DNA from: Methanobacteriota archaeon
Lineage (GTDB): Archaea; JAADCQ01; Methanopyri; Methanopyrales; Methanopyraceae
DNA length: 45,993 nucleotides
Direction of reading: 5' to 3'
Assembly: GCA_027064305.1 (NCBI GenBank)
Contig: JAMOPY010000025.1
Location: 1 to 45,993, forward strand
Position numbers and translations under genes: made by a program. This document shows positions 1 to 45,993 of this stretch, piece after piece. The notes below the pieces were generated by a model. That model did no database searches, had not been told where the DNA came from, and was given only the letters and a program-made list of their open reading frames with translations. Position 1 is the first letter of the stretch; every line of letters starts with the position of its first letter.

Positions 1-2276
1 GCGGCGACGGCCTGTCCCAGCGAGAGCCCGCCGTCGCCGGCCGGGACCTCGTGGTGCTCTCGGAGGCCGGGGACGCGCCGCCGGAGCTCGAGCGTGATGA
101 TCTCGTTGTTCATCACGCCGCCGGAGGCGAGGACGGGCTCGCGCTCCCGGTGTTCCTCGATGAGTCGGGCGAAGCCGCGGGCCAGGGCGAGGTGGGCGGT
201 CAGCGCGTAGGCCCGGTCCCCGGTCTCCGCGGCCCGCGCGACGGTCTCGGAGGCGTCGAGCCGGCGGCCGTGCTTTAGCTCGAACTCGGGCTCGGGCGCG
301 TCCTTCACGCGGGCCGCGACGGCCTCGAGCTTCATGGCGGGCTCGCCCTCGTACGTGCGCCTGTAGCAGACGCCCAGGCCGGCGCTGACCGCGTCGAGGA
401 AGCGGCCGGCGCTCGTGGTGAACAGCCGGGGTCGTTCCAGCTGCGACAGCAGGACCTCCAGCTCCCGCTCCCCGTGCTTGAGAGCGTCCGGGCGCTCGCG
501 GAGGTGTCGCTCGAGGAGGTCTCGTATCTCCTCCGGGTCCCGGCCGGCGGCGTGCAGGTGCGCGGCGGTCATGCGCAGGGGGTGGTGGGTGGCCGCGTCG
601 CCGCCGGGCATGGGGACGGGCTCGAGGTGGGCGAGTCGCTCGTAGTCGTCGCCCTCCAGGAGGAGGAGCTCCCCTCCCCAGGCGTTTCCGTCCTCTCCGT
701 ACCCGTATCCGTCCATCACCAGGGCGAGGAGGGGCTCTTCGGCCGGGTTGAGCCCGTGCTCGGCGGCGCAGGCGAGGGCGTGGGCGTGGTGGTGCTGGAC
801 GCGGACGAGCTCCAGGTCGTGCTCCTCGGCCCAGCGCCGGGCGAGCTGGGTGGTGGGAAAGTTGGGGTGCAGGTCGCAGGCGACGGCGTCCACGTCCTCC
901 CAGTCCAGTCGCAGGAGCCGCATCAGGTGCTCCACGGCCCGCTGAAGGAAGTCGAGGGTGGGGGCCCGGCTCGTGTTGCCGATGTGCTGGCTGAGGTACG
1001 CCCGGCCGCGGTGCAGGAGGCAGGCGGTCACGTCCAGCTCGGGCCCGACGGCGACGACGGTGAGGTCCTTCGGGGCCCAGTCGAGCTCGATGGGCTCGGG
1101 CACGTACCCGCGGGAGCGTCGGAGGGGGCGGGGTCTGCCTCCCACCGGGCGGACGACGGAGTCGTCGCAGCGGGCCGCGATCCGGCGGTCGTGGACGAGG
1201 AAGTAGTCGGCGACGCCGCTCAGCCGCCGGAGGGCGTCCCGGTTCCGGATGGCCATGGGCTCACCGGGCGGGTTGGCGGAGGTCATGACGATGGCGGGCT
1301 CGTCGAGGAACCGGCGGAACATGATGTGGTGCAGGCCCGCGTACGGGAGCATGACGCCGACGGTGTGGAGGCCGGGCGCCACGAGGTCGGAGAGCGGGAA
1401 GGGCTCGCGCTTCGGGAGCACGACGATGGGGCGGACGGGTCCGGTGAGCAGCTCCTCGGCCGCCTCGTCCACGCGGGCGAAGGTGCGGACGTCCTCGAGG
1501 GAGCCGGACATGACGGCGAAGGGCTGCTGGGGTCGGTTCAGCCGCTCTCGGAGGCGGCGTACCGGCCCGTCCTCCGTGGTCTTGCACGCCAGGTGGAAGC
1601 CGCCGATCCCCTTGATCGCGACGATGCCTCCCTCCTCGATGATCCGGCAGGCCTCGCGGATGGCGGTCAGCTCGTCGTCCTCCACGACCTCCCCCTCGGC
1701 GTCGAGCAGCCGGTAGCGCGGTCCGCACCTCGGGCAGCAGGCGACCTGGGCGTGGTACCGCCGGTCCTCGGGGTCCTCGTACTCGCGGCGGCACTCCTCG
1801 CACAGTGGGAAGTCGGCCATGGTGGTGTTTTCGCGGTCGTAGGGGATGCCCTCGATGATCGTGAATCTGGGGCCGCAGTTGGTGCAGCCGGTGAACGGGT
1901 AGAGGTACCGCCGGTCCCGGGGGTCGAACATCTCCCGGAGGCAGTCCTCGCAGACGGGGGCGTCCGGTGGGATCTGGAGCTCGACCTCGTCCCGGGCCTC
2001 GCTCCGTTCGATGCGGAAGCCGGAGCCGGGTTCGATCTCCTCGTCGCAGGGCTCGACGCGGACCTCGCGGACGCGGGCGAGCGGTGGGTGCTCGCGCTGG
2101 AGTCGCCGGACGAGCTCGCGGACCTTCTCGCGGTCCGCGAGAACGACGATCTCGACCTCGGAGCCGAGGTTCCGGACGTAGCCGTCCAGCCCCATCTCGG
2201 TGCAGAGCCGGTACGCGAAGGGGCGGAAGCCCACGCCCTGCACGATGCCCCGGACGAGGAGCCTCCAGGCCCTCAT
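1..2276 (-). CDS. hypF: HypF carbamoyltransferase, hydrogenase maturation (3' end cut by window)
   Basis: HypF makes thiocarbamate on HypE from carbamoyl phosphate, the source of the cyanide ligands of [NiFe] hydrogenases. I translated the minus strand by hand from ATG 2276. The frame stays open to the window edge (758 codons), so only a few C-terminal residues should be missing. Domains in order: an acylphosphatase domain (VQGVGFRPF near residue 13); two CX2CX18CX2C zinc fingers (about 107-185); a YrdC-like domain containing ARCDDSVVR; and a Kae1-like domain with the VQHHHAHALAC metal-binding motif. The sequence reaches DGGLSLGQAVAA, the usual end of the family. The ATG overlaps the stop of the upstream 374-residue gene (ATGA), which implies translational coupling. 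Placement behind mmp10 puts a nickel-enzyme maturation gene next to an MCR maturation gene. Confidence 0.95.
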   Translation of the reverse strand, partial: MRAWRLLVRGIVQGVGFRPFAYRLCTEMGLDGYVRNLGSEVEIVVLADREKVRELVRRLQREHPPLARVREVRVEPCDEEIEPGSGFRIERSEARDEVELQIPPDAPVCEDCLREMFDPRDRRYLYPFTGCTNCGPRFTIIEGIPYDRENTTMADFPLCEECRREYEDPEDRRYHAQVACCPRCGPRYRLLDAEGEVVEDDELTAIREACRIIEEGGIVAIKGIGGFHLACKTTEDGPVRRLRERLNRPQQPFAVMSGSLEDVRTFARVDEAAEELLTGPVRPIVVLPKREPFPLSDLVAPGLHTVGVMLPYAGLHHIMFRRFLDEPAIVMTSANPPGEPMAIRNRDALRRLSGVADYFLVHDRRIAARCDDSVVRPVGGRPRPLRRSRGYVPEPIELDWAPKDLTVVAVGPELDVTACLLHRGRAYLSQHIGNTSRAPTLDFLQRAVEHLMRLLRLDWEDVDAVACDLHPNFPTTQLARRWAEEHDLELVRVQHHHAHALACAAEHGLNPAEEPLLALVMDGYGYGEDGNAWGGELLLLEGDDYERLAHLEPVPMPGGDAATHHPLRMTAAHLHAAGRDPEEIRDLLERHLRERPDALKHGERELEVLLSQLERPRLFTTSAGRFLDAVSAGLGVCYRRTYEGEPAMKLEAVAARVKDAPEPEFELKHGRRLDASETVARAAETGDRAYALTAHLALARGFARLIEEHREREPVLASGGVMNNEIITLELRRRVPGLREHHEVPAGDGGLSLGQAVA

Positions 2277-3397
2277 ACTCCGAACCGCTCTTCCTGCCAG
2301 TCCTGGTCCTCAAAGTACTCGGAGAGGACCTCGGCGGCGACGCTGGTGGAGACGCCGGTGCGGGCGGCCAGGTGCACGGTGGAGAGGTTCTCGCCGTGGA
2401 CGGCGAGGACGATGGGGAGCTCCCGCTCCGCCCGCTCGGCGTCGGAGGCGGCGTCCACGAGCAGGCTGATGTCCACCTCGTCCTTCCACTTCATCTTCCG
2501 GTTCACGACGCTGCGCTTCGCCAGCTTCTCGGCCACGGAGCCCCCGCGCGGGTGCTTGCTGAGGATGGCCCAGAACCCGCGCTTCAGGACGACCTCCGCG
2601 AGGACCTCCTCGTCGTCCAGCGCCCGCTCGCCGAGCCGCGTGGGCTCGCAGACCTCCGGGTCCGGGTGGACGAGGAGGTACCGGACCAGGGTCTTGTAGT
2701 ACCGCAGGAACGTGCTCTCCGACACGTCCAGCTCGGACATGACGAGCTCCGGGTCGCGCAGCTCGTCCACCAGCTCCAGCGTCTCCATCAGCGACGGTGG
2801 GGACAGCGGGTTGGTCACGTAGGGCTCCAGGGAGAGCCGCACCCGCCACTGGTGCGAGGGGAGGAGCCGCGCGTAGGCGAACCCGTGCACCGAGGCCTCC
2901 ACGAACTCGGCGTAGTCCCGCGGGGCGGAGTTGAGCGTGTACCCGATCGTCCGCCCGAGCACGCTGTTCGAGATCGAGCCCTCGGAGGTCCGGACGAAGG
3001 ACATGTCCGGGCCCGGCTGCCGCCGGATCTCCCCGTCGTTCACCAGGAGCCTGTTCAACCTCCGCAGCGCGCCCTCCAGCGTCCCCGAGTCGTGGACCGC
3101 GGCCTCGACCGGCTCCATCGTGTACTCGCCGAGCACCTCCCGGAACAGGCTCGCCTCCCGCAGGGCCGCGACCGTGAGCATCGCCCCCTCCCTCGGGTTA
3201 CTCAGCCCGGCCAGGATGTCCCGAGCCTTCTCGTACTCCCGGTGCACCAGGAGGGCGGCGGCCGTCGAGATGAGGTACTCGTACTCGTTCGCGATCCGCG
3301 CCTCCCGGATGATCCGCGCCAGCCGCTGATAGAGCGTCTTCACCTTCCGCAGCTCCGAGCGCATCTCCATCAGCGTGGCTATCGCGTCGTGATCCAA
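2273..3397 (-). CDS. Unrecognised 374-residue protein between mmp10 and hypF
   Basis: I do not recognise the family. The protein is soluble, mostly alpha-helical and acidic, with no signal peptide or membrane segment. It has no Cys cluster or nucleotide-binding loop that I can see. Two stretches resemble helix-turn-helix units: VMSELDVSESTFLRYYKTL (about residues 219-237) and VHLAARTGVSTSVAAEVLSE (about 345-364). A DNA- or RNA-binding role is therefore possible but unproven. The start is taken at TTG 3397, which follows a GGGGGAG purine run that overlaps the end of mmp10. The first ATG in frame is 11 codons in. It lies 2 nt after the mmp10 stop and overlaps hypF by ATGA, so all three genes are probably one transcript. 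Confidence 0.85.
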   Translation of the reverse strand: MDHDAIATLMEMRSELRKVKTLYQRLARIIREARIANEYEYLISTAAALLVHREYEKARDILAGLSNPREGAMLTVAALREASLFREVLGEYTMEPVEAAVHDSGTLEGALRRLNRLLVNDGEIRRQPGPDMSFVRTSEGSISNSVLGRTIGYTLNSAPRDYAEFVEASVHGFAYARLLPSHQWRVRLSLEPYVTNPLSPPSLMETLELVDELRDPELVMSELDVSESTFLRYYKTLVRYLLVHPDPEVCEPTRLGERALDDEEVLAEVVLKRGFWAILSKHPRGGSVAEKLAKRSVVNRKMKWKDEVDISLLVDAASDAERAERELPIVLAVHGENLSTVHLAARTGVSTSVAAEVLSEYFEDQDWQEERFGV

Positions 3398-3399
3398 CG

Positions 3400-4698
3400 C
3401 TACTCCCCCATCAGGTTGACCCTTCGGATCAGCTCCTCGAACGCGTTCAGCTCGAACTCGATGACCTCCTCCCGGGTCACCTCACAACTCGCCTCGCCGT
3501 CCAGCGTGAGCCGGTCCGGCCCACGCAGCACGATCCTCTCGAAACCGTCTCGTTTTAACAGTTCCTCCGCCGTGGAATCGTGAACCAGCGCCCGTCCGGG
3601 GAGCACCACCGTCCGCTCCAGCCCGCTCACGTCCAGCCCCCGCAGATCCTCCTCGGTGATCAGGCACGCGACGTCCTTCTCCACCGCCACCACGCTCACC
3701 CGCTCCCCGCCTCGCACGTACCGAAACACCTCCTCCAGCATCGGCGCCGCCACCCGACCCGTGATCAGCGAGCACCGCACCTCCACCTCCGGCAGCAACT
3801 CCCCCAACTCCTCCCCCAGCGACCGCAGCGCGAACGGCGCCCCCGTCTCCGGGTCCCACACCGGCGTGCCCGTCACCCGGAAGGAGAACTCCTCGTGCAC
3901 CTCCGACACGATCCGCCGGAACTCCTCGATCCCGTGCGGCTCCACGTCCAGGACCGGATCGTTGCCCAGGATGATCCCGTGCTCCCGACGCGTCCCCAGC
4001 CGCATCAGCAGGAGCGCGTCGATCCCCAGCTCCTCCAACCACTCGCACGTCTCCCACAGGACCTCCCCGTCGTTCACCCCCGGAATCAGCACGGCCGCCA
4101 CCATCACCTCCCGACACTCGTCCGCGAACACCTCCAACGCCCGCAGCGAGGCCTCGGGCGAGGGATCCCGCATCCACTCCCGCCGCAGCCCCGGGTCCGC
4201 GGCGAAGAGCGTGAACGAGACCGACTCCACGCCCAACCGGCACAGCTCCTCCGCCTCCTCCGGATCCTCGAACCCCTTCCCGCTCGTGTAACCCAGCTTG
4301 AACCTCCGCAGCCCCAGCGCGTCCCGGAGCAGGCCCAGCAGCTCCGGCAACCACGGGTAGTTGCTCACGTCCCCGCCCCCGCTCACCTCCACCAGCCCGT
4401 CCTCCGGCGGGCCCTGCATGGCCACCGTCATGTGCACCGCCTGCAGCACCGCCTGCGGGGGCCGGAAGGGCCCGTGATCCTCCCACACGCGATCCCGGCA
4501 GTACTCGCACCCCACGGTCCCCGGCGGGCAGTGCCGGCACCCGAACGCCCGCTTGCGCCGCCAGTCCACGCCCCGGAAGTAGCAGTACCGGCAGAACCCG
4601 CCGCAGTCGACCCCGGGCCGACCCCCCACGTCCGCCAGTACGGGCACCCTACCACCCCGGGCGGCTCCTCGGACCGAGGCGCCCGGCCGGGCCGTCAC
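3400..4698 (-). CDS. mmp10: Mmp10 radical-SAM McrA arginine methyltransferase
   Basis: Methanogenesis marker 10 installs the 5-methyl group on the active-site arginine of McrA (Arg274 here). The sequence has the family's N-terminal signature: [20 protein letters not shown] with a CX3CX2C radical-SAM motif (Cys32, 36, 39), then a second Cys-rich block [15 protein letters not shown] (Cys54, 57, 64, 67). [14 protein letters not shown] glycine-rich stretch typical of SAM binding follows. The open frame continues far upstream over the mcrB promoter and mcrB. I chose GTG 4698 because AGGAGGG lies 9 nt before it and because it starts just before the conserved region, giving 432 residues. It is divergent from mcrB, whose complex contains its substrate. 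The link is strong by both homology and position. Confidence 0.93.
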
Positions 4699-4740
4699 AT
4701 GGTTTACCCTCCTACATGATAACACGGAACCGCCGACCGG

Positions 4741-4763
4741 TAAATATGGAAACCCTTTAAACG
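4741..4763. promoter_or_regulatory. Back-to-back promoters for mcrB (+) and mmp10 (-)
   Basis: On the plus strand GGAAACCCTTTAAACG (4748-4763) reads as BRE plus TATA. The TATA centre lies about 40 nt before the mcrB ATG, predicting a leader of about 15 nt. On the minus strand CCATATTTACC (4740-4750) is a TATA-like box about 45 nt before the mmp10 GTG. The two boxes are about 10 bp apart. This assignment is from sequence alone; no transcript data. Confidence 0.6.
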
Positions 4764-4798
4764 CGGGCCGACCCGCCGAACCCCGGGGGTCCCGCCCC

Positions 4799-6133
4799 AT
4801 GGCCCGCAGGTTCGAGGACACGGTCGACCTGTACGACGACCGGGGTAACTGCGTCGCCGAGGACGTGCCCATCGAGGTGCTCTCCCCGATGCGGAACGAG
4901 GCGATCCAGAGCATCGTCCGGGACATCAAGCGCACCGTGGCGGTCGACCTGGAGGGGATCGAGAACGCGCTCCGGAACGCCGCGGTCGGCGGCAAGATGA
5001 TGAAGATCCCGGGCCGCGAGCTGGACGTGGACGTGGTGGACAACGCCGAGGCGATCGCGGACAAGGTCGAGGAGATGATCCGCGTCCACGAGGACGACGA
5101 CACGAACGTCGAGCCCATGTACGACGGTAAGCGACTCCTGGTCCAGCTCCCGACCGAGCGCGTGGAGGTGATGGCGGACCCGTACGCCGGCACCATGCAG
5201 GCCGGCATGGCCGTCGTGCACGCGATCATCGACGTGTGCGAGGTGGACATGTGGGACGCGAACATGGTCAAGGCGGCCGTCTTCGGCCGGTACCCGCAGA
5301 CGATCGACTACCACGGCGGTAACGTCTCCTCCATGCTGGACGTCTCGATGAAGCAGGAGGGCGTGGGCTACGCGCTGCGGAACGTCATGGTCAACCACAT
5401 CGTGGCCGCCACGCGGAAGAACGCGATGCAGGCCGTGTGCCTGGCCGCGACCCTGGAGCAGACCGCCATGTTCGAGATGGGCGACGCGCTGGGCCCGTTC
5501 GAGCGCCTGCACCTGCTGGGCTACGCGTACCAGGGCCTGAACGCGGACAACATGGTCTACGAGATCGTGAAGAAGCACGGCAAGGAGGGCACCGTCGGCT
5601 CCGTCGTTCGCGAGGTCGTGGAGCGCGCGCTCGAGGACGGCGTGATCGAGGTTAAGGAGGAGCTGCCGTCCGGCTTCAAGGTCTACAAGGCCAACGACAT
5701 GGACCTCTGGAACGCGTACGCCGCGGCCGGCCTCGTCGCCGCGGTCATGGTCAACCAGGGTGCGGCCCGCGCCGCCCAGGGCGTCAGCGCGACGATCCTG
5801 TACTACAACGACCTGCTCGAGTACGAGACCGGGCTTCCGGGCGTCGACTTCGGCCGCGCCCAGGGTACCGCGGTCGGCTTCAGCTTCTTCAGCCACTCGA
5901 TCTACGGGGGCGGCGGCCCGGGTATCTTCAACGGCAACCACATCGTGACGCGGCACTCGAAGGGCTTCGCGATCCCGCCCGTGGCCGCGGCGATGGCCCT
6001 GGACGCCGGCACCCAGATGTTCAGCCCGGAGGTCACCAGCAAGCTGATCGGCGACGTGTTCGGCGAGATCGACGAGTTCCGCGAGCCGATGAAGTACATC
6101 ATGGAGGCCGCCGCCGAGGAGGCGAAGCGCTAA
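4799..6133 (+). CDS. mcrB: Methyl-coenzyme M reductase beta subunit
   Basis: Beta subunit of the (alpha-beta-gamma)2 MCR, which reduces methyl-coenzyme M with coenzyme B to methane and heterodisulfide. The protein has 444 residues, normal for the family. The C-terminal block [20 protein letters not shown] and [10 protein letters not shown] carries the active-site Tyr (Tyr369 here, family Tyr367) and the residues lining the coenzyme B channel. The alanine/glycine-rich middle ([26 protein letters not shown]) is also typical. It starts at ATG 4799 after CGGGGGTCCCGCCCC. It is first in the mcrBDCGA cluster, preceded by a strong TATA element. Confidence 0.98.
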
Positions 6134-6162
6134 GGGTCCCGCCCCCGCACGCCCCCGGCCAA

Positions 6163-6183
6163 TCGTTACGAAACTCGTAACGA
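6163..6183. repeat. 9-bp inverted repeat, copy 1 (mcrB-mcrD gap)
   Basis: Perfect arms TCGTTACGA and TCGTAACGA are separated by AAC. The same arms recur at 28802-28822 with spacer TAC. It lies between the mcrB stop and the mcrD ribosome-binding site. Role unknown; it could be an operator or an RNA hairpin. Confidence 0.85.
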
Positions 6184-6184
6184 G

Positions 6185-6199
6185 GGGGTCGACCCCGTG
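6185..6199 (+). promoter_or_regulatory. mcrD ribosome-binding site inside a perfect palindrome
   Basis: GGGGTCGACCCC (6185-6196) is a 12-bp perfect palindrome ending directly before the GTG start at 6197. The G-run is the only plausible Shine-Dalgarno site, so the CCCC can pair with it and hide it. Confidence 0.6.
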
Positions 6200-6760
6200 C
6201 CCGAGCGCGAGCGCCCCCGCCTGCTCGAGCGCCGGGTGCCCAAGGGGGCCAAGCCCGAGATCCAGATCTTCCCGGAGCGCCTCCTCAGCGCCAAGACCGT
6301 GGAGCGGCTGCTCAACGCGATCGTCGAGCGCGTCGACGGCATCGGCCGCATCGTCCTCCACGGGCCCGGCCTCCCCAAGGTCGTCCCCTTCGGCCCCGCC
6401 CGCGGCGAGCCCGTCAAGCACCCCGAGCGACGCCCCATCCGGATCCAGGACGAAGAGGTCCCCATGAAGGTGCAGACCGGGCAGATCATCATCGAGGTGG
6501 AGGACGAGGAGCGCCTCGACGAGATCACCGCGCAGATCGAGGAGATCTGCCGGGAGATCCTCCCCTGCGACTTCCAGGTCCAGACCGGGCGCTTCACCCG
6601 ACACCGCCCCACGGTGACCGACTACCTCAAGTTCGGGGAGAAGGGCGTGAAGGAGCTGGACGACCGCCTCCTGGGCCTCGTGGAACCCCGCGCCCGACTG
6701 TCGGACCGGGTGTCGATCCTAAAGGCGAGGAGGAACGAGGAGGAAGAGGACGAGAAGTAA
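6197..6760 (+). CDS. mcrD: McrD, MCR operon protein D
   Basis: Accessory protein encoded in most mcr operons. It is not part of the purified enzyme. It is thought to bind MCR and help its assembly or activation, though its exact role is unsettled. The 187-residue protein shows family landmarks: [20 protein letters not shown] near the N-terminus, VLHGPGLP, and the mid-protein segment [14 protein letters not shown]. The C-terminal tail is strongly acidic (EEEEDEK). The start is GTG 6197 preceded by GAGGGGGT. The 63-nt gap after mcrB contains a 9-bp inverted repeat. The stop TAA is followed at once by GGGGG, which appears to serve mcrC. Confidence 0.95.
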
Positions 6761-6773
6761 GGGGGTCACCACC

Positions 6774-7379
6774 ACGCGCGTCGGCCGGGAGACCTACGTG
6801 GTCGCCTGCCGCGAGGCCATGGGCATGGGCAAGGGCGGCAGCCTCGCCCAGCGGGGCACCATCGCCGAGGCGGAGCGGAACGAGGTCATCGCCGTCGCCA
6901 TGTCCCCCGGCGCCCGGCACATCACCAAGCCCGTGTGCGAGATCACCTACGCGCTCCGCGAGGCCGGGATCCACACCAGCGTCCTCGTACTCAACGCGGG
7001 CTCCGGCGTGCCCGAGGAGGCCCCCGTCCAGACGGGCTCCACCATGGGCATCGAGCCCCGGGAGGCCGAGTACATCAACCGGCACGAGGTCGCCGTCATC
7101 CACCTCGGCAACGTCAAGCAGCACATCGTCTGGAAGGCCCGCCTCATCCTCAAGCACTGCGACGTCCGCGCCGTGATCGTCTGCCAGACGCCCGTCGACT
7201 TCGAGGACTTCGCCAAGGTCGGCTGCCGCACCCGCCTCGTCGCCCCGCCCGAGCCCGAGACCCGAGGGATCGTGGACGAGATCGTCACCGGGGTCATTCG
7301 CGGCGAGACCGTTCCCGCCTACAAGATCGAGGAGATCGTCGGGAAGGTCCGGCGCGCCCTGCGCCGCGCCCGGGCGTGA
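6774..7379 (+). CDS. mcrC: McrC, MCR operon protein C (probable ACG start)
   Basis: McrC is a subunit of the ATP-dependent MCR activation complex. The core matches the family well: [37 protein letters not shown], the segment [12 protein letters not shown], and [14 protein letters not shown]. The only ATG/GTG/TTG start in frame near the N-terminus is GTG 6798 (193 residues). However, the eight codons before it read TRVGRETY, which match the N-terminus of other McrC proteins. They are preceded by TAA-GGGGGTCACCACC, exactly the layout that precedes GTG in mtrD. I therefore place the start at ACG 6774 (201 residues), with 6798 as the alternative. Identity is certain; the start is inference. Confidence 0.9.
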
Positions 7380-7380
7380 T

Positions 7381-7412
7381 TACCGCGACCGGGCGGTCTA
7401 AACACCGCGGTA
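7381..7412 (+). repeat. Nested inverted repeats just after mcrC
   Basis: Outer arms TACCGCG (7381-7387) and CGCGGTA (7406-7412) enclose a smaller hairpin ACCG-GG-CGGT (7388-7397). The structure begins 2 nt after the mcrC stop, upstream of the mcrG promoter. It may be an RNA structure, a processing site or a terminator. There is no T-run after it. Confidence 0.6.
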
Positions 7413-7450
7413 CCACGCGCCGTTCCCCAACGTAACCCCGCCCCCCTTGT

Positions 7451-7466
7451 CGAAACCCCTTTAAAA
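7451..7466 (+). promoter_or_regulatory. Internal promoter for mcrG
   Basis: CGAAACCCCTTTAAAA resembles the mcrB element (GGAAACCCTTTAAACG). Its TATA centre is about 38 nt before the mcrG ATG, giving a predicted leader of about 12 nt. The gap of 121 nt after mcrC, large for this cluster, supports an independent start site. Confidence 0.6.
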
Positions 7467-7485
7467 TTAGGCGGGGACCGCCCCA

Positions 7486-7500
7486 CCGGGGGACTCCCGG
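7486..7500 (+). promoter_or_regulatory. mcrG ribosome-binding site in a hairpin
   Basis: CCGGG-GGACT-CCCGG is a perfect 5-bp stem that abuts the ATG at 7501 and contains the GGGGGA Shine-Dalgarno-like run. Confidence 0.6.
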
Positions 7501-8298
7501 ATGGCCGAGAACGTGCGCGACGAGATGGCCGAGAAGGCCCAGTTCTACCCGGGCGAGACCAAGATCGCCGAGAACCGGCGCAAGTACATGGACCCGACCC
7601 AGGAGCTGAAGCGCCTGCGCGAGATCCCCGACGAGGACATCGTCCGCCTGCTCGGCCACCGCGAGCCGGGTGAGGAGTACCCGAGCGTGCACCCGCCGCT
7701 GGAGGAGATGGAGGAGCCGGAGTGCCCGATCCGCGAGCTGGTCGAGCCCACCGAGGGGGCCAAGGCGGGCGACCGGATCCGGTACATCCAGTTCACCGAC
7801 TCCGTCTACTTCGCCCCGATCCACCCGTACATCCGCGCCCGCATGTACATGTGGCGCTACCGCGGCGTGGACACGGGCACCCTGTCCGGGCGACAGATCA
7901 TCGAGGTGCGCGAGCGCGACCTGGAGAAGATTTCCAAGGAGCTGCTCGAGACCGAGATCTTCGACCCGGCCCGGACCGGCGTCCGCGGCGCGACCGTGCA
8001 CGGTCACTCCCTGCGACTCGACGAGAACGGCCTGATGTTCGACGCGCTCCGGCGCTACCGCCTGAACGAGGAGACGGGCGAGGTTGAGTACGTCAAGGAC
8101 CAGGTGGGCGTCGAGCTGGACGAGCCCATCCCCGTGGGCAAGCCCGCGGACGAGGACGAGCTGAAGGAGCGCACGACCATCTACCGGATCGACGGCGTCC
8201 CGTACCGGGAGGACGAGGAGCTCATCCAGGTCGTCCAGCGCATCCACGAGCTCCGCACCCTCGCCGGCTACCGGCCGGATGAGGCCGAGGGCAAGTAA
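7501..8298 (+). CDS. mcrG: Methyl-coenzyme M reductase gamma subunit
   Basis: Gamma subunit of MCR, which contributes to the coenzyme F430 pocket and substrate channel. The 265-residue product has the family blocks [20 protein letters not shown] at the N-terminus, [20 protein letters not shown] in the middle, and [20 protein letters not shown] followed by [10 protein letters not shown]. The start is ATG 7501, behind a G-run within a hairpin. It has its own TATA-like element 35-50 nt upstream, so gamma and alpha subunits may be made in extra amounts over McrD and McrC. Confidence 0.98.
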
Positions 8299-8338
8299 CC
8301 TCACACCCCCCTCACACGCTCCACCCCTCCGAATATTT

Positions 8339-8353
8339 GGAAACGCTTAAGAA
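8339..8353 (+). promoter_or_regulatory. Internal promoter for mcrA
   Basis: GGAAACGCTTAAGAA is preceded by GAATATTT and repeats the layout of the mcrB element (AAATAT then GGAAACCCTTTAA). The TATA centre is about 39 nt before the mcrA ATG at 8388. Confidence 0.55.
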
Positions 8354-8387
8354 TCCGGATGAGACCCGCCGGATGGGGTGTGGCCGT

Positions 8388-10049
8388 ATGGCCGAGAAGG
8401 AAGAGAAGCTCTTCATGAAGGCCCTGAAGGAGAAGTTCGAGGAGGATCCGGAGGACGTCACCACCCACTTCTACGACTACGGCGGCTGGAAGCAGTCCGA
8501 GCGCAAGAGGGAGTTCAAGGAGTGGGCGGACAAGATCGCCGAGGAGCGTGGCATCCCGCACTACAACCCGGACATCGGCGTCCCGCTCGGCCAGCGCAAG
8601 CTGATGCCGTACCAGGTCTCCGGCACGGACGTGTTCGTCGAGGGTGACGACCTGCACTTCGTGAACAACGCCGCCATGCAGCAGATGTGGGACGACATCC
8701 GCCGCACCGTCATCGTCGGAATGGACACGGCCCACCGCGTGCTGGAGCGCCGACTGGGTAAGGAGGTCACGCCCGAGACGATCAACGAGTACATGGAGAC
8801 CCTGAACCACGCGCTGCCCGGCGGCGCGGTCGTGCAGGAGCACATGGTGGAGATCCACCCGGGCCTCACCTGGGACTGCTACGCGAAGATCATCACCGGC
8901 GACCTGGAGCTGGCCGACGAGATCGACGACCGCTTCCTGATCGACATCGAGAAGCTCTTCCCGGAGGAGCAGGCCGAGCAGCTGATCAAGGCCATCGGAG
9001 ACCGCGTGTACCAGGTCCTGCGGATGCCGACCATCGTCGGCCACATCTGCGACGGTGCGACCATGTACCGCTGGGCCGCCATGCAGATCGCGATGTCCTT
9101 CATCTGCGCGTACAAGATCGCGGCCGGAGAGGCGGCCGTGTCCGACTTCGCCTACGCGAGCAAGCACGCCGAGGTCATCAACATGGGTGAGATGCTGCCC
9201 GCCCGGCGCGCCCGCGGTGAGAACGAGCCGGGCGGCGTCCCGTTCGGCATCCTGGCCGACTGCGTCCAGACGATGCGGAAGTACCCGGACGACCCGGCCA
9301 AGGTCGCGCTGGAGGTCATCGGCGCCGGCGCGATGCTGTACGACCAGATCTGGCTGGGCTCCTACATGTCCGGCGGCGTGGGCTTCACCCAGTACGCGAC
9401 CGCGGTGTACACGGACAACATCCTGGACGACTACGTGTACTACGGCCTCGACTACGTCGAGGACAAGTACGGCCTGGCCGAGGCCGACCCGGACATGGAG
9501 GTCGTCAAGGACGTGGCCACCGAGGTGACCCTGTACGGCCTCGAGCAGTACGAGCGGTACCCGGCCGCGATGGAGACGCACTTCGGCGGCTCCCAGCGAG
9601 CCGCCGTGGTCGCGGCCGCGTCCGGCTGCAGCGTGGCGTTCGCGACCGGTCACTCGCAGGCCGGCGTGAACGGCTGGTACCTGTCGCAGCTCCTGCACAA
9701 GGAGGGTCACGGTCGACTGGGCTTCTACGGCTACGACCTGCAGGACCAGTGCGGCGCGGCCAACTCGCTGAGCGTGCGGAGCGACGAGGGCCTGCCGCTG
9801 GAGCTCCGCGGGCCCAACTACCCGAACTACGCGATGAACGTGGGTCACCTCGGCGAGTACGCGGGCATCGTCCAGGCCGCGCACGCGGCGCGCGGCGACG
9901 CGTTCTGCGTCAACCCGCTGGTGAAGGTGGCGTTCGCCGACCCGGACCTGGTCTTCGACTTCACGGAGCCGCGCAAGGAGTTCGCCAAGGGCGCGCTGCG
10001 AGAGTTCGAGCCAGCCGGCGAGCGGGACATCATCATCCCGGCCGAGTAG
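8388..10049 (+). CDS. mcrA: Methyl-coenzyme M reductase alpha subunit
   Basis: Catalytic subunit of MCR (553 residues from ATG 8388). The frame is open further upstream, but the sequence before 8388 is promoter. Counting codons places the known active-site positions three residues higher than in M. marburgensis: axial F430 ligand Gln150; Lys259 and His260 (the latter normally N-methylated); Arg274 (5-methylated by Mmp10); Tyr336; Gln403 (2-methylated in some species); Tyr447; Gly448 (thioglycine); and Cys455 (S-methylated in some species). All are present, so every modification is chemically possible, but the sequence cannot show which ones occur. Signature blocks include [20 protein letters not shown] and [14 protein letters not shown]. 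The ribosome-binding site is GGGGTG, 7 nt before the ATG. Confidence 0.99.
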
Positions 10050-10074
10050 GCCGGGACGCCCCCAACCCCCACAC

Positions 10075-10088
10075 AACCTTTTTAAACG
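10075..10088 (+). promoter_or_regulatory. Promoter of the mtr gene cluster
   Basis: AACCTTTTTAAACG resembles the end of the mcrB element. The TATA centre is about 88 nt before mtrE, predicting a leader of about 60 nt. That leader is long for this region and contains GTAACGTAACC and a GTTCA direct repeat. mcrA ends 26 nt upstream, so readthrough from mcr is also possible. Confidence 0.55.
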
Positions 10089-10155
10089 TCGGAACCGCGG
10101 ATTGTTTCGTGGGGCGTAACGTAACCTCCGTTTACCCCCGTTCAACCTGCGTTCA

Positions 10156-10172
10156 GGGGGATTATCCCTTTG
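10156..10172 (+). promoter_or_regulatory. mtrE ribosome-binding site with hairpin
   Basis: GGGGG (10156-10160) precedes TTG 10170 by 9 nt. GGGAT and ATCCC (10158-10162 and 10164-10168) are complementary around a single T. The pairing includes most of the G-run. An upstream CCCCC (10135-10139) could pair with it instead. Confidence 0.45.
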
Positions 10173-11066
10173 GTCGGCCTCACGGAGATCGGGCTGACCG
10201 CGGCCATGGGCGCGCTGGCCACCATCGCGGGCGCGTTCGAGGACGCCGAGTCCGACGTGGGCTCGCAGTCCAACCCGAACTCGCAGGTCCAGCTGGCGCC
10301 CCAGATGATGAACTTCCACCGGTACTTCAACAAGGCCATCTCCGGCGAGCCGGTCTCCTACATGATGTACGGCGCGGTGGCCGGCACGGTCACCTGGGTC
10401 ATGATGACGAAGTTCGGCCTCCCATTCCTCGCCGCGGCCGCGATCGGCGTGGGCGTGAACGCGCTCATCCACATGGCCTTCTCGACGACCGCCCACCTGG
10501 GCCGGATCGCCAGCGCGGCGGAGTTCGGGCACCCGATCTACCTGGACGTGGTCCTGTCGCACCTGGGCCCGATCGCGGGGTTCGGAGGGATCGCGACCTT
10601 CGCGATCATCTCCCTCGCGTACCTGCAGTGGTCCGCCCTTAAGCACCCGTTCCCGCTGCCCCTGCTGGCCGCGCTCTGGGGCGTGACGGTGGGCGCGATC
10701 GGCTCCTCGACGGGCGACGTGCACTACGGTGCCGAGCGACTGTACCAGCACTACCCGTTCGGCGGCGGTGTCCCGGTGGCCGCGCACGGTAACATCACGC
10801 GGAAGGCGGAGACGGGCATCCGGAACTCCATGGACAGCGTGTACTTCTGCGCGAAGTTCGGGTGCCCGCTCACGGGGCTCTGCTTCGGTCTGGTCGTGTT
10901 CTTCAGCACGTGGGCCGGCCTGTTCGGCCAGTGGGGCGCGGTGATCGCGATGCTCCTGGTCACGCTCGGCTGCCTGATCGTGAGCAACCGGATCGAGAAG
11001 TGGGCGCGGGAGAACTACGGCACGTACGAGGACGTGGAGCTGGACGAGATCTGCGACGCGGTGTAA
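10170..11066 (+). CDS. mtrE: Tetrahydromethanopterin S-methyltransferase subunit E
   Basis: Integral membrane subunit of the sodium-pumping methyl-tetrahydromethanopterin:coenzyme M methyltransferase. The 298-residue protein begins [20 protein letters not shown] and has about six hydrophobic segments with the conserved soluble loop [20 protein letters not shown]. It shows the family's [18 protein letters not shown] and [20 protein letters not shown] blocks. The start is TTG 10170, chosen because GGGGG lies 9 nt upstream and because it gives the usual N-terminus. It heads the mtr cluster. Confidence 0.96.
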
Positions 11067-11079
11067 GGGGGACCCGACC

Positions 11080-11853
11080 GTGGGTGAGGGTGCCAAGCTG
11101 AACGCGCGCGGCTTCGGCCTGGCCGTCCCCCTCCTCGCCGTCTCCTTCGCGATGGCCGCCGTCAACTGGACCGCGGTGAGCAAGCTGTGGGCGACGCTGA
11201 TCCTGATCACCTACGGCAGCGTCCTCGTGAACGTGGGCGTGCACTACGTGCCCGTGGGCGGCGCGCCGGCGGCCATGGCCACGGCGACGGGCGTGGGTAC
11301 GGGTACGACCCAGCTCGCCGCGGGCTCCGGACTGACGGGACTCATCACGGCCGCCGCCATGAGCGACAAGCCCTTCTCGGTCATCCTGGCGAACGGGGCC
11401 GCCGGCGCGGCCGTGATGATGGCGATCACGATGCTCGTGGGTAACCTGATCTACGTGTACGGCGTCGGCTGCCCGCCGTGCTCGGCCAAGGTGGACCGGG
11501 ACCCGCTCACGGGCTGGGACCAGGAGCCCTACGTGACCCCGGGTACGGAGGGTCACGGGATCCCCACGGTCAGCTTCGTGAGCGGGATCTTCGGGGGCCT
11601 GCTCGGCGGGACGGGCGGCGCGATGACGTACTTCGCCCTGTACAAGGTGCTCGGCATGAGCGCGGCGCTCGCCGGGGTCCTGGCCATGGGGTTCTTCTAC
11701 GCGAACGCCGTGCTGGCCTCCTACAACATCGGCGGCACGATCGAGGGGTACCACGACCCCAAGTTCACGCGGGTGCCCCGGGCCGCGGCGTGCTCGATCG
11801 CGTTCGGGATCGTCGCGTCCATCATCGCCTACGTGATGAGCACGTACGTGTAG
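11080..11853 (+). CDS. mtrD: Tetrahydromethanopterin S-methyltransferase subunit D
   Basis: Membrane subunit of Mtr (257 residues, about six transmembrane segments), one of the candidate sodium-path subunits with MtrC and MtrE. Recognisable blocks are [40 protein letters not shown] and [20 protein letters not shown]. The start is GTG 11080, 13 nt after the mtrE stop. The mtrE TAA runs straight into GGGGGACCC, so the ribosome-binding site touches the preceding stop codon and coupled translation is likely. Confidence 0.95.
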
Positions 11854-11868
11854 GGGGAGTCCCCCTTG
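11853..11868 (+). promoter_or_regulatory. mtrC ribosome-binding site in a perfect hairpin
   Basis: GGGGG-AGT-CCCCC (11853-11865) sits directly before TTG 11866. The first G is the third base of the mtrD stop codon TAG, so a ribosome finishing mtrD would melt the hairpin. Confidence 0.6.
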
Positions 11869-12681
11869 CTCGCCCGAACCCTGCTCCTGTCGGCGGTGGC
11901 CCCCGGCGGTGAGGAGGAGGAAGAGGAGGTGGAGGTGGCCGTCGCGATCCCGCCGTGGAAGCTGATCCTCGCGGGCGTGGCTTCGGGGATCGTGGGGATC
12001 TCACTCGCCTGGGTGCACCCGGTGATCCCGGCGATCGCGGCGATCCCGGTGATCATGTGGGGCGCGGACGCGGTGCGCCGCGTGGCCGGGTACGGGCTGG
12101 GTACGGGCGTCCCGTCCATCGGGTACATGGGACTGGGCGGCGGCTCGGTGGCCGCGCTACTGGCCGTGGCGATGACCAACGTCACGTACGCGCCGATCGC
12201 GGCGGCGGTCGGCACGGTCCTGGGGGCCGCGATCGGCGCGCTGCTGGGCGTGCTGGACCGGCGCGTGATCAAGATGAAGATCCCGGTGATGGAGCGGTGC
12301 AGCACGGAGATCGTGGCGGCGGGCACGCTGGCCCTCATGTGCCTGATGGCGGCCGTCGCCGGGGACTTCACGTGGTCGGCCGTGTACTCCCGGGTGATTC
12401 GGACGGGGATCATCGCCGTGCTGTGGGTGGCGTGCGCGCTGTCGCTGCTGCACCCGTACAACGCGTGCCTGGGGCCCAGCGAGACGCAGGAGCGGACGCT
12501 GTCCCTGGCCGCGGAGTGCGGGTCGATCAGCGCGATCGTGGCCGGGCTGGCGTCCGCGAACCCGATCGTGCTGATCGCCGGCGGGATCGCGTGGCTGATC
12601 TCGTTCTGGAAGTTCTGGGTTTACACGAAGCGGGACGCGGCGGACGTCGTCTGGACGGGCGTCGTCCCGAAGGGTGAGTAG
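11866..12681 (+). CDS. mtrC: Tetrahydromethanopterin S-methyltransferase subunit C
   Basis: Membrane subunit of Mtr, 271 residues, about seven hydrophobic segments. Family landmarks are GVPSIGYMGLGGGSVAALLA, ERCSTEIVAAGTLALMCLMA and LLHPYNACLGPSETQERTLS. It has an unusual N-terminus: after a hydrophobic start comes a run of six glutamates and valine (PGGEEEEEEVEVAVAIPPWK). From TTG 11866 the N-terminus looks longer than in other MtrC proteins I know, but no better start is visible because the next candidates lack a G-run. It sits 12 nt after mtrD. Confidence 0.94.
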   Translation: MLARTLLLSAVAPGGEEEEEEVEVAVAIPPWKLILAGVASGIVGISLAWVHPVIPAIAAIPVIMWGADAVRRVAGYGLGTGVPSIGYMGLGGGSVAALLAVAMTNVTYAPIAAAVGTVLGAAIGALLGVLDRRVIKMKIPVMERCSTEIVAAGTLALMCLMAAVAGDFTWSAVYSRVIRTGIIAVLWVACALSLLHPYNACLGPSETQERTLSLAAECGSISAIVAGLASANPIVLIAGGIAWLISFWKFWVYTKRDAADVVWTGVVPKGE

Positions 12682-12694
12682 GGGGTAGCGTCCC

Positions 12695-13033
12695 GTGGCG
12701 ATCGCGATCGTGGATCAGGACGCCCAGATCGCGATGGACGCGGTCACGGGCGCGGTCGCGGAGTGGCGGGAGGACGTGGTGACGCTGGACGTGATGCCCC
12801 TGTACGAGGAGGTGGAGCGGCTCGACGAGTACGTCACCGACATGATGCGCGCGCTGGACCCGTCCACGACCACGTGGGGCACGCTGCCGGGTCGAGAGGG
12901 CGTGCACGGCACGGCCGCCTTCCTCACCAACTTCACCCACGGCTTCGCGATCGGGGTGATCCTGGTCGCGCTCGTGGCGTTCACGCTCGCCGCGGTGTAC
13001 AAGATGCACCTGCTCCGCATGATGGGCGTCTAG
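12695..13033 (+). CDS. mtrB: Tetrahydromethanopterin S-methyltransferase subunit B
   Basis: Small single-span subunit of Mtr, 112 residues. It has a soluble N-terminal part (QDAQIAMDAVTGAV, then LDVMPLYEEVERLDEYVTDM) and one C-terminal membrane helix (GFAIGVILVALVAFTLAAVY). The start is GTG 12695, 13 nt after the mtrC TAG, whose G is the first base of the GGGGG ribosome-binding site. Length and order (C-B-A) match other methanogens. Confidence 0.93.
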   Translation: MAIAIVDQDAQIAMDAVTGAVAEWREDVVTLDVMPLYEEVERLDEYVTDMMRALDPSTTTWGTLPGREGVHGTAAFLTNFTHGFAIGVILVALVAFTLAAVYKMHLLRMMGV

Positions 13034-13046
13034 GGGGTGAGGGTCC

Positions 13047-13793
13047 GTGCCCGAGAAGAAGGAGCCGGCGGAGGGCTGGCCCATCGTGGAGGGGGACTAC
13101 GTCGTCGGGGACCCGGAGGCGCCCGTGCACGTGGTCACGCTCGGTTCGCACATCGAGGAGGACATCCTGAAGGCGGCCGGGGAGGACAAGGTGGCCATCG
13201 CCGGCCCGTGCAAGACGGAGAACATCGGCATCGAGAAGGTCATCGCCAACGTGATCGCCAACCCGAACATCCGGTTCTGCGTGCTCTGCGGCGCGGAGGT
13301 GACGGGGCACCTCACGGGCCAGTCGTTCAAGGCGATGTACGAGAACGGGGTCGACCCGGACTCCGGTGAGATCATCGGGGCGGAGGGGGCCATCCCGTAC
13401 TTGGAGAACCTGCCGGAGGAGGCGATTGAGCGGTACCGGGACCAGATCGTGGAGCTCGTGGACCTGATCGACGTGGAGGACGTCGACGAGATCGTGAAGG
13501 CGATCGAGGAGTGCGTGGAGAAGGACCCGGGGGCCTACGAGGAGGGGCCGATGACGGTCTCGCTCGAGGAGGAGGAAGAGGAGGAGCTCGCCGAGGTCAC
13601 CGGCATGCCGGTGTCCGCGGAGACGGTCACGGTCGAGTACCGGGTGAACGACGTGCGGCTGGGCGTCAAGAGCGTGGGCGCGATGCAGCGCTACATGGCC
13701 GGCTACCTGTCCGGACGCACCATGGGCCTGCTGTTCGGCCTGGTCTCCGGGCTGGTGTTCCTGTTCGTCCCCCTCGTCCTGCTGGGAGCGTAG
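13047..13793 (+). CDS. mtrA: Tetrahydromethanopterin S-methyltransferase subunit A (corrinoid subunit)
   Basis: MtrA carries the cobamide that shuttles the methyl group from MtrH to coenzyme M. The cytoplasmic domain shows KKEPAEGWPIVEGDYVVGDP, IAGPCKTENIGIEKVIANVI and CGAEVTGHLTGQSFKAM. His88 in the last block matches the lower axial cobalt ligand of the family. A poly-glutamate linker (about 172-180) leads to the C-terminal membrane helix (GRTMGLLFGLVSGLVFLFVP). The protein has 248 residues from GTG 13047, 13 nt after mtrB. The next gene is mtrG: no separate mtrF lies in between, although the MtrA C-terminal segment is of the MtrF type. Confidence 0.97.
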   Translation: MPEKKEPAEGWPIVEGDYVVGDPEAPVHVVTLGSHIEEDILKAAGEDKVAIAGPCKTENIGIEKVIANVIANPNIRFCVLCGAEVTGHLTGQSFKAMYENGVDPDSGEIIGAEGAIPYLENLPEEAIERYRDQIVELVDLIDVEDVDEIVKAIEECVEKDPGAYEEGPMTVSLEEEEEEELAEVTGMPVSAETVTVEYRVNDVRLGVKSVGAMQRYMAGYLSGRTMGLLFGLVSGLVFLFVPLVLLGA

Positions 13794-13805
13794 GGGGGAG
13801 CACCC

Positions 13806-14027
13806 GTGGCCGAGGAAGAGGTCCCCAAGATGATCGCGCCCGAGGACGACATTCGGGAGATCCACTCGCGCCTGGACGAGATCGAGCGGCGTCTGGACTT
13901 CGTGTGGGGTGAGGTCTACCAGCGCTTCGGCAAGCGCATCGGCCGGGACATCGGGATACTGTACGGGCTCGTGATCGGTCTGTACCTGTGCATGCTGTAC
14001 CTGCTGCTGGGGGCAGCCTTCCGATAG
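13806..14027 (+). CDS. mtrG: Tetrahydromethanopterin S-methyltransferase subunit G
   Basis: Small membrane-anchored Mtr subunit, 73 residues, usual size. An N-terminal amphipathic/coiled part (EIHSRLDEIERRLDFVWGEV) is followed by QRFGKRIGRDIGILYGLVIG and one membrane helix to the end. The RIGRDIGILYG block identifies it as MtrG rather than MtrF. The start is GTG 13806, 12 nt after mtrA, with TAGGGGGG as combined stop and ribosome-binding site. Confidence 0.94.
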   Translation: MAEEEVPKMIAPEDDIREIHSRLDEIERRLDFVWGEVYQRFGKRIGRDIGILYGLVIGLYLCMLYLLLGAAFR

Positions 14028-14052
14028 GGTGCAACCTTGGGGGTGATGTCCG

Positions 14053-15021
14053 TTGTTCTACTTCCCGGGTAAGGAGCAGAAGGTGGTGGACATCTGCGGG
14101 GTGAAGATCGGGGGTCAGCCCGGAGAGTACCCGACGGTGCTCGCCGGCACGATGTTCTACGCCGGGCACAAGATCGTGAAGGACGAGGAGAAGGGCGAGT
14201 TCGACGAGGAGAAGGCCGAGGAGCTCATCAAGATGGAGGAGGAGCTGGCCGACGAGACCGGTAACCCGATGATGGCGCACATCATGGCCGAGTCGGAGGA
14301 GGCCATGATCCGGTACCTGGACTGGGTCGCCGACGTGACCGACGCGCCCATCATCGTGGACTCCACCGAGGCCAACGTGAAGATCGCCGCGGTCAAGCAC
14401 GCGCAGGAGGTCGGCCTGGCCGAGCGGATCGTGTACAACTCGATCAACGCGTCCGCCGAGGACGAGGAGATCCAGGCGATCAAGGAGTCCGACTGCAACT
14501 CCGCCATCGTCCTGGCCTTCAACCCGATGGACTCGTCCATCGAGGGGCGCCTGAAGATCCTCACGGAGGGCGAGGAGGGCGTCTCCGAGCAGGGCATGCT
14601 GGAGATCGCCGACGAGTGCGGCATCGAGAACCCGCTGATCGACACCGCCGCCACGCCGTTCGGCTCGGGTGCGGGCCAGTCCGTGAAGGCCGTGATCGCG
14701 GTCAAGGCCAAGCTAGGCCTGCCCGTCGGCGGAGCGCCGCACAACATCCCGTCCGCCTGGGACTGGATGCGGGAGCTGAGGAAGAAGCTCCGCGAGGAGG
14801 GCAGGGAGGACTGGGCCAAGATGATGTGGGAGTCCGTGGACTGGGGCTCCAACATCCTCGAGAACATCCTAGGGGCCGACTACCTGCTCTTCGGACCCAT
14901 CGAGAACGCGCCGGCCATCTGGGCGGCAGCGGCGATGATCGACGCGCTGATCGCCGAGGCCAACGAGGACATCGGCATCGAGCCGCAGGTCGAGGACCAC
15001 CCGGCCAACATCGTCCGCTAG
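14053..15021 (+). CDS. mtrH: Tetrahydromethanopterin S-methyltransferase subunit H
   Basis: Soluble catalytic subunit that moves the methyl group from methyl-tetrahydromethanopterin to the MtrA corrinoid; TIM-barrel methyltransferase fold. It has 322 residues with family blocks DICGVKIGGQPGEYPTVLAG, GTMFYAGHKIV, APIIVDSTEANVKIAAVKHA, VYNSINASAEDEEI and AATPFGSGAGQSVKAVIAVK. The start is TTG 14053, 25 nt after mtrG, the widest gap in the mtr genes, with GGGGGTGATGTCCG upstream. Its stop TAG shares the palindrome CTAG with the stop of the convergent cobN fragment, so no room exists for a separate terminator. Confidence 0.97.
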   Translation: MFYFPGKEQKVVDICGVKIGGQPGEYPTVLAGTMFYAGHKIVKDEEKGEFDEEKAEELIKMEEELADETGNPMMAHIMAESEEAMIRYLDWVADVTDAPIIVDSTEANVKIAAVKHAQEVGLAERIVYNSINASAEDEEIQAIKESDCNSAIVLAFNPMDSSIEGRLKILTEGEEGVSEQGMLEIADECGIENPLIDTAATPFGSGAGQSVKAVIAVKAKLGLPVGGAPHNIPSAWDWMRELRKKLREEGREDWAKMMWESVDWGSNILENILGADYLLFGPIENAPAIWAAAAMIDALIAEANEDIGIEPQVEDHPANIVR

Positions 15022-16277
15022 TCCCCACGTCCCCACAGTCCCCTTTTCTTCACCTCCCCCAGCACCTCCCGCGCGTACCGCACCACGTACGGGTTCTCGT
15101 CCGAGAAGCGCCCCTCGTACCGCCGCAGCGTCTCCTCGATCCGTTCCCAGCACTCGTCCGGCACCCGACCCGTCGTTGCGTCCCACCCCAGCAGGTTCTT
15201 CACCCGCTTCAACCACTCCGACGCGCCCTTCGCCCCGTGCCTCAGCATCGCCTCGATCCACTCCTCGTTCGCCAGCTTCTGATCCACCAACCGCCGCAGC
15301 TCCTCCTCGATCGACCGCGTGAGCACCCGGTTCGGGTCCGTCACGTCGTGATGGTAACACTCCACCCGCTCCCCCGAGAGCTCCTCCGCCGCCGCGACCA
15401 TCCCCCCGTGGAACGCGAAGTGGCAGCAGCAACCGAGGAGATCCCACTCGTGCGAGGACTGCGCGACCGACACCGCCCGCACGTTGGACAGCGCCCGCTC
15501 GAACTCCTTGAAGGCCTCCTCGCCGAACGCGTCCCGACCGTAGGCGTACCCACCCCACCGCACGTACACCCGCGCCAGGTCCGACCGATCCTCCCACGCG
15601 GACGCGTGCACGGCGTAGTTCACGCCCGCCCCGTACGCCCCCGGCGGGTCTCCGAAGACGCGGTGACCGCCCCCGTGCCGCCTCACGAAGTTCTCCTCCT
15701 CCGACTCGTCCCGGTTCCGAACCAGCTCGAACGCCTCATCGAGGAGCTCGATCAGGTTCGGGAACGCGTCCCGGAACATCCCGCTGATCCGGACCACCAC
15801 GTCCACCCTCGGCCGGCCCAGCTCCTCGACCGGGACCACCTCCAGCCCCCGAACCACGCCCGCTCCATCCCACCGGGGCCGCACGCCCAGCAACCACAGG
15901 ACCTGCGCCAGCACCTCACCGCCCGTCCGCATCACGTCCGACGCCCAGAGCACGATCCCCACCGCGCGCGGGTACCCGCCCCGATCCTCCCGGTACCGCT
16001 CCAGCGTCCTCTCCGCGAGCCGCCGGCCCACCCGCCAGGCCCGCCGGGTCGGCACCTTCCGCGGGTCCACCGAGTAGAAGTTCTTGCCCGTGGGCAGGAC
16101 GTCCACGTCGCCCCGCGTGGGGTTGCCCGAGGGACCCGGCTCGACGAACCGCCCCTCGAGCGCCCTCACCGTAACCTCCAGCTCCCGCTCGCACGCGAGC
16201 AGCCGGCGGAGCACCGAGCGCGCGAACTCCCGGGCCTCCTCCGGGACCGCCTCCCGCACGCGCTCCTTAAGATCCAA
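15018..16277 (-). CDS. cobN: CobN/BchH-type chelatase, C-terminal part of a split gene
   Basis: CobN is the large subunit of ATP-dependent metal chelatases that insert cobalt into corrin rings or related metals into tetrapyrroles. This 419-residue protein matches only the C-terminal third of full-length CobN. Landmarks are EPGPSGNPTRGDVDVLPTGK then NFYSVDPRKVPTRRAW; GIVLWASDVMRTGGE; LEVVPVEELGRPRVDVVVRI; SGMFRDAFPNLIELLDEA; and ENFVRRH. The rest is encoded divergently at 16351-18417. The start is set at TTG 16277, behind GGGCGGGGTCCGG. GTG 16289 is possible. The frame is open to 16382, but that would cross the other half's start. The split falls in a helical linker, so both parts look intact and could assemble. 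The metal and ring cannot be read from sequence. Confidence 0.9.
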   Translation of the reverse strand: MDLKERVREAVPEEAREFARSVLRRLLACERELEVTVRALEGRFVEPGPSGNPTRGDVDVLPTGKNFYSVDPRKVPTRRAWRVGRRLAERTLERYREDRGGYPRAVGIVLWASDVMRTGGEVLAQVLWLLGVRPRWDGAGVVRGLEVVPVEELGRPRVDVVVRISGMFRDAFPNLIELLDEAFELVRNRDESEEENFVRRHGGGHRVFGDPPGAYGAGVNYAVHASAWEDRSDLARVYVRWGGYAYGRDAFGEEAFKEFERALSNVRAVSVAQSSHEWDLLGCCCHFAFHGGMVAAAEELSGERVECYHHDVTDPNRVLTRSIEEELRRLVDQKLANEEWIEAMLRHGAKGASEWLKRVKNLLGWDATTGRVPDECWERIEETLRRYEGRFSDENPYVVRYAREVLGEVKKRGLWGRGD

Positions 16278-16310
16278 ACCGGACCCCGCCCGCACGTCGT
16301 ACCACGAAAC

Positions 16311-16335
16311 GTTACTAAGGTAACACCGAATAAGC
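16311..16335. promoter_or_regulatory. Shared promoter/operator between the two cobN halves
   Basis: The 73-bp gap contains the inverted repeat GTTAC-TAAG-GTAAC (16311-16324). CGAAACGTTACTAAGG on plus resembles the BRE/TATA elements of the mcr genes, about 35 nt before GTG 16351. GGCTTATTCGG on minus (16325-16335) is a TATA-like box for the C-terminal half. The repeat overlaps the plus-strand box, so one factor could control both. Confidence 0.4.
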
Positions 16336-16350
16336 CTTGAGGGGGTCACC

Positions 16351-18417
16351 GTGCGAGCCCTCTGCGTGTGCTCCCGCGTCATGCTCCGGGCCGCCCGGCG
16401 CGTGGCCGAGCGACTCCCCTTCGACCTCGAGGTGGCGACCCAGGACGACGCGCCCGAGTCCGGGGACTACGACCTGATCGTCCTGCTCCGCGTCACCCGG
16501 CCCGTCGTCCCGGACGAGAGCGCGGAGATCGTGGCCGTGCCCGTCGACGGCTCCACCGGGGTTCAGTCCCTGAACACCGTGCCCGACCGGGTCGTCGACC
16601 GCGTGCGGGAGTACGTGGAGTACGGCGGGGAGCGGAACCTGGAGCACGCCCTCCGCTACCTGGCGAGCGAGGTGCTCGGGCTGGACCTGGGGTACGAGCC
16701 CCCGGAGGAGCGACCGTGGGACGGCCTGTACCACCCGGATCGCGGCCCGCTGGAGGGGCCGCCCGGGCCCTCCGACCGGGAGACGGTCGGGGTCTACCTG
16801 AGCCGGGAGATGTGGGTCTGGGGCTGCACCGACGTCCCGGACCGGCTGATCCGGGAGGTCGAGCGCGCGGGCGGTCGGGCCCTGGGCGTGTTCACCAGGC
16901 CGGGCCGCGGGCGCCCGCTGGACGAGCTCCTCACGGTGGACGGGGAGCCGGTCGTGGACGCGCTGCTGGTCGTCAAGAAGCCCTCCTTCAAGCGGGGGTA
17001 CGAGCGGGGTTTCGAGGCGCTCCGCCGGCTCGGTGTGCCCGTGATCAACGCGGTGATCTCCTGGTACCGGTCCCGGGGGGAGTGGCGCGAGTCGGAGCAG
17101 GGGCTGGGCCCGGGCGACCTGGCGTACGGGGTCGCGATGGGCGAGCTGCAGGGTCGGGTCGATCCGATTCCGGTCGGGTTCAAGGCCGAGGACGGCTACG
17201 AGCCGGAGCCCGGGCGGTGCCGGCTGGCGGCCCGGCGGGCGCTGCGCTGGGCCCGGTTGCGTCGGAAGCCGCCGGGGGAGCGCCGCGTGGCGGTCGTCCT
17301 GAACAACGGGATCTGCTCGCAGGGGGAGGCCGGGATCGGGTCGGCGATGGGGTTGGACACGTTCGAGAGCCTGGCCCGGTTGCTGCGGCGGCTGCGGGAG
17401 GAGGGGTACCGGCTGGACTGGGTGCCGGAGGACGGTCGGGAGCTGGAGCGGGAGTTCTTCCGGCGGCGGGCGTTCAACGAGTTCAAGGGCACGACCGTGG
17501 AGGACATCCTGGCCGCGGGCGGCGCGGTGGATCTGGTCCCGCTGGATCGGTACCTGGAGTGGTTCGAGGAGTTGCCGGAGGAGCTGCGGGAGCGGATGGT
17601 GGAGGAGTGGGGTGAGCCGCCCGGGGACGCGATGGTGGTGGACGACTGCATCGTGATCGCGGGGATCCGGACGGGGAACGTGTTCCTCGGGGTGCAGCCG
17701 AAGCGGGGGTGCGCCGGGACGGAGTGCAGCGGGGAGGTCTGCAGGATCCTGCACGATCCGCACTGTCCGCCGACGCACCATTACTACGCCTTCTACCGGT
17801 GGATCCGGGACGAGTTCCGGGCGGACGTGCTCCTGCACGCGGGGACGCACGGGACGGTGGAGTGGCTGCCGGGGAAGTCGGTGGGGTTGTCCGAGGCGTG
17901 CTGGCCGGAGGTCTGCGTCGGGGACCTGCCGGTCGTGTACTGGTACATTGTGAGCAACCCGTCCGAGGGCACGCAGGCGAAGCGGCGCGGGTACTCGACG
18001 CTCGTGGATCACTGCCCGCCGCCGCTGGGGGAGGCGGAGGCGGGGGTGAGGGAGCTGGAGGAGCGGCTGGAGGAGGCGGAGCGGTCGGGAGAGGTGGACC
18101 CGCGGTTGTTCGAGGAGTGGGAGGCGCGGGCGGGCGCGTTCATCGAGAGGGGACTGCACGTGATCGGGGAGCCGCCGCGGGATCCCGGGCTGCTCTCGGA
18201 GTTCCTGTACGCGCTCTGCCGGAACCGGCTGCGGGAGCTGATCGCCCGGGAGCTGGGGGTGGACCTGGGGAAGGCGCTCGAGCGCCCCGGGGAGGAGAGC
18301 GAGCTGGGGGTCACGAATCGGGAGCTCGTTCGGGCGATCGATGAGGTGGTCCGGGAGGTGTGTGAAGGGGTGGTGGAGGAGGAGCTCGGGTCCGAAAGGG
18401 ATAATCCGGTCGGGTGA
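16351..18417 (+). CDS. cobN: CobN/BchH-type chelatase, N-terminal part of a split gene
   Basis: N-terminal two thirds of a CobN-type chelatase, 688 residues. Recognisable segments are GTTVEDILAAGGAVDLVPLD; GDAMVVDDCIVIAGIRTGNV; FLGVQPKRGC; ILHDPHCPPTHHYYAFYRWI; LLHAGTHGTVEWLPGKSVGL and YWYIVSNPSEGTQAKRRGYS. These are the conserved CobN/BchH core, including the His-rich metal-handling motifs. It ends after a helical stretch and lacks the LPTGxNFYSVDP region, which is encoded on the other strand at 15018-16277. Together the halves total about 1,107 residues, close to a full CobN. The start is GTG 16351 with GAGGGGGT 4 nt upstream. The position beside mtr suggests corrinoid supply, but this is inference. 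Confidence 0.92.
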   Translation: MRALCVCSRVMLRAARRVAERLPFDLEVATQDDAPESGDYDLIVLLRVTRPVVPDESAEIVAVPVDGSTGVQSLNTVPDRVVDRVREYVEYGGERNLEHALRYLASEVLGLDLGYEPPEERPWDGLYHPDRGPLEGPPGPSDRETVGVYLSREMWVWGCTDVPDRLIREVERAGGRALGVFTRPGRGRPLDELLTVDGEPVVDALLVVKKPSFKRGYERGFEALRRLGVPVINAVISWYRSRGEWRESEQGLGPGDLAYGVAMGELQGRVDPIPVGFKAEDGYEPEPGRCRLAARRALRWARLRRKPPGERRVAVVLNNGICSQGEAGIGSAMGLDTFESLARLLRRLREEGYRLDWVPEDGRELEREFFRRRAFNEFKGTTVEDILAAGGAVDLVPLDRYLEWFEELPEELRERMVEEWGEPPGDAMVVDDCIVIAGIRTGNVFLGVQPKRGCAGTECSGEVCRILHDPHCPPTHHYYAFYRWIRDEFRADVLLHAGTHGTVEWLPGKSVGLSEACWPEVCVGDLPVVYWYIVSNPSEGTQAKRRGYSTLVDHCPPPLGEAEAGVRELEERLEEAERSGEVDPRLFEEWEARAGAFIERGLHVIGEPPRDPGLLSEFLYALCRNRLRELIARELGVDLGKALERPGEESELGVTNRELVRAIDEVVREVCEGVVEEELGSERDNPVG

Positions 18418-18438
18418 GCCCCGCACCGGGGCCGTTCA

Positions 18439-19881
18439 ATGGGGCTATTCTCTCGGCTGTTTCGCCGCGGTCCGGAGCCGCAGGTGGCCGAGAGCGAGCG
18501 GGTCACGGGTCCGATGGCGGTCAGTCGGAACTACTTCATCGTGGCGTCGGTGGAGCTGGGTAACACGACGACGAAGTGCATCCTGACGGCGACGGACCTG
18601 GAGGAGGGGATGACCTACCTGATCCACAAGGAGGTGCGGATGACGCGGGACGTGCGCCCGCCGCGGACGGGGGAGGAGGTGTTCGGGGAGACGGTCTGGG
18701 GGGTTCAGCTCACGCGCGAGTCGGTGGCGGAGATGGTGGCGGACACGCTCAAGTCCGCGGTGCGGAGCGCGAACATCCGGATCGAGGACGTGCACTTCGT
18801 GGTTCGGTCCACCGGGGTCACGGCCGGGTTCGCCTCGCCCGAGGAGGTGGGTGAGATGATCAAGGCGCTGGCGGACGGGTGCCTGAAGGCGGGCGTGCCG
18901 CCCAACCGGATGACGGCGGCGATGAGCAAGGAGAACATCCCGGAGCCGTTCCGGGAGTACTCGCTGATCGACAAGGTCTACTTCGACGGGGCGGTCACGG
19001 GGGTGAAGCCGCCGGCGGGCAAGGAGATCGTGGCGAACGAGATGGAGGGCGAGCTGGTGATGGCGGGGATCAAGGCGGGGGCGAAGGCCACCAAGGTGGA
19101 CTTCCGGAACCCGTGCATGGCGATCGACTACGGGACCACGCTGGCGGGCCGGATCACGAACGATGAGCTCCCGTACGCGGACACGATCGGTAACCTCTGC
19201 GGGCTGGCGGGCGCGATCATGGACGCGATCTCGCGCGGGTGCGGGGAGATCGACGAGGAGACGGGCTGCGCGCTGGACCTACCTAAGGACGTGGAGCCGG
19301 ACACGGGGGAGAAGGCCCGGGAGCTGGCGGAGGAGGCGCACGAGTACATCGACATCCGGGAGGTCCCGCGCACCGCGAAGCGCTTCGGGACGGTGCCCGT
19401 GGACCCGAAGCGGGCGGAGAAGGCCGGGCTCAAGCTCATCGGGTGCGACGTGGGGGAGAACGGTAGCGACCTGCCCCGGCTGACCGAGATCGGTCGGGAG
19501 GCCTACGAGGAGGGCGGGTACGAGCTGCTGTTCGGGGTGCTGGACTGGACCGCCACGATCATGGCCAAGCGCCTCATCGAGACGGCCCTGGACCTCGACC
19601 TGATCGACGAGAACACGGCCATCGGCATCACCGGCCGGGCGGGGATCACGGGCAAGAAGCCCGAGCTCATCTGCCGGATGGTCCAGGAGGAGTTCGGGGA
19701 CTACTGGGACCCGGAGGAGGACCTGGTCTTCGTCGACGACGGGCTCGCCCGCGGGGCCGCGACCATGGCCCGGTGCATGAACTGCCTCGGCACGCCCAAG
19801 AACCCCCTGGGAGGGAACCGCGGGGGCGGGTGCATTCTCGGCCTCCGGATCAAGCACCAGCGGAAGGAGAAGGCTTCCTGA
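18439..19881 (+). CDS. mmp14: Methanogenesis marker protein 14
   Basis: Member of the methanogenesis marker 14 family, found almost only in methanogens; function not established. The 480-residue protein has a basic, Cys-free leader of about 35 residues, then IVASVELGNTTTKCILTATD, whose LGNTTTK resembles the phosphate-1 loop of actin/Hsp70-type ATPases. Further blocks are KEVRMTRDVRPPRTGEEVFG; VWGVQLTRESVAEMVADTL; AIDYGTTLAGRIT (a second phosphate-type loop); and GTPKNPLGGNRGGGCILGLR at the end. I infer an ATPase-like fold. The start is ATG 18439, 21 nt after the CobN half; an ATG at 18514 is an alternative closer to the conserved start. Confidence 0.88.
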   Translation: MGLFSRLFRRGPEPQVAESERVTGPMAVSRNYFIVASVELGNTTTKCILTATDLEEGMTYLIHKEVRMTRDVRPPRTGEEVFGETVWGVQLTRESVAEMVADTLKSAVRSANIRIEDVHFVVRSTGVTAGFASPEEVGEMIKALADGCLKAGVPPNRMTAAMSKENIPEPFREYSLIDKVYFDGAVTGVKPPAGKEIVANEMEGELVMAGIKAGAKATKVDFRNPCMAIDYGTTLAGRITNDELPYADTIGNLCGLAGAIMDAISRGCGEIDEETGCALDLPKDVEPDTGEKARELAEEAHEYIDIREVPRTAKRFGTVPVDPKRAEKAGLKLIGCDVGENGSDLPRLTEIGREAYEEGGYELLFGVLDWTATIMAKRLIETALDLDLIDENTAIGITGRAGITGKKPELICRMVQEEFGDYWDPEEDLVFVDDGLARGAATMARCMNCLGTPKNPLGGNRGGGCILGLRIKHQRKEKAS

Positions 19882-19990
19882 GCTCCCGCCCGACTCCTTC
19901 GAGGAGGTCCTGTCCGCCTTCGAGGGACTGCGCACCTACCGGGACCTGGCGGCCGCGACCCGGGAGCTCGCCGAGCGGACCGACTTCACG

Positions 19991-20428
19991 GTGCTGGGAC
20001 TCCTCCGGCGCGACCTGTGGCGCCAGGCCCGGTACATCCACCCGAAGCGCTACCGGGAGAGCATCCTGAAGACCCTGCAGCGGGTGATCGTCGAGCGGCT
20101 CCGCCGGGCGCGGGAGCTCCGGCCCGAGGACCTCCCCGACGAGCCCATCGAGGGGTACGACGAGTTCCTCCGCGTGGTCCGCGAGTACTCCGAGGACCCG
20201 GACTACGACTCCCCGCTGCTCCTGCTGTACGAGGGCCTGCTGGCCGCCTACGCCGTGTTCATCGAGGAGGAGCCCGTGCACCCACCGGGCACGACCTTCC
20301 CCGGCCTCGGGAGCGTGCGGGAGGAGGACGGCACCTATTACTGCCCGCTCAAGCGCCTGCGCGAGGATCAGCCCGGATCGTTCTGCTCGATCTGCCCGGC
20401 CGAGCAGGACCCGGAGGTGGAACCATGA
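19991..20428 (+). CDS. DUF2115-like conserved protein
   Basis: The C-terminal half (EEEPVHPPGTTFPGLGSV, then YYCPLK and FCSICPAEQ) resembles the archaeal DUF2115 family as I remember it; function unknown. The four-cysteine pattern could bind metal, but this is a guess. The first ATG/GTG/TTG start in the frame is GTG 19991 (145 residues), which has no clear ribosome-binding site. The frame is open back into mmp14. The 36 codons before 19991 (including SFEEVLSAFEGLRTYRDLAA) look coding and would restore a family-like length of about 180. The true start may be a rarer codon such as CTG 19910. The stop overlaps the metE start (ATGA). Confidence 0.7.
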   Translation: MLGLLRRDLWRQARYIHPKRYRESILKTLQRVIVERLRRARELRPEDLPDEPIEGYDEFLRVVREYSEDPDYDSPLLLLYEGLLAAYAVFIEEEPVHPPGTTFPGLGSVREEDGTYYCPLKRLREDQPGSFCSICPAEQDPEVEP

Positions 20429-21342
20429 GGCCGACGGTCACGGTCGTTGGTAGTCACCCGATCGACTACGACCCGGGGCTCAAGGATCGGCTCCTGGAGC
20501 GGCTGAGGAGGCGGTCCGCGTACGCCCCCGCCATCCGGGAGGCCGTCCGGGACCAGCTGGAGGCCGGGGTGGAGCTGATCTCGGACGGCCAGGTGCGGGG
20601 CGACATGATCGAGATCTTCGCCTCGTACATCCCCGGACTCACCGCGGAGGGCGAGCCGGCGGTGATCGGCCGGGTGGAGCCACCCCGCTCCTCCCCGGTG
20701 GTGCTGGACTACCGGGAGGCCGTGAGGGCGGCGGACGGGCGGGCGGAGGTGAAGGCCATCCTCACCGGGCCGGTCACGCTCGCTCACTCCCTCAAGGTGG
20801 AAACCGACCTGTATCCGTCCAACGACCACCCCAGCCTGCTGAAGGACCTGGCCCGCGCCCTGGCGGTCGAGGCCCGCCGGCTCAGGGAGGCGGGCGCGGA
20901 GGTGCTGCAAGTGGACGAGCCCATCCTGTCCACGGGCGCCGTCAGGGTGGGGGAGGTGGCCCGGTACGTCAACCGCGTGCTGCGCGCCTTCCGGGGCGGG
21001 ACCCGGGTGCTCCACGTCTGCGGTCGGGTCGTCGACGTGTACGAGGAGCTGGAGGGGAGGATCAAGGCGGACGTCCTGGACCACGAGTTCGCGGGCCACC
21101 CGGAGAACCTGGAGGCGGTGGCCGCCGGCTCCCGTCCCGTCGGCGTGGGGGTGGTGCGCTCCGACGAGGATCGGGTGGAGCGGGTGCGCGAGGCGGTGAG
21201 GCTCCTGGAGCGGGCCCGGGAGGAGCTGGGGGAGCGGATCGAGTTCGTGGACCCGGACTGCGGCCTGCGCCGGCTGCCCCGCCGGGTGGCCCGTGAGAAG
21301 CTCCGGGTGGTCCGCAAGGCCAGAGATCGTGTGTTTTCATAA
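20425..21342 (+). CDS. metE: Corrinoid-dependent methionine synthase (short MetE/MesA type)
   Basis: Catalytic-domain-only MetE, 305 residues, the form in methanogens that moves a methyl group from a methyl-corrinoid to homocysteine, making methionine without a folate substrate. The M. thermautotrophicus relative uses methylcobalamin in vitro. Visible signatures are TVVGSHP at the N-terminus, ELISDGQVRGDMIE, AILTGPVTLAHS, VLQVDEPILSTG, the zinc ligands in VLHVCGR (His about 197, Cys about 199) and FVDPDCGLRRLPRR (Cys about 278). The start ATG overlaps the DUF2115-like stop. Its location 5 kb from mtrA fits a methyl-corrinoid source, but the donor is inferred. Confidence 0.88.
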   Translation: MRPTVTVVGSHPIDYDPGLKDRLLERLRRRSAYAPAIREAVRDQLEAGVELISDGQVRGDMIEIFASYIPGLTAEGEPAVIGRVEPPRSSPVVLDYREAVRAADGRAEVKAILTGPVTLAHSLKVETDLYPSNDHPSLLKDLARALAVEARRLREAGAEVLQVDEPILSTGAVRVGEVARYVNRVLRAFRGGTRVLHVCGRVVDVYEELEGRIKADVLDHEFAGHPENLEAVAAGSRPVGVGVVRSDEDRVERVREAVRLLERAREELGERIEFVDPDCGLRRLPRRVAREKLRVVRKARDRVFS

Positions 21343-21369
21343 TACTCGACACGGTCAGAATAACAACCC

Positions 21370-21377
21370 TTAATTTC
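21370..21377 (+). promoter_or_regulatory. TATA-like box before the 135-residue gene
   Basis: TTAATTT, preceded by ATAACAACC, is in the AT-rich gap 21343-21392 after metE and 16-22 nt before ATG 21393. At that spacing transcription would begin near the start codon, so the message may be leaderless or use ATG 21408. Confidence 0.4.
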
Positions 21378-21392
21378 CTCGCCTCGACTCGT

Positions 21393-21800
21393 ATGAAGGG
21401 CTGCGAGATGCCGGGTCTGGAGGATCGGGTCGCCGAGATCCTGGAGCGCGGTGAGGGTAGGTACCTGATCATGGGGATGGTGCAGGCGCACGGGATGGGA
21501 CTGCGCTCGCTCGCGAGGGCGCTTAACGTGCCGGTGGAGGCGCTCGCGACGATCGAAATCGAGGGGTTCGGCCGGGTTCCCCACCCGGGGCTGGTCCGGA
21601 AGATCGCGCGGTGGATCGAGGAGCGGGGGCTCGACCCGGAGGAGCTGGTCGAGGTGGGCAGGGCCCGGTTCCGGCTGGAGTACGAGTGGGACGAGGTGAG
21701 GGAGGAACTGCCGGAGGAGCTGCGGGAGGAGCTCGAGGGGAAACACCCGGTGGAGCTGGGGTACCGGACGCTGCTCCGGGTGGCGCGGGCGCTGTCCTGA
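21393..21800 (+). CDS. Unrecognised 135-residue protein, possible helix-turn-helix
   Basis: No family recognised. It is charged and helical, without membrane segments. The segment GLRSLARALNVPVEALATIE (about residues 36-55) has the spacing of a helix-turn-helix like those of small XRE-type regulators, so DNA binding is possible. The C-terminal half is acidic and helical. ATG 21393 gives 135 residues; ATG 21408 would remove MKGCE. It is a single-gene unit with its own TATA-like box. It converges on the PAP2-like gene across a 50-nt gap with no obvious terminator. Confidence 0.75.
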   Translation: MKGCEMPGLEDRVAEILERGEGRYLIMGMVQAHGMGLRSLARALNVPVEALATIEIEGFGRVPHPGLVRKIARWIEERGLDPEELVEVGRARFRLEYEWDEVREELPEELREELEGKHPVELGYRTLLRVARALS

Positions 21801-21850
21801 GCCCTCGGCCCGTATGCCCCTCTTCACGCGCTCCGCCACTCTACGGCTCG

Positions 21851-22420
21851 TCATCGGGCGATCAGGGTTAGGAAGCCGTACAGGAAGAGGGCGCCGCCCA
21901 GCGCCCCGAGGGTGACCTGGCTGGGCGTGTGCGCGTTCATCCGCAACCTGGCCCAGCAGACGGCCCCGGTGATGGGCAGCCAGGCGAGGAGCGGCGCCCA
22001 GTCCCCCGCCCAGCACAGCAGTCCGGCCACCGCTCCCATGGAGGCGGCGTGGAGGCTGATCTTCCAGTGTCGGGTGATCAGGTACACGATCAGGCTCGCG
22101 AGCGCGTACGCGGCCAGGATCTCGGACGCGAGCGGTGAGCCCAGGAGTCGGGCCGCCAGGGCCCCGAGCCCGTTGCACGCGCACCCGGCCGCGATCGGGA
22201 GCAGCCGGTCCTCCACCCTCTCCAGGAACACGTCCGTTCCTCGGGTCCGGATGTAGGAGACCACGATCGCGAGGATCGAGCCCGCGGTGAAGAGCGTCAG
22301 CACCGAGCCCAGGGCGTCCCCGTGGGTCCAGAGCCACAGCGCGACGAGGCCCTCCGCCGTGATCGGGTTCAGAATCAGGGACAGGCCGTAGGCCAGCCGG
22401 TCGGTCGGTTCGCGTCTCAC
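21851..22420 (-). CDS. PAP2-superfamily-like membrane protein
   Basis: 189 residues from GTG 22420, with five or six hydrophobic helices. The last third carries WKISLHAASMGAVAGL and ARLRMNAHTPSQVTLGALGG, which resemble the second and third phosphatase motifs of membrane PAP2 enzymes (a His after a serine, then Arg..His..Pro-Ser-Gln). Such enzymes remove phosphate from lipid phosphates. Here the motifs are degenerate, so activity is uncertain. The GTG lies 7 nt after the stop of the EamA-like gene. It is the last gene of the spcS group, so it is likely co-transcribed. Confidence 0.72.
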   Translation of the reverse strand: MRREPTDRLAYGLSLILNPITAEGLVALWLWTHGDALGSVLTLFTAGSILAIVVSYIRTRGTDVFLERVEDRLLPIAAGCACNGLGALAARLLGSPLASEILAAYALASLIVYLITRHWKISLHAASMGAVAGLLCWAGDWAPLLAWLPITGAVCWARLRMNAHTPSQVTLGALGGALFLYGFLTLIAR

Positions 22421-22427
22421 CTCTACC

Positions 22428-22841
22428 TCACTCCCGGCCCACGAGCACCGCTCCCACGACAATGAGCGCACACCCGATCAGCGTGGTCACGCTGGGCCGC
22501 TCTCCGAGGGCGAGGATCGAGAACAGGGTGGCGAAGAGCGGATACGTGCTGGACAGGGGCACGACCCGGGAGGCGCTCCCGGCGCTGAGCGCCAGGTAGT
22601 AGAGGTACATCCCGATCCCGCCGCCCAGGATCCCTCCCAGGATCATGTACAGGAGGTACCGGGTGCCGCTGACGCGGGCGTGCCCGACGAGCGCGTACAC
22701 GGTCAGGATGAACGCGAGCGCCGCGCAGCTGCGCACGACCGTCGCCGTGAACGGGTCCACCCCGCGCAACCCGTACTTCTCCACGACCGGGGCCAGTCCC
22801 CAGACGACGGCGGTCAGGAGGGCGTAGGCCTCGGCCTTCAT
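22428..22841 (-). CDS. Half-size EamA/DMT family transporter
   Basis: 137 residues from ATG 22841 with about five membrane helices, equal to one EamA repeat. Typical features are LLTAVVWGLAPVVEKYGLRG at the start, YLYYLALSAGSASRVVPLSS, and PLFATLFSILALGERPSVTT followed by LIGCALIVVGAVLVGRE. EamA proteins normally have two such repeats, so this one would work as a dimer. The substrate cannot be read from sequence. The ATG overlaps the stop of the 82-residue gene (ATGA), and the whole group follows spcS. A role in selenium or amino-acid handling is possible only by position. Confidence 0.85.
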   Translation of the reverse strand: MKAEAYALLTAVVWGLAPVVEKYGLRGVDPFTATVVRSCAALAFILTVYALVGHARVSGTRYLLYMILGGILGGGIGMYLYYLALSAGSASRVVPLSSTYPLFATLFSILALGERPSVTTLIGCALIVVGAVLVGRE

Positions 22842-23086
22842 CCCAGGAACTCCACCCTTTCCACCCTGATCACCCTGACCCGCTCCGTCGGCGCGTTCTC
22901 CTCGGGCTCCCGGTACCCGGAGACCACCTTCACCTCCTCGTGCGGCTCGAACTCCCGGCCGCACTCCTCCAGGATCAGGTCCCCCTCCCGGAGGAGCATC
23001 GCGAACTTCCGCTCCACCTCCACGCTCCCGATCCGCACCTCGAGCTCCCGGACCGGGCCCTCGACGCGCACCCGGTTGAACTGCAC
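22838..23086 (-). CDS. Unrecognised 82-residue beta-rich protein downstream of spcS
   Basis: No family recognised. The sequence alternates charged and branched residues (VRELEVRIGSVEVERKFAML, then the end VRVIRVERVEFLG), which suggests a small beta-barrel. The start is GTG 23086, 4 nt after the spcS stop, with GGAGGG about 12 nt upstream inside the end of spcS. GTG 23098 would add four residues and overlap spcS. It overlaps the transporter start by ATGA. This tight packing indicates translation coupled to both neighbours. Confidence 0.72.
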   Translation of the reverse strand: MQFNRVRVEGPVRELEVRIGSVEVERKFAMLLREGDLILEECGREFEPHEEVKVVSGYREPEENAPTERVRVIRVERVEFLG

Positions 23087-23090
23087 CGCG

Positions 23091-24404
23091 CTAACCACCC
23101 TCCAGCTCGCGCTCCAACCGCTCAACCGCCAGCCGGATGTCCTCCTTCCGGGCACCGATCGCCGCGTTGATGGTCACGTAGTCGGAGTGGTACCCTCGCA
23201 GCCGGCTGGTTCCGAACGGGTCGTCGGCTCGGACCCCGCGGGGCCCCGTCACCCGACGCACGTACAACCGGGCGGCGAGGTCCACCGGGTCGTGACCTTC
23301 CACGGCGATCGCGGCGGCTATGGGATTCTCCACGTCCAGGACGCGCACGTCGTCCCGCCGGCCCTCGAGCTCCTCCAGCAGTTCATCCAAAAGCGCTTTG
23401 CACTCCTTCTGCCTCTCCATCAGGCGCCGGTATCCTTTCATGCCGAGGGACAGCAGGGAGACGAGCGCGTGCGCGACCGGTGCCGCGCTGGCCCGGCCCG
23501 GGTACGCCCGGGAGATCTCCTCGAGGACCCCTCGGTCCGGCGAGTAGATGATCCCGCCGCCCACCGGGGTCAGCAGGTTCTTGTCCGTGGAGCTCACGAT
23601 CGCGTCCACGCGCCCCCGCTTGATGGCCCGGTTGATCAGGTCCCGGTAGTACTCGTGCTGGATCCCGTAGGCCGCGTTCACGACGTGCGGGACGTCGTAC
23701 TCCTCGCACAGCTCCGCGATCTCCGGGAGCGGGTCGCTCCGCCGCGGCGGGAAGAACGTCGCCGTGCTCAGCACGGCCGCGGGCGAGTCGGACCGCTCCA
23801 GCGCCTCCTCCACGTCCTCGGGCCGGGTGACGATCTCGTCGCCCTCGATCTCCGTGTCCACCACCCGCATGCCCAGCCCCGCGAGCCGCACCGCCTTGAT
23901 CGGGCTCTTGTGCGCCGCGTACGGGTAGATCACCTCCTCCCCCTCCGCCAGGGCCGACAGGCACAGGGTGAGGCAGAGTCCCGTCGCTCCCGGGACGACG
24001 AACGCGCCCTCGATGCTGTAGCCCAGCCGGCGCAGGAAGTCCTCCACCAGCCGGTTCGTCAGTCCGTACATGATCGAGGCGCCCGGGGCCTTCGGCTGCG
24101 GGTCCACCAGCGTGCCGCTGCGACCCACCCCGTGGCAGAACCCGAAGACCGACGCCTCCGCGAGCCGGGACGCCACCCGGGCCTCCCGCTCCCCGATCCG
24201 CGCGGCCCTCGGATCCTTGTCCGTGTCCATGCGCGAGAGCTCCCACAGAAAGCTCCAAATCAGGTCCTCCGGCCACCCCTCGTCCGGCACCCGTCGCTCC
24301 CGCAGCAACCGCTCCACCGGCTCCCGGTACGCCTCCAGGACCACCCGACCGCGCTCCAGCATGTGCTCGGGGATGAGACCCTCCATGTCCTCCGGATCCA
24401 GCAA
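23091..24404 (-). CDS. spcS: SepSecS, O-phosphoseryl-tRNA(Sec):selenocysteinyl-tRNA synthase
   Basis: PLP enzyme that converts phosphoseryl-tRNA(Sec) with selenophosphate to selenocysteinyl-tRNA; it shows that the organism makes selenoproteins. The 437-residue sequence contains FCHGVGRSGTLVDPQPKAPG, then ASIMYGLTNRL, YPYAAHKSPIKAVRLAGLGM, STATFFPPRRSDPLPEIAEL and IVSSTDKNLLTPVGGGIIYS with the PLP lysine at about residue 275. YPGRASAAPVAHALVSLLSL and LYVRRVTGPRGV follow. I chose TTG 24404 because GGGGGCGTCCCGC precedes it and the N-terminus MLDPEDMEGLIPEHML then matches the Methanocaldococcus protein. GTG 24419 is possible. It is first in a four-gene group. Confidence 0.95.
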   Translation of the reverse strand: MLDPEDMEGLIPEHMLERGRVVLEAYREPVERLLRERRVPDEGWPEDLIWSFLWELSRMDTDKDPRAARIGEREARVASRLAEASVFGFCHGVGRSGTLVDPQPKAPGASIMYGLTNRLVEDFLRRLGYSIEGAFVVPGATGLCLTLCLSALAEGEEVIYPYAAHKSPIKAVRLAGLGMRVVDTEIEGDEIVTRPEDVEEALERSDSPAAVLSTATFFPPRRSDPLPEIAELCEEYDVPHVVNAAYGIQHEYYRDLINRAIKRGRVDAIVSSTDKNLLTPVGGGIIYSPDRGVLEEISRAYPGRASAAPVAHALVSLLSLGMKGYRRLMERQKECKALLDELLEELEGRRDDVRVLDVENPIAAAIAVEGHDPVDLAARLYVRRVTGPRGVRADDPFGTSRLRGYHSDYVTINAAIGARKEDIRLAVERLERELEGG

Positions 24405-24423
24405 GCGGGACGCCCCCACCGTC

Positions 24424-24762
24424 GTGAGGCTCGAGGGGGAGCGTCGGGCGGTCTCCCGGGAGGTCGCCGCCGCGCTCCGCGACCTGGAGGGGGCCGGGGT
24501 CAGCGTCGTGAGCGCCGGGGTGCGGATCGACCCCGAGGACCGGCCCGGCTTCTACGCCGCCCCGTTCCTGGACCTGCCCACCCTCGAACTCGAGCGGGAA
24601 GAGCTCGCGGAGGCCATCCGGGGCGGGACCCGGGTCCGCGCCGCCCCGGGCGCCTATAAGCTCTCGGTGCGCGGCGTCGTCATGGGGGCCGGTCGGGTGG
24701 GCGAGGACGGGATCCTGCGCGTCCGGCTTCCCCGGAAGTACGCCCGGCTCCGGCTGTGGTAG
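24424..24762 (+). CDS. Unrecognised 112-residue protein upstream of the m5C methyltransferase
   Basis: No family recognised with confidence. It starts near GTG 24424, only 19 nt from the spcS start on the other strand; no good ribosome-binding site is visible. The composition is a helix-rich N-terminus (RAVSREVAAALRDLEGAGVS) then beta-rich, ending in ILRVRLPRKYARLRLW. A PUA-like RNA-binding domain beside an RNA methyltransferase would be reasonable, but I see no diagnostic motif. It ends 1 nt before the methyltransferase ATG, so it is co-translated with it. Confidence 0.68.
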   Translation: MRLEGERRAVSREVAAALRDLEGAGVSVVSAGVRIDPEDRPGFYAAPFLDLPTLELEREELAEAIRGGTRVRAAPGAYKLSVRGVVMGAGRVGEDGILRVRLPRKYARLRLW

Positions 24763-24763
24763 G

Positions 24764-25693
24764 ATGAAGCCCGGGCGCCTGCGGGCGTTCCGGGAGCGCC
24801 TCGAGCTCGTCCTCGGGGACCGGGCCGAGGACGCGTTCCGGTACCTGCTGGAGGGTCGGCCCCCCACCTACGTGCGCGTGAACACGCTGAAGGCCGACGT
24901 CGAGTCGGTGGTCGAGTCCCTCGAGCGCGCGGGCGCGCGGCTGGAGGAGACGCCGCTTCCCTACGCCTTCCGCGTGCTCGAGGCCCCGGGCCCGCTGGGG
25001 TCCTCCCTGGAGCACGTGGCCGGGCTGATTTACGTGCAGGATCTGGCCTCGATGCTGCCGCCGGAGCTGCTGTCCCCGGAGCCGCCGGGCCCGGTGATCG
25101 ACGCGTGCGCGGCCCCCGGGAGCAAGACCACGCAGCTGGCGCAGTTGATGGAGGGCCGGGGCGTCATCCTCGCCGTGGACGTGGACCCGCGGCGCGTACG
25201 GTCGCTGGCGCACAACGTGGAGCGGATGGGCGCGGTCAACGTGATCGTCGCCCGGGGGGACGTGACCCGGCTCCGCGTGGGCGCCCCGTACGTGCTCCTC
25301 GATCCCCCGTGCACGGGGGAGGGCACGTTCCACCGGGACCCGCACGCCCGGGAGACGTGGACGCCGCGGAAGGTGCGTCGGTTCGCGCGGAAGCAGGAGC
25401 GGTTGCTGCGGGCGGTCGTCCGGCTCCTGCCGCCGGGCGGCCGGTTGGTCTACTCCACCTGCACCCTGTCCCCCGAGGAGAACGAGCTCGTGATTCACCG
25501 GGTGCTCGGGGAGGACGAGCGGTTCCGGATCGTCGACGCGCGCCCCCGGTGGCTGCGGCCCCACACGGTCCCCGGCCTGACCGAGTGGGAGGGGAGGGAA
25601 CTGCGGCGCGACCTCCGCAACGCCTTCCGCGTGGACCCGGCCAGCCTGCGCTCGGACGGGTTCTTCATCGCGGTGATCGAGCGCGTCCCGTGA
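24764..25693 (+). CDS. NOL1/NOP2/Sun (NSUN) RNA m5C methyltransferase
   Basis: SAM-dependent RNA cytosine-5 methyltransferase, 309 residues. It has PPTYVRVNTLK near the N-terminus, the SAM loop DACAAPGSKTTQLAQLM, motif IV LLDPPCTGEGTF with one catalytic cysteine, and motif VI YSTCTLSPEENELV with the nucleophile. The C-terminus DGFFIAVIERV is typical. Archaeal members modify tRNA or rRNA; which one cannot be told here. The length fits the short archaeal type without a PUA tail. ATG 24764 follows the upstream stop by 1 nt. Confidence 0.92.
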   Translation: MKPGRLRAFRERLELVLGDRAEDAFRYLLEGRPPTYVRVNTLKADVESVVESLERAGARLEETPLPYAFRVLEAPGPLGSSLEHVAGLIYVQDLASMLPPELLSPEPPGPVIDACAAPGSKTTQLAQLMEGRGVILAVDVDPRRVRSLAHNVERMGAVNVIVARGDVTRLRVGAPYVLLDPPCTGEGTFHRDPHARETWTPRKVRRFARKQERLLRAVVRLLPPGGRLVYSTCTLSPEENELVIHRVLGEDERFRIVDARPRWLRPHTVPGLTEWEGRELRRDLRNAFRVDPASLRSDGFFIAVIERVP

Positions 25694-25696
25694 CCT

Positions 25697-25708
25697 CAAG
25701 TTTAACTA
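25697..25708 (+). promoter_or_regulatory. TATA-like box for the rio2 group
   Basis: CAAGTTTAACTA in the 47-nt gap after the methyltransferase gene is centred about 38 nt before TTG 25741, predicting a short leader that contains the GGGGAG ribosome-binding site. Confidence 0.45.
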
Positions 25709-25740
25709 CCGGGGGCGCGCGGCCCACGGCGGGGAGCGCC

Positions 25741-26820
25741 TTGGTCGAGGACGGGGGCGACGCGGTCGACAAGCGGGACGTCGCCATCCTCCGGGCGATG
25801 GAGGGGCTCAGCCGGGCGTTCGAGTGGATCCCGGAGGACAAGCTACTGGAGCGCCTGCCGATGGACTACGCGGAGCTGGCGTCCCGGTTGGAGAAGCTGG
25901 ACCGGTTGGGGCTGATCGAGTACCGGTACATCGACCTGTACCAGACCTACGCGGCCCGGATGAAGGAGCGGGCCTACGACACGCTCGCCCTCTGGGACAT
26001 GAAGAAGCACGACGTGTACGAGCGGCTGGGCACGGTGATCGGCGAGGGCAAGGAGGCGACGATCCTGAACGCGAAGGATCCGGACGACGAGTTCATCGTG
26101 ATCAAGCTGCACCGGTACCACGCGCCCGAGTTCCGGCGGATCAAGAAGACGCTCGCGTACGCCGCGGTGAAGGTCCGCGGCGAGGAGCTGCAGGTGGAGG
26201 ATCACCGGCTCGACGTGCCCCGGGCCAAGGCGCAGGTGGAGATGAGGGTGCTGCAGGTCCTCAACTCCAAGGGCTTCCCCGTCCCCGAGCCCCGCTCCAT
26301 CAACCGGCACGCGGTCGCCATGGACATGATCGAGGGCAACGCGCCGGGCATCCCCGCCCCGCTGCTGGCCAAGGTGAAGGTGAAGAACCCGGAGGACGCG
26401 CTCGAGGTGATCCTGGAGGACTACAAGGAGATGGTGCTCGAGGGTCACTACGTGCACGGGGATCTCAGCGAGCACAACATCCTCGTCACGCCGGACGGGG
26501 AGCTGTACTACGTGGACTGGCCGCAGGCCGTGCCCGTCGAGCACCCGTCCGCGCCCAAGCTGTGCTACCGGGACATCCGGAACGTCATCCAGCACTTCCG
26601 GCGCAAGTACCGGATCGACGCCCCGGATCCCAAGGAGGTGTACAACGAGATCGCGGACGACCTGCAGGCGCTGATGGAGGAGAAGCGGGAGGAGTACGAG
26701 GAGCATAAGGAGGCGGCCGAGAAGACCCTGGAGCGATTGGAGGAGAGCGTGGAGAGGGTGGAGGGTGACCGTGAGCGTGAGGCCGGACGTCGCGAGGTGG
26801 AGGAGGACCGGGTTTCCTGA
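25741..26820 (+). CDS. rio2: RIO2-type serine kinase
   Basis: Atypical protein kinase/ATPase of the RIO2 family, in archaea and eukaryotes tied to small-subunit ribosome maturation. 359 residues. The N-terminal winged helix (about 1-85, with LGLIEYRYIDLYQTYAARM) is followed by the RIO domain: glycine loop IGEGKEATI, lysine in VIKLHR, hinge MDMIEGN, catalytic loop HGDLSEHNILV and metal loop YVDWPQAV. The C-terminus is an acidic coiled-coil (EEKREEYEEHKEAAEKTLER). The start is TTG 25741, with GGGGAG 4 nt upstream. Its last 50 nt overlap larB in another frame. Confidence 0.93.
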   Translation: MVEDGGDAVDKRDVAILRAMEGLSRAFEWIPEDKLLERLPMDYAELASRLEKLDRLGLIEYRYIDLYQTYAARMKERAYDTLALWDMKKHDVYERLGTVIGEGKEATILNAKDPDDEFIVIKLHRYHAPEFRRIKKTLAYAAVKVRGEELQVEDHRLDVPRAKAQVEMRVLQVLNSKGFPVPEPRSINRHAVAMDMIEGNAPGIPAPLLAKVKVKNPEDALEVILEDYKEMVLEGHYVHGDLSEHNILVTPDGELYYVDWPQAVPVEHPSAPKLCYRDIRNVIQHFRRKYRIDAPDPKEVYNEIADDLQALMEEKREEYEEHKEAAEKTLERLEESVERVEGDREREAGRREVEEDRVS

Positions 26821-27451
26821 GGTCGTCCTGGCCGAGGGGAAGTCGATCGAGGAGATCGAGCGCGCCCTCCGGCGCCTCCTCCGAGCGGACGGGCTCGCCA
26901 TCGTGTCCCGGCTCGACCCGGACCGTCGGGAGCGCCTCGAACTGCCGGACGAGGTCGAGGTCGAGTACGACGGGCGGGCCCGGCTCCTGATCGCGCGCGC
27001 CCCCGGTTACGATCCACCGTACCGGGGCGGCCGCGTCGCCGCGCTCGCCGCCGGCACGTCCGACCTGCCCTACCTCCGCGAGGCCACCCTCATCCTGGAG
27101 GCGATGGGCGTTAAAACCCGGGAGTGGGTGGACGTGGGACTCGCCGGACCCCACCGGTTCTTCACCGCCCTGCGCGAGCTCCGGGAGTTCCGACCGCACG
27201 CGGTCATCGTCGCCGCCGGCATGGACGGGCACCTACCGATCGCGGTGAACGCCCTCGTGGACGTCCCCGTGATCGGCCTCCCCACGCCCTCGGGCTACGG
27301 GGCCGGCGGCTCCGGCGAGGCCGCCCTGCTCAGCATGCTCCAGACCTGCTCCCCCGGCCTCACGGTCGTGAACGTCGGGAACGGGGTCGGCGCCGCCGCG
27401 GCCGCGGCCAAGATCGTGCGCACGGTCCTCCGGGAGGGAGGGAACGATTAG
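26771..27451 (+). CDS. larB: LarB-like protein (nickel-pincer nucleotide pathway, PurE-related)
   Basis: The LarB family carboxylates the pyridinium ring of nicotinic acid adenine dinucleotide in the first step towards the nickel-pincer cofactor. It is related to PurE. Sequence marks are ALAAGTSDLPYLREATLILE, VDVGLAGPHRF, IVAAGMDGHLPIAVNALVDV and PVIGLPTPSGYGAGGSGEAA, with LLSMLQTCSPGLTVVNVGNG near the end. 226 residues from GTG 26771, chosen because GGAGGG lies 5 nt upstream; GTG 26765 and 26777 are alternatives. It overlaps rio2 by 50 nt. No larC or larE is in the window, so the pathway assignment rests on homology only. Confidence 0.87.
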   Translation: MSVRPDVARWRRTGFPEVVLAEGKSIEEIERALRRLLRADGLAIVSRLDPDRRERLELPDEVEVEYDGRARLLIARAPGYDPPYRGGRVAALAAGTSDLPYLREATLILEAMGVKTREWVDVGLAGPHRFFTALRELREFRPHAVIVAAGMDGHLPIAVNALVDVPVIGLPTPSGYGAGGSGEAALLSMLQTCSPGLTVVNVGNGVGAAAAAAKIVRTVLREGGND

Positions 27452-27494
27452 CGGGCTGGAGCGCGAGGCCGCCCGGCTGCGCACGATCGAGGAC

Positions 27495-28784
27495 GTGGAG
27501 CGGTACGTCGGGATCCGGGCCCGCCTCATCAAGCGGGGAGTCGGCGGCACCTGCCGCGAGCGCGTCGAGGACTTCCTGGTCATGGAGAAGCCCACCGAGC
27601 ACACCTACGTGCCCCTCACCCTCGTCGGCGAGTGCCCCGAGTGCCGGGAGTACCACCGGGGCCGCACCTGCCCCGACTGCGGGGCCCGCCTGAGGCGCCA
27701 CCGGCTCCACCCCCAGCTCACGGTCCGGCGCCCGCACACCGTCTTCCACCTGGAAAAGTACGACTGGGACACGCTCAAGGCCGTTCGCCGCATCGCCCGG
27801 GCCCTCCACCGACCCCACCGCCACTTCGGGATCGCCGGGATGAAGGACAAGCGGGCCGTGACCGCCCAGCGCGTGAGCGCCCGCGGGGTCCCGCCGGACT
27901 CCCTCCTCCGAGTTCGGGTCCGAGACCTCCGGATCATCCCCGTCGGCGGGGCCCGGCGCAAGCTGCGCCCGGGCGACCTCTGGGGCAACCGGTTCGTGAT
28001 CACCGTGCGCGGGGCCGACGCCCGCCGCGTGGACGGGCCCCTCGCGCGCGTGCGGGAGCTGGGGGGCGTGCCCAACTACTTCGGCCTGCAGCGGTTCGGC
28101 AGCCGGAGGCCCGTGACCCACGTCGTCGGGCGGTACGTGATCCGGGAGGATTGGGAGCGGGCCGTGAAGGTCTTCCTCACCCTGGAGTACCCCCGCGAGT
28201 CCGAGGAGGCGATCGAGGCCCGCCGGTGGCTCAGGGAGCACTGGGGGGAGTTCCGGGAGGCGCTCCGGCGCTTCCCCCGCTTCCTGGACTACGAGCGCCA
28301 GATCCTGCGGCACCTGGCCCGGCACCCGGACGACTACATCAACGCCTTCCGCCGCCTGCCGATGTGGATCCGGAGGATGTTCGTGCACGCGTACCAGTCC
28401 TACCTGTACAACCTGATCCTCTCGGAGCGGCTCGCCCGCGGCCTGCCGCTGGATCGGCCCGTGGAGGGGGACATCGTCCGGGACGGCCTGCCCACCGTGC
28501 CGCTCCCCGGCTACCGGACGCGGCTCAGCGAGGGGGAGCCGGGGGAGATCGAGCGGGAGGTGCTGGAGCGGGAGGGGATCTCACCGGAGGACTTCCGGGT
28601 CCCGTCCATGCCGGAGCTGTCCGCCGGGGGCGATCGGAAACCCGCCCTGCTCCGAGTCTACCGGTTGAGGGCCGAGGTGCTCCGGGGGGACGTCGTCCGG
28701 TTCCGGTTCTCGCTGCCCCGGGGCGGGTACGCGACCACGGTGCTACGGGAGCTGATGGGCTCGGGCGGGGTCTACGCCGACTAG
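27495..28784 (+). CDS. truD: tRNA pseudouridine synthase TruD
   Basis: TruD makes pseudouridine 13 in tRNA. The catalytic aspartate lies in FGIAGMKDKRAVTAQRVSAR. NYFGLQRFGSRRPVTHVVGR and RRMFVHAYQSYLYNLILSER are also diagnostic, and YATTVLRELMG is near the end. A zinc-ribbon-like insert (CPEC about residues 47-50, CPDC about 59-62) lies early in the protein, before the VFHLEKYDWDTLKAV strand. GTG 27495 gives 429 residues. The frame is open back to larB, and ATT 27447 has a far better ribosome-binding site (GGGAGGGAGGGAACG), giving 16 extra residues. Identity is firm; the start is open. Confidence 0.92.
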   Translation: MERYVGIRARLIKRGVGGTCRERVEDFLVMEKPTEHTYVPLTLVGECPECREYHRGRTCPDCGARLRRHRLHPQLTVRRPHTVFHLEKYDWDTLKAVRRIARALHRPHRHFGIAGMKDKRAVTAQRVSARGVPPDSLLRVRVRDLRIIPVGGARRKLRPGDLWGNRFVITVRGADARRVDGPLARVRELGGVPNYFGLQRFGSRRPVTHVVGRYVIREDWERAVKVFLTLEYPRESEEAIEARRWLREHWGEFREALRRFPRFLDYERQILRHLARHPDDYINAFRRLPMWIRRMFVHAYQSYLYNLILSERLARGLPLDRPVEGDIVRDGLPTVPLPGYRTRLSEGEPGEIEREVLEREGISPEDFRVPSMPELSAGGDRKPALLRVYRLRAEVLRGDVVRFRFSLPRGGYATTVLRELMGSGGVYAD

Positions 28785-28801
28785 CGGGGCGCCCGTGGTG
28801 T

Positions 28802-28822
28802 TCGTTACGATACTCGTAACGA
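28802..28822. repeat. 9-bp inverted repeat, copy 2 (between convergent truD and zinc-ribbon gene)
   Basis: TCGTTACGA-TAC-TCGTAACGA has arms identical to the copy at 6163-6183. Here it lies 18 nt after the truD stop and 21 nt after the end of the convergent small gene, where a terminator would be expected. At copy 1 the context is between co-directional genes. Confidence 0.85.
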
Positions 28823-28843
28823 TTGGACCGGGGGCGTGCGGCG

Positions 28844-29008
28844 CTAGTACTCGTAGAAGGCGGCGCTACCGCACTCCTCGCACAGCCCCGCGAACTCCAG
28901 CTTCCGTCGCCTCTTCACCGCCTTCTTGTACTCCTCCTTCGTGCAGTTCGGGCAGACGATCGCCGGGTCGTTCGGTGAGACTATAGGCACGTGCGAGCTC
29001 TTTACCAT
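28844..29008 (-). CDS. 54-residue zinc-ribbon protein
   Basis: Very small basic protein with two CXXC pairs: CPNC (about residues 19-22) and CEEC (about 43-46), separated by a lysine/arginine-rich helix (EEYKKAVKRRRKLEF). This is the layout of a single zinc ribbon. I do not recognise a named family. A nucleic-acid-binding or ribosome-associated role is plausible from charge. The start is ATG 29008, with GGGGGTGAGGATC directly upstream. It diverges from trpD; CTTTTTACC at 29041-29049 (minus) is a TATA-like box. Confidence 0.78.
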   Translation of the reverse strand: MVKSSHVPIVSPNDPAIVCPNCTKEEYKKAVKRRRKLEFAGLCEECGSAAFYEY

Positions 29009-29027
29009 GATCCTCACCCCCGACCGA

Positions 29028-29049
29028 CCGGCGCGCCGGCCGGTAAAAA
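29028..29049. promoter_or_regulatory. Divergent zinc-ribbon/trpD control region with 12-bp palindrome
   Basis: CCGGCGCGCCGG (29028-29039) is a perfect palindrome. It sits next to CCGGTAAAAAGCGG (29039-29052), whose minus strand gives a TATA-like CTTTTTACC for the zinc-ribbon gene. The trpD GTG is only 20 nt further on, so trpD's own promoter is not obvious here. Confidence 0.4.
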
Positions 29050-29069
29050 GCGGCACGGGGGTTCCGAGC

Positions 29070-30095
29070 GTGAGCGAGGTGCTGGAGCGGCTCATCCGCG
29101 GGGAGGACCTCTCCCGGCGGGAGGCGCGGGAGCTGATGAGCCGGATCGTGGGTGGGGAGCTGTCCGAGGTGCAGGTGGCCGGCATCCTGGTCGCGCTGCG
29201 CTGCAAGGGGTACGCGCCCGAGGAGCTGGCCGGGTTCGTGGAGGGGATGATGGAGCACGCCGTCCGCGTGCGGCCCAGCGTGGACGCGCTCGTGGACACG
29301 GCGGGGACCGGGGGTGACCGGCTGGACACGTTCAACGCCAGCACGCTGGCGGGGCTCACGGCCGCGGCCGCCGGCGTGCCGGTGGCGAAGCACGGGAACC
29401 GGAGCGTGACGAGCTCGTGCGGGAGCGCGGACCTGATGGAGGCGCTGGGCGTGAACCTGGACGCGGGGCCCGAGGTGGTGGAGCGGTGCATCGAGGAGGC
29501 GGGGTTCGGGTTCATGTTCGCCCCGCGGTACCACCCGGCGATGCGGAACGTCATGCCCGTGCGCCGGGAGCTGGGCGTGCGGACGGTGTTCAACGTGCTC
29601 GGACCGCTGACCAACCCGGCCCGGGAGGCGCTCACGGGTCAGGTGGTGGGAGTGTACTCGGAGCGACTGCTGGGGCTGGTGGCGGGCGCCCTAGCGGAGC
29701 TCGACGTCGAGCGGGCCGTGGTGGTGTACGGGGTGGACGGGGTGGACGAGCTCAGCGTGACGTGCGAGAACAAGGTCGTGTACGTGGAGGACGGGGAGGT
29801 GGAGGGGCCGGATACGATCGCCCCGGAGGACGTGGGGCTGGACCGGGCGGAACCGGAGGACGTGGCCGGTTCGGGCCCGCGGGAGGCGGCGGAGGAGGCG
29901 CGGGAATTGCTGAGCGGTAACCTGCCGCAGGATCACCCGAAGGTGCAGATGACGGCATTCAACGCGGGGGCGGCGCTCTTCGTGGGGGGCGCGGTGGACT
30001 CGATCGAGGAGGGCGTGGACCGGGCGTTGGAGGCGATCGAGGAGGGGGAGCCGGGGCGCGTGCTGGAGCGGGTGGTGGAGCTGTCCCGGGGCTAG
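29070..30095 (+). CDS. trpD: Anthranilate phosphoribosyltransferase
   Basis: Second step of tryptophan synthesis, joining anthranilate and PRPP. 341 residues. It has the family's N-terminal helical bundle ([20 protein letters not shown]), the PRPP loop [20 protein letters not shown], the [20 protein letters not shown] motif and the segment [22 protein letters not shown] and [11 protein letters not shown] complete the pattern. The start is GTG 29070, 8 nt after GGGGG. The frame is open further upstream, but that region is the divergent promoter. It is an isolated trp gene: no other trp genes lie nearby. Its TAG stop shares CTAG with the convergent EF-2 stop. Confidence 0.95.
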
Positions 30096-33000
30096 CCGCC
30101 GTACTCCTCGATGTAGTCCTCCGGCTTCGGCGGCTCCGGCTTCAGCCCCTTCCGCTCCCGGATCTCCCGGATGATGTCCTCCTCCATGTCCTCCGGGACG
30201 CGCTCGTACCCGGCGTGCTCCGTGGTCCAGATCGCGCGGCCCTCCGTCGCGGACCGGATGTCGTTCGCGAAGCCGAACATCTCGGCGACCGGCGCCTTGG
30301 CCTTGATGATGACCGTGTCACCCTCCTGCTGGATGTCCTCGATCGTACCGCGCCGGTTCTGGATCTCCTTCGTGACCGCGCCCATGTAGTCCTGCGGGAC
30401 GGTCACGTACACGTACTGGATGGGCTCCAGCAGGTGCGTGTCCGCCAGGAGCATGCCCCCGTAGATCGCCTTCTTGATCGCCGGGATCACCTGGGCCGGG
30501 CCGCGGTGCACCGGGTCCTCGTGGATCTCCGCGTCCGTCAGGATGACCTTCACGCCGCGGCACGGCTCCTTGGCCAGCGGACCCTCCTCCATCGCCTCCT
30601 CGAAGCCCTCCACCAGCAGCTCCATGACCTCGTTCAGGTACTGCACGCCCACCGTCTTGTCCAGGAAGAAGTTCGTGCCCTTCACCGCCTCCACGGCCTT
30701 CGCGTCGTCCCGGTCCATCCCGTGCTCGATCAGCGCCTCCTCCAGCTCCTTTTGCTTCATCTCCTCCGGGTTGATCTGACCCTCCTCGATGGCCTCGATG
30801 ATCTCCTCCTCCACGGGCTCGATCGTCACGTAGAACCGGTTGTGCTTGTTCGGGGACTTGCCCTCCACCTCGTCATCGCAGACGCCGAACACGCCCTCCC
30901 GGTACACCACGATCGGCTCGGACACCTTGATGTCCACGCCGCGCTCCTTGATCCGGTGCGCGATGATCTCCAGGTGCAGCTCGCCCATGCCCGAGACCAG
31001 GTGCTGCCCCGTCTCCTCGTCGATCTTCACCTCGACCGTCGGATCCTCCTTCGCGATCTGGTGCAGGATCTCGATCAGCTTGGGCAGATCCTTCGTGTTC
31101 TTGGCCTCCACCGCGACCGTCACCACCGGCTCCGCGAAGTGCTTCAGCTCCTCGAACGGCTCGATCGGGTCCTCCGGATCCGTGACCGTCTCGCCCGCCC
31201 ACACGTCCCGCAGACCCGTCACCGCCGCGATGTTACCCGCCGGCACCTCGTCCGTCCGGATCCGGTCCGGACCCATGTAGATGCCCACCTGCTGCACCCG
31301 GTCCTCCCGCTGCGCGCTCGCCAGGTAGACCTCCTGACCCTCCCGGATCGTGCCCGAGTACACGCGGCCCGTCGCCACCTCGCCCGCGTGCTCGTCGATG
31401 CGCACGTCCGTCACGACCATCGCCAGCTTCCCGTCCGGGTCGCACTTCCGCAGCATCTTCCCGTCCTCACTCTCCGGATCACCCGGCCAGATCTGCTCGA
31501 TACGGTACTCCTGCGCCGTGACCGGGTCCGGCAGGTGCTTCACGACCATGTCCAGCACGACCTGGTACACCGGGGCCTCCTGCGCCAGCTCCTTCTGCGC
31601 GTCCGGACCCTCCTGACACGCCTCGATGATGTCCTTGAACGTGATCCCCGTCTTCTCCATGAACGGGTAGCTGATACCCCAACCGTAGTACGCGCTACCG
31701 AACGCGACCGAACCGTCCTCCACGCTCACCTTCCACTCGTCCCGGAACTCCTTCGGCGCCATCTGCTCGATCATCTTGTTCACCTCGGTGATGATCTCCA
31801 TGAACCGCTGCTGCATCTCCTCCGGGCTCAGCTTAAGCTCCGTGATCAACCGGTCCACCTTGTTGATGTACAGGACCGGCTTCACGCGCTCCCGCAGCGC
31901 CTGCCGAAGCACGGTCTCCGTCTGCGGCATCACACCCTCGACCGCGCAGACGACCACGATCGCACCGTCCACGGCCCGCATCGCCCGCGTCACGTCACCC
32001 GAGAAGTCCACGTGACCCGGCGTGTCGATCAGGTTGATCAGGTACTCCTCACCCTCGTACTCGTGCACCATGCTCACGTTCGCCGCGTCGATGGTGATGC
32101 CCCGCTCCTGCTCCATCTCGTCGAAGTCCAGGACGAGCTGATCGCCCGCCAGCTCCTCCGAGATCATCCCCGCACCGGCCAGCAGCTGGTCGGACAGCGT
32201 CGTGTTGTGCACCACGAACCCGTCCGCTGCGAAGTTATGATGCCCCTCGACCGTGAAGTCGTACACGTAACCCTCGTACTCGACCTCCTCGACGCGCACC
32301 ACCTCCAGGAAGCACACGTCGTCCTTGGCCAGCGCCCTCAGCCTCTCGAGCGCCTCACCCTCGACCCCGGCCTCCTCCAGGGTGCTGATCACCTTCTCGA
32401 GGCTCGACTTAGTCAGGCCCACCTGGTCGCCCTCGTAGTTCGAGTAACCGTTGAACATCCTCGTGGTTGGAACGTCACCGCGAACCTCCCGGAGGACCTC
32501 ACCGCTGATCGGCACCCGCTCGAGCTCCGAGGACGACGCCTTCTCCATCAGTTTCTTCAGCTTCTTCGCCTTCTCGGGCTCCCGGAAGCCCGGGAACCTC
32601 TCGAGCGACCGGGCGCCCGACACGTACAGGGTGTAGGCACCGTCCTCCTCCCTGAGGTAGCTGGCCACGTCAAACTTCTGCAGGAGGAGCTGGAGGTCCT
32701 CCAGGAACTCCCGGCTCACGGAGGTCACCGAGACCGCGCTCCGGCCCTCCTCCACGGTGCCGTCCGCGTCGAAGTACCCGCGGATGAACTCGGCGATGCA
32801 GTCCAGCGGCGCCCTGGCCAGGAAGTCGTTGACCCGGATCCTGTGGGCCTTCTTCCTCCTCGGGTAGTCGAAGAGTGCCTCCAGGAGCCTCGGAACGGTC
32901 TCCGGGAAGTCGATCCTCTCGGTCGCGTCCTCGTACTCCCTGACCTTGACCTCTAGTCCCATGTCCCTCGCGATCCTCTTCACTTCCTCCAGGATGGCCT

Positions 33001-33871
33001 CGGATCCGTTGGTGAGCTGGTTCCAGCACCCGTCACCGAACATGAGACCCGCCAGGTAGAACAGGTCCTCGGGTTCGGGCAGCCGGATGGGCTTCGTCGA
33101 CTTGGCGTTCGACCGGTAGGAGACCTCGACGGCGTCGTAGAGGTCCGCTAGATCGATGCCCAGCTCCTCCGCCAGGTCGACGAGGATGTCGGCCCGGATC
33201 CGACCCTTCCGCAACTGGTAGTAGAAGGAGTTCTCCTTGATGTCCACCTCCAGCTCTTCCCACAGCGCCTTAATGCCGCGCTCCTTGGCCAGCTCGAGAA
33301 CGCTCTCCGCCTCCTCTTCCGGTAGGTGGACGAAGAAGTTCCTTCCGAGTCTGCGGAACACCTCGCGCTTGAGCTCCTCCTCGCTCATCCCTTCGTGGAC
33401 CAGCTTCTGGGTGCACACGATGTAATCTCCGACCTCCAGCTCGTCGGCCCTCTTCTCGACGATCTCGCCCGAGGGGTCCAGGACGAGGAACTTGTGCTCC
33501 GGGGTCGTGCGGATGCTCCTACCGTTCTTCACCTCGACCTCCACGAGCTTGTCCGCCTTCAGGCGCCACACGTGCGTGATCTCGCCCTTCACGATCTCCA
33601 CGGAGTCCTTGTCCAGGGAGGAGACCTCGACGGGCTCCTCCAGCTCGTAAACCTCCTCGTTCTCGTCACGCTTCACGAGCCTGCCGCGCTCCTTCAGCTC
33701 CTCGAACAGCTCGTCGGCCCGGACGAACCGGCCGTCCGCCAGGCAGATCTTGGTCTCCGGGGCCACGCACTTGCCGTGGTCGATGTGGGCGATGATGCCG
33801 ATGTTTCGGATCTTCTCCGGCTCGGTCATCAGCTCGCGGCACTTCTGGGCCATCTTCTCCTTACGGCCCAC
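30092..33871 (-). CDS. fusA: Elongation factor 2 with an in-frame intein
   Basis: Archaeal EF-2, the translocation GTPase. The precursor has 1,259 residues. Removing the 522-residue intein leaves 737, normal for EF-2. The P-loop AHIDHGK is split from TTL by the intein. Further GTPase motifs are [20 protein letters not shown] (G3) and INKVDR (G4). The diphthamide-loop histidine is in [11 protein letters not shown] near the C-terminus, which ends [12 protein letters not shown] chose GTG 33871 because a perfect hairpin GGGGG-TGT-CCCCC with the ribosome-binding site abuts it; GTG 33880 would start inside that site. It follows rps7 with its own TATA box. The stop interlocks with trpD. Confidence 0.97.
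32204..33769 (-). other. Intein in EF-2 (LAGLIDADG endonuclease type)
   Basis: Protein-splicing element of 522 residues inserted between the Lys and Thr of the EF-2 P-loop (GK/TT). It begins with Cys1 ([20 protein letters not shown]), has the block B motif TPEH (residues 89-92), two dodecapeptide motifs LAGLMFGDG (239-247) and GYFDADG (331-337) of a homing endonuclease, and ends [18 protein letters not shown]. The following extein residue is Thr. All residues expected for splicing are present, and both endonuclease motifs keep their aspartates, so it may still be mobile. EF-2 inteins at this site are known in Methanopyrus, as I recall. Confidence 0.95.
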
Positions 33872-33884
33872 GGGGGACACCCCC
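33872..33884 (-). promoter_or_regulatory. EF-2 ribosome-binding site in a perfect hairpin
   Basis: On the minus strand GGGGG-TGT-CCCCC directly precedes GTG 33871, the same design as at mtrC (GGGGG-AGT-CCCCC before TTG). Confidence 0.6.
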
Positions 33885-33911
33885 GGCTTCGGGCCGGCCC
33901 GTAGTCGAAAT

Positions 33912-33924
33912 GGATAAAAAAATA
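33912..33924 (-). promoter_or_regulatory. EF-2 promoter and possible rps7 terminator
   Basis: The minus strand reads TATTTTTTTATCC beginning 5 nt after the rps7 stop. The T-run could end rps7 transcription. TTTTTATCC, about 45 nt before GTG 33871, also fits a TATA box for EF-2. Both uses are inferred. Confidence 0.5.
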
Positions 33925-33929
33925 GTGGC

Positions 33930-34634
33930 TTACCGTGAGGCCTCGGCGATGCGCTCGATCTCCTCCTTCTTCTGGATCGAGTAGCAGTCGGTGTCGTACT
34001 TCGCGGCCGCGATGATCTCCTCGGCCAGGCACTCCTCCACGGGCTTGGGGTTTCGGAAGGCGCGCTGCTGGGTGCCCTCCGCGATGAATCGTAGGGCGAG
34101 GTCGACGCGGCGCTGTGGGGAGCAGTCCACGGCCTCGTGGTACGTGATACCTCCGTAGATGATGCGCGTGGTCTCCTCGCGCGGGGCCGCGTTCTCCACG
34201 GCCTGGACGAGGACCTGGATGGGGTTCTCGCCCGTGCGCTCGTGGATGATGTCGAACGCCTTCTTCACGATCTTGTACGCCAGGTGCTTCTTGCCCGTGT
34301 TCTTCTGCGTGCGCATCAGCTTGTTCATGAGTCGCTCGACGATGGGGACCTCGGACTTCGCGAACCGCTTCTTGGCGTGACGGCCGCCGGTGTGCGGTAG
34401 GTACGTGGGCTTGAGGCAGATGTAGTCCCGGAGGCCCGGGTCCCGGACCTCCACCTCGGTGGGGTCCCACTTGCCGAAGACCTTCATCCGGTTGAGGTTC
34501 TCCAGGTACGGGTTGCCCTCCAGGTCGGAGTAGACGACCTTCCAGCGGCGGGCGCTGGCCTCCATTCCGGGTTCCTCGGTCTCGGTGGCCTCCTCCTCGG
34601 TGGCCTCGGTCTCGGCCTCCGGCTCCTCCGCCAT
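33930..34634 (-). CDS. rps7: 30S ribosomal protein S7
   Basis: Primary 16S rRNA binder that organises the 3' domain head of the small subunit. 234 residues from ATG 34634. Family blocks are [80 protein letters not shown] and [10 protein letters not shown] at the end. It carries an N-terminal extension of about 25 residues made mainly of Glu, Ala and Thr, which is not part of the S7 fold. The ATG lies 12 nt after the rps12 TGA, and the ribosome-binding site TGAGGGG begins in that stop codon. GTG 34643 is less likely. Confidence 0.96.
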
Positions 34635-34646
34635 GCGTGGCACCCC

Positions 34647-35090
34647 TCAGCGCATGGGCTTCTCGATCTTACCCTTCAGCAGCTCGGAGAGCGCCACGTC
34701 GTTCACCTTGACGACCTTGTATCGCACGCCCGGGATGTCGCCCTTGGCGCGGCCCTTGGGGCCGCCGATGCCCTCGATGACGACCTCGTCGTGCTCGTCG
34801 ATGTAGTCGATCGCGCCGTCTCCCGGGCAGAAGGCGGTGACCTGCTTGCCGTTCTTGATCAGCTGGACGCGGACGCACTTTCGGATGGCGGAGTTGGGCT
34901 GCTTGGCCTCGACTCCCACCTTCTCGAGGACGATGCCTCGGGCCTGGGGCGCGCCCTCCAGCGGGTCCGCCTTCTCGTCGAGTCGCAGCATGCGGCGCTT
35001 GTACCGCTCGTCCTTCCACCGGAACTTCTTCCGCTTCTCCCGGAGCTTGCGCGCCGCGAACTCACCCTGTGGGCTCTTCTTGCCGGGCAC
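34647..35090 (-). CDS. rps12: 30S ribosomal protein S12
   Basis: Decoding-centre protein, 147 residues as usual in archaea (called S23 in eukaryotes). It has [20 protein letters not shown] at the N-terminus, [37 protein letters not shown] and [20 protein letters not shown]. The start is GTG 35090 with GGGGTGAGCGCCC immediately upstream, again a G-run followed by CCC before the start codon. It is in the classic archaeal order rpl30e-nusA-rps12-rps7. Confidence 0.97.
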
Positions 35091-35119
35091 GGGCGCTCAC
35101 CCCGCGGCGCGTCGTCTCG

Positions 35120-35548
35120 TTACGTGACCACGATGTCGTCGATGTCGTGCAGTCGCTCGGCGAGGATCCGGGCCTTCTTTATGTTCCTGCCGCCCTTGCC
35201 GATGGCGCGGCCCCGCTCGGACTCGGGCACGTCCACGATCGCGATCTTCTTGTTGTCGCGCTCGGTGACGCGGACGCTCTTCACGCGGGCGGGGAAGAGG
35301 GCGTTCTTGATGAACTTCTCCGGGTCGTCCGAGTACTCGACCACCTCCACCTCCATGCCGAGCTGCTCCTGCACCCGCTTGACGTTCTGACCGCGCCGGC
35401 CGATCGCCAGGCCGATCTGGCCCTCCTTAACGACGAAGATCACGCGGTCGTGCTCGTCGTCGATCACGCAGTCGATGGCGTGGGCGCCCGTCAGGCTCTC
35501 GAAAAGGGCGATCATTCGAATCTGCTCGGTTTCCAGCTTGTACGCCAC
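35120..35548 (-). CDS. nusA: Archaeal NusA-like KH-domain protein
   Basis: Short archaeal NusA of 142 residues, consisting only of two KH RNA-binding domains. The GXXG loops are in GLAIGRRGQNVKRVQEQLGM and GRAIGKGGRNIKKARILAER. It is believed to take part in transcription elongation or termination, by analogy to bacterial NusA; archaeal evidence is limited. The start is GTG 35548, 20 nt after rpl30e, with GGGGAGGGGGTGAG upstream. It lies between rpl30e and rps12, as in most methanogens. Confidence 0.95.
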   Translation of the reverse strand: MAYKLETEQIRMIALFESLTGAHAIDCVIDDEHDRVIFVVKEGQIGLAIGRRGQNVKRVQEQLGMEVEVVEYSDDPEKFIKNALFPARVKSVRVTERDNKKIAIVDVPESERGRAIGKGGRNIKKARILAERLHDIDDIVVT

Positions 35549-35568
35549 GGTTTCTCACCCCCTCCCCG

Positions 35569-35904
35569 CTACTCGGAGACGCCCTCCTCCAGCGCCTCCT
35601 CGATCGTGGACAGCAGCTCGGACTCGCCCTCGTCCAGGACGGCGAGGGAGGCGACCACGTGCGGCCGGCCGCAGACGTCGCCCAGCTCCCGGCTCGTGCC
35701 CGGGTACACGAAGACCGGGATCTCCGCCAGCTCCGCGTAGTACTCGATGTCCTCCCGGATCTCGGCGGGGCAGTTCGCGGCCATGATCACCAGCTGGGGC
35801 CTCCCGAGCTTCAGCAGCTTGATGGTCTGGTTCGAGCCGAGCACCACCTCTCCCGTCTCGATCGCCATCCGAATCTGCCGCTCGATCTCCTGCAGGTCGA
35901 CCAA
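35569..35904 (-). CDS. rpl30e: 50S ribosomal protein L30e
   Basis: 111-residue L30e/L7Ae-fold ribosomal protein. It shows TGEVVLGSNQTIKLLKLGRP, QLVIMAANCPAEIREDIEYY and PVFVYPGTSRELGDVCGRPH, the typical RNA-binding surface. The start is TTG 35904; GGGGTG lies 9 nt upstream in the leader. It is the first gene after the promoter at 35961-35970. The C-terminal tail is acidic and slightly longer than in other archaea. Confidence 0.95.
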   Translation of the reverse strand: MVDLQEIERQIRMAIETGEVVLGSNQTIKLLKLGRPQLVIMAANCPAEIREDIEYYAELAEIPVFVYPGTSRELGDVCGRPHVVASLAVLDEGESELLSTIEEALEEGVSE

Positions 35905-35960
35905 CCCTCAGCACCCCGAGGGTGCAGAAGTAGTCTCGGCCCGTGCGCGCGGGCCCGGGC

Positions 35961-35970
35961 ATAAAAAGTT
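35961..35970 (-). promoter_or_regulatory. Promoter for rpl30e-nusA-rps12-rps7
   Basis: The 115-nt gap after rpoA'' holds AACTTTTTATGCCC on the minus strand. Its TATA centre is about 60 nt before TTG 35904, predicting a leader of about 35 nt. It separates the ribosomal-protein genes from the rpo genes. Confidence 0.6.
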
Positions 35971-36019
35971 TTGGTCCGCCGGGGGCGCGGATCGGAAACG
36001 CGGGCGCGAGGGCCGCATA

Positions 36020-37321
36020 CTACTCCTCTTCCTCCTCCGCCTCCCGGAACCGCGAGTAGTCGACCGTGACCTCCACCGTGCCCGTGCCCACGGGAACCGG
36101 TCGGCCCACGATGATGTTCTCCAGGATGCCGCGCAGCTCCTCCACGTCGCCCGACGTGGCCGTCTCCGTCAGGACCCGGGACACGTACTCGAAGGCCGCC
36201 TTGGTCAGCGGGCTGCCCTTCAGCTCCATGATCGAGTACCCGCCCATCGACCGCACGCTCCGCAGCTCGCCCCAGAAGGCCATCATGTCGCTGATCAGCA
36301 TGAAGTGCCGCCGGTCGACGGAGATGCCCTGGCTCTCGTACACGTCCTCCAGCTGCTCGATGACCGCGTTCCGGCCCGCCTCGATCCCGAGCAGCACGTC
36401 GATGACCTTCGGGTCGTTCGTGTTCACCCGCGTCGCGTCCACCTCGTCCAGCTGCATGAGCTTCAGCATGAGGTAGGCGCGCTTGGCCACCTTGCTGTTC
36501 CGGGCCCGCCGCGAGATCCACTTCGGCGGCCGGCCGGAGGTGCCGTCCGGGCTCCCGCGCACCAGGATGTAGTACTCTTCCTCCTCCTCGTCGTACTGGA
36601 CCGAGGCGTGCAGCACGCCCTCGATCCCCTTGACCACCGCCTCCCGGAGCTCGTTGGCCAGCTCCGCGAGCTCCGAGATCGACTCCACGTCCGTCAGGAC
36701 GACGCGCAGGGTGTCCCCCTCCACCTGGCAGGCCCCTCCGGTGAACTCCCGGACGAACTCGGTCAGCTCGTCCTCGTCCACCCCGAGGCGCTCCATCTCC
36801 TCCCGGTCGAGGGTCGCCTCGATCACCCGCTCCTCCGGGTTCACCTCGATCTCGCGCACCAGGTCCTCGAAGCGGGTCTCCCGGATCTTCCGGGCGACGG
36901 CCTCCGCCTTCTCCTCGTCCCGGTTGTAGGGCTCCTTCAACCGCAGGTAGATCACCCAGGTGGGGGGTCCTTGGTAGGGGAGGGAGAGGACGCGCTCCAG
37001 GGCGGGGATTCCCGTGGTGACGTCGATCTCCGCCACGCCGGCCAGGTGGAAGGTCCGCATCGTCATCTGCGTGGCCGGCTCGCACATGGACTGGGCGGCG
37101 AGCACGCCCACGGCGTCGCCGGGCTCGATCATCCGGACCTTGTAGTTCCGGACGAGGGCGCGGAGGACCCGGCGCAGGGTCTCCTCGTCCGCCTCCTTCA
37201 GGTCCTCATCCTCGGCCACCCGCTCCACGATCTCCCGCTCGAGCGCGACCGGCAGCTCCACGTCCTCCTCCTCGCAGACCTCCCGGAGCAGCCCCTCGAT
37301 CCGGTCCTCGAGCCCGCTCAC
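36020..37321 (-). CDS. rpoA2: RNA polymerase subunit A'' (Rpo1C)
   Basis: C-terminal part of the largest RNA polymerase subunit, 433 residues. It contains LAAQSMCEPATQMTMRTFHL with AGVAEIDVT (trigger-loop and bridge region), and MGGYSIMELKGSPLTKAAFE near the end, followed by ENIIVGRPVPVGTGTVEV. The start is GTG 37321, 12 nt after the rpoA' stop. The spacer TAG-GGGGCCGCCCCG contains a G4/C4 stem with the ribosome-binding site. The acidic tail (EEEEE) is typical of this genome. It is the last gene of the rpo cluster. Confidence 0.97.
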   Translation of the reverse strand: MSGLEDRIEGLLREVCEEEDVELPVALEREIVERVAEDEDLKEADEETLRRVLRALVRNYKVRMIEPGDAVGVLAAQSMCEPATQMTMRTFHLAGVAEIDVTTGIPALERVLSLPYQGPPTWVIYLRLKEPYNRDEEKAEAVARKIRETRFEDLVREIEVNPEERVIEATLDREEMERLGVDEDELTEFVREFTGGACQVEGDTLRVVLTDVESISELAELANELREAVVKGIEGVLHASVQYDEEEEEYYILVRGSPDGTSGRPPKWISRRARNSKVAKRAYLMLKLMQLDEVDATRVNTNDPKVIDVLLGIEAGRNAVIEQLEDVYESQGISVDRRHFMLISDMMAFWGELRSVRSMGGYSIMELKGSPLTKAAFEYVSRVLTETATSGDVEELRGILENIIVGRPVPVGTGTVEVTVDYSRFREAEEEEE

Positions 37322-37322
37322 C

Positions 37323-37336
37323 GGGGCGGCCCCCTA
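37323..37336 (-). promoter_or_regulatory. rpoA'' ribosome-binding site fused to the rpoA' stop
   Basis: Minus strand TAGGGGGCCGCCCC: the stop codon's G starts the G-run, and GGGG pairs with CCCC around GCCG, just before GG and GTG 37321. Confidence 0.55.
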
Positions 37337-40177
37337 CTCCTCCTCTTCCTCCTCCAGCACGACCTCCTTGACCACGTCCAGCACGCGGTCCACGTCCATG
37401 CCGTCGCCCCACTTCTTCGCCGGGTCGACCCGGTCCTCGCCGTACGCCAGCTGGATGATGTTGTTCGCGCTGTCACGCACGCGCCCGTCCTCGTCCACGA
37501 TGAGGTCCAGCGCCGTGGTCACGTACCGCCGGTGCAGGTAGCCCGAGTCCGCCGTGCGGAAGCCCTTGTCGATCAGGCCCTCCCGACCGCTCATCGCGTG
37601 CAGGAAGTACTCGACCATGTCCAGGCCCTCGAAGAAGCCGTGCCGGACGAAGCCGCCCTCCTTGATGCCCGGGATCAGGCTCTTCTCGAAGTGCGGCGTC
37701 ACGCGGTCCGTGTACGAGTAGTTCACGATCTTCTCCATGATGTGCTCCGTGTTGTGCTTGGCCCGGTGCGGTCGCTCGCCCATGATCGCCTGCTGCCCGC
37801 CGATCAGCGCCATGCGCGCGATGTTCGTGATGCTACCCCGCGCGCCCGACTCCGGCATGATGTACGCCGGGTTGAAGAGGTCCCGGTTCTCCTCCAGCAG
37901 CCGCTCGACCTCGGCCCGCGGGCGGTCCAGGGTGGCCATCACCTCGCTCTCGATGTTCCGCTCGATCATCTCGCCCCGCTCCACCCGGCTCCGGTTGCAC
38001 ACGTCCTCCTCCTCAACCTCCCGGAGCCGCCGCTCGCCCTCCCGGATGAGCTTCCGCGCCCGCTTGATCGCCCGCCGGCAGATTTTCTCCGCCTCCTCCC
38101 GGAACCGCCGGTAGATCTCCTCCAGCTCGTCCATGCCCAGCGTGAACCCGTACCGCGTGACGAACCGCAGGCCCAGCCGCCCGACCTTGTCCATCACCTT
38201 GAGCGCGAGCTCCGCCGCCTCGAACCACGGGTACCCCTCGCCCTTTGAGACCTTCCGCGCCGCGTACCGGTGCACGAGCTCGCCCATGATCCCGTGCACG
38301 ACCTTCTCGTCGAGGAACCCGCGCACGATCCGCCCTCGCTTGATGACCACCGTGCCGTGCTCCTCGTCCTCCGGGCACACCTGGTTCCGGATCTTCACCC
38401 CGTCCAGCCACTCCGGTAGGAACACGCTCAGCAGCTGTCGACCCGTGACCAGCGGCTCGCCCGGGCTGGGGTGCCCGCACACGAACTCCAGCCGGTGGAT
38501 CTTCCGCTCGAAGTCCCGCGAGTACTCCGCCTCCGGCTCGAGCTCCACCTCGGACGGGTCGAACCAGTCGCCCTCCTTCTTCACCTCCTCCAGGAGCTGG
38601 TACGCCTCCTTCAGCGGGATCCACGCCCGCGAGAGCAGGTGGAGGCCCACGATCGCCTCGTGGATGGGGCTGTTGCGCACGTCCTGGTGCCCGTCCTTCG
38701 GCGGCCACAGGTGGTACACGTACGCGCCCATCAGCTCGTGCACTTCGGCCCGGGCCTCCTCGGACTGCGGCACGTGCAGGTTCATCTCGTCCCCGTCGAA
38801 GTCCGCGTTGAAGCCCACGCCCATGTAGCACGCGGCCGGCAGCCGGAACGTCTTGCCCGGCATGACCTTCGTCCGGAAGCCCAGCTCGGACTGCACGTGC
38901 AGCGTGGGCTGCCGGTTGAACATGACCGGGTCGCCGTCCATGAGGTGCCGCTCGACGATGTCGCCCGGCTCGAGGTTCTCCGCCACCTGCTCCTTGTTCT
39001 CCTCCGTGATCCGGATCCGGCTCCCGTCCCGCTTGATCACGTAGTTCGCGCCGGGGTACTTGTCCGGGCCGTTCAGCACCAGCTTACGCAGCCGCTCCAG
39101 GTTCCACTCGGTGACTCGCTCGGGCACCGTGAGCTCCTTGGCCACCATCTTCGGCACGCCGAGCGTGAACGGGTCCAGCTCCGGGTCGGGCGTGATCACG
39201 GAGCGCGCCGAGAAGTTCACGCGCTTGCCCGCCAGGTTCTGCCGGAACCGTCCCTCCTTCCCCTTCAGCCGCTGCACGATGCCCTTCAGCGGCTTGCCGC
39301 CCGTCCGGTGCCGGGCGACGGGCACGCCGCCGATCTCGTTGTCGATGTACGTGGTCACGTGGTACTGCAGCAGGTCCCACTGGTCCTCGATGATGGGCTC
39401 CGGCGCGCCCGACTCGAGCGACTCCTTCAGCCGCAGGTTGACCCGGACGATGTCCACCAGCTTGTGCGTGAGGTCGTCCTCCGCCCGCTCGCCCGTCTCC
39501 AGGATGATCGACGGGCGCATGGTCACGGGGGGCACGGGGAGGACCGTGAGCACCGCCCACTCCGGTCGGGCCCGCTCCGGGTGGAAGCCGAGGATCTCCA
39601 CGTCCCCGTCCGGGATCTTCTCCAGCCAGGAGCGGACGTCCACCGGCCACAGCCGCTCGTCGTCCATCAGGATCGTCGTCGGCTTCTGGTACGTGATCTT
39701 CGGCGCCTCGGCGCCGCAGTGCGGGCAGGATTCCCGATCCTCCGCCCGCTCGACCACCTCCGCCGCGATCGACTTGACGGGGCGGATGCCCTCGCGCACC
39801 TCGCGCCGGTACTCCTCGATGTCGTCCTCCGGCAGCCGGACCCGGCCGCACTCCGGGCACGTGGCCCGGAGCACGTCCTTGATCCGCTCGGCGAAGCGCG
39901 GGTGGAGGACCGGGCGGGCCAGCTCGATGTGTCCGAAGTGCCCGGGGCACTTGCCCGCCGGCTGGCCGCACGTTCGACACCGCAGGCCCGGGTCGATCAC
40001 GCCCATCCGCGTGTCCATCACGCCGCCCTCGATGGGGTACCCGTCCTCGTCGTACGTCTCCGGCGTGGTCACCTCCACCTTGGACATCTTCCGGATCTTC
40101 TCGGGCGGGAGGATGCCGAACAGGATCCGCCGCACGTACTTGGGTGGATCTTGAACGTGCGGCTCCTCGGCGACCAT
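37334..40177 (-). CDS. rpoA1: RNA polymerase subunit A' (Rpo1N)
   Basis: N-terminal part of the largest RNA polymerase subunit, 947 residues, somewhat longer than the 870-890 usual in methanogens. The zinc-binding clamp is CRTCGQPAGKCPGHFGH (about residues 58-74). A second Cys set is CPECGRVRLP and CPHCGAEAP. The magnesium-binding active site is NADFDGDEMNLHVPQ. RFRQNLAGKRVNFSARSVIT is the lid/rudder region. The product is intein-free. The start is ATG 40177, 2 nt after the rpoB' stop, with GGAGGGTGAG overlapping the end of rpoB'. Confidence 0.97.
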   Translation of the reverse strand: MVAEEPHVQDPPKYVRRILFGILPPEKIRKMSKVEVTTPETYDEDGYPIEGGVMDTRMGVIDPGLRCRTCGQPAGKCPGHFGHIELARPVLHPRFAERIKDVLRATCPECGRVRLPEDDIEEYRREVREGIRPVKSIAAEVVERAEDRESCPHCGAEAPKITYQKPTTILMDDERLWPVDVRSWLEKIPDGDVEILGFHPERARPEWAVLTVLPVPPVTMRPSIILETGERAEDDLTHKLVDIVRVNLRLKESLESGAPEPIIEDQWDLLQYHVTTYIDNEIGGVPVARHRTGGKPLKGIVQRLKGKEGRFRQNLAGKRVNFSARSVITPDPELDPFTLGVPKMVAKELTVPERVTEWNLERLRKLVLNGPDKYPGANYVIKRDGSRIRITEENKEQVAENLEPGDIVERHLMDGDPVMFNRQPTLHVQSELGFRTKVMPGKTFRLPAACYMGVGFNADFDGDEMNLHVPQSEEARAEVHELMGAYVYHLWPPKDGHQDVRNSPIHEAIVGLHLLSRAWIPLKEAYQLLEEVKKEGDWFDPSEVELEPEAEYSRDFERKIHRLEFVCGHPSPGEPLVTGRQLLSVFLPEWLDGVKIRNQVCPEDEEHGTVVIKRGRIVRGFLDEKVVHGIMGELVHRYAARKVSKGEGYPWFEAAELALKVMDKVGRLGLRFVTRYGFTLGMDELEEIYRRFREEAEKICRRAIKRARKLIREGERRLREVEEEDVCNRSRVERGEMIERNIESEVMATLDRPRAEVERLLEENRDLFNPAYIMPESGARGSITNIARMALIGGQQAIMGERPHRAKHNTEHIMEKIVNYSYTDRVTPHFEKSLIPGIKEGGFVRHGFFEGLDMVEYFLHAMSGREGLIDKGFRTADSGYLHRRYVTTALDLIVDEDGRVRDSANNIIQLAYGEDRVDPAKKWGDGMDVDRVLDVVKEVVLEEEEEE

Positions 40178-40179
40178 GC

Positions 40180-42144
40180 CTACTCACCCTCCTCCCGCTC
40201 CTCCTCCCGGGACAGGGGGCCGACCTCGAGGATCGTGTCCATGCCGAAGGACTTGAGCTCGTCCAGGAGGATCTTGAACGCGTAGGACATCTCCACCTTG
40301 TCCGCCCGCACCTCGCCGCAGACCGGGCAGATCGTCTTGCCCGTGGCCGCGTGCACGTAGCACAGCTCGCCGCAGTTCGGGCACACGTACGCCTCGTACC
40401 GGTCGGACTCGTCCAGCAGCCGCTCCTTGAGGAACATGGACGCGCCCCAGGCCACCAGGTCGTCCCGCTCCATCTCGCCGAACCGCAGGCCGCCCTCCCG
40501 CGCCCGACCCTCCGTCGGCTGCCGCGTGAGCACCTGGACCGGGCCGCGCGACCGGGCGTGGCACTTGTCCTTGACCAGGTGGTACAGCTTCCGGTACAGG
40601 CACACGCCCACGAAGATCTCGGCCTCGAGCTTCCGGCCCGTGCGCCCGTCGTACATGACCTCCTTGCCCGTCGGCTCGAAGCCCAGCTCCCTCAGCATCC
40701 GCTTGATCTCCTTGTACTTGTCCTTCGGCCGGGACGTGAACGCCGAGCCGTCGATGCGCTTCCCGGCCAGCGCCGCCGCCTTGCCCGCCAGCATCTCCAG
40801 GATGTGCGCGACCGTCTCTCGCGAGGGCAGCGCGTGCGGGTTCAGGATCAGGTCCGGCGTGATCCCGTCCTCCGTGAACGGCATGTCCTCCTCCGGGACG
40901 ACCATCCCGATGACGCCCTTCTGACCGTGCCGCGACGAGAACTTGTCCCCCAGCTCCGGCACCCGCTCGTCCCGGATCCGCACCTTCACCAGCTTGTGCC
41001 CGTCGCTCGTCTCCGTGATGATCACGGCGTCCACGACGCCCGAGTCCGTGTGCCGGATCGCCGTCGAGGACTCCCGCCGCTCCTCCGCCGGCAGCTCCTC
41101 CGGCCGCATCTCCTCCAGGAAGCGGGGCGGGCTCGTCTTGCCGATGATCACCGCCTTACCCTCGACCTTCTCACCCACCTCGGCCAGCCCGTCCTCGCCC
41201 AGGTGCTTGTACGCCTCCTTCGACCGGTACCCGCGCACGCCCTTCTCCGGGATGCAGAACTTGTCCTTCATCCCGCCCGGGTACGTGCGGAGCTCGTCCT
41301 CGAACGTCTTGAAGAAGTACGACCGGGCGAGGCCCCGCTCGATCGCGGACTCGTTCATGATGATCGCGTCCTCCATGTTGTACCCCTCGTACGTGAGCAC
41401 CGCCACGATCATGTTCTGGCCGGCGGGCCGCTCGTCGTAGTCGAACGCCTCCGTGCCCCGCGTCTTCACCAGGGGCCGGTGCGGGTAGAACAGCAGGTGA
41501 CCCCGCGACTCCATGCGGAGCGGGTGATTCGCGGCGTAGAAGCCCAGGGCCTGCCGGGTCATGTTCGTACCCATCGTGTTACGCGGCGCCGAGTTCGACT
41601 CCGGCCACGGGATGCAGCTGCAGCACGTGCCGAAGATCGCGGCCGGGTCCAGCTCCACGTGCGTGTACTTCCTCCGCTCCTCCTTCGGCATCGAGTAGAA
41701 CTCCTCCAGCGACTCGGCGATGAGCGCGTTCTCCTCCTCCTCGGCGTCCAGGAACTCGATGACGCCCTCCTCCTCCAGCTCCTTCCACGAGATCTCGCCC
41801 TTCCTCAGCTTCTCCAGGTGCTCCTCCGTGAGCTTGACCTCCCCGTCCTCCACGACCAGCAGCGGCCGGACGACCCGGCCCCGGTCGCAGTTCACGTGCA
41901 CCTCGTTGAGGTCCTCGTGGTACGCGATGTTGACGCGCCGGTCCAGCACGCCCTCGCGCCGCAGCCGCCGCGCCTCCTCCACGAACGCCTCCGGGTCCTC
42001 CACGTACCCGACCAGGCGCCCGTTCACGTACACCGGGGTGAGCTCCTCTTCCTCCTCCGCGCCCGCCAGCGCCCGCTCGACCGCGCGGTCCACCCGACTC
42101 TCGATGTCACCCACCTCCGCGTCCGGATCGCGCGACTCGGCCAT
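40180..42144 (-). CDS. rpoB1: RNA polymerase subunit B' (Rpo2C)
   Basis: C-terminal part of the second-largest RNA polymerase subunit, 654 residues. Split B is usual for methanogens. It has LTYEGYNMEDAIIMNESAIE, FSSRHGQKGVIGMVVPEEDM, HARSRGPVQVLTRQPTEGRA and RFGEMERDDLVAWGAS. The C-terminal zinc site is CPNCGELCYVHAATGKTICP followed by VCG. The start is ATG 42144, 19 nt after rpoB'', with GGGGGGCGTGCGAG upstream. The N-terminal 20 residues are acidic. Confidence 0.97.
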   Translation of the reverse strand: MAESRDPDAEVGDIESRVDRAVERALAGAEEEEELTPVYVNGRLVGYVEDPEAFVEEARRLRREGVLDRRVNIAYHEDLNEVHVNCDRGRVVRPLLVVEDGEVKLTEEHLEKLRKGEISWKELEEEGVIEFLDAEEEENALIAESLEEFYSMPKEERRKYTHVELDPAAIFGTCCSCIPWPESNSAPRNTMGTNMTRQALGFYAANHPLRMESRGHLLFYPHRPLVKTRGTEAFDYDERPAGQNMIVAVLTYEGYNMEDAIIMNESAIERGLARSYFFKTFEDELRTYPGGMKDKFCIPEKGVRGYRSKEAYKHLGEDGLAEVGEKVEGKAVIIGKTSPPRFLEEMRPEELPAEERRESSTAIRHTDSGVVDAVIITETSDGHKLVKVRIRDERVPELGDKFSSRHGQKGVIGMVVPEEDMPFTEDGITPDLILNPHALPSRETVAHILEMLAGKAAALAGKRIDGSAFTSRPKDKYKEIKRMLRELGFEPTGKEVMYDGRTGRKLEAEIFVGVCLYRKLYHLVKDKCHARSRGPVQVLTRQPTEGRAREGGLRFGEMERDDLVAWGASMFLKERLLDESDRYEAYVCPNCGELCYVHAATGKTICPVCGEVRADKVEMSYAFKILLDELKSFGMDTILEVGPLSREEEREEGE

Positions 42145-42163
42145 CTCGCACGCCCCCCGCGAT

Positions 42164-43765
42164 TCAGTCGGCCCGGATCAGCCCCAGGTCCTCGAGCACC
42201 TCGAGCACCTCCTCCTCGTCCGCGTCGTCGTGCACGACCTCCGCGTACAGGGCCAGGTTCTTAATCGCACCGCAGTTCGCGCCCTCCGGCGTCTCGTTCG
42301 GGCACAGCCGGCCCAGGTGCGTCGGGTGCAGGTACCGCGCCTCCTTCGGGATCGACCACTTGCCCACGCCCAGCTCCGTGGCGGCCCGGATCCGACGCAG
42401 GTGCGACATCGTGGACATCCACGTGTGCCGCTCCAGGATCTGCGAGACGCCCGTGCGCGGCCGGTAGTGACCCGTCCGCCACGTGCCCGTCGCCATGCAG
42501 CTCCGGATGTGGTCCGTGACCTTGTCCGGCCGGACGATGTACCGGATCGTCGGCTCCCGGCCCCGGGAGTACGCGCGCTCGAACTGGTACCGCATCTCCC
42601 GCGCCAGCTGCTGGAACGCGTACTCGTACGCCTCGTACAGCAGGTCGCCCGCCAGCTTGACCCGCTTGTTCGCGTAGTGATCCCGGTCCCGGATGCTCTT
42701 CACCTTCACCCGCTTGTACTTCAGCTCCAGCACCTCCCGCACCATCCGCAGGATCTCCTCCGCCTTCCGCCGGAACACCCGCTTCAACCGCTCCTCGTCG
42801 TCCAGGTCGTCCACCTCCGCGATGTGCGGGAGGAAGTACTTCGCCAGCACCTCCTTCCCGCGCCGGATCCGGTCCTCCCGCGAGTCCTCCGCCCCGGCCA
42901 GCCGCCCGATGTACTCCAGCGCGTCCTCCTGCGTCGCGATCTCCTCCCGCACCAGGATCCGCAGCTGCTCGGCCATCACCGTCGCGAACTCGCGCCCCAC
43001 CCCGTCCAGAATCTCCTCCTCGCTCAGCCCCAGCGCCCGCAGCAGGATGACCACCGGGTACCGCCGGTGCACGGCCGGCATGTCGACCACGAGCCGACCC
43101 TTCCGATCGATCACGTCCACCGGACCGCGGTACCGCTCACCCCGCGAGTACACCCGGGACCGGATCTCGTCCAGCACGCCCCGCTCCCGGATCTTCTCGT
43201 TCACCCGCCGGTTCGGCGCGATATCCTCCAGCGACATCAGCACGCGCTCCGACCCGTTGATGATGAAGTACCCGCCCGGGTCCCTCGGGTCCTCCCCCAC
43301 CTCGATCAGCTCCTCCTCGGACATCCCGTACGTGTTGCACAGCTTCGACCGCACCATCACCGGGAGCTCGCCCACGTACACCGTCTCCCGCTCCACCTCC
43401 TCCCCGTCCTCGTACATCACGATCTCCGCGTACATCGGCGCGGAGTACATCATGTTCCGCAGCCGCGCCTCCATCGGGTAGATCCGCCGCCGCGCCCCGT
43501 CCGGCTCGATGGACGACGGCTCCCCGTACTCGATCTTCTCGAACTCGATCCGGTAGCTCGCGCCCTCCACGTCCGGCTCGATCGGCTCCAGGCTCTCGAT
43601 CAACCGCTGCAGACCCTCGTCGATCAACCAGTGGTAAGACAGGAAGTGGTGAACGATGAGCGGATGCGTCCTAACGTCGCCCACCCGCTCATCGTTCCGC
43701 CGGAGATACCCCTCGAGCAGGGCGTAGTAATCCTCCTCCGACAGGGACCGAACCGGCTCCGACAA
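42164..43765 (-). CDS. rpoB2: RNA polymerase subunit B'' (Rpo2N)
   Basis: N-terminal part of the second-largest subunit, 533 residues. Family marks are NDERVGDVRTHPLIVHHFLS, YPMEARLRNMMYSAPMYAEI, FIINGSERVLMSLEDIAPNR, RTGVSQILERHTWMSTMSHL with RRI, and HPTHLGRLCPNETPEGANCG at the end. I place the start at TTG 43765, because TAGGGGGTGCGGCCC gives a 12-nt spacer fused to the rpoH stop, as at other gene joints here. GTG 43774 would start within that G-run and add MRP. Confidence 0.96.
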   Translation of the reverse strand: MSEPVRSLSEEDYYALLEGYLRRNDERVGDVRTHPLIVHHFLSYHWLIDEGLQRLIESLEPIEPDVEGASYRIEFEKIEYGEPSSIEPDGARRRIYPMEARLRNMMYSAPMYAEIVMYEDGEEVERETVYVGELPVMVRSKLCNTYGMSEEELIEVGEDPRDPGGYFIINGSERVLMSLEDIAPNRRVNEKIRERGVLDEIRSRVYSRGERYRGPVDVIDRKGRLVVDMPAVHRRYPVVILLRALGLSEEEILDGVGREFATVMAEQLRILVREEIATQEDALEYIGRLAGAEDSREDRIRRGKEVLAKYFLPHIAEVDDLDDEERLKRVFRRKAEEILRMVREVLELKYKRVKVKSIRDRDHYANKRVKLAGDLLYEAYEYAFQQLAREMRYQFERAYSRGREPTIRYIVRPDKVTDHIRSCMATGTWRTGHYRPRTGVSQILERHTWMSTMSHLRRIRAATELGVGKWSIPKEARYLHPTHLGRLCPNETPEGANCGAIKNLALYAEVVHDDADEEEVLEVLEDLGLIRAD

Positions 43766-43777
43766 GGGCCGCACCCC

Positions 43778-44056
43778 CTACTCGGGCGGGCTCGTCACGA
43801 CCCGGTACACGACCACCTTCCCCGCGGTCGGACTCTCCCGCTCGATCCGCACGAGCGCCCCCGGACGGATCTTCCGACCGAGCTTCTCACTCAGGGCGAC
43901 GATCACCGGATCGTTCGTGTGGATCCGGGGCAGGTCGTCCTTGCTCACCCCGAGCTCCTCCAGGATCCGCTCGATCTCCTCCTCGTCCTCGATCACCTCG
44001 TGCTTCGGAACGAGCTCGTGGTTCAGCACCACGTCCGGATCCAACCGCTCGGACAT
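43778..44056 (-). CDS. rpoH: RNA polymerase subunit H (Rpo5)
   Basis: Small subunit homologous to the C-terminal domain of eukaryotic RPB5, 92 residues. It has NHELVPKHEVIEDEEEIERI, GVSKDDLPRIHTNDPVI and ALSEKLGRKIRPGALVRIER followed by ESPTAGKVVVYRVV. The start is ATG 44056 directly behind GGGGGAAGGGGT. Its first 170 nt are also read in another frame by the polyferredoxin gene. It is the first rpo gene in the order H-B''-B'-A'-A'', standard for archaea. Confidence 0.97.
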   Translation of the reverse strand: MSERLDPDVVLNHELVPKHEVIEDEEEIERILEELGVSKDDLPRIHTNDPVIVALSEKLGRKIRPGALVRIERESPTAGKVVVYRVVTSPPE

Positions 44057-44564
44057 ACCCCTTCCCCCACCCCATCGGGCACGCCTCGATGCACAGTCCG
44101 CAGTCCACGCACGCACCCTCCCGAAAGGACAGGAACACCTCCCGCACGGCCACCACGGGGGGCAGGAGGCAGTCCACCCGGGGGCAGAGCTCCCAGCACG
44201 CGCCGCACCGCCGGCACGGACCCGAGACCACCGCCCGCCCCTCCCGAACCTCGATGACCCCCTCCTCACACGCCTCCGCGCAGAGCCCGCACCCCGAGCA
44301 CCGATCCACCCGCACCCACGGGTGCGGGAGCAACCACTCCGCCCGACGCTGCACCCAAGCCACCGGACACACCAGGCCCGCGAGCCCCGGGGGCAGCCGC
44401 TCCACCTCGAGCCGCTCGCAGAGCCCGCAGACCTCGCAGAAGGCCTCCCTGACCCGCTCCCGCACCCTCAGCGAACCAGTGGGGCAGGCCTCGGCGCACC
44501 GACCGCAGGCCACGCAGGCCCGGAACTCCAGCGCCGGCCGGAACCTCCTGAAATCCCGATACAA
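43887..44564 (-). CDS. Polyferredoxin, 4-5 iron-sulfur cluster sites, tail overlapping rpoH
   Basis: 225 residues from TTG 44564 (GGGGACC upstream). Cys clusters in order: CVACGRCAEACP; CEVCGLC with a later VCPVAW; CSGCGLCAEACEEG; CRRCGACWELCPRVDC; and CVDCGLCIEACPMG. These suggest about four to five [4Fe-4S] sites and an electron-transfer role; the partner is unknown. After the last cluster the frame runs on through about 57 Arg/Gly/Glu-rich residues that overlap the start of rpoH by 170 nt. This tail looks non-functional, so the protein may effectively end near GWGKGYVRAV, or a frameshift at the G-run 44057-44076 may end it at about 44023. It is 21 nt after rad50. Confidence 0.8.
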   Translation of the reverse strand: MYRDFRRFRPALEFRACVACGRCAEACPTGSLRVRERVREAFCEVCGLCERLEVERLPPGLAGLVCPVAWVQRRAEWLLPHPWVRVDRCSGCGLCAEACEEGVIEVREGRAVVSGPCRRCGACWELCPRVDCLLPPVVAVREVFLSFREGACVDCGLCIEACPMGWGKGYVRAVGSGRGAEPRARSEARGDRGRGGDRADPGGARGEQGRPAPDPHERSGDRRPE

Positions 44565-44585
44565 AGGTCCCCGACCCGGAACCCA

Positions 44586-45993
44586 CTATCGGGCCGGCGT
44601 CTCCCGGCTCACCTCCGACCTCCCACCCACGTTCTCAATGCGCCACAGCGTGTCCGCGGCCTCCTCCAGCTCCTCATCGTGCGTCACGACGATCGCCTGC
44701 CGGATCCTCCCCTCCTCCCCCAACCGCAGCTCCCTGAGCGCCTGCGCCAACCGCTCCCGGTGCTCGGAGTCCAGGTGCTCCGTCGGCTCGTCCAGCATTA
44801 TAAAAGGCGCGAAGTTCGAGCCCACCATGGCGAGCGCCAGCCTCAACGCCAACCCAATTATAACTTTTTCCCCACCGCTCATCCGATCCGCATCGATCAG
44901 GTACCCACCCGGCGCCAACGCCCGAATCCGCTCCCCATCACCCTCAATCCTCAACGACCCGTACCGATCCGACAGCGCCTCCAACAACCGGGACGCCTCC
45001 CGCTCCACCACCGGCAACAACGCCTCCCTCGCCACGTCCCGCGAGTACTTGAACCCCTCCTTCGCCAGCTCCAACGCCCCCTTCAACGACTCGAGCGCGC
45101 GACACTCCCGCTCCGCCCTCCGAAGCCTCCTCACCTCCCTCTCCAGCCCCTCACGCTCCTTACGCAGCCCCTCCAGCCGCCCCTCGCACCGCCGAAGCTC
45201 GTCCCGAGCCCGCTCGTACTCCTCCCTGACCCGCTCCATCCGCTCCTCGAGATCCTCCAACGACCCCCACTTACCCACCAACTCATCCCGCTCCTCCTCC
45301 AGCTCCCTCAACCTCTCCTCCAACTCCGACCGCCTCTCGCGTAGCCCGCGGAGCTTGTTCCGGAGCTCCTTCTCCCGCCCCACCTCCTCCCTCAGCCGCT
45401 CGTACTCCCGGACGTCCTCCCGAACCTTCCTCAGCTCCTCCTCCAACCGATCGCGCCGCTCCCTCAGCTCCTTGACCATCCGCCCCGCCTCGTCCACGTC
45501 CCCCGGGCGCTCACCCAACACCTCGCCCAGGCGGCGAAGCAGCTCCTCCCTCTCCTCACGCTTCCTCTCCAGCTCCTCCTCGAGCCGATCCAGCTCCCGA
45601 AGCCAGCCCTCAACGGCCCCGACGACCTCACACGCCTTCCTGATCCGATCCAGGTCACCGTTCAGCAGCGAATAGGCCTCCAGTCCCTTGAGCCGCTTCA
45701 CCTCCTCCAACCGCTCCTCCAGCTCGCGAACCCCCTGCCTCAACTCCCCCCGCCGATCCCGAGCCCGCTCGAGCTCAGCCTCCACCCGGTCCCGCTCCTC
45801 CTTCAGCTCCCGCTCCCGCTCCCTCAACCGCTCCAGCTCCTTCTTGACGCGCCGGAGCTCCTCCTCGGCCTCGTCACGCAGCCGCTCCGCCCGCTCGGGC
45901 GTCAGCCTCCGCAGGCAGACCGGGCACCTACCTTCCGCCTCACGCAGCTTCTCCAACCGCTCCTCCAGCTCCCGACGCTTGGAGCGGAGCCTG
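44586..45993 (-). CDS. rad50: Rad50 DNA repair ATPase, C-terminal half (5' end outside window)
   Basis: SMC-like ATPase of the Mre11-Rad50 complex for double-strand break repair. About 468 codons lie in the window; the start is beyond its right edge. Order from the edge: the zinc-hook GRCPVCLRRL (Cys pair about 20 residues in), a long charged coiled-coil rich in Glu/Arg/Leu, then the C-terminal ATPase lobe with signature MSGGEKVIIGLALRLAL, Walker B APFIMLDEPTEHLD and the H-loop IVVTHDEELEEAAD. Since the hook is the midpoint, about half the protein is missing. It lies 21 nt before the polyferredoxin, with no promoter seen in between. Confidence 0.95.
   Translation of the reverse strand, partial: RLRSKRRELEERLEKLREAEGRCPVCLRRLTPERAERLRDEAEEELRRVKKELERLRERERELKEERDRVEAELERARDRRGELRQGVRELEERLEEVKRLKGLEAYSLLNGDLDRIRKACEVVGAVEGWLRELDRLEEELERKREEREELLRRLGEVLGERPGDVDEAGRMVKELRERRDRLEEELRKVREDVREYERLREEVGREKELRNKLRGLRERRSELEERLRELEEERDELVGKWGSLEDLEERMERVREEYERARDELRRCEGRLEGLRKEREGLEREVRRLRRAERECRALESLKGALELAKEGFKYSRDVAREALLPVVEREASRLLEALSDRYGSLRIEGDGERIRALAPGGYLIDADRMSGGEKVIIGLALRLALAMVGSNFAPFIMLDEPTEHLDSEHRERLAQALRELRLGEEGRIRQAIVVTHDEELEEAADTLWRIENVGGRSEVSRETPAR

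Follow-up and report, generated by a model that had tools for sequence, protein, structure and literature searches.

The large subunits of class I chelatases, such as CobN (PF02514, TIGR02257; structure 7c6o), usually consist of a single continuous polypeptide. The heme dechelatase HmuS (9d26, 9p4s), which is further characterized by transmembrane ends and a Met-rich insert, shares the same fold. In this enzyme, His-538 of the HFG(T/A)HG motif lies across the cleft from His-1209 of domain V; both histidines bind a cation, and His-538 is essential (PMC12583661). CobN-like proteins are also numerous in archaea, with roles that have been described as unclear (PMC12583661).

Here we describe a locus from a Methanobacteriota archaeon of the family Methanopyraceae (assembly GCA_027064305.1, contig JAMOPY010000025.1), in which a large subunit of this class is encoded in two parts by divergent genes, designated cobN-N and cobN-C; the window referred to below is the entire analysed stretch of 45,993 nucleotides. 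The pair is a real two-gene form, spread across the genus, of a CobN carrying a particular cysteine signature, and the working model we consider most likely, as judged from the sequences, is that both proteins would assemble. Another example of a usually single-chain enzyme occurring as two subunits is the reverse gyrase of Methanopyrus kandleri, a protein unrelated to CobN.

Layout of the gene pair

The features of the locus are given below in window coordinates.

14053..15021, plus strand: gene which we take to be mtrH, ending the methyltransferase operon; it converges on cobN-C with an overlap of 4 bp and, though syntenic with the pair, is no component of the chelatase
15018..16277, minus strand: cobN-C, C-terminal part, TTG start at 16277, 419 aa
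15423..15431, minus strand: codons for Cys283-Cys284-Cys285 of cobN-C, the last two of which align with Asp-1208 and His-1209 of HmuS
16278..16350, no strand: divergent spacer, 73 bp between both start codons, partly conserved in an alignment of four Methanopyrus genomes
16351..18417, plus strand: cobN-N, N-terminal part of a class I chelatase large subunit, GTG start, 688 aa
17710..17742, plus strand: codons for Cys454-x4-Cys459-x4-Cys464 in the active-site loop (Loop I), immediately ahead of His468
17836..17853, plus strand: codons for HAGTHG (residues 496-501), the domain III active-site motif of the type H-x-G-x-H-G; His500 corresponds to His-538 of HmuS
18439..19881, plus strand: downstream neighbor of cobN-N, presumably a methanogenesis-marker-14-like gene, adjoining cobN-N in all five Methanopyrus genomes

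As proposed in an earlier note on this DNA, cobN is divided between two open reading frames on opposite strands, which jointly reach the length of CobN: of the 1090 positions of PF02514, cobN-N matches 2-519 and 572-662 and cobN-C matches 676-1085, without any overlap and with E-values of about 1e-155 and 1e-157 for the two genes. The location of the halves on opposite strands also bears out its statement that no frameshift is involved, and a frameshift artefact is thus ruled out. Since the profile is covered over its whole length by the two genes together, their products, as judged from these matches, complement each other to give one large subunit of the CobN/class I chelatase type. The cut-offs of NF004646 (1468 bits) and TIGR02257 (822 bits), which are set for whole proteins, were reached neither by cobN-N (480.8 and 320.5 bits, respectively) nor by cobN-C (414.6 and 436.1 bits), nor by the sums of both.

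The start codons are kept in the other Methanopyrus genomes, with TTG for cobN-C and either GTG or TTG for cobN-N. An in-frame ATG is present on the minus strand at 16382, upstream of the TTG of cobN-C, but the protein similarity to two of the other genomes (G001 and G002) starts at the TTG. The spacer probably holds both putative promoters. The presence of mtrA upstream of mtrH was confirmed by a match to PF04208.

Conservation among Methanopyrus genomes

The divergent pair is common to four of the five Methanopyrus genomes, two of which are finished; G001 and G002 each consist of one contig (1,421,521 bp and 1,694,969 bp, respectively). In G001, G002, and G003, it is flanked by mtrH and by the downstream neighbor listed above, and because this layout recurs in independent assemblies, a misassembly is excluded; a comparison of the locus among Methanopyrus strains had been advised in the earlier note. 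In the fifth genome, G004 (L117, contig C18), cobN-N keeps its downstream neighbor and is joined on its upstream side to a feoB-like region, which sits elsewhere in the other Methanopyrus genomes; this junction reflects either a genuine rearrangement of the genome or chimerism of the contig. The mtr contig of G004 (C50) ends inside mtrA, before the expected cobN-C site, and mtrH was not found in the G004 assembly, so cobN-C may be either present or lost in this genome.

Both halves are under purifying selection. The dN/dS values between the window and G003 are 0.22 for cobN-N and 0.20 for cobN-C (full-length CobN, 0.21), and those between the window and G002 are 0.17 and 0.18, respectively (full-length CobN, 0.15). 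For cobN-N compared with other Methanopyrus sequences, the values range from 0.17 to 0.26, and among the four pair-bearing genomes they amount to about 0.11-0.22 for both halves, close to those of full-length CobN (0.08-0.21). Rows labelled C2 in this comparison are disregarded, as an internal stop shifted their codons.

Two of the genomes contain damaged copies: G001 (L114) shows a frame-shifting 4-bp deletion in cobN-C and, close to the 3' end of cobN-N, a second frameshift, while G002 (L115:6608-8299) lacks about 119 residues of cobN-N in frame and has the last residues of cobN-C shifted. These lesions may represent either real decay or sequence errors, and if real, they would suggest that this lineage may be losing the pair or can do without it. 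Together with the full-length CobN present in every Methanopyrus genome compared and the additional paralogs, they could be taken to mean that the pair is a remnant which was kept by selection until recently and is now being lost. We consider this unlikely, because the window genome and G003 have intact copies of both genes, with dN/dS values of 0.20-0.22, and because no copy extending over the active-site motifs has lost them.

The full-length CobN of the window genome, for which the earlier note had suggested to search, is present (C1, 1182-aa frame), and three longer CobN-like genes occur in addition. Several CobN-like paralogs were observed in each of the Methanopyrus genomes (G000-G004), some with frames of about 2000 aa.

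Ancestry of the pair and recurrent fission

Separate trees of the N and C parts agree in placing both Methanopyrus halves as sister to the rest of an archaeal CobN clade, which is supported by values of 100/100 in the N tree (26 rows) and 98/92 in the C tree (24 rows). Both trees also place the halves apart from the full-length CobN of the genome, ruling out an origin of the pair from the latter. The pair is a separate paralog with a cysteine signature and not the ordinary CobN of the genome, a point that goes beyond the earlier note. L142, which had appeared as the single nearest relative in early, archaea-poor trees, was replaced after wider sampling.

In nine further archaeal genomes (L214-L222), the gene is cut at the same place, with the halves always on one strand and adjacent in all nine cases; the order is N-C in eight of them and C-N in one (L221). 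Most of these tandem genes show short overlaps, which are of the GTGA type in L218. The sample also contains eleven whole genes from ten genomes (L183/L142, L224-L233), and one whole and one split gene were even found in the same genus (G318 and G400). A search of genome contigs with cobN-C yielded 79 loci outside Methanopyrus, and those with enough flanking sequence read on into the N part without a break. Splitting at this site is a recurrent event in archaea, with 4-5 changes between split and whole forms by parsimony, and within the sample examined, only Methanopyrus shows the divergent layout. A topology uniting all split forms in one clade was rejected (AU values of 7e-39 and 2e-13), with the reservation that a long stem leads to Methanopyrus. 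Where fission or fusion has repeatedly affected a single point, as here, that point identifies a boundary between modules of the enzyme.

To explain the layout, the earlier note had invoked an inversion inside or next to an ancestral cobN gene. The divergent orientation agrees with an inversion, but the proposal of an inversion inside an intact gene did not hold up as well, since same-site fission without inversion in nine genomes indicates that the gene can be split and inverted in independent steps, and the same divergent layout would arise if one member of a tandem pair were inverted. In favor of an origin from a continuous cobN, the layout fits an inversion of the N part in place, whole genes exist in the sister clade, and parsimony counts only 4-5 split/whole changes. 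On the other hand, fission without inversion is common at this site in the sister clade, and the C-N order in L221 indicates that the order can change independently. An inversion inside intact cobN is therefore possible, but unneeded to explain the pair, and we regard it as the rather doubtful alternative to an inversion or move of one gene from an already split tandem pair.

Two further loci deserve mention. One member of the family (L223:4805-8084) is interrupted at a different position, within the N part (frames of 328 aa and 781 aa), which could be a frameshift, and another archaeal genome (G006:C1:750890-753891) contains a cobN in several pieces with in-frame stops, which has apparently decayed. 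The passages covered from open-access papers on archaeal gene fission or CobN do not mention the split described here.

Cysteine signature across both halves

The proteins of the archaeal clade share a signature distributed over both parts. The motif QPK-x-G-C-x4-C-x4-C-x-[IV]-L-H-[DN] occurs in 26 of 26 N halves, and two consecutive cysteines followed by C, S, or G are present in all 24 C halves. The signature is absent from the 31 other rows of the trees, and both Cys motifs are absent from 73 bacterial loci bearing HxGxHG. By the C-x4-C-x4-C loop, the CC motif, and their placement in the trees, cobN-N and cobN-C belong to this clade, and they share the position of the cut with its split members (L214-L222); the other members are whole (L183/L142, L224-L233). 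Unlike the Methanopyrus pair, which is divergent and located beside mtrH, these relatives are whole or arranged in tandem, many of them adjoining a ChlI/D gene and some an importer of the BtuF/FecCD type.

The pair is homologous to CobN over nearly the whole length, albeit in two pieces encoded on opposite strands, and the HxGxHG motif is kept, whereas the Cys loop and the CC(C) motif replace the SDD(Y) of CobN. In comparison with HmuS, the histidine of HxGxHG is likewise retained, and the distance from His468 to His500 (32 residues) equals that from His-506 to His-538 in a motif alignment. In the same type of alignment, however, Cys284-Cys285 take the places of Asp-1208 and His-1209, so the domain V motif of the Methanopyrus subfamily has Cys where HmuS carries His-1209, and one side of the predicted metal site would consist of Cys instead of His or Asp. 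As predicted from these alignments, the two sides of this site lie on different chains in all split members. The clade-wide occurrence of the signature at a predicted metal site provides a concrete hypothesis about the chemistry: the Cys loop and the CC(C) motif might come together in the tetrapyrrole cleft, where they would bind the metal, hand it on, or carry a metal cluster, forming a thiolate-based class I chelatase or dechelatase whose active site would be complete only once the chains join. We put this forward tentatively, with less than even confidence; no thiolate chemistry of that kind is known to us from CobN, ChlH, or HmuS.

Predicted structures and the site of the cut

The model of cobN-C (pLDDT 88.6) matches M. 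tuberculosis CobN (7c6o) in Foldseek with a TM score of 0.84, with 43% identity in the structural alignment, and the crystallised C-terminal CobN/ChlH fragments 9fpc (TM 0.80/0.87), 6ys9, and 5ewu. By homology, the protein would comprise the last portion of the helical domain IV together with domains V and VI. The first 70 residues are modelled with lower certainty and probably belong to domain IV, which packs on the N half. The model of cobN-N (pLDDT 73) is weakest around the active-site loops; its best match is again 7c6o (E-value 4.7e-37), and the top matches are class I chelatases. The cut is located near a gap in the profile match of other archaeal paralogs, and HmuS contains a 120-residue insert near the equivalent position (PMC12583661), suggesting that the cut sits in a region tolerant of change.

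The matches to crystallised lone fragments indicate that the C module can fold alone, which would allow the halves to work separately, with the C protein acting for example as a tetrapyrrole carrier or sensor and the N protein being otherwise employed. Separate promoters are possible, and the location of cobN-N away from the mtr operon in G004, as opposed to the mtr-adjacent cobN-C in the other four genomes, would also fit. We nevertheless regard separate roles as very improbable, because active-site residues are kept on both halves and the halves stay adjacent in each of the nine other split genomes.

Proposed function and potential partners

The reading we favor, and consider probable, is that the pair represents one chelatase large subunit of the CobN/ChlH class made as two polypeptides that assemble around a shared active site, although the assembly and the cleft chemistry are deduced from sequence comparisons; the need for both products to form one chelatase had been anticipated in the earlier note. 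The N protein would supply the active-site histidine of HAGTHG and the Cys-x4-Cys-x4-Cys loop, and the C protein the tetrapyrrole-binding domain with the CC(C) motif. Both chains would assemble into one body with the tetrapyrrole held in the cleft between them, His500 of one chain being placed opposite Cys284/285 of the other, and a AAA+ partner similar to ChlI/ChlD would drive metal insertion. With natural two-chain versions, each half can be studied separately, as can the question of which elements come together in the active site.

The sole candidate found for a AAA+ partner in Methanopyrus is a ChlI-D-like protein of 830-854 aa that contains both AAA and VWA regions (L246:5068-7629, L247:5480-7969), a distant match (205-217 bits against a cut-off of 779) whose gene is unlinked to the pair; it is a possible chelatase motor, as judged from its domains. 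With regard to the substrate, cobalt and a corrinoid are a tentative choice, proposed with less than even confidence. MtrA carries a cobamide, and the mtr neighborhood is weakly suggestive of a corrinoid role. Among the relatives, many contain a ChlI-D-like AAA+ gene (similar to TIGR02442) directly after the CobN gene, a BtuF/FecCD/ATPase-type importer precedes the CobN gene in at least two loci (L218, L225), recalling the hmu operon, and two tetrapyrrole methylase genes are located nearby in G029. These neighbors point to corrinoid or other tetrapyrrole metabolism.
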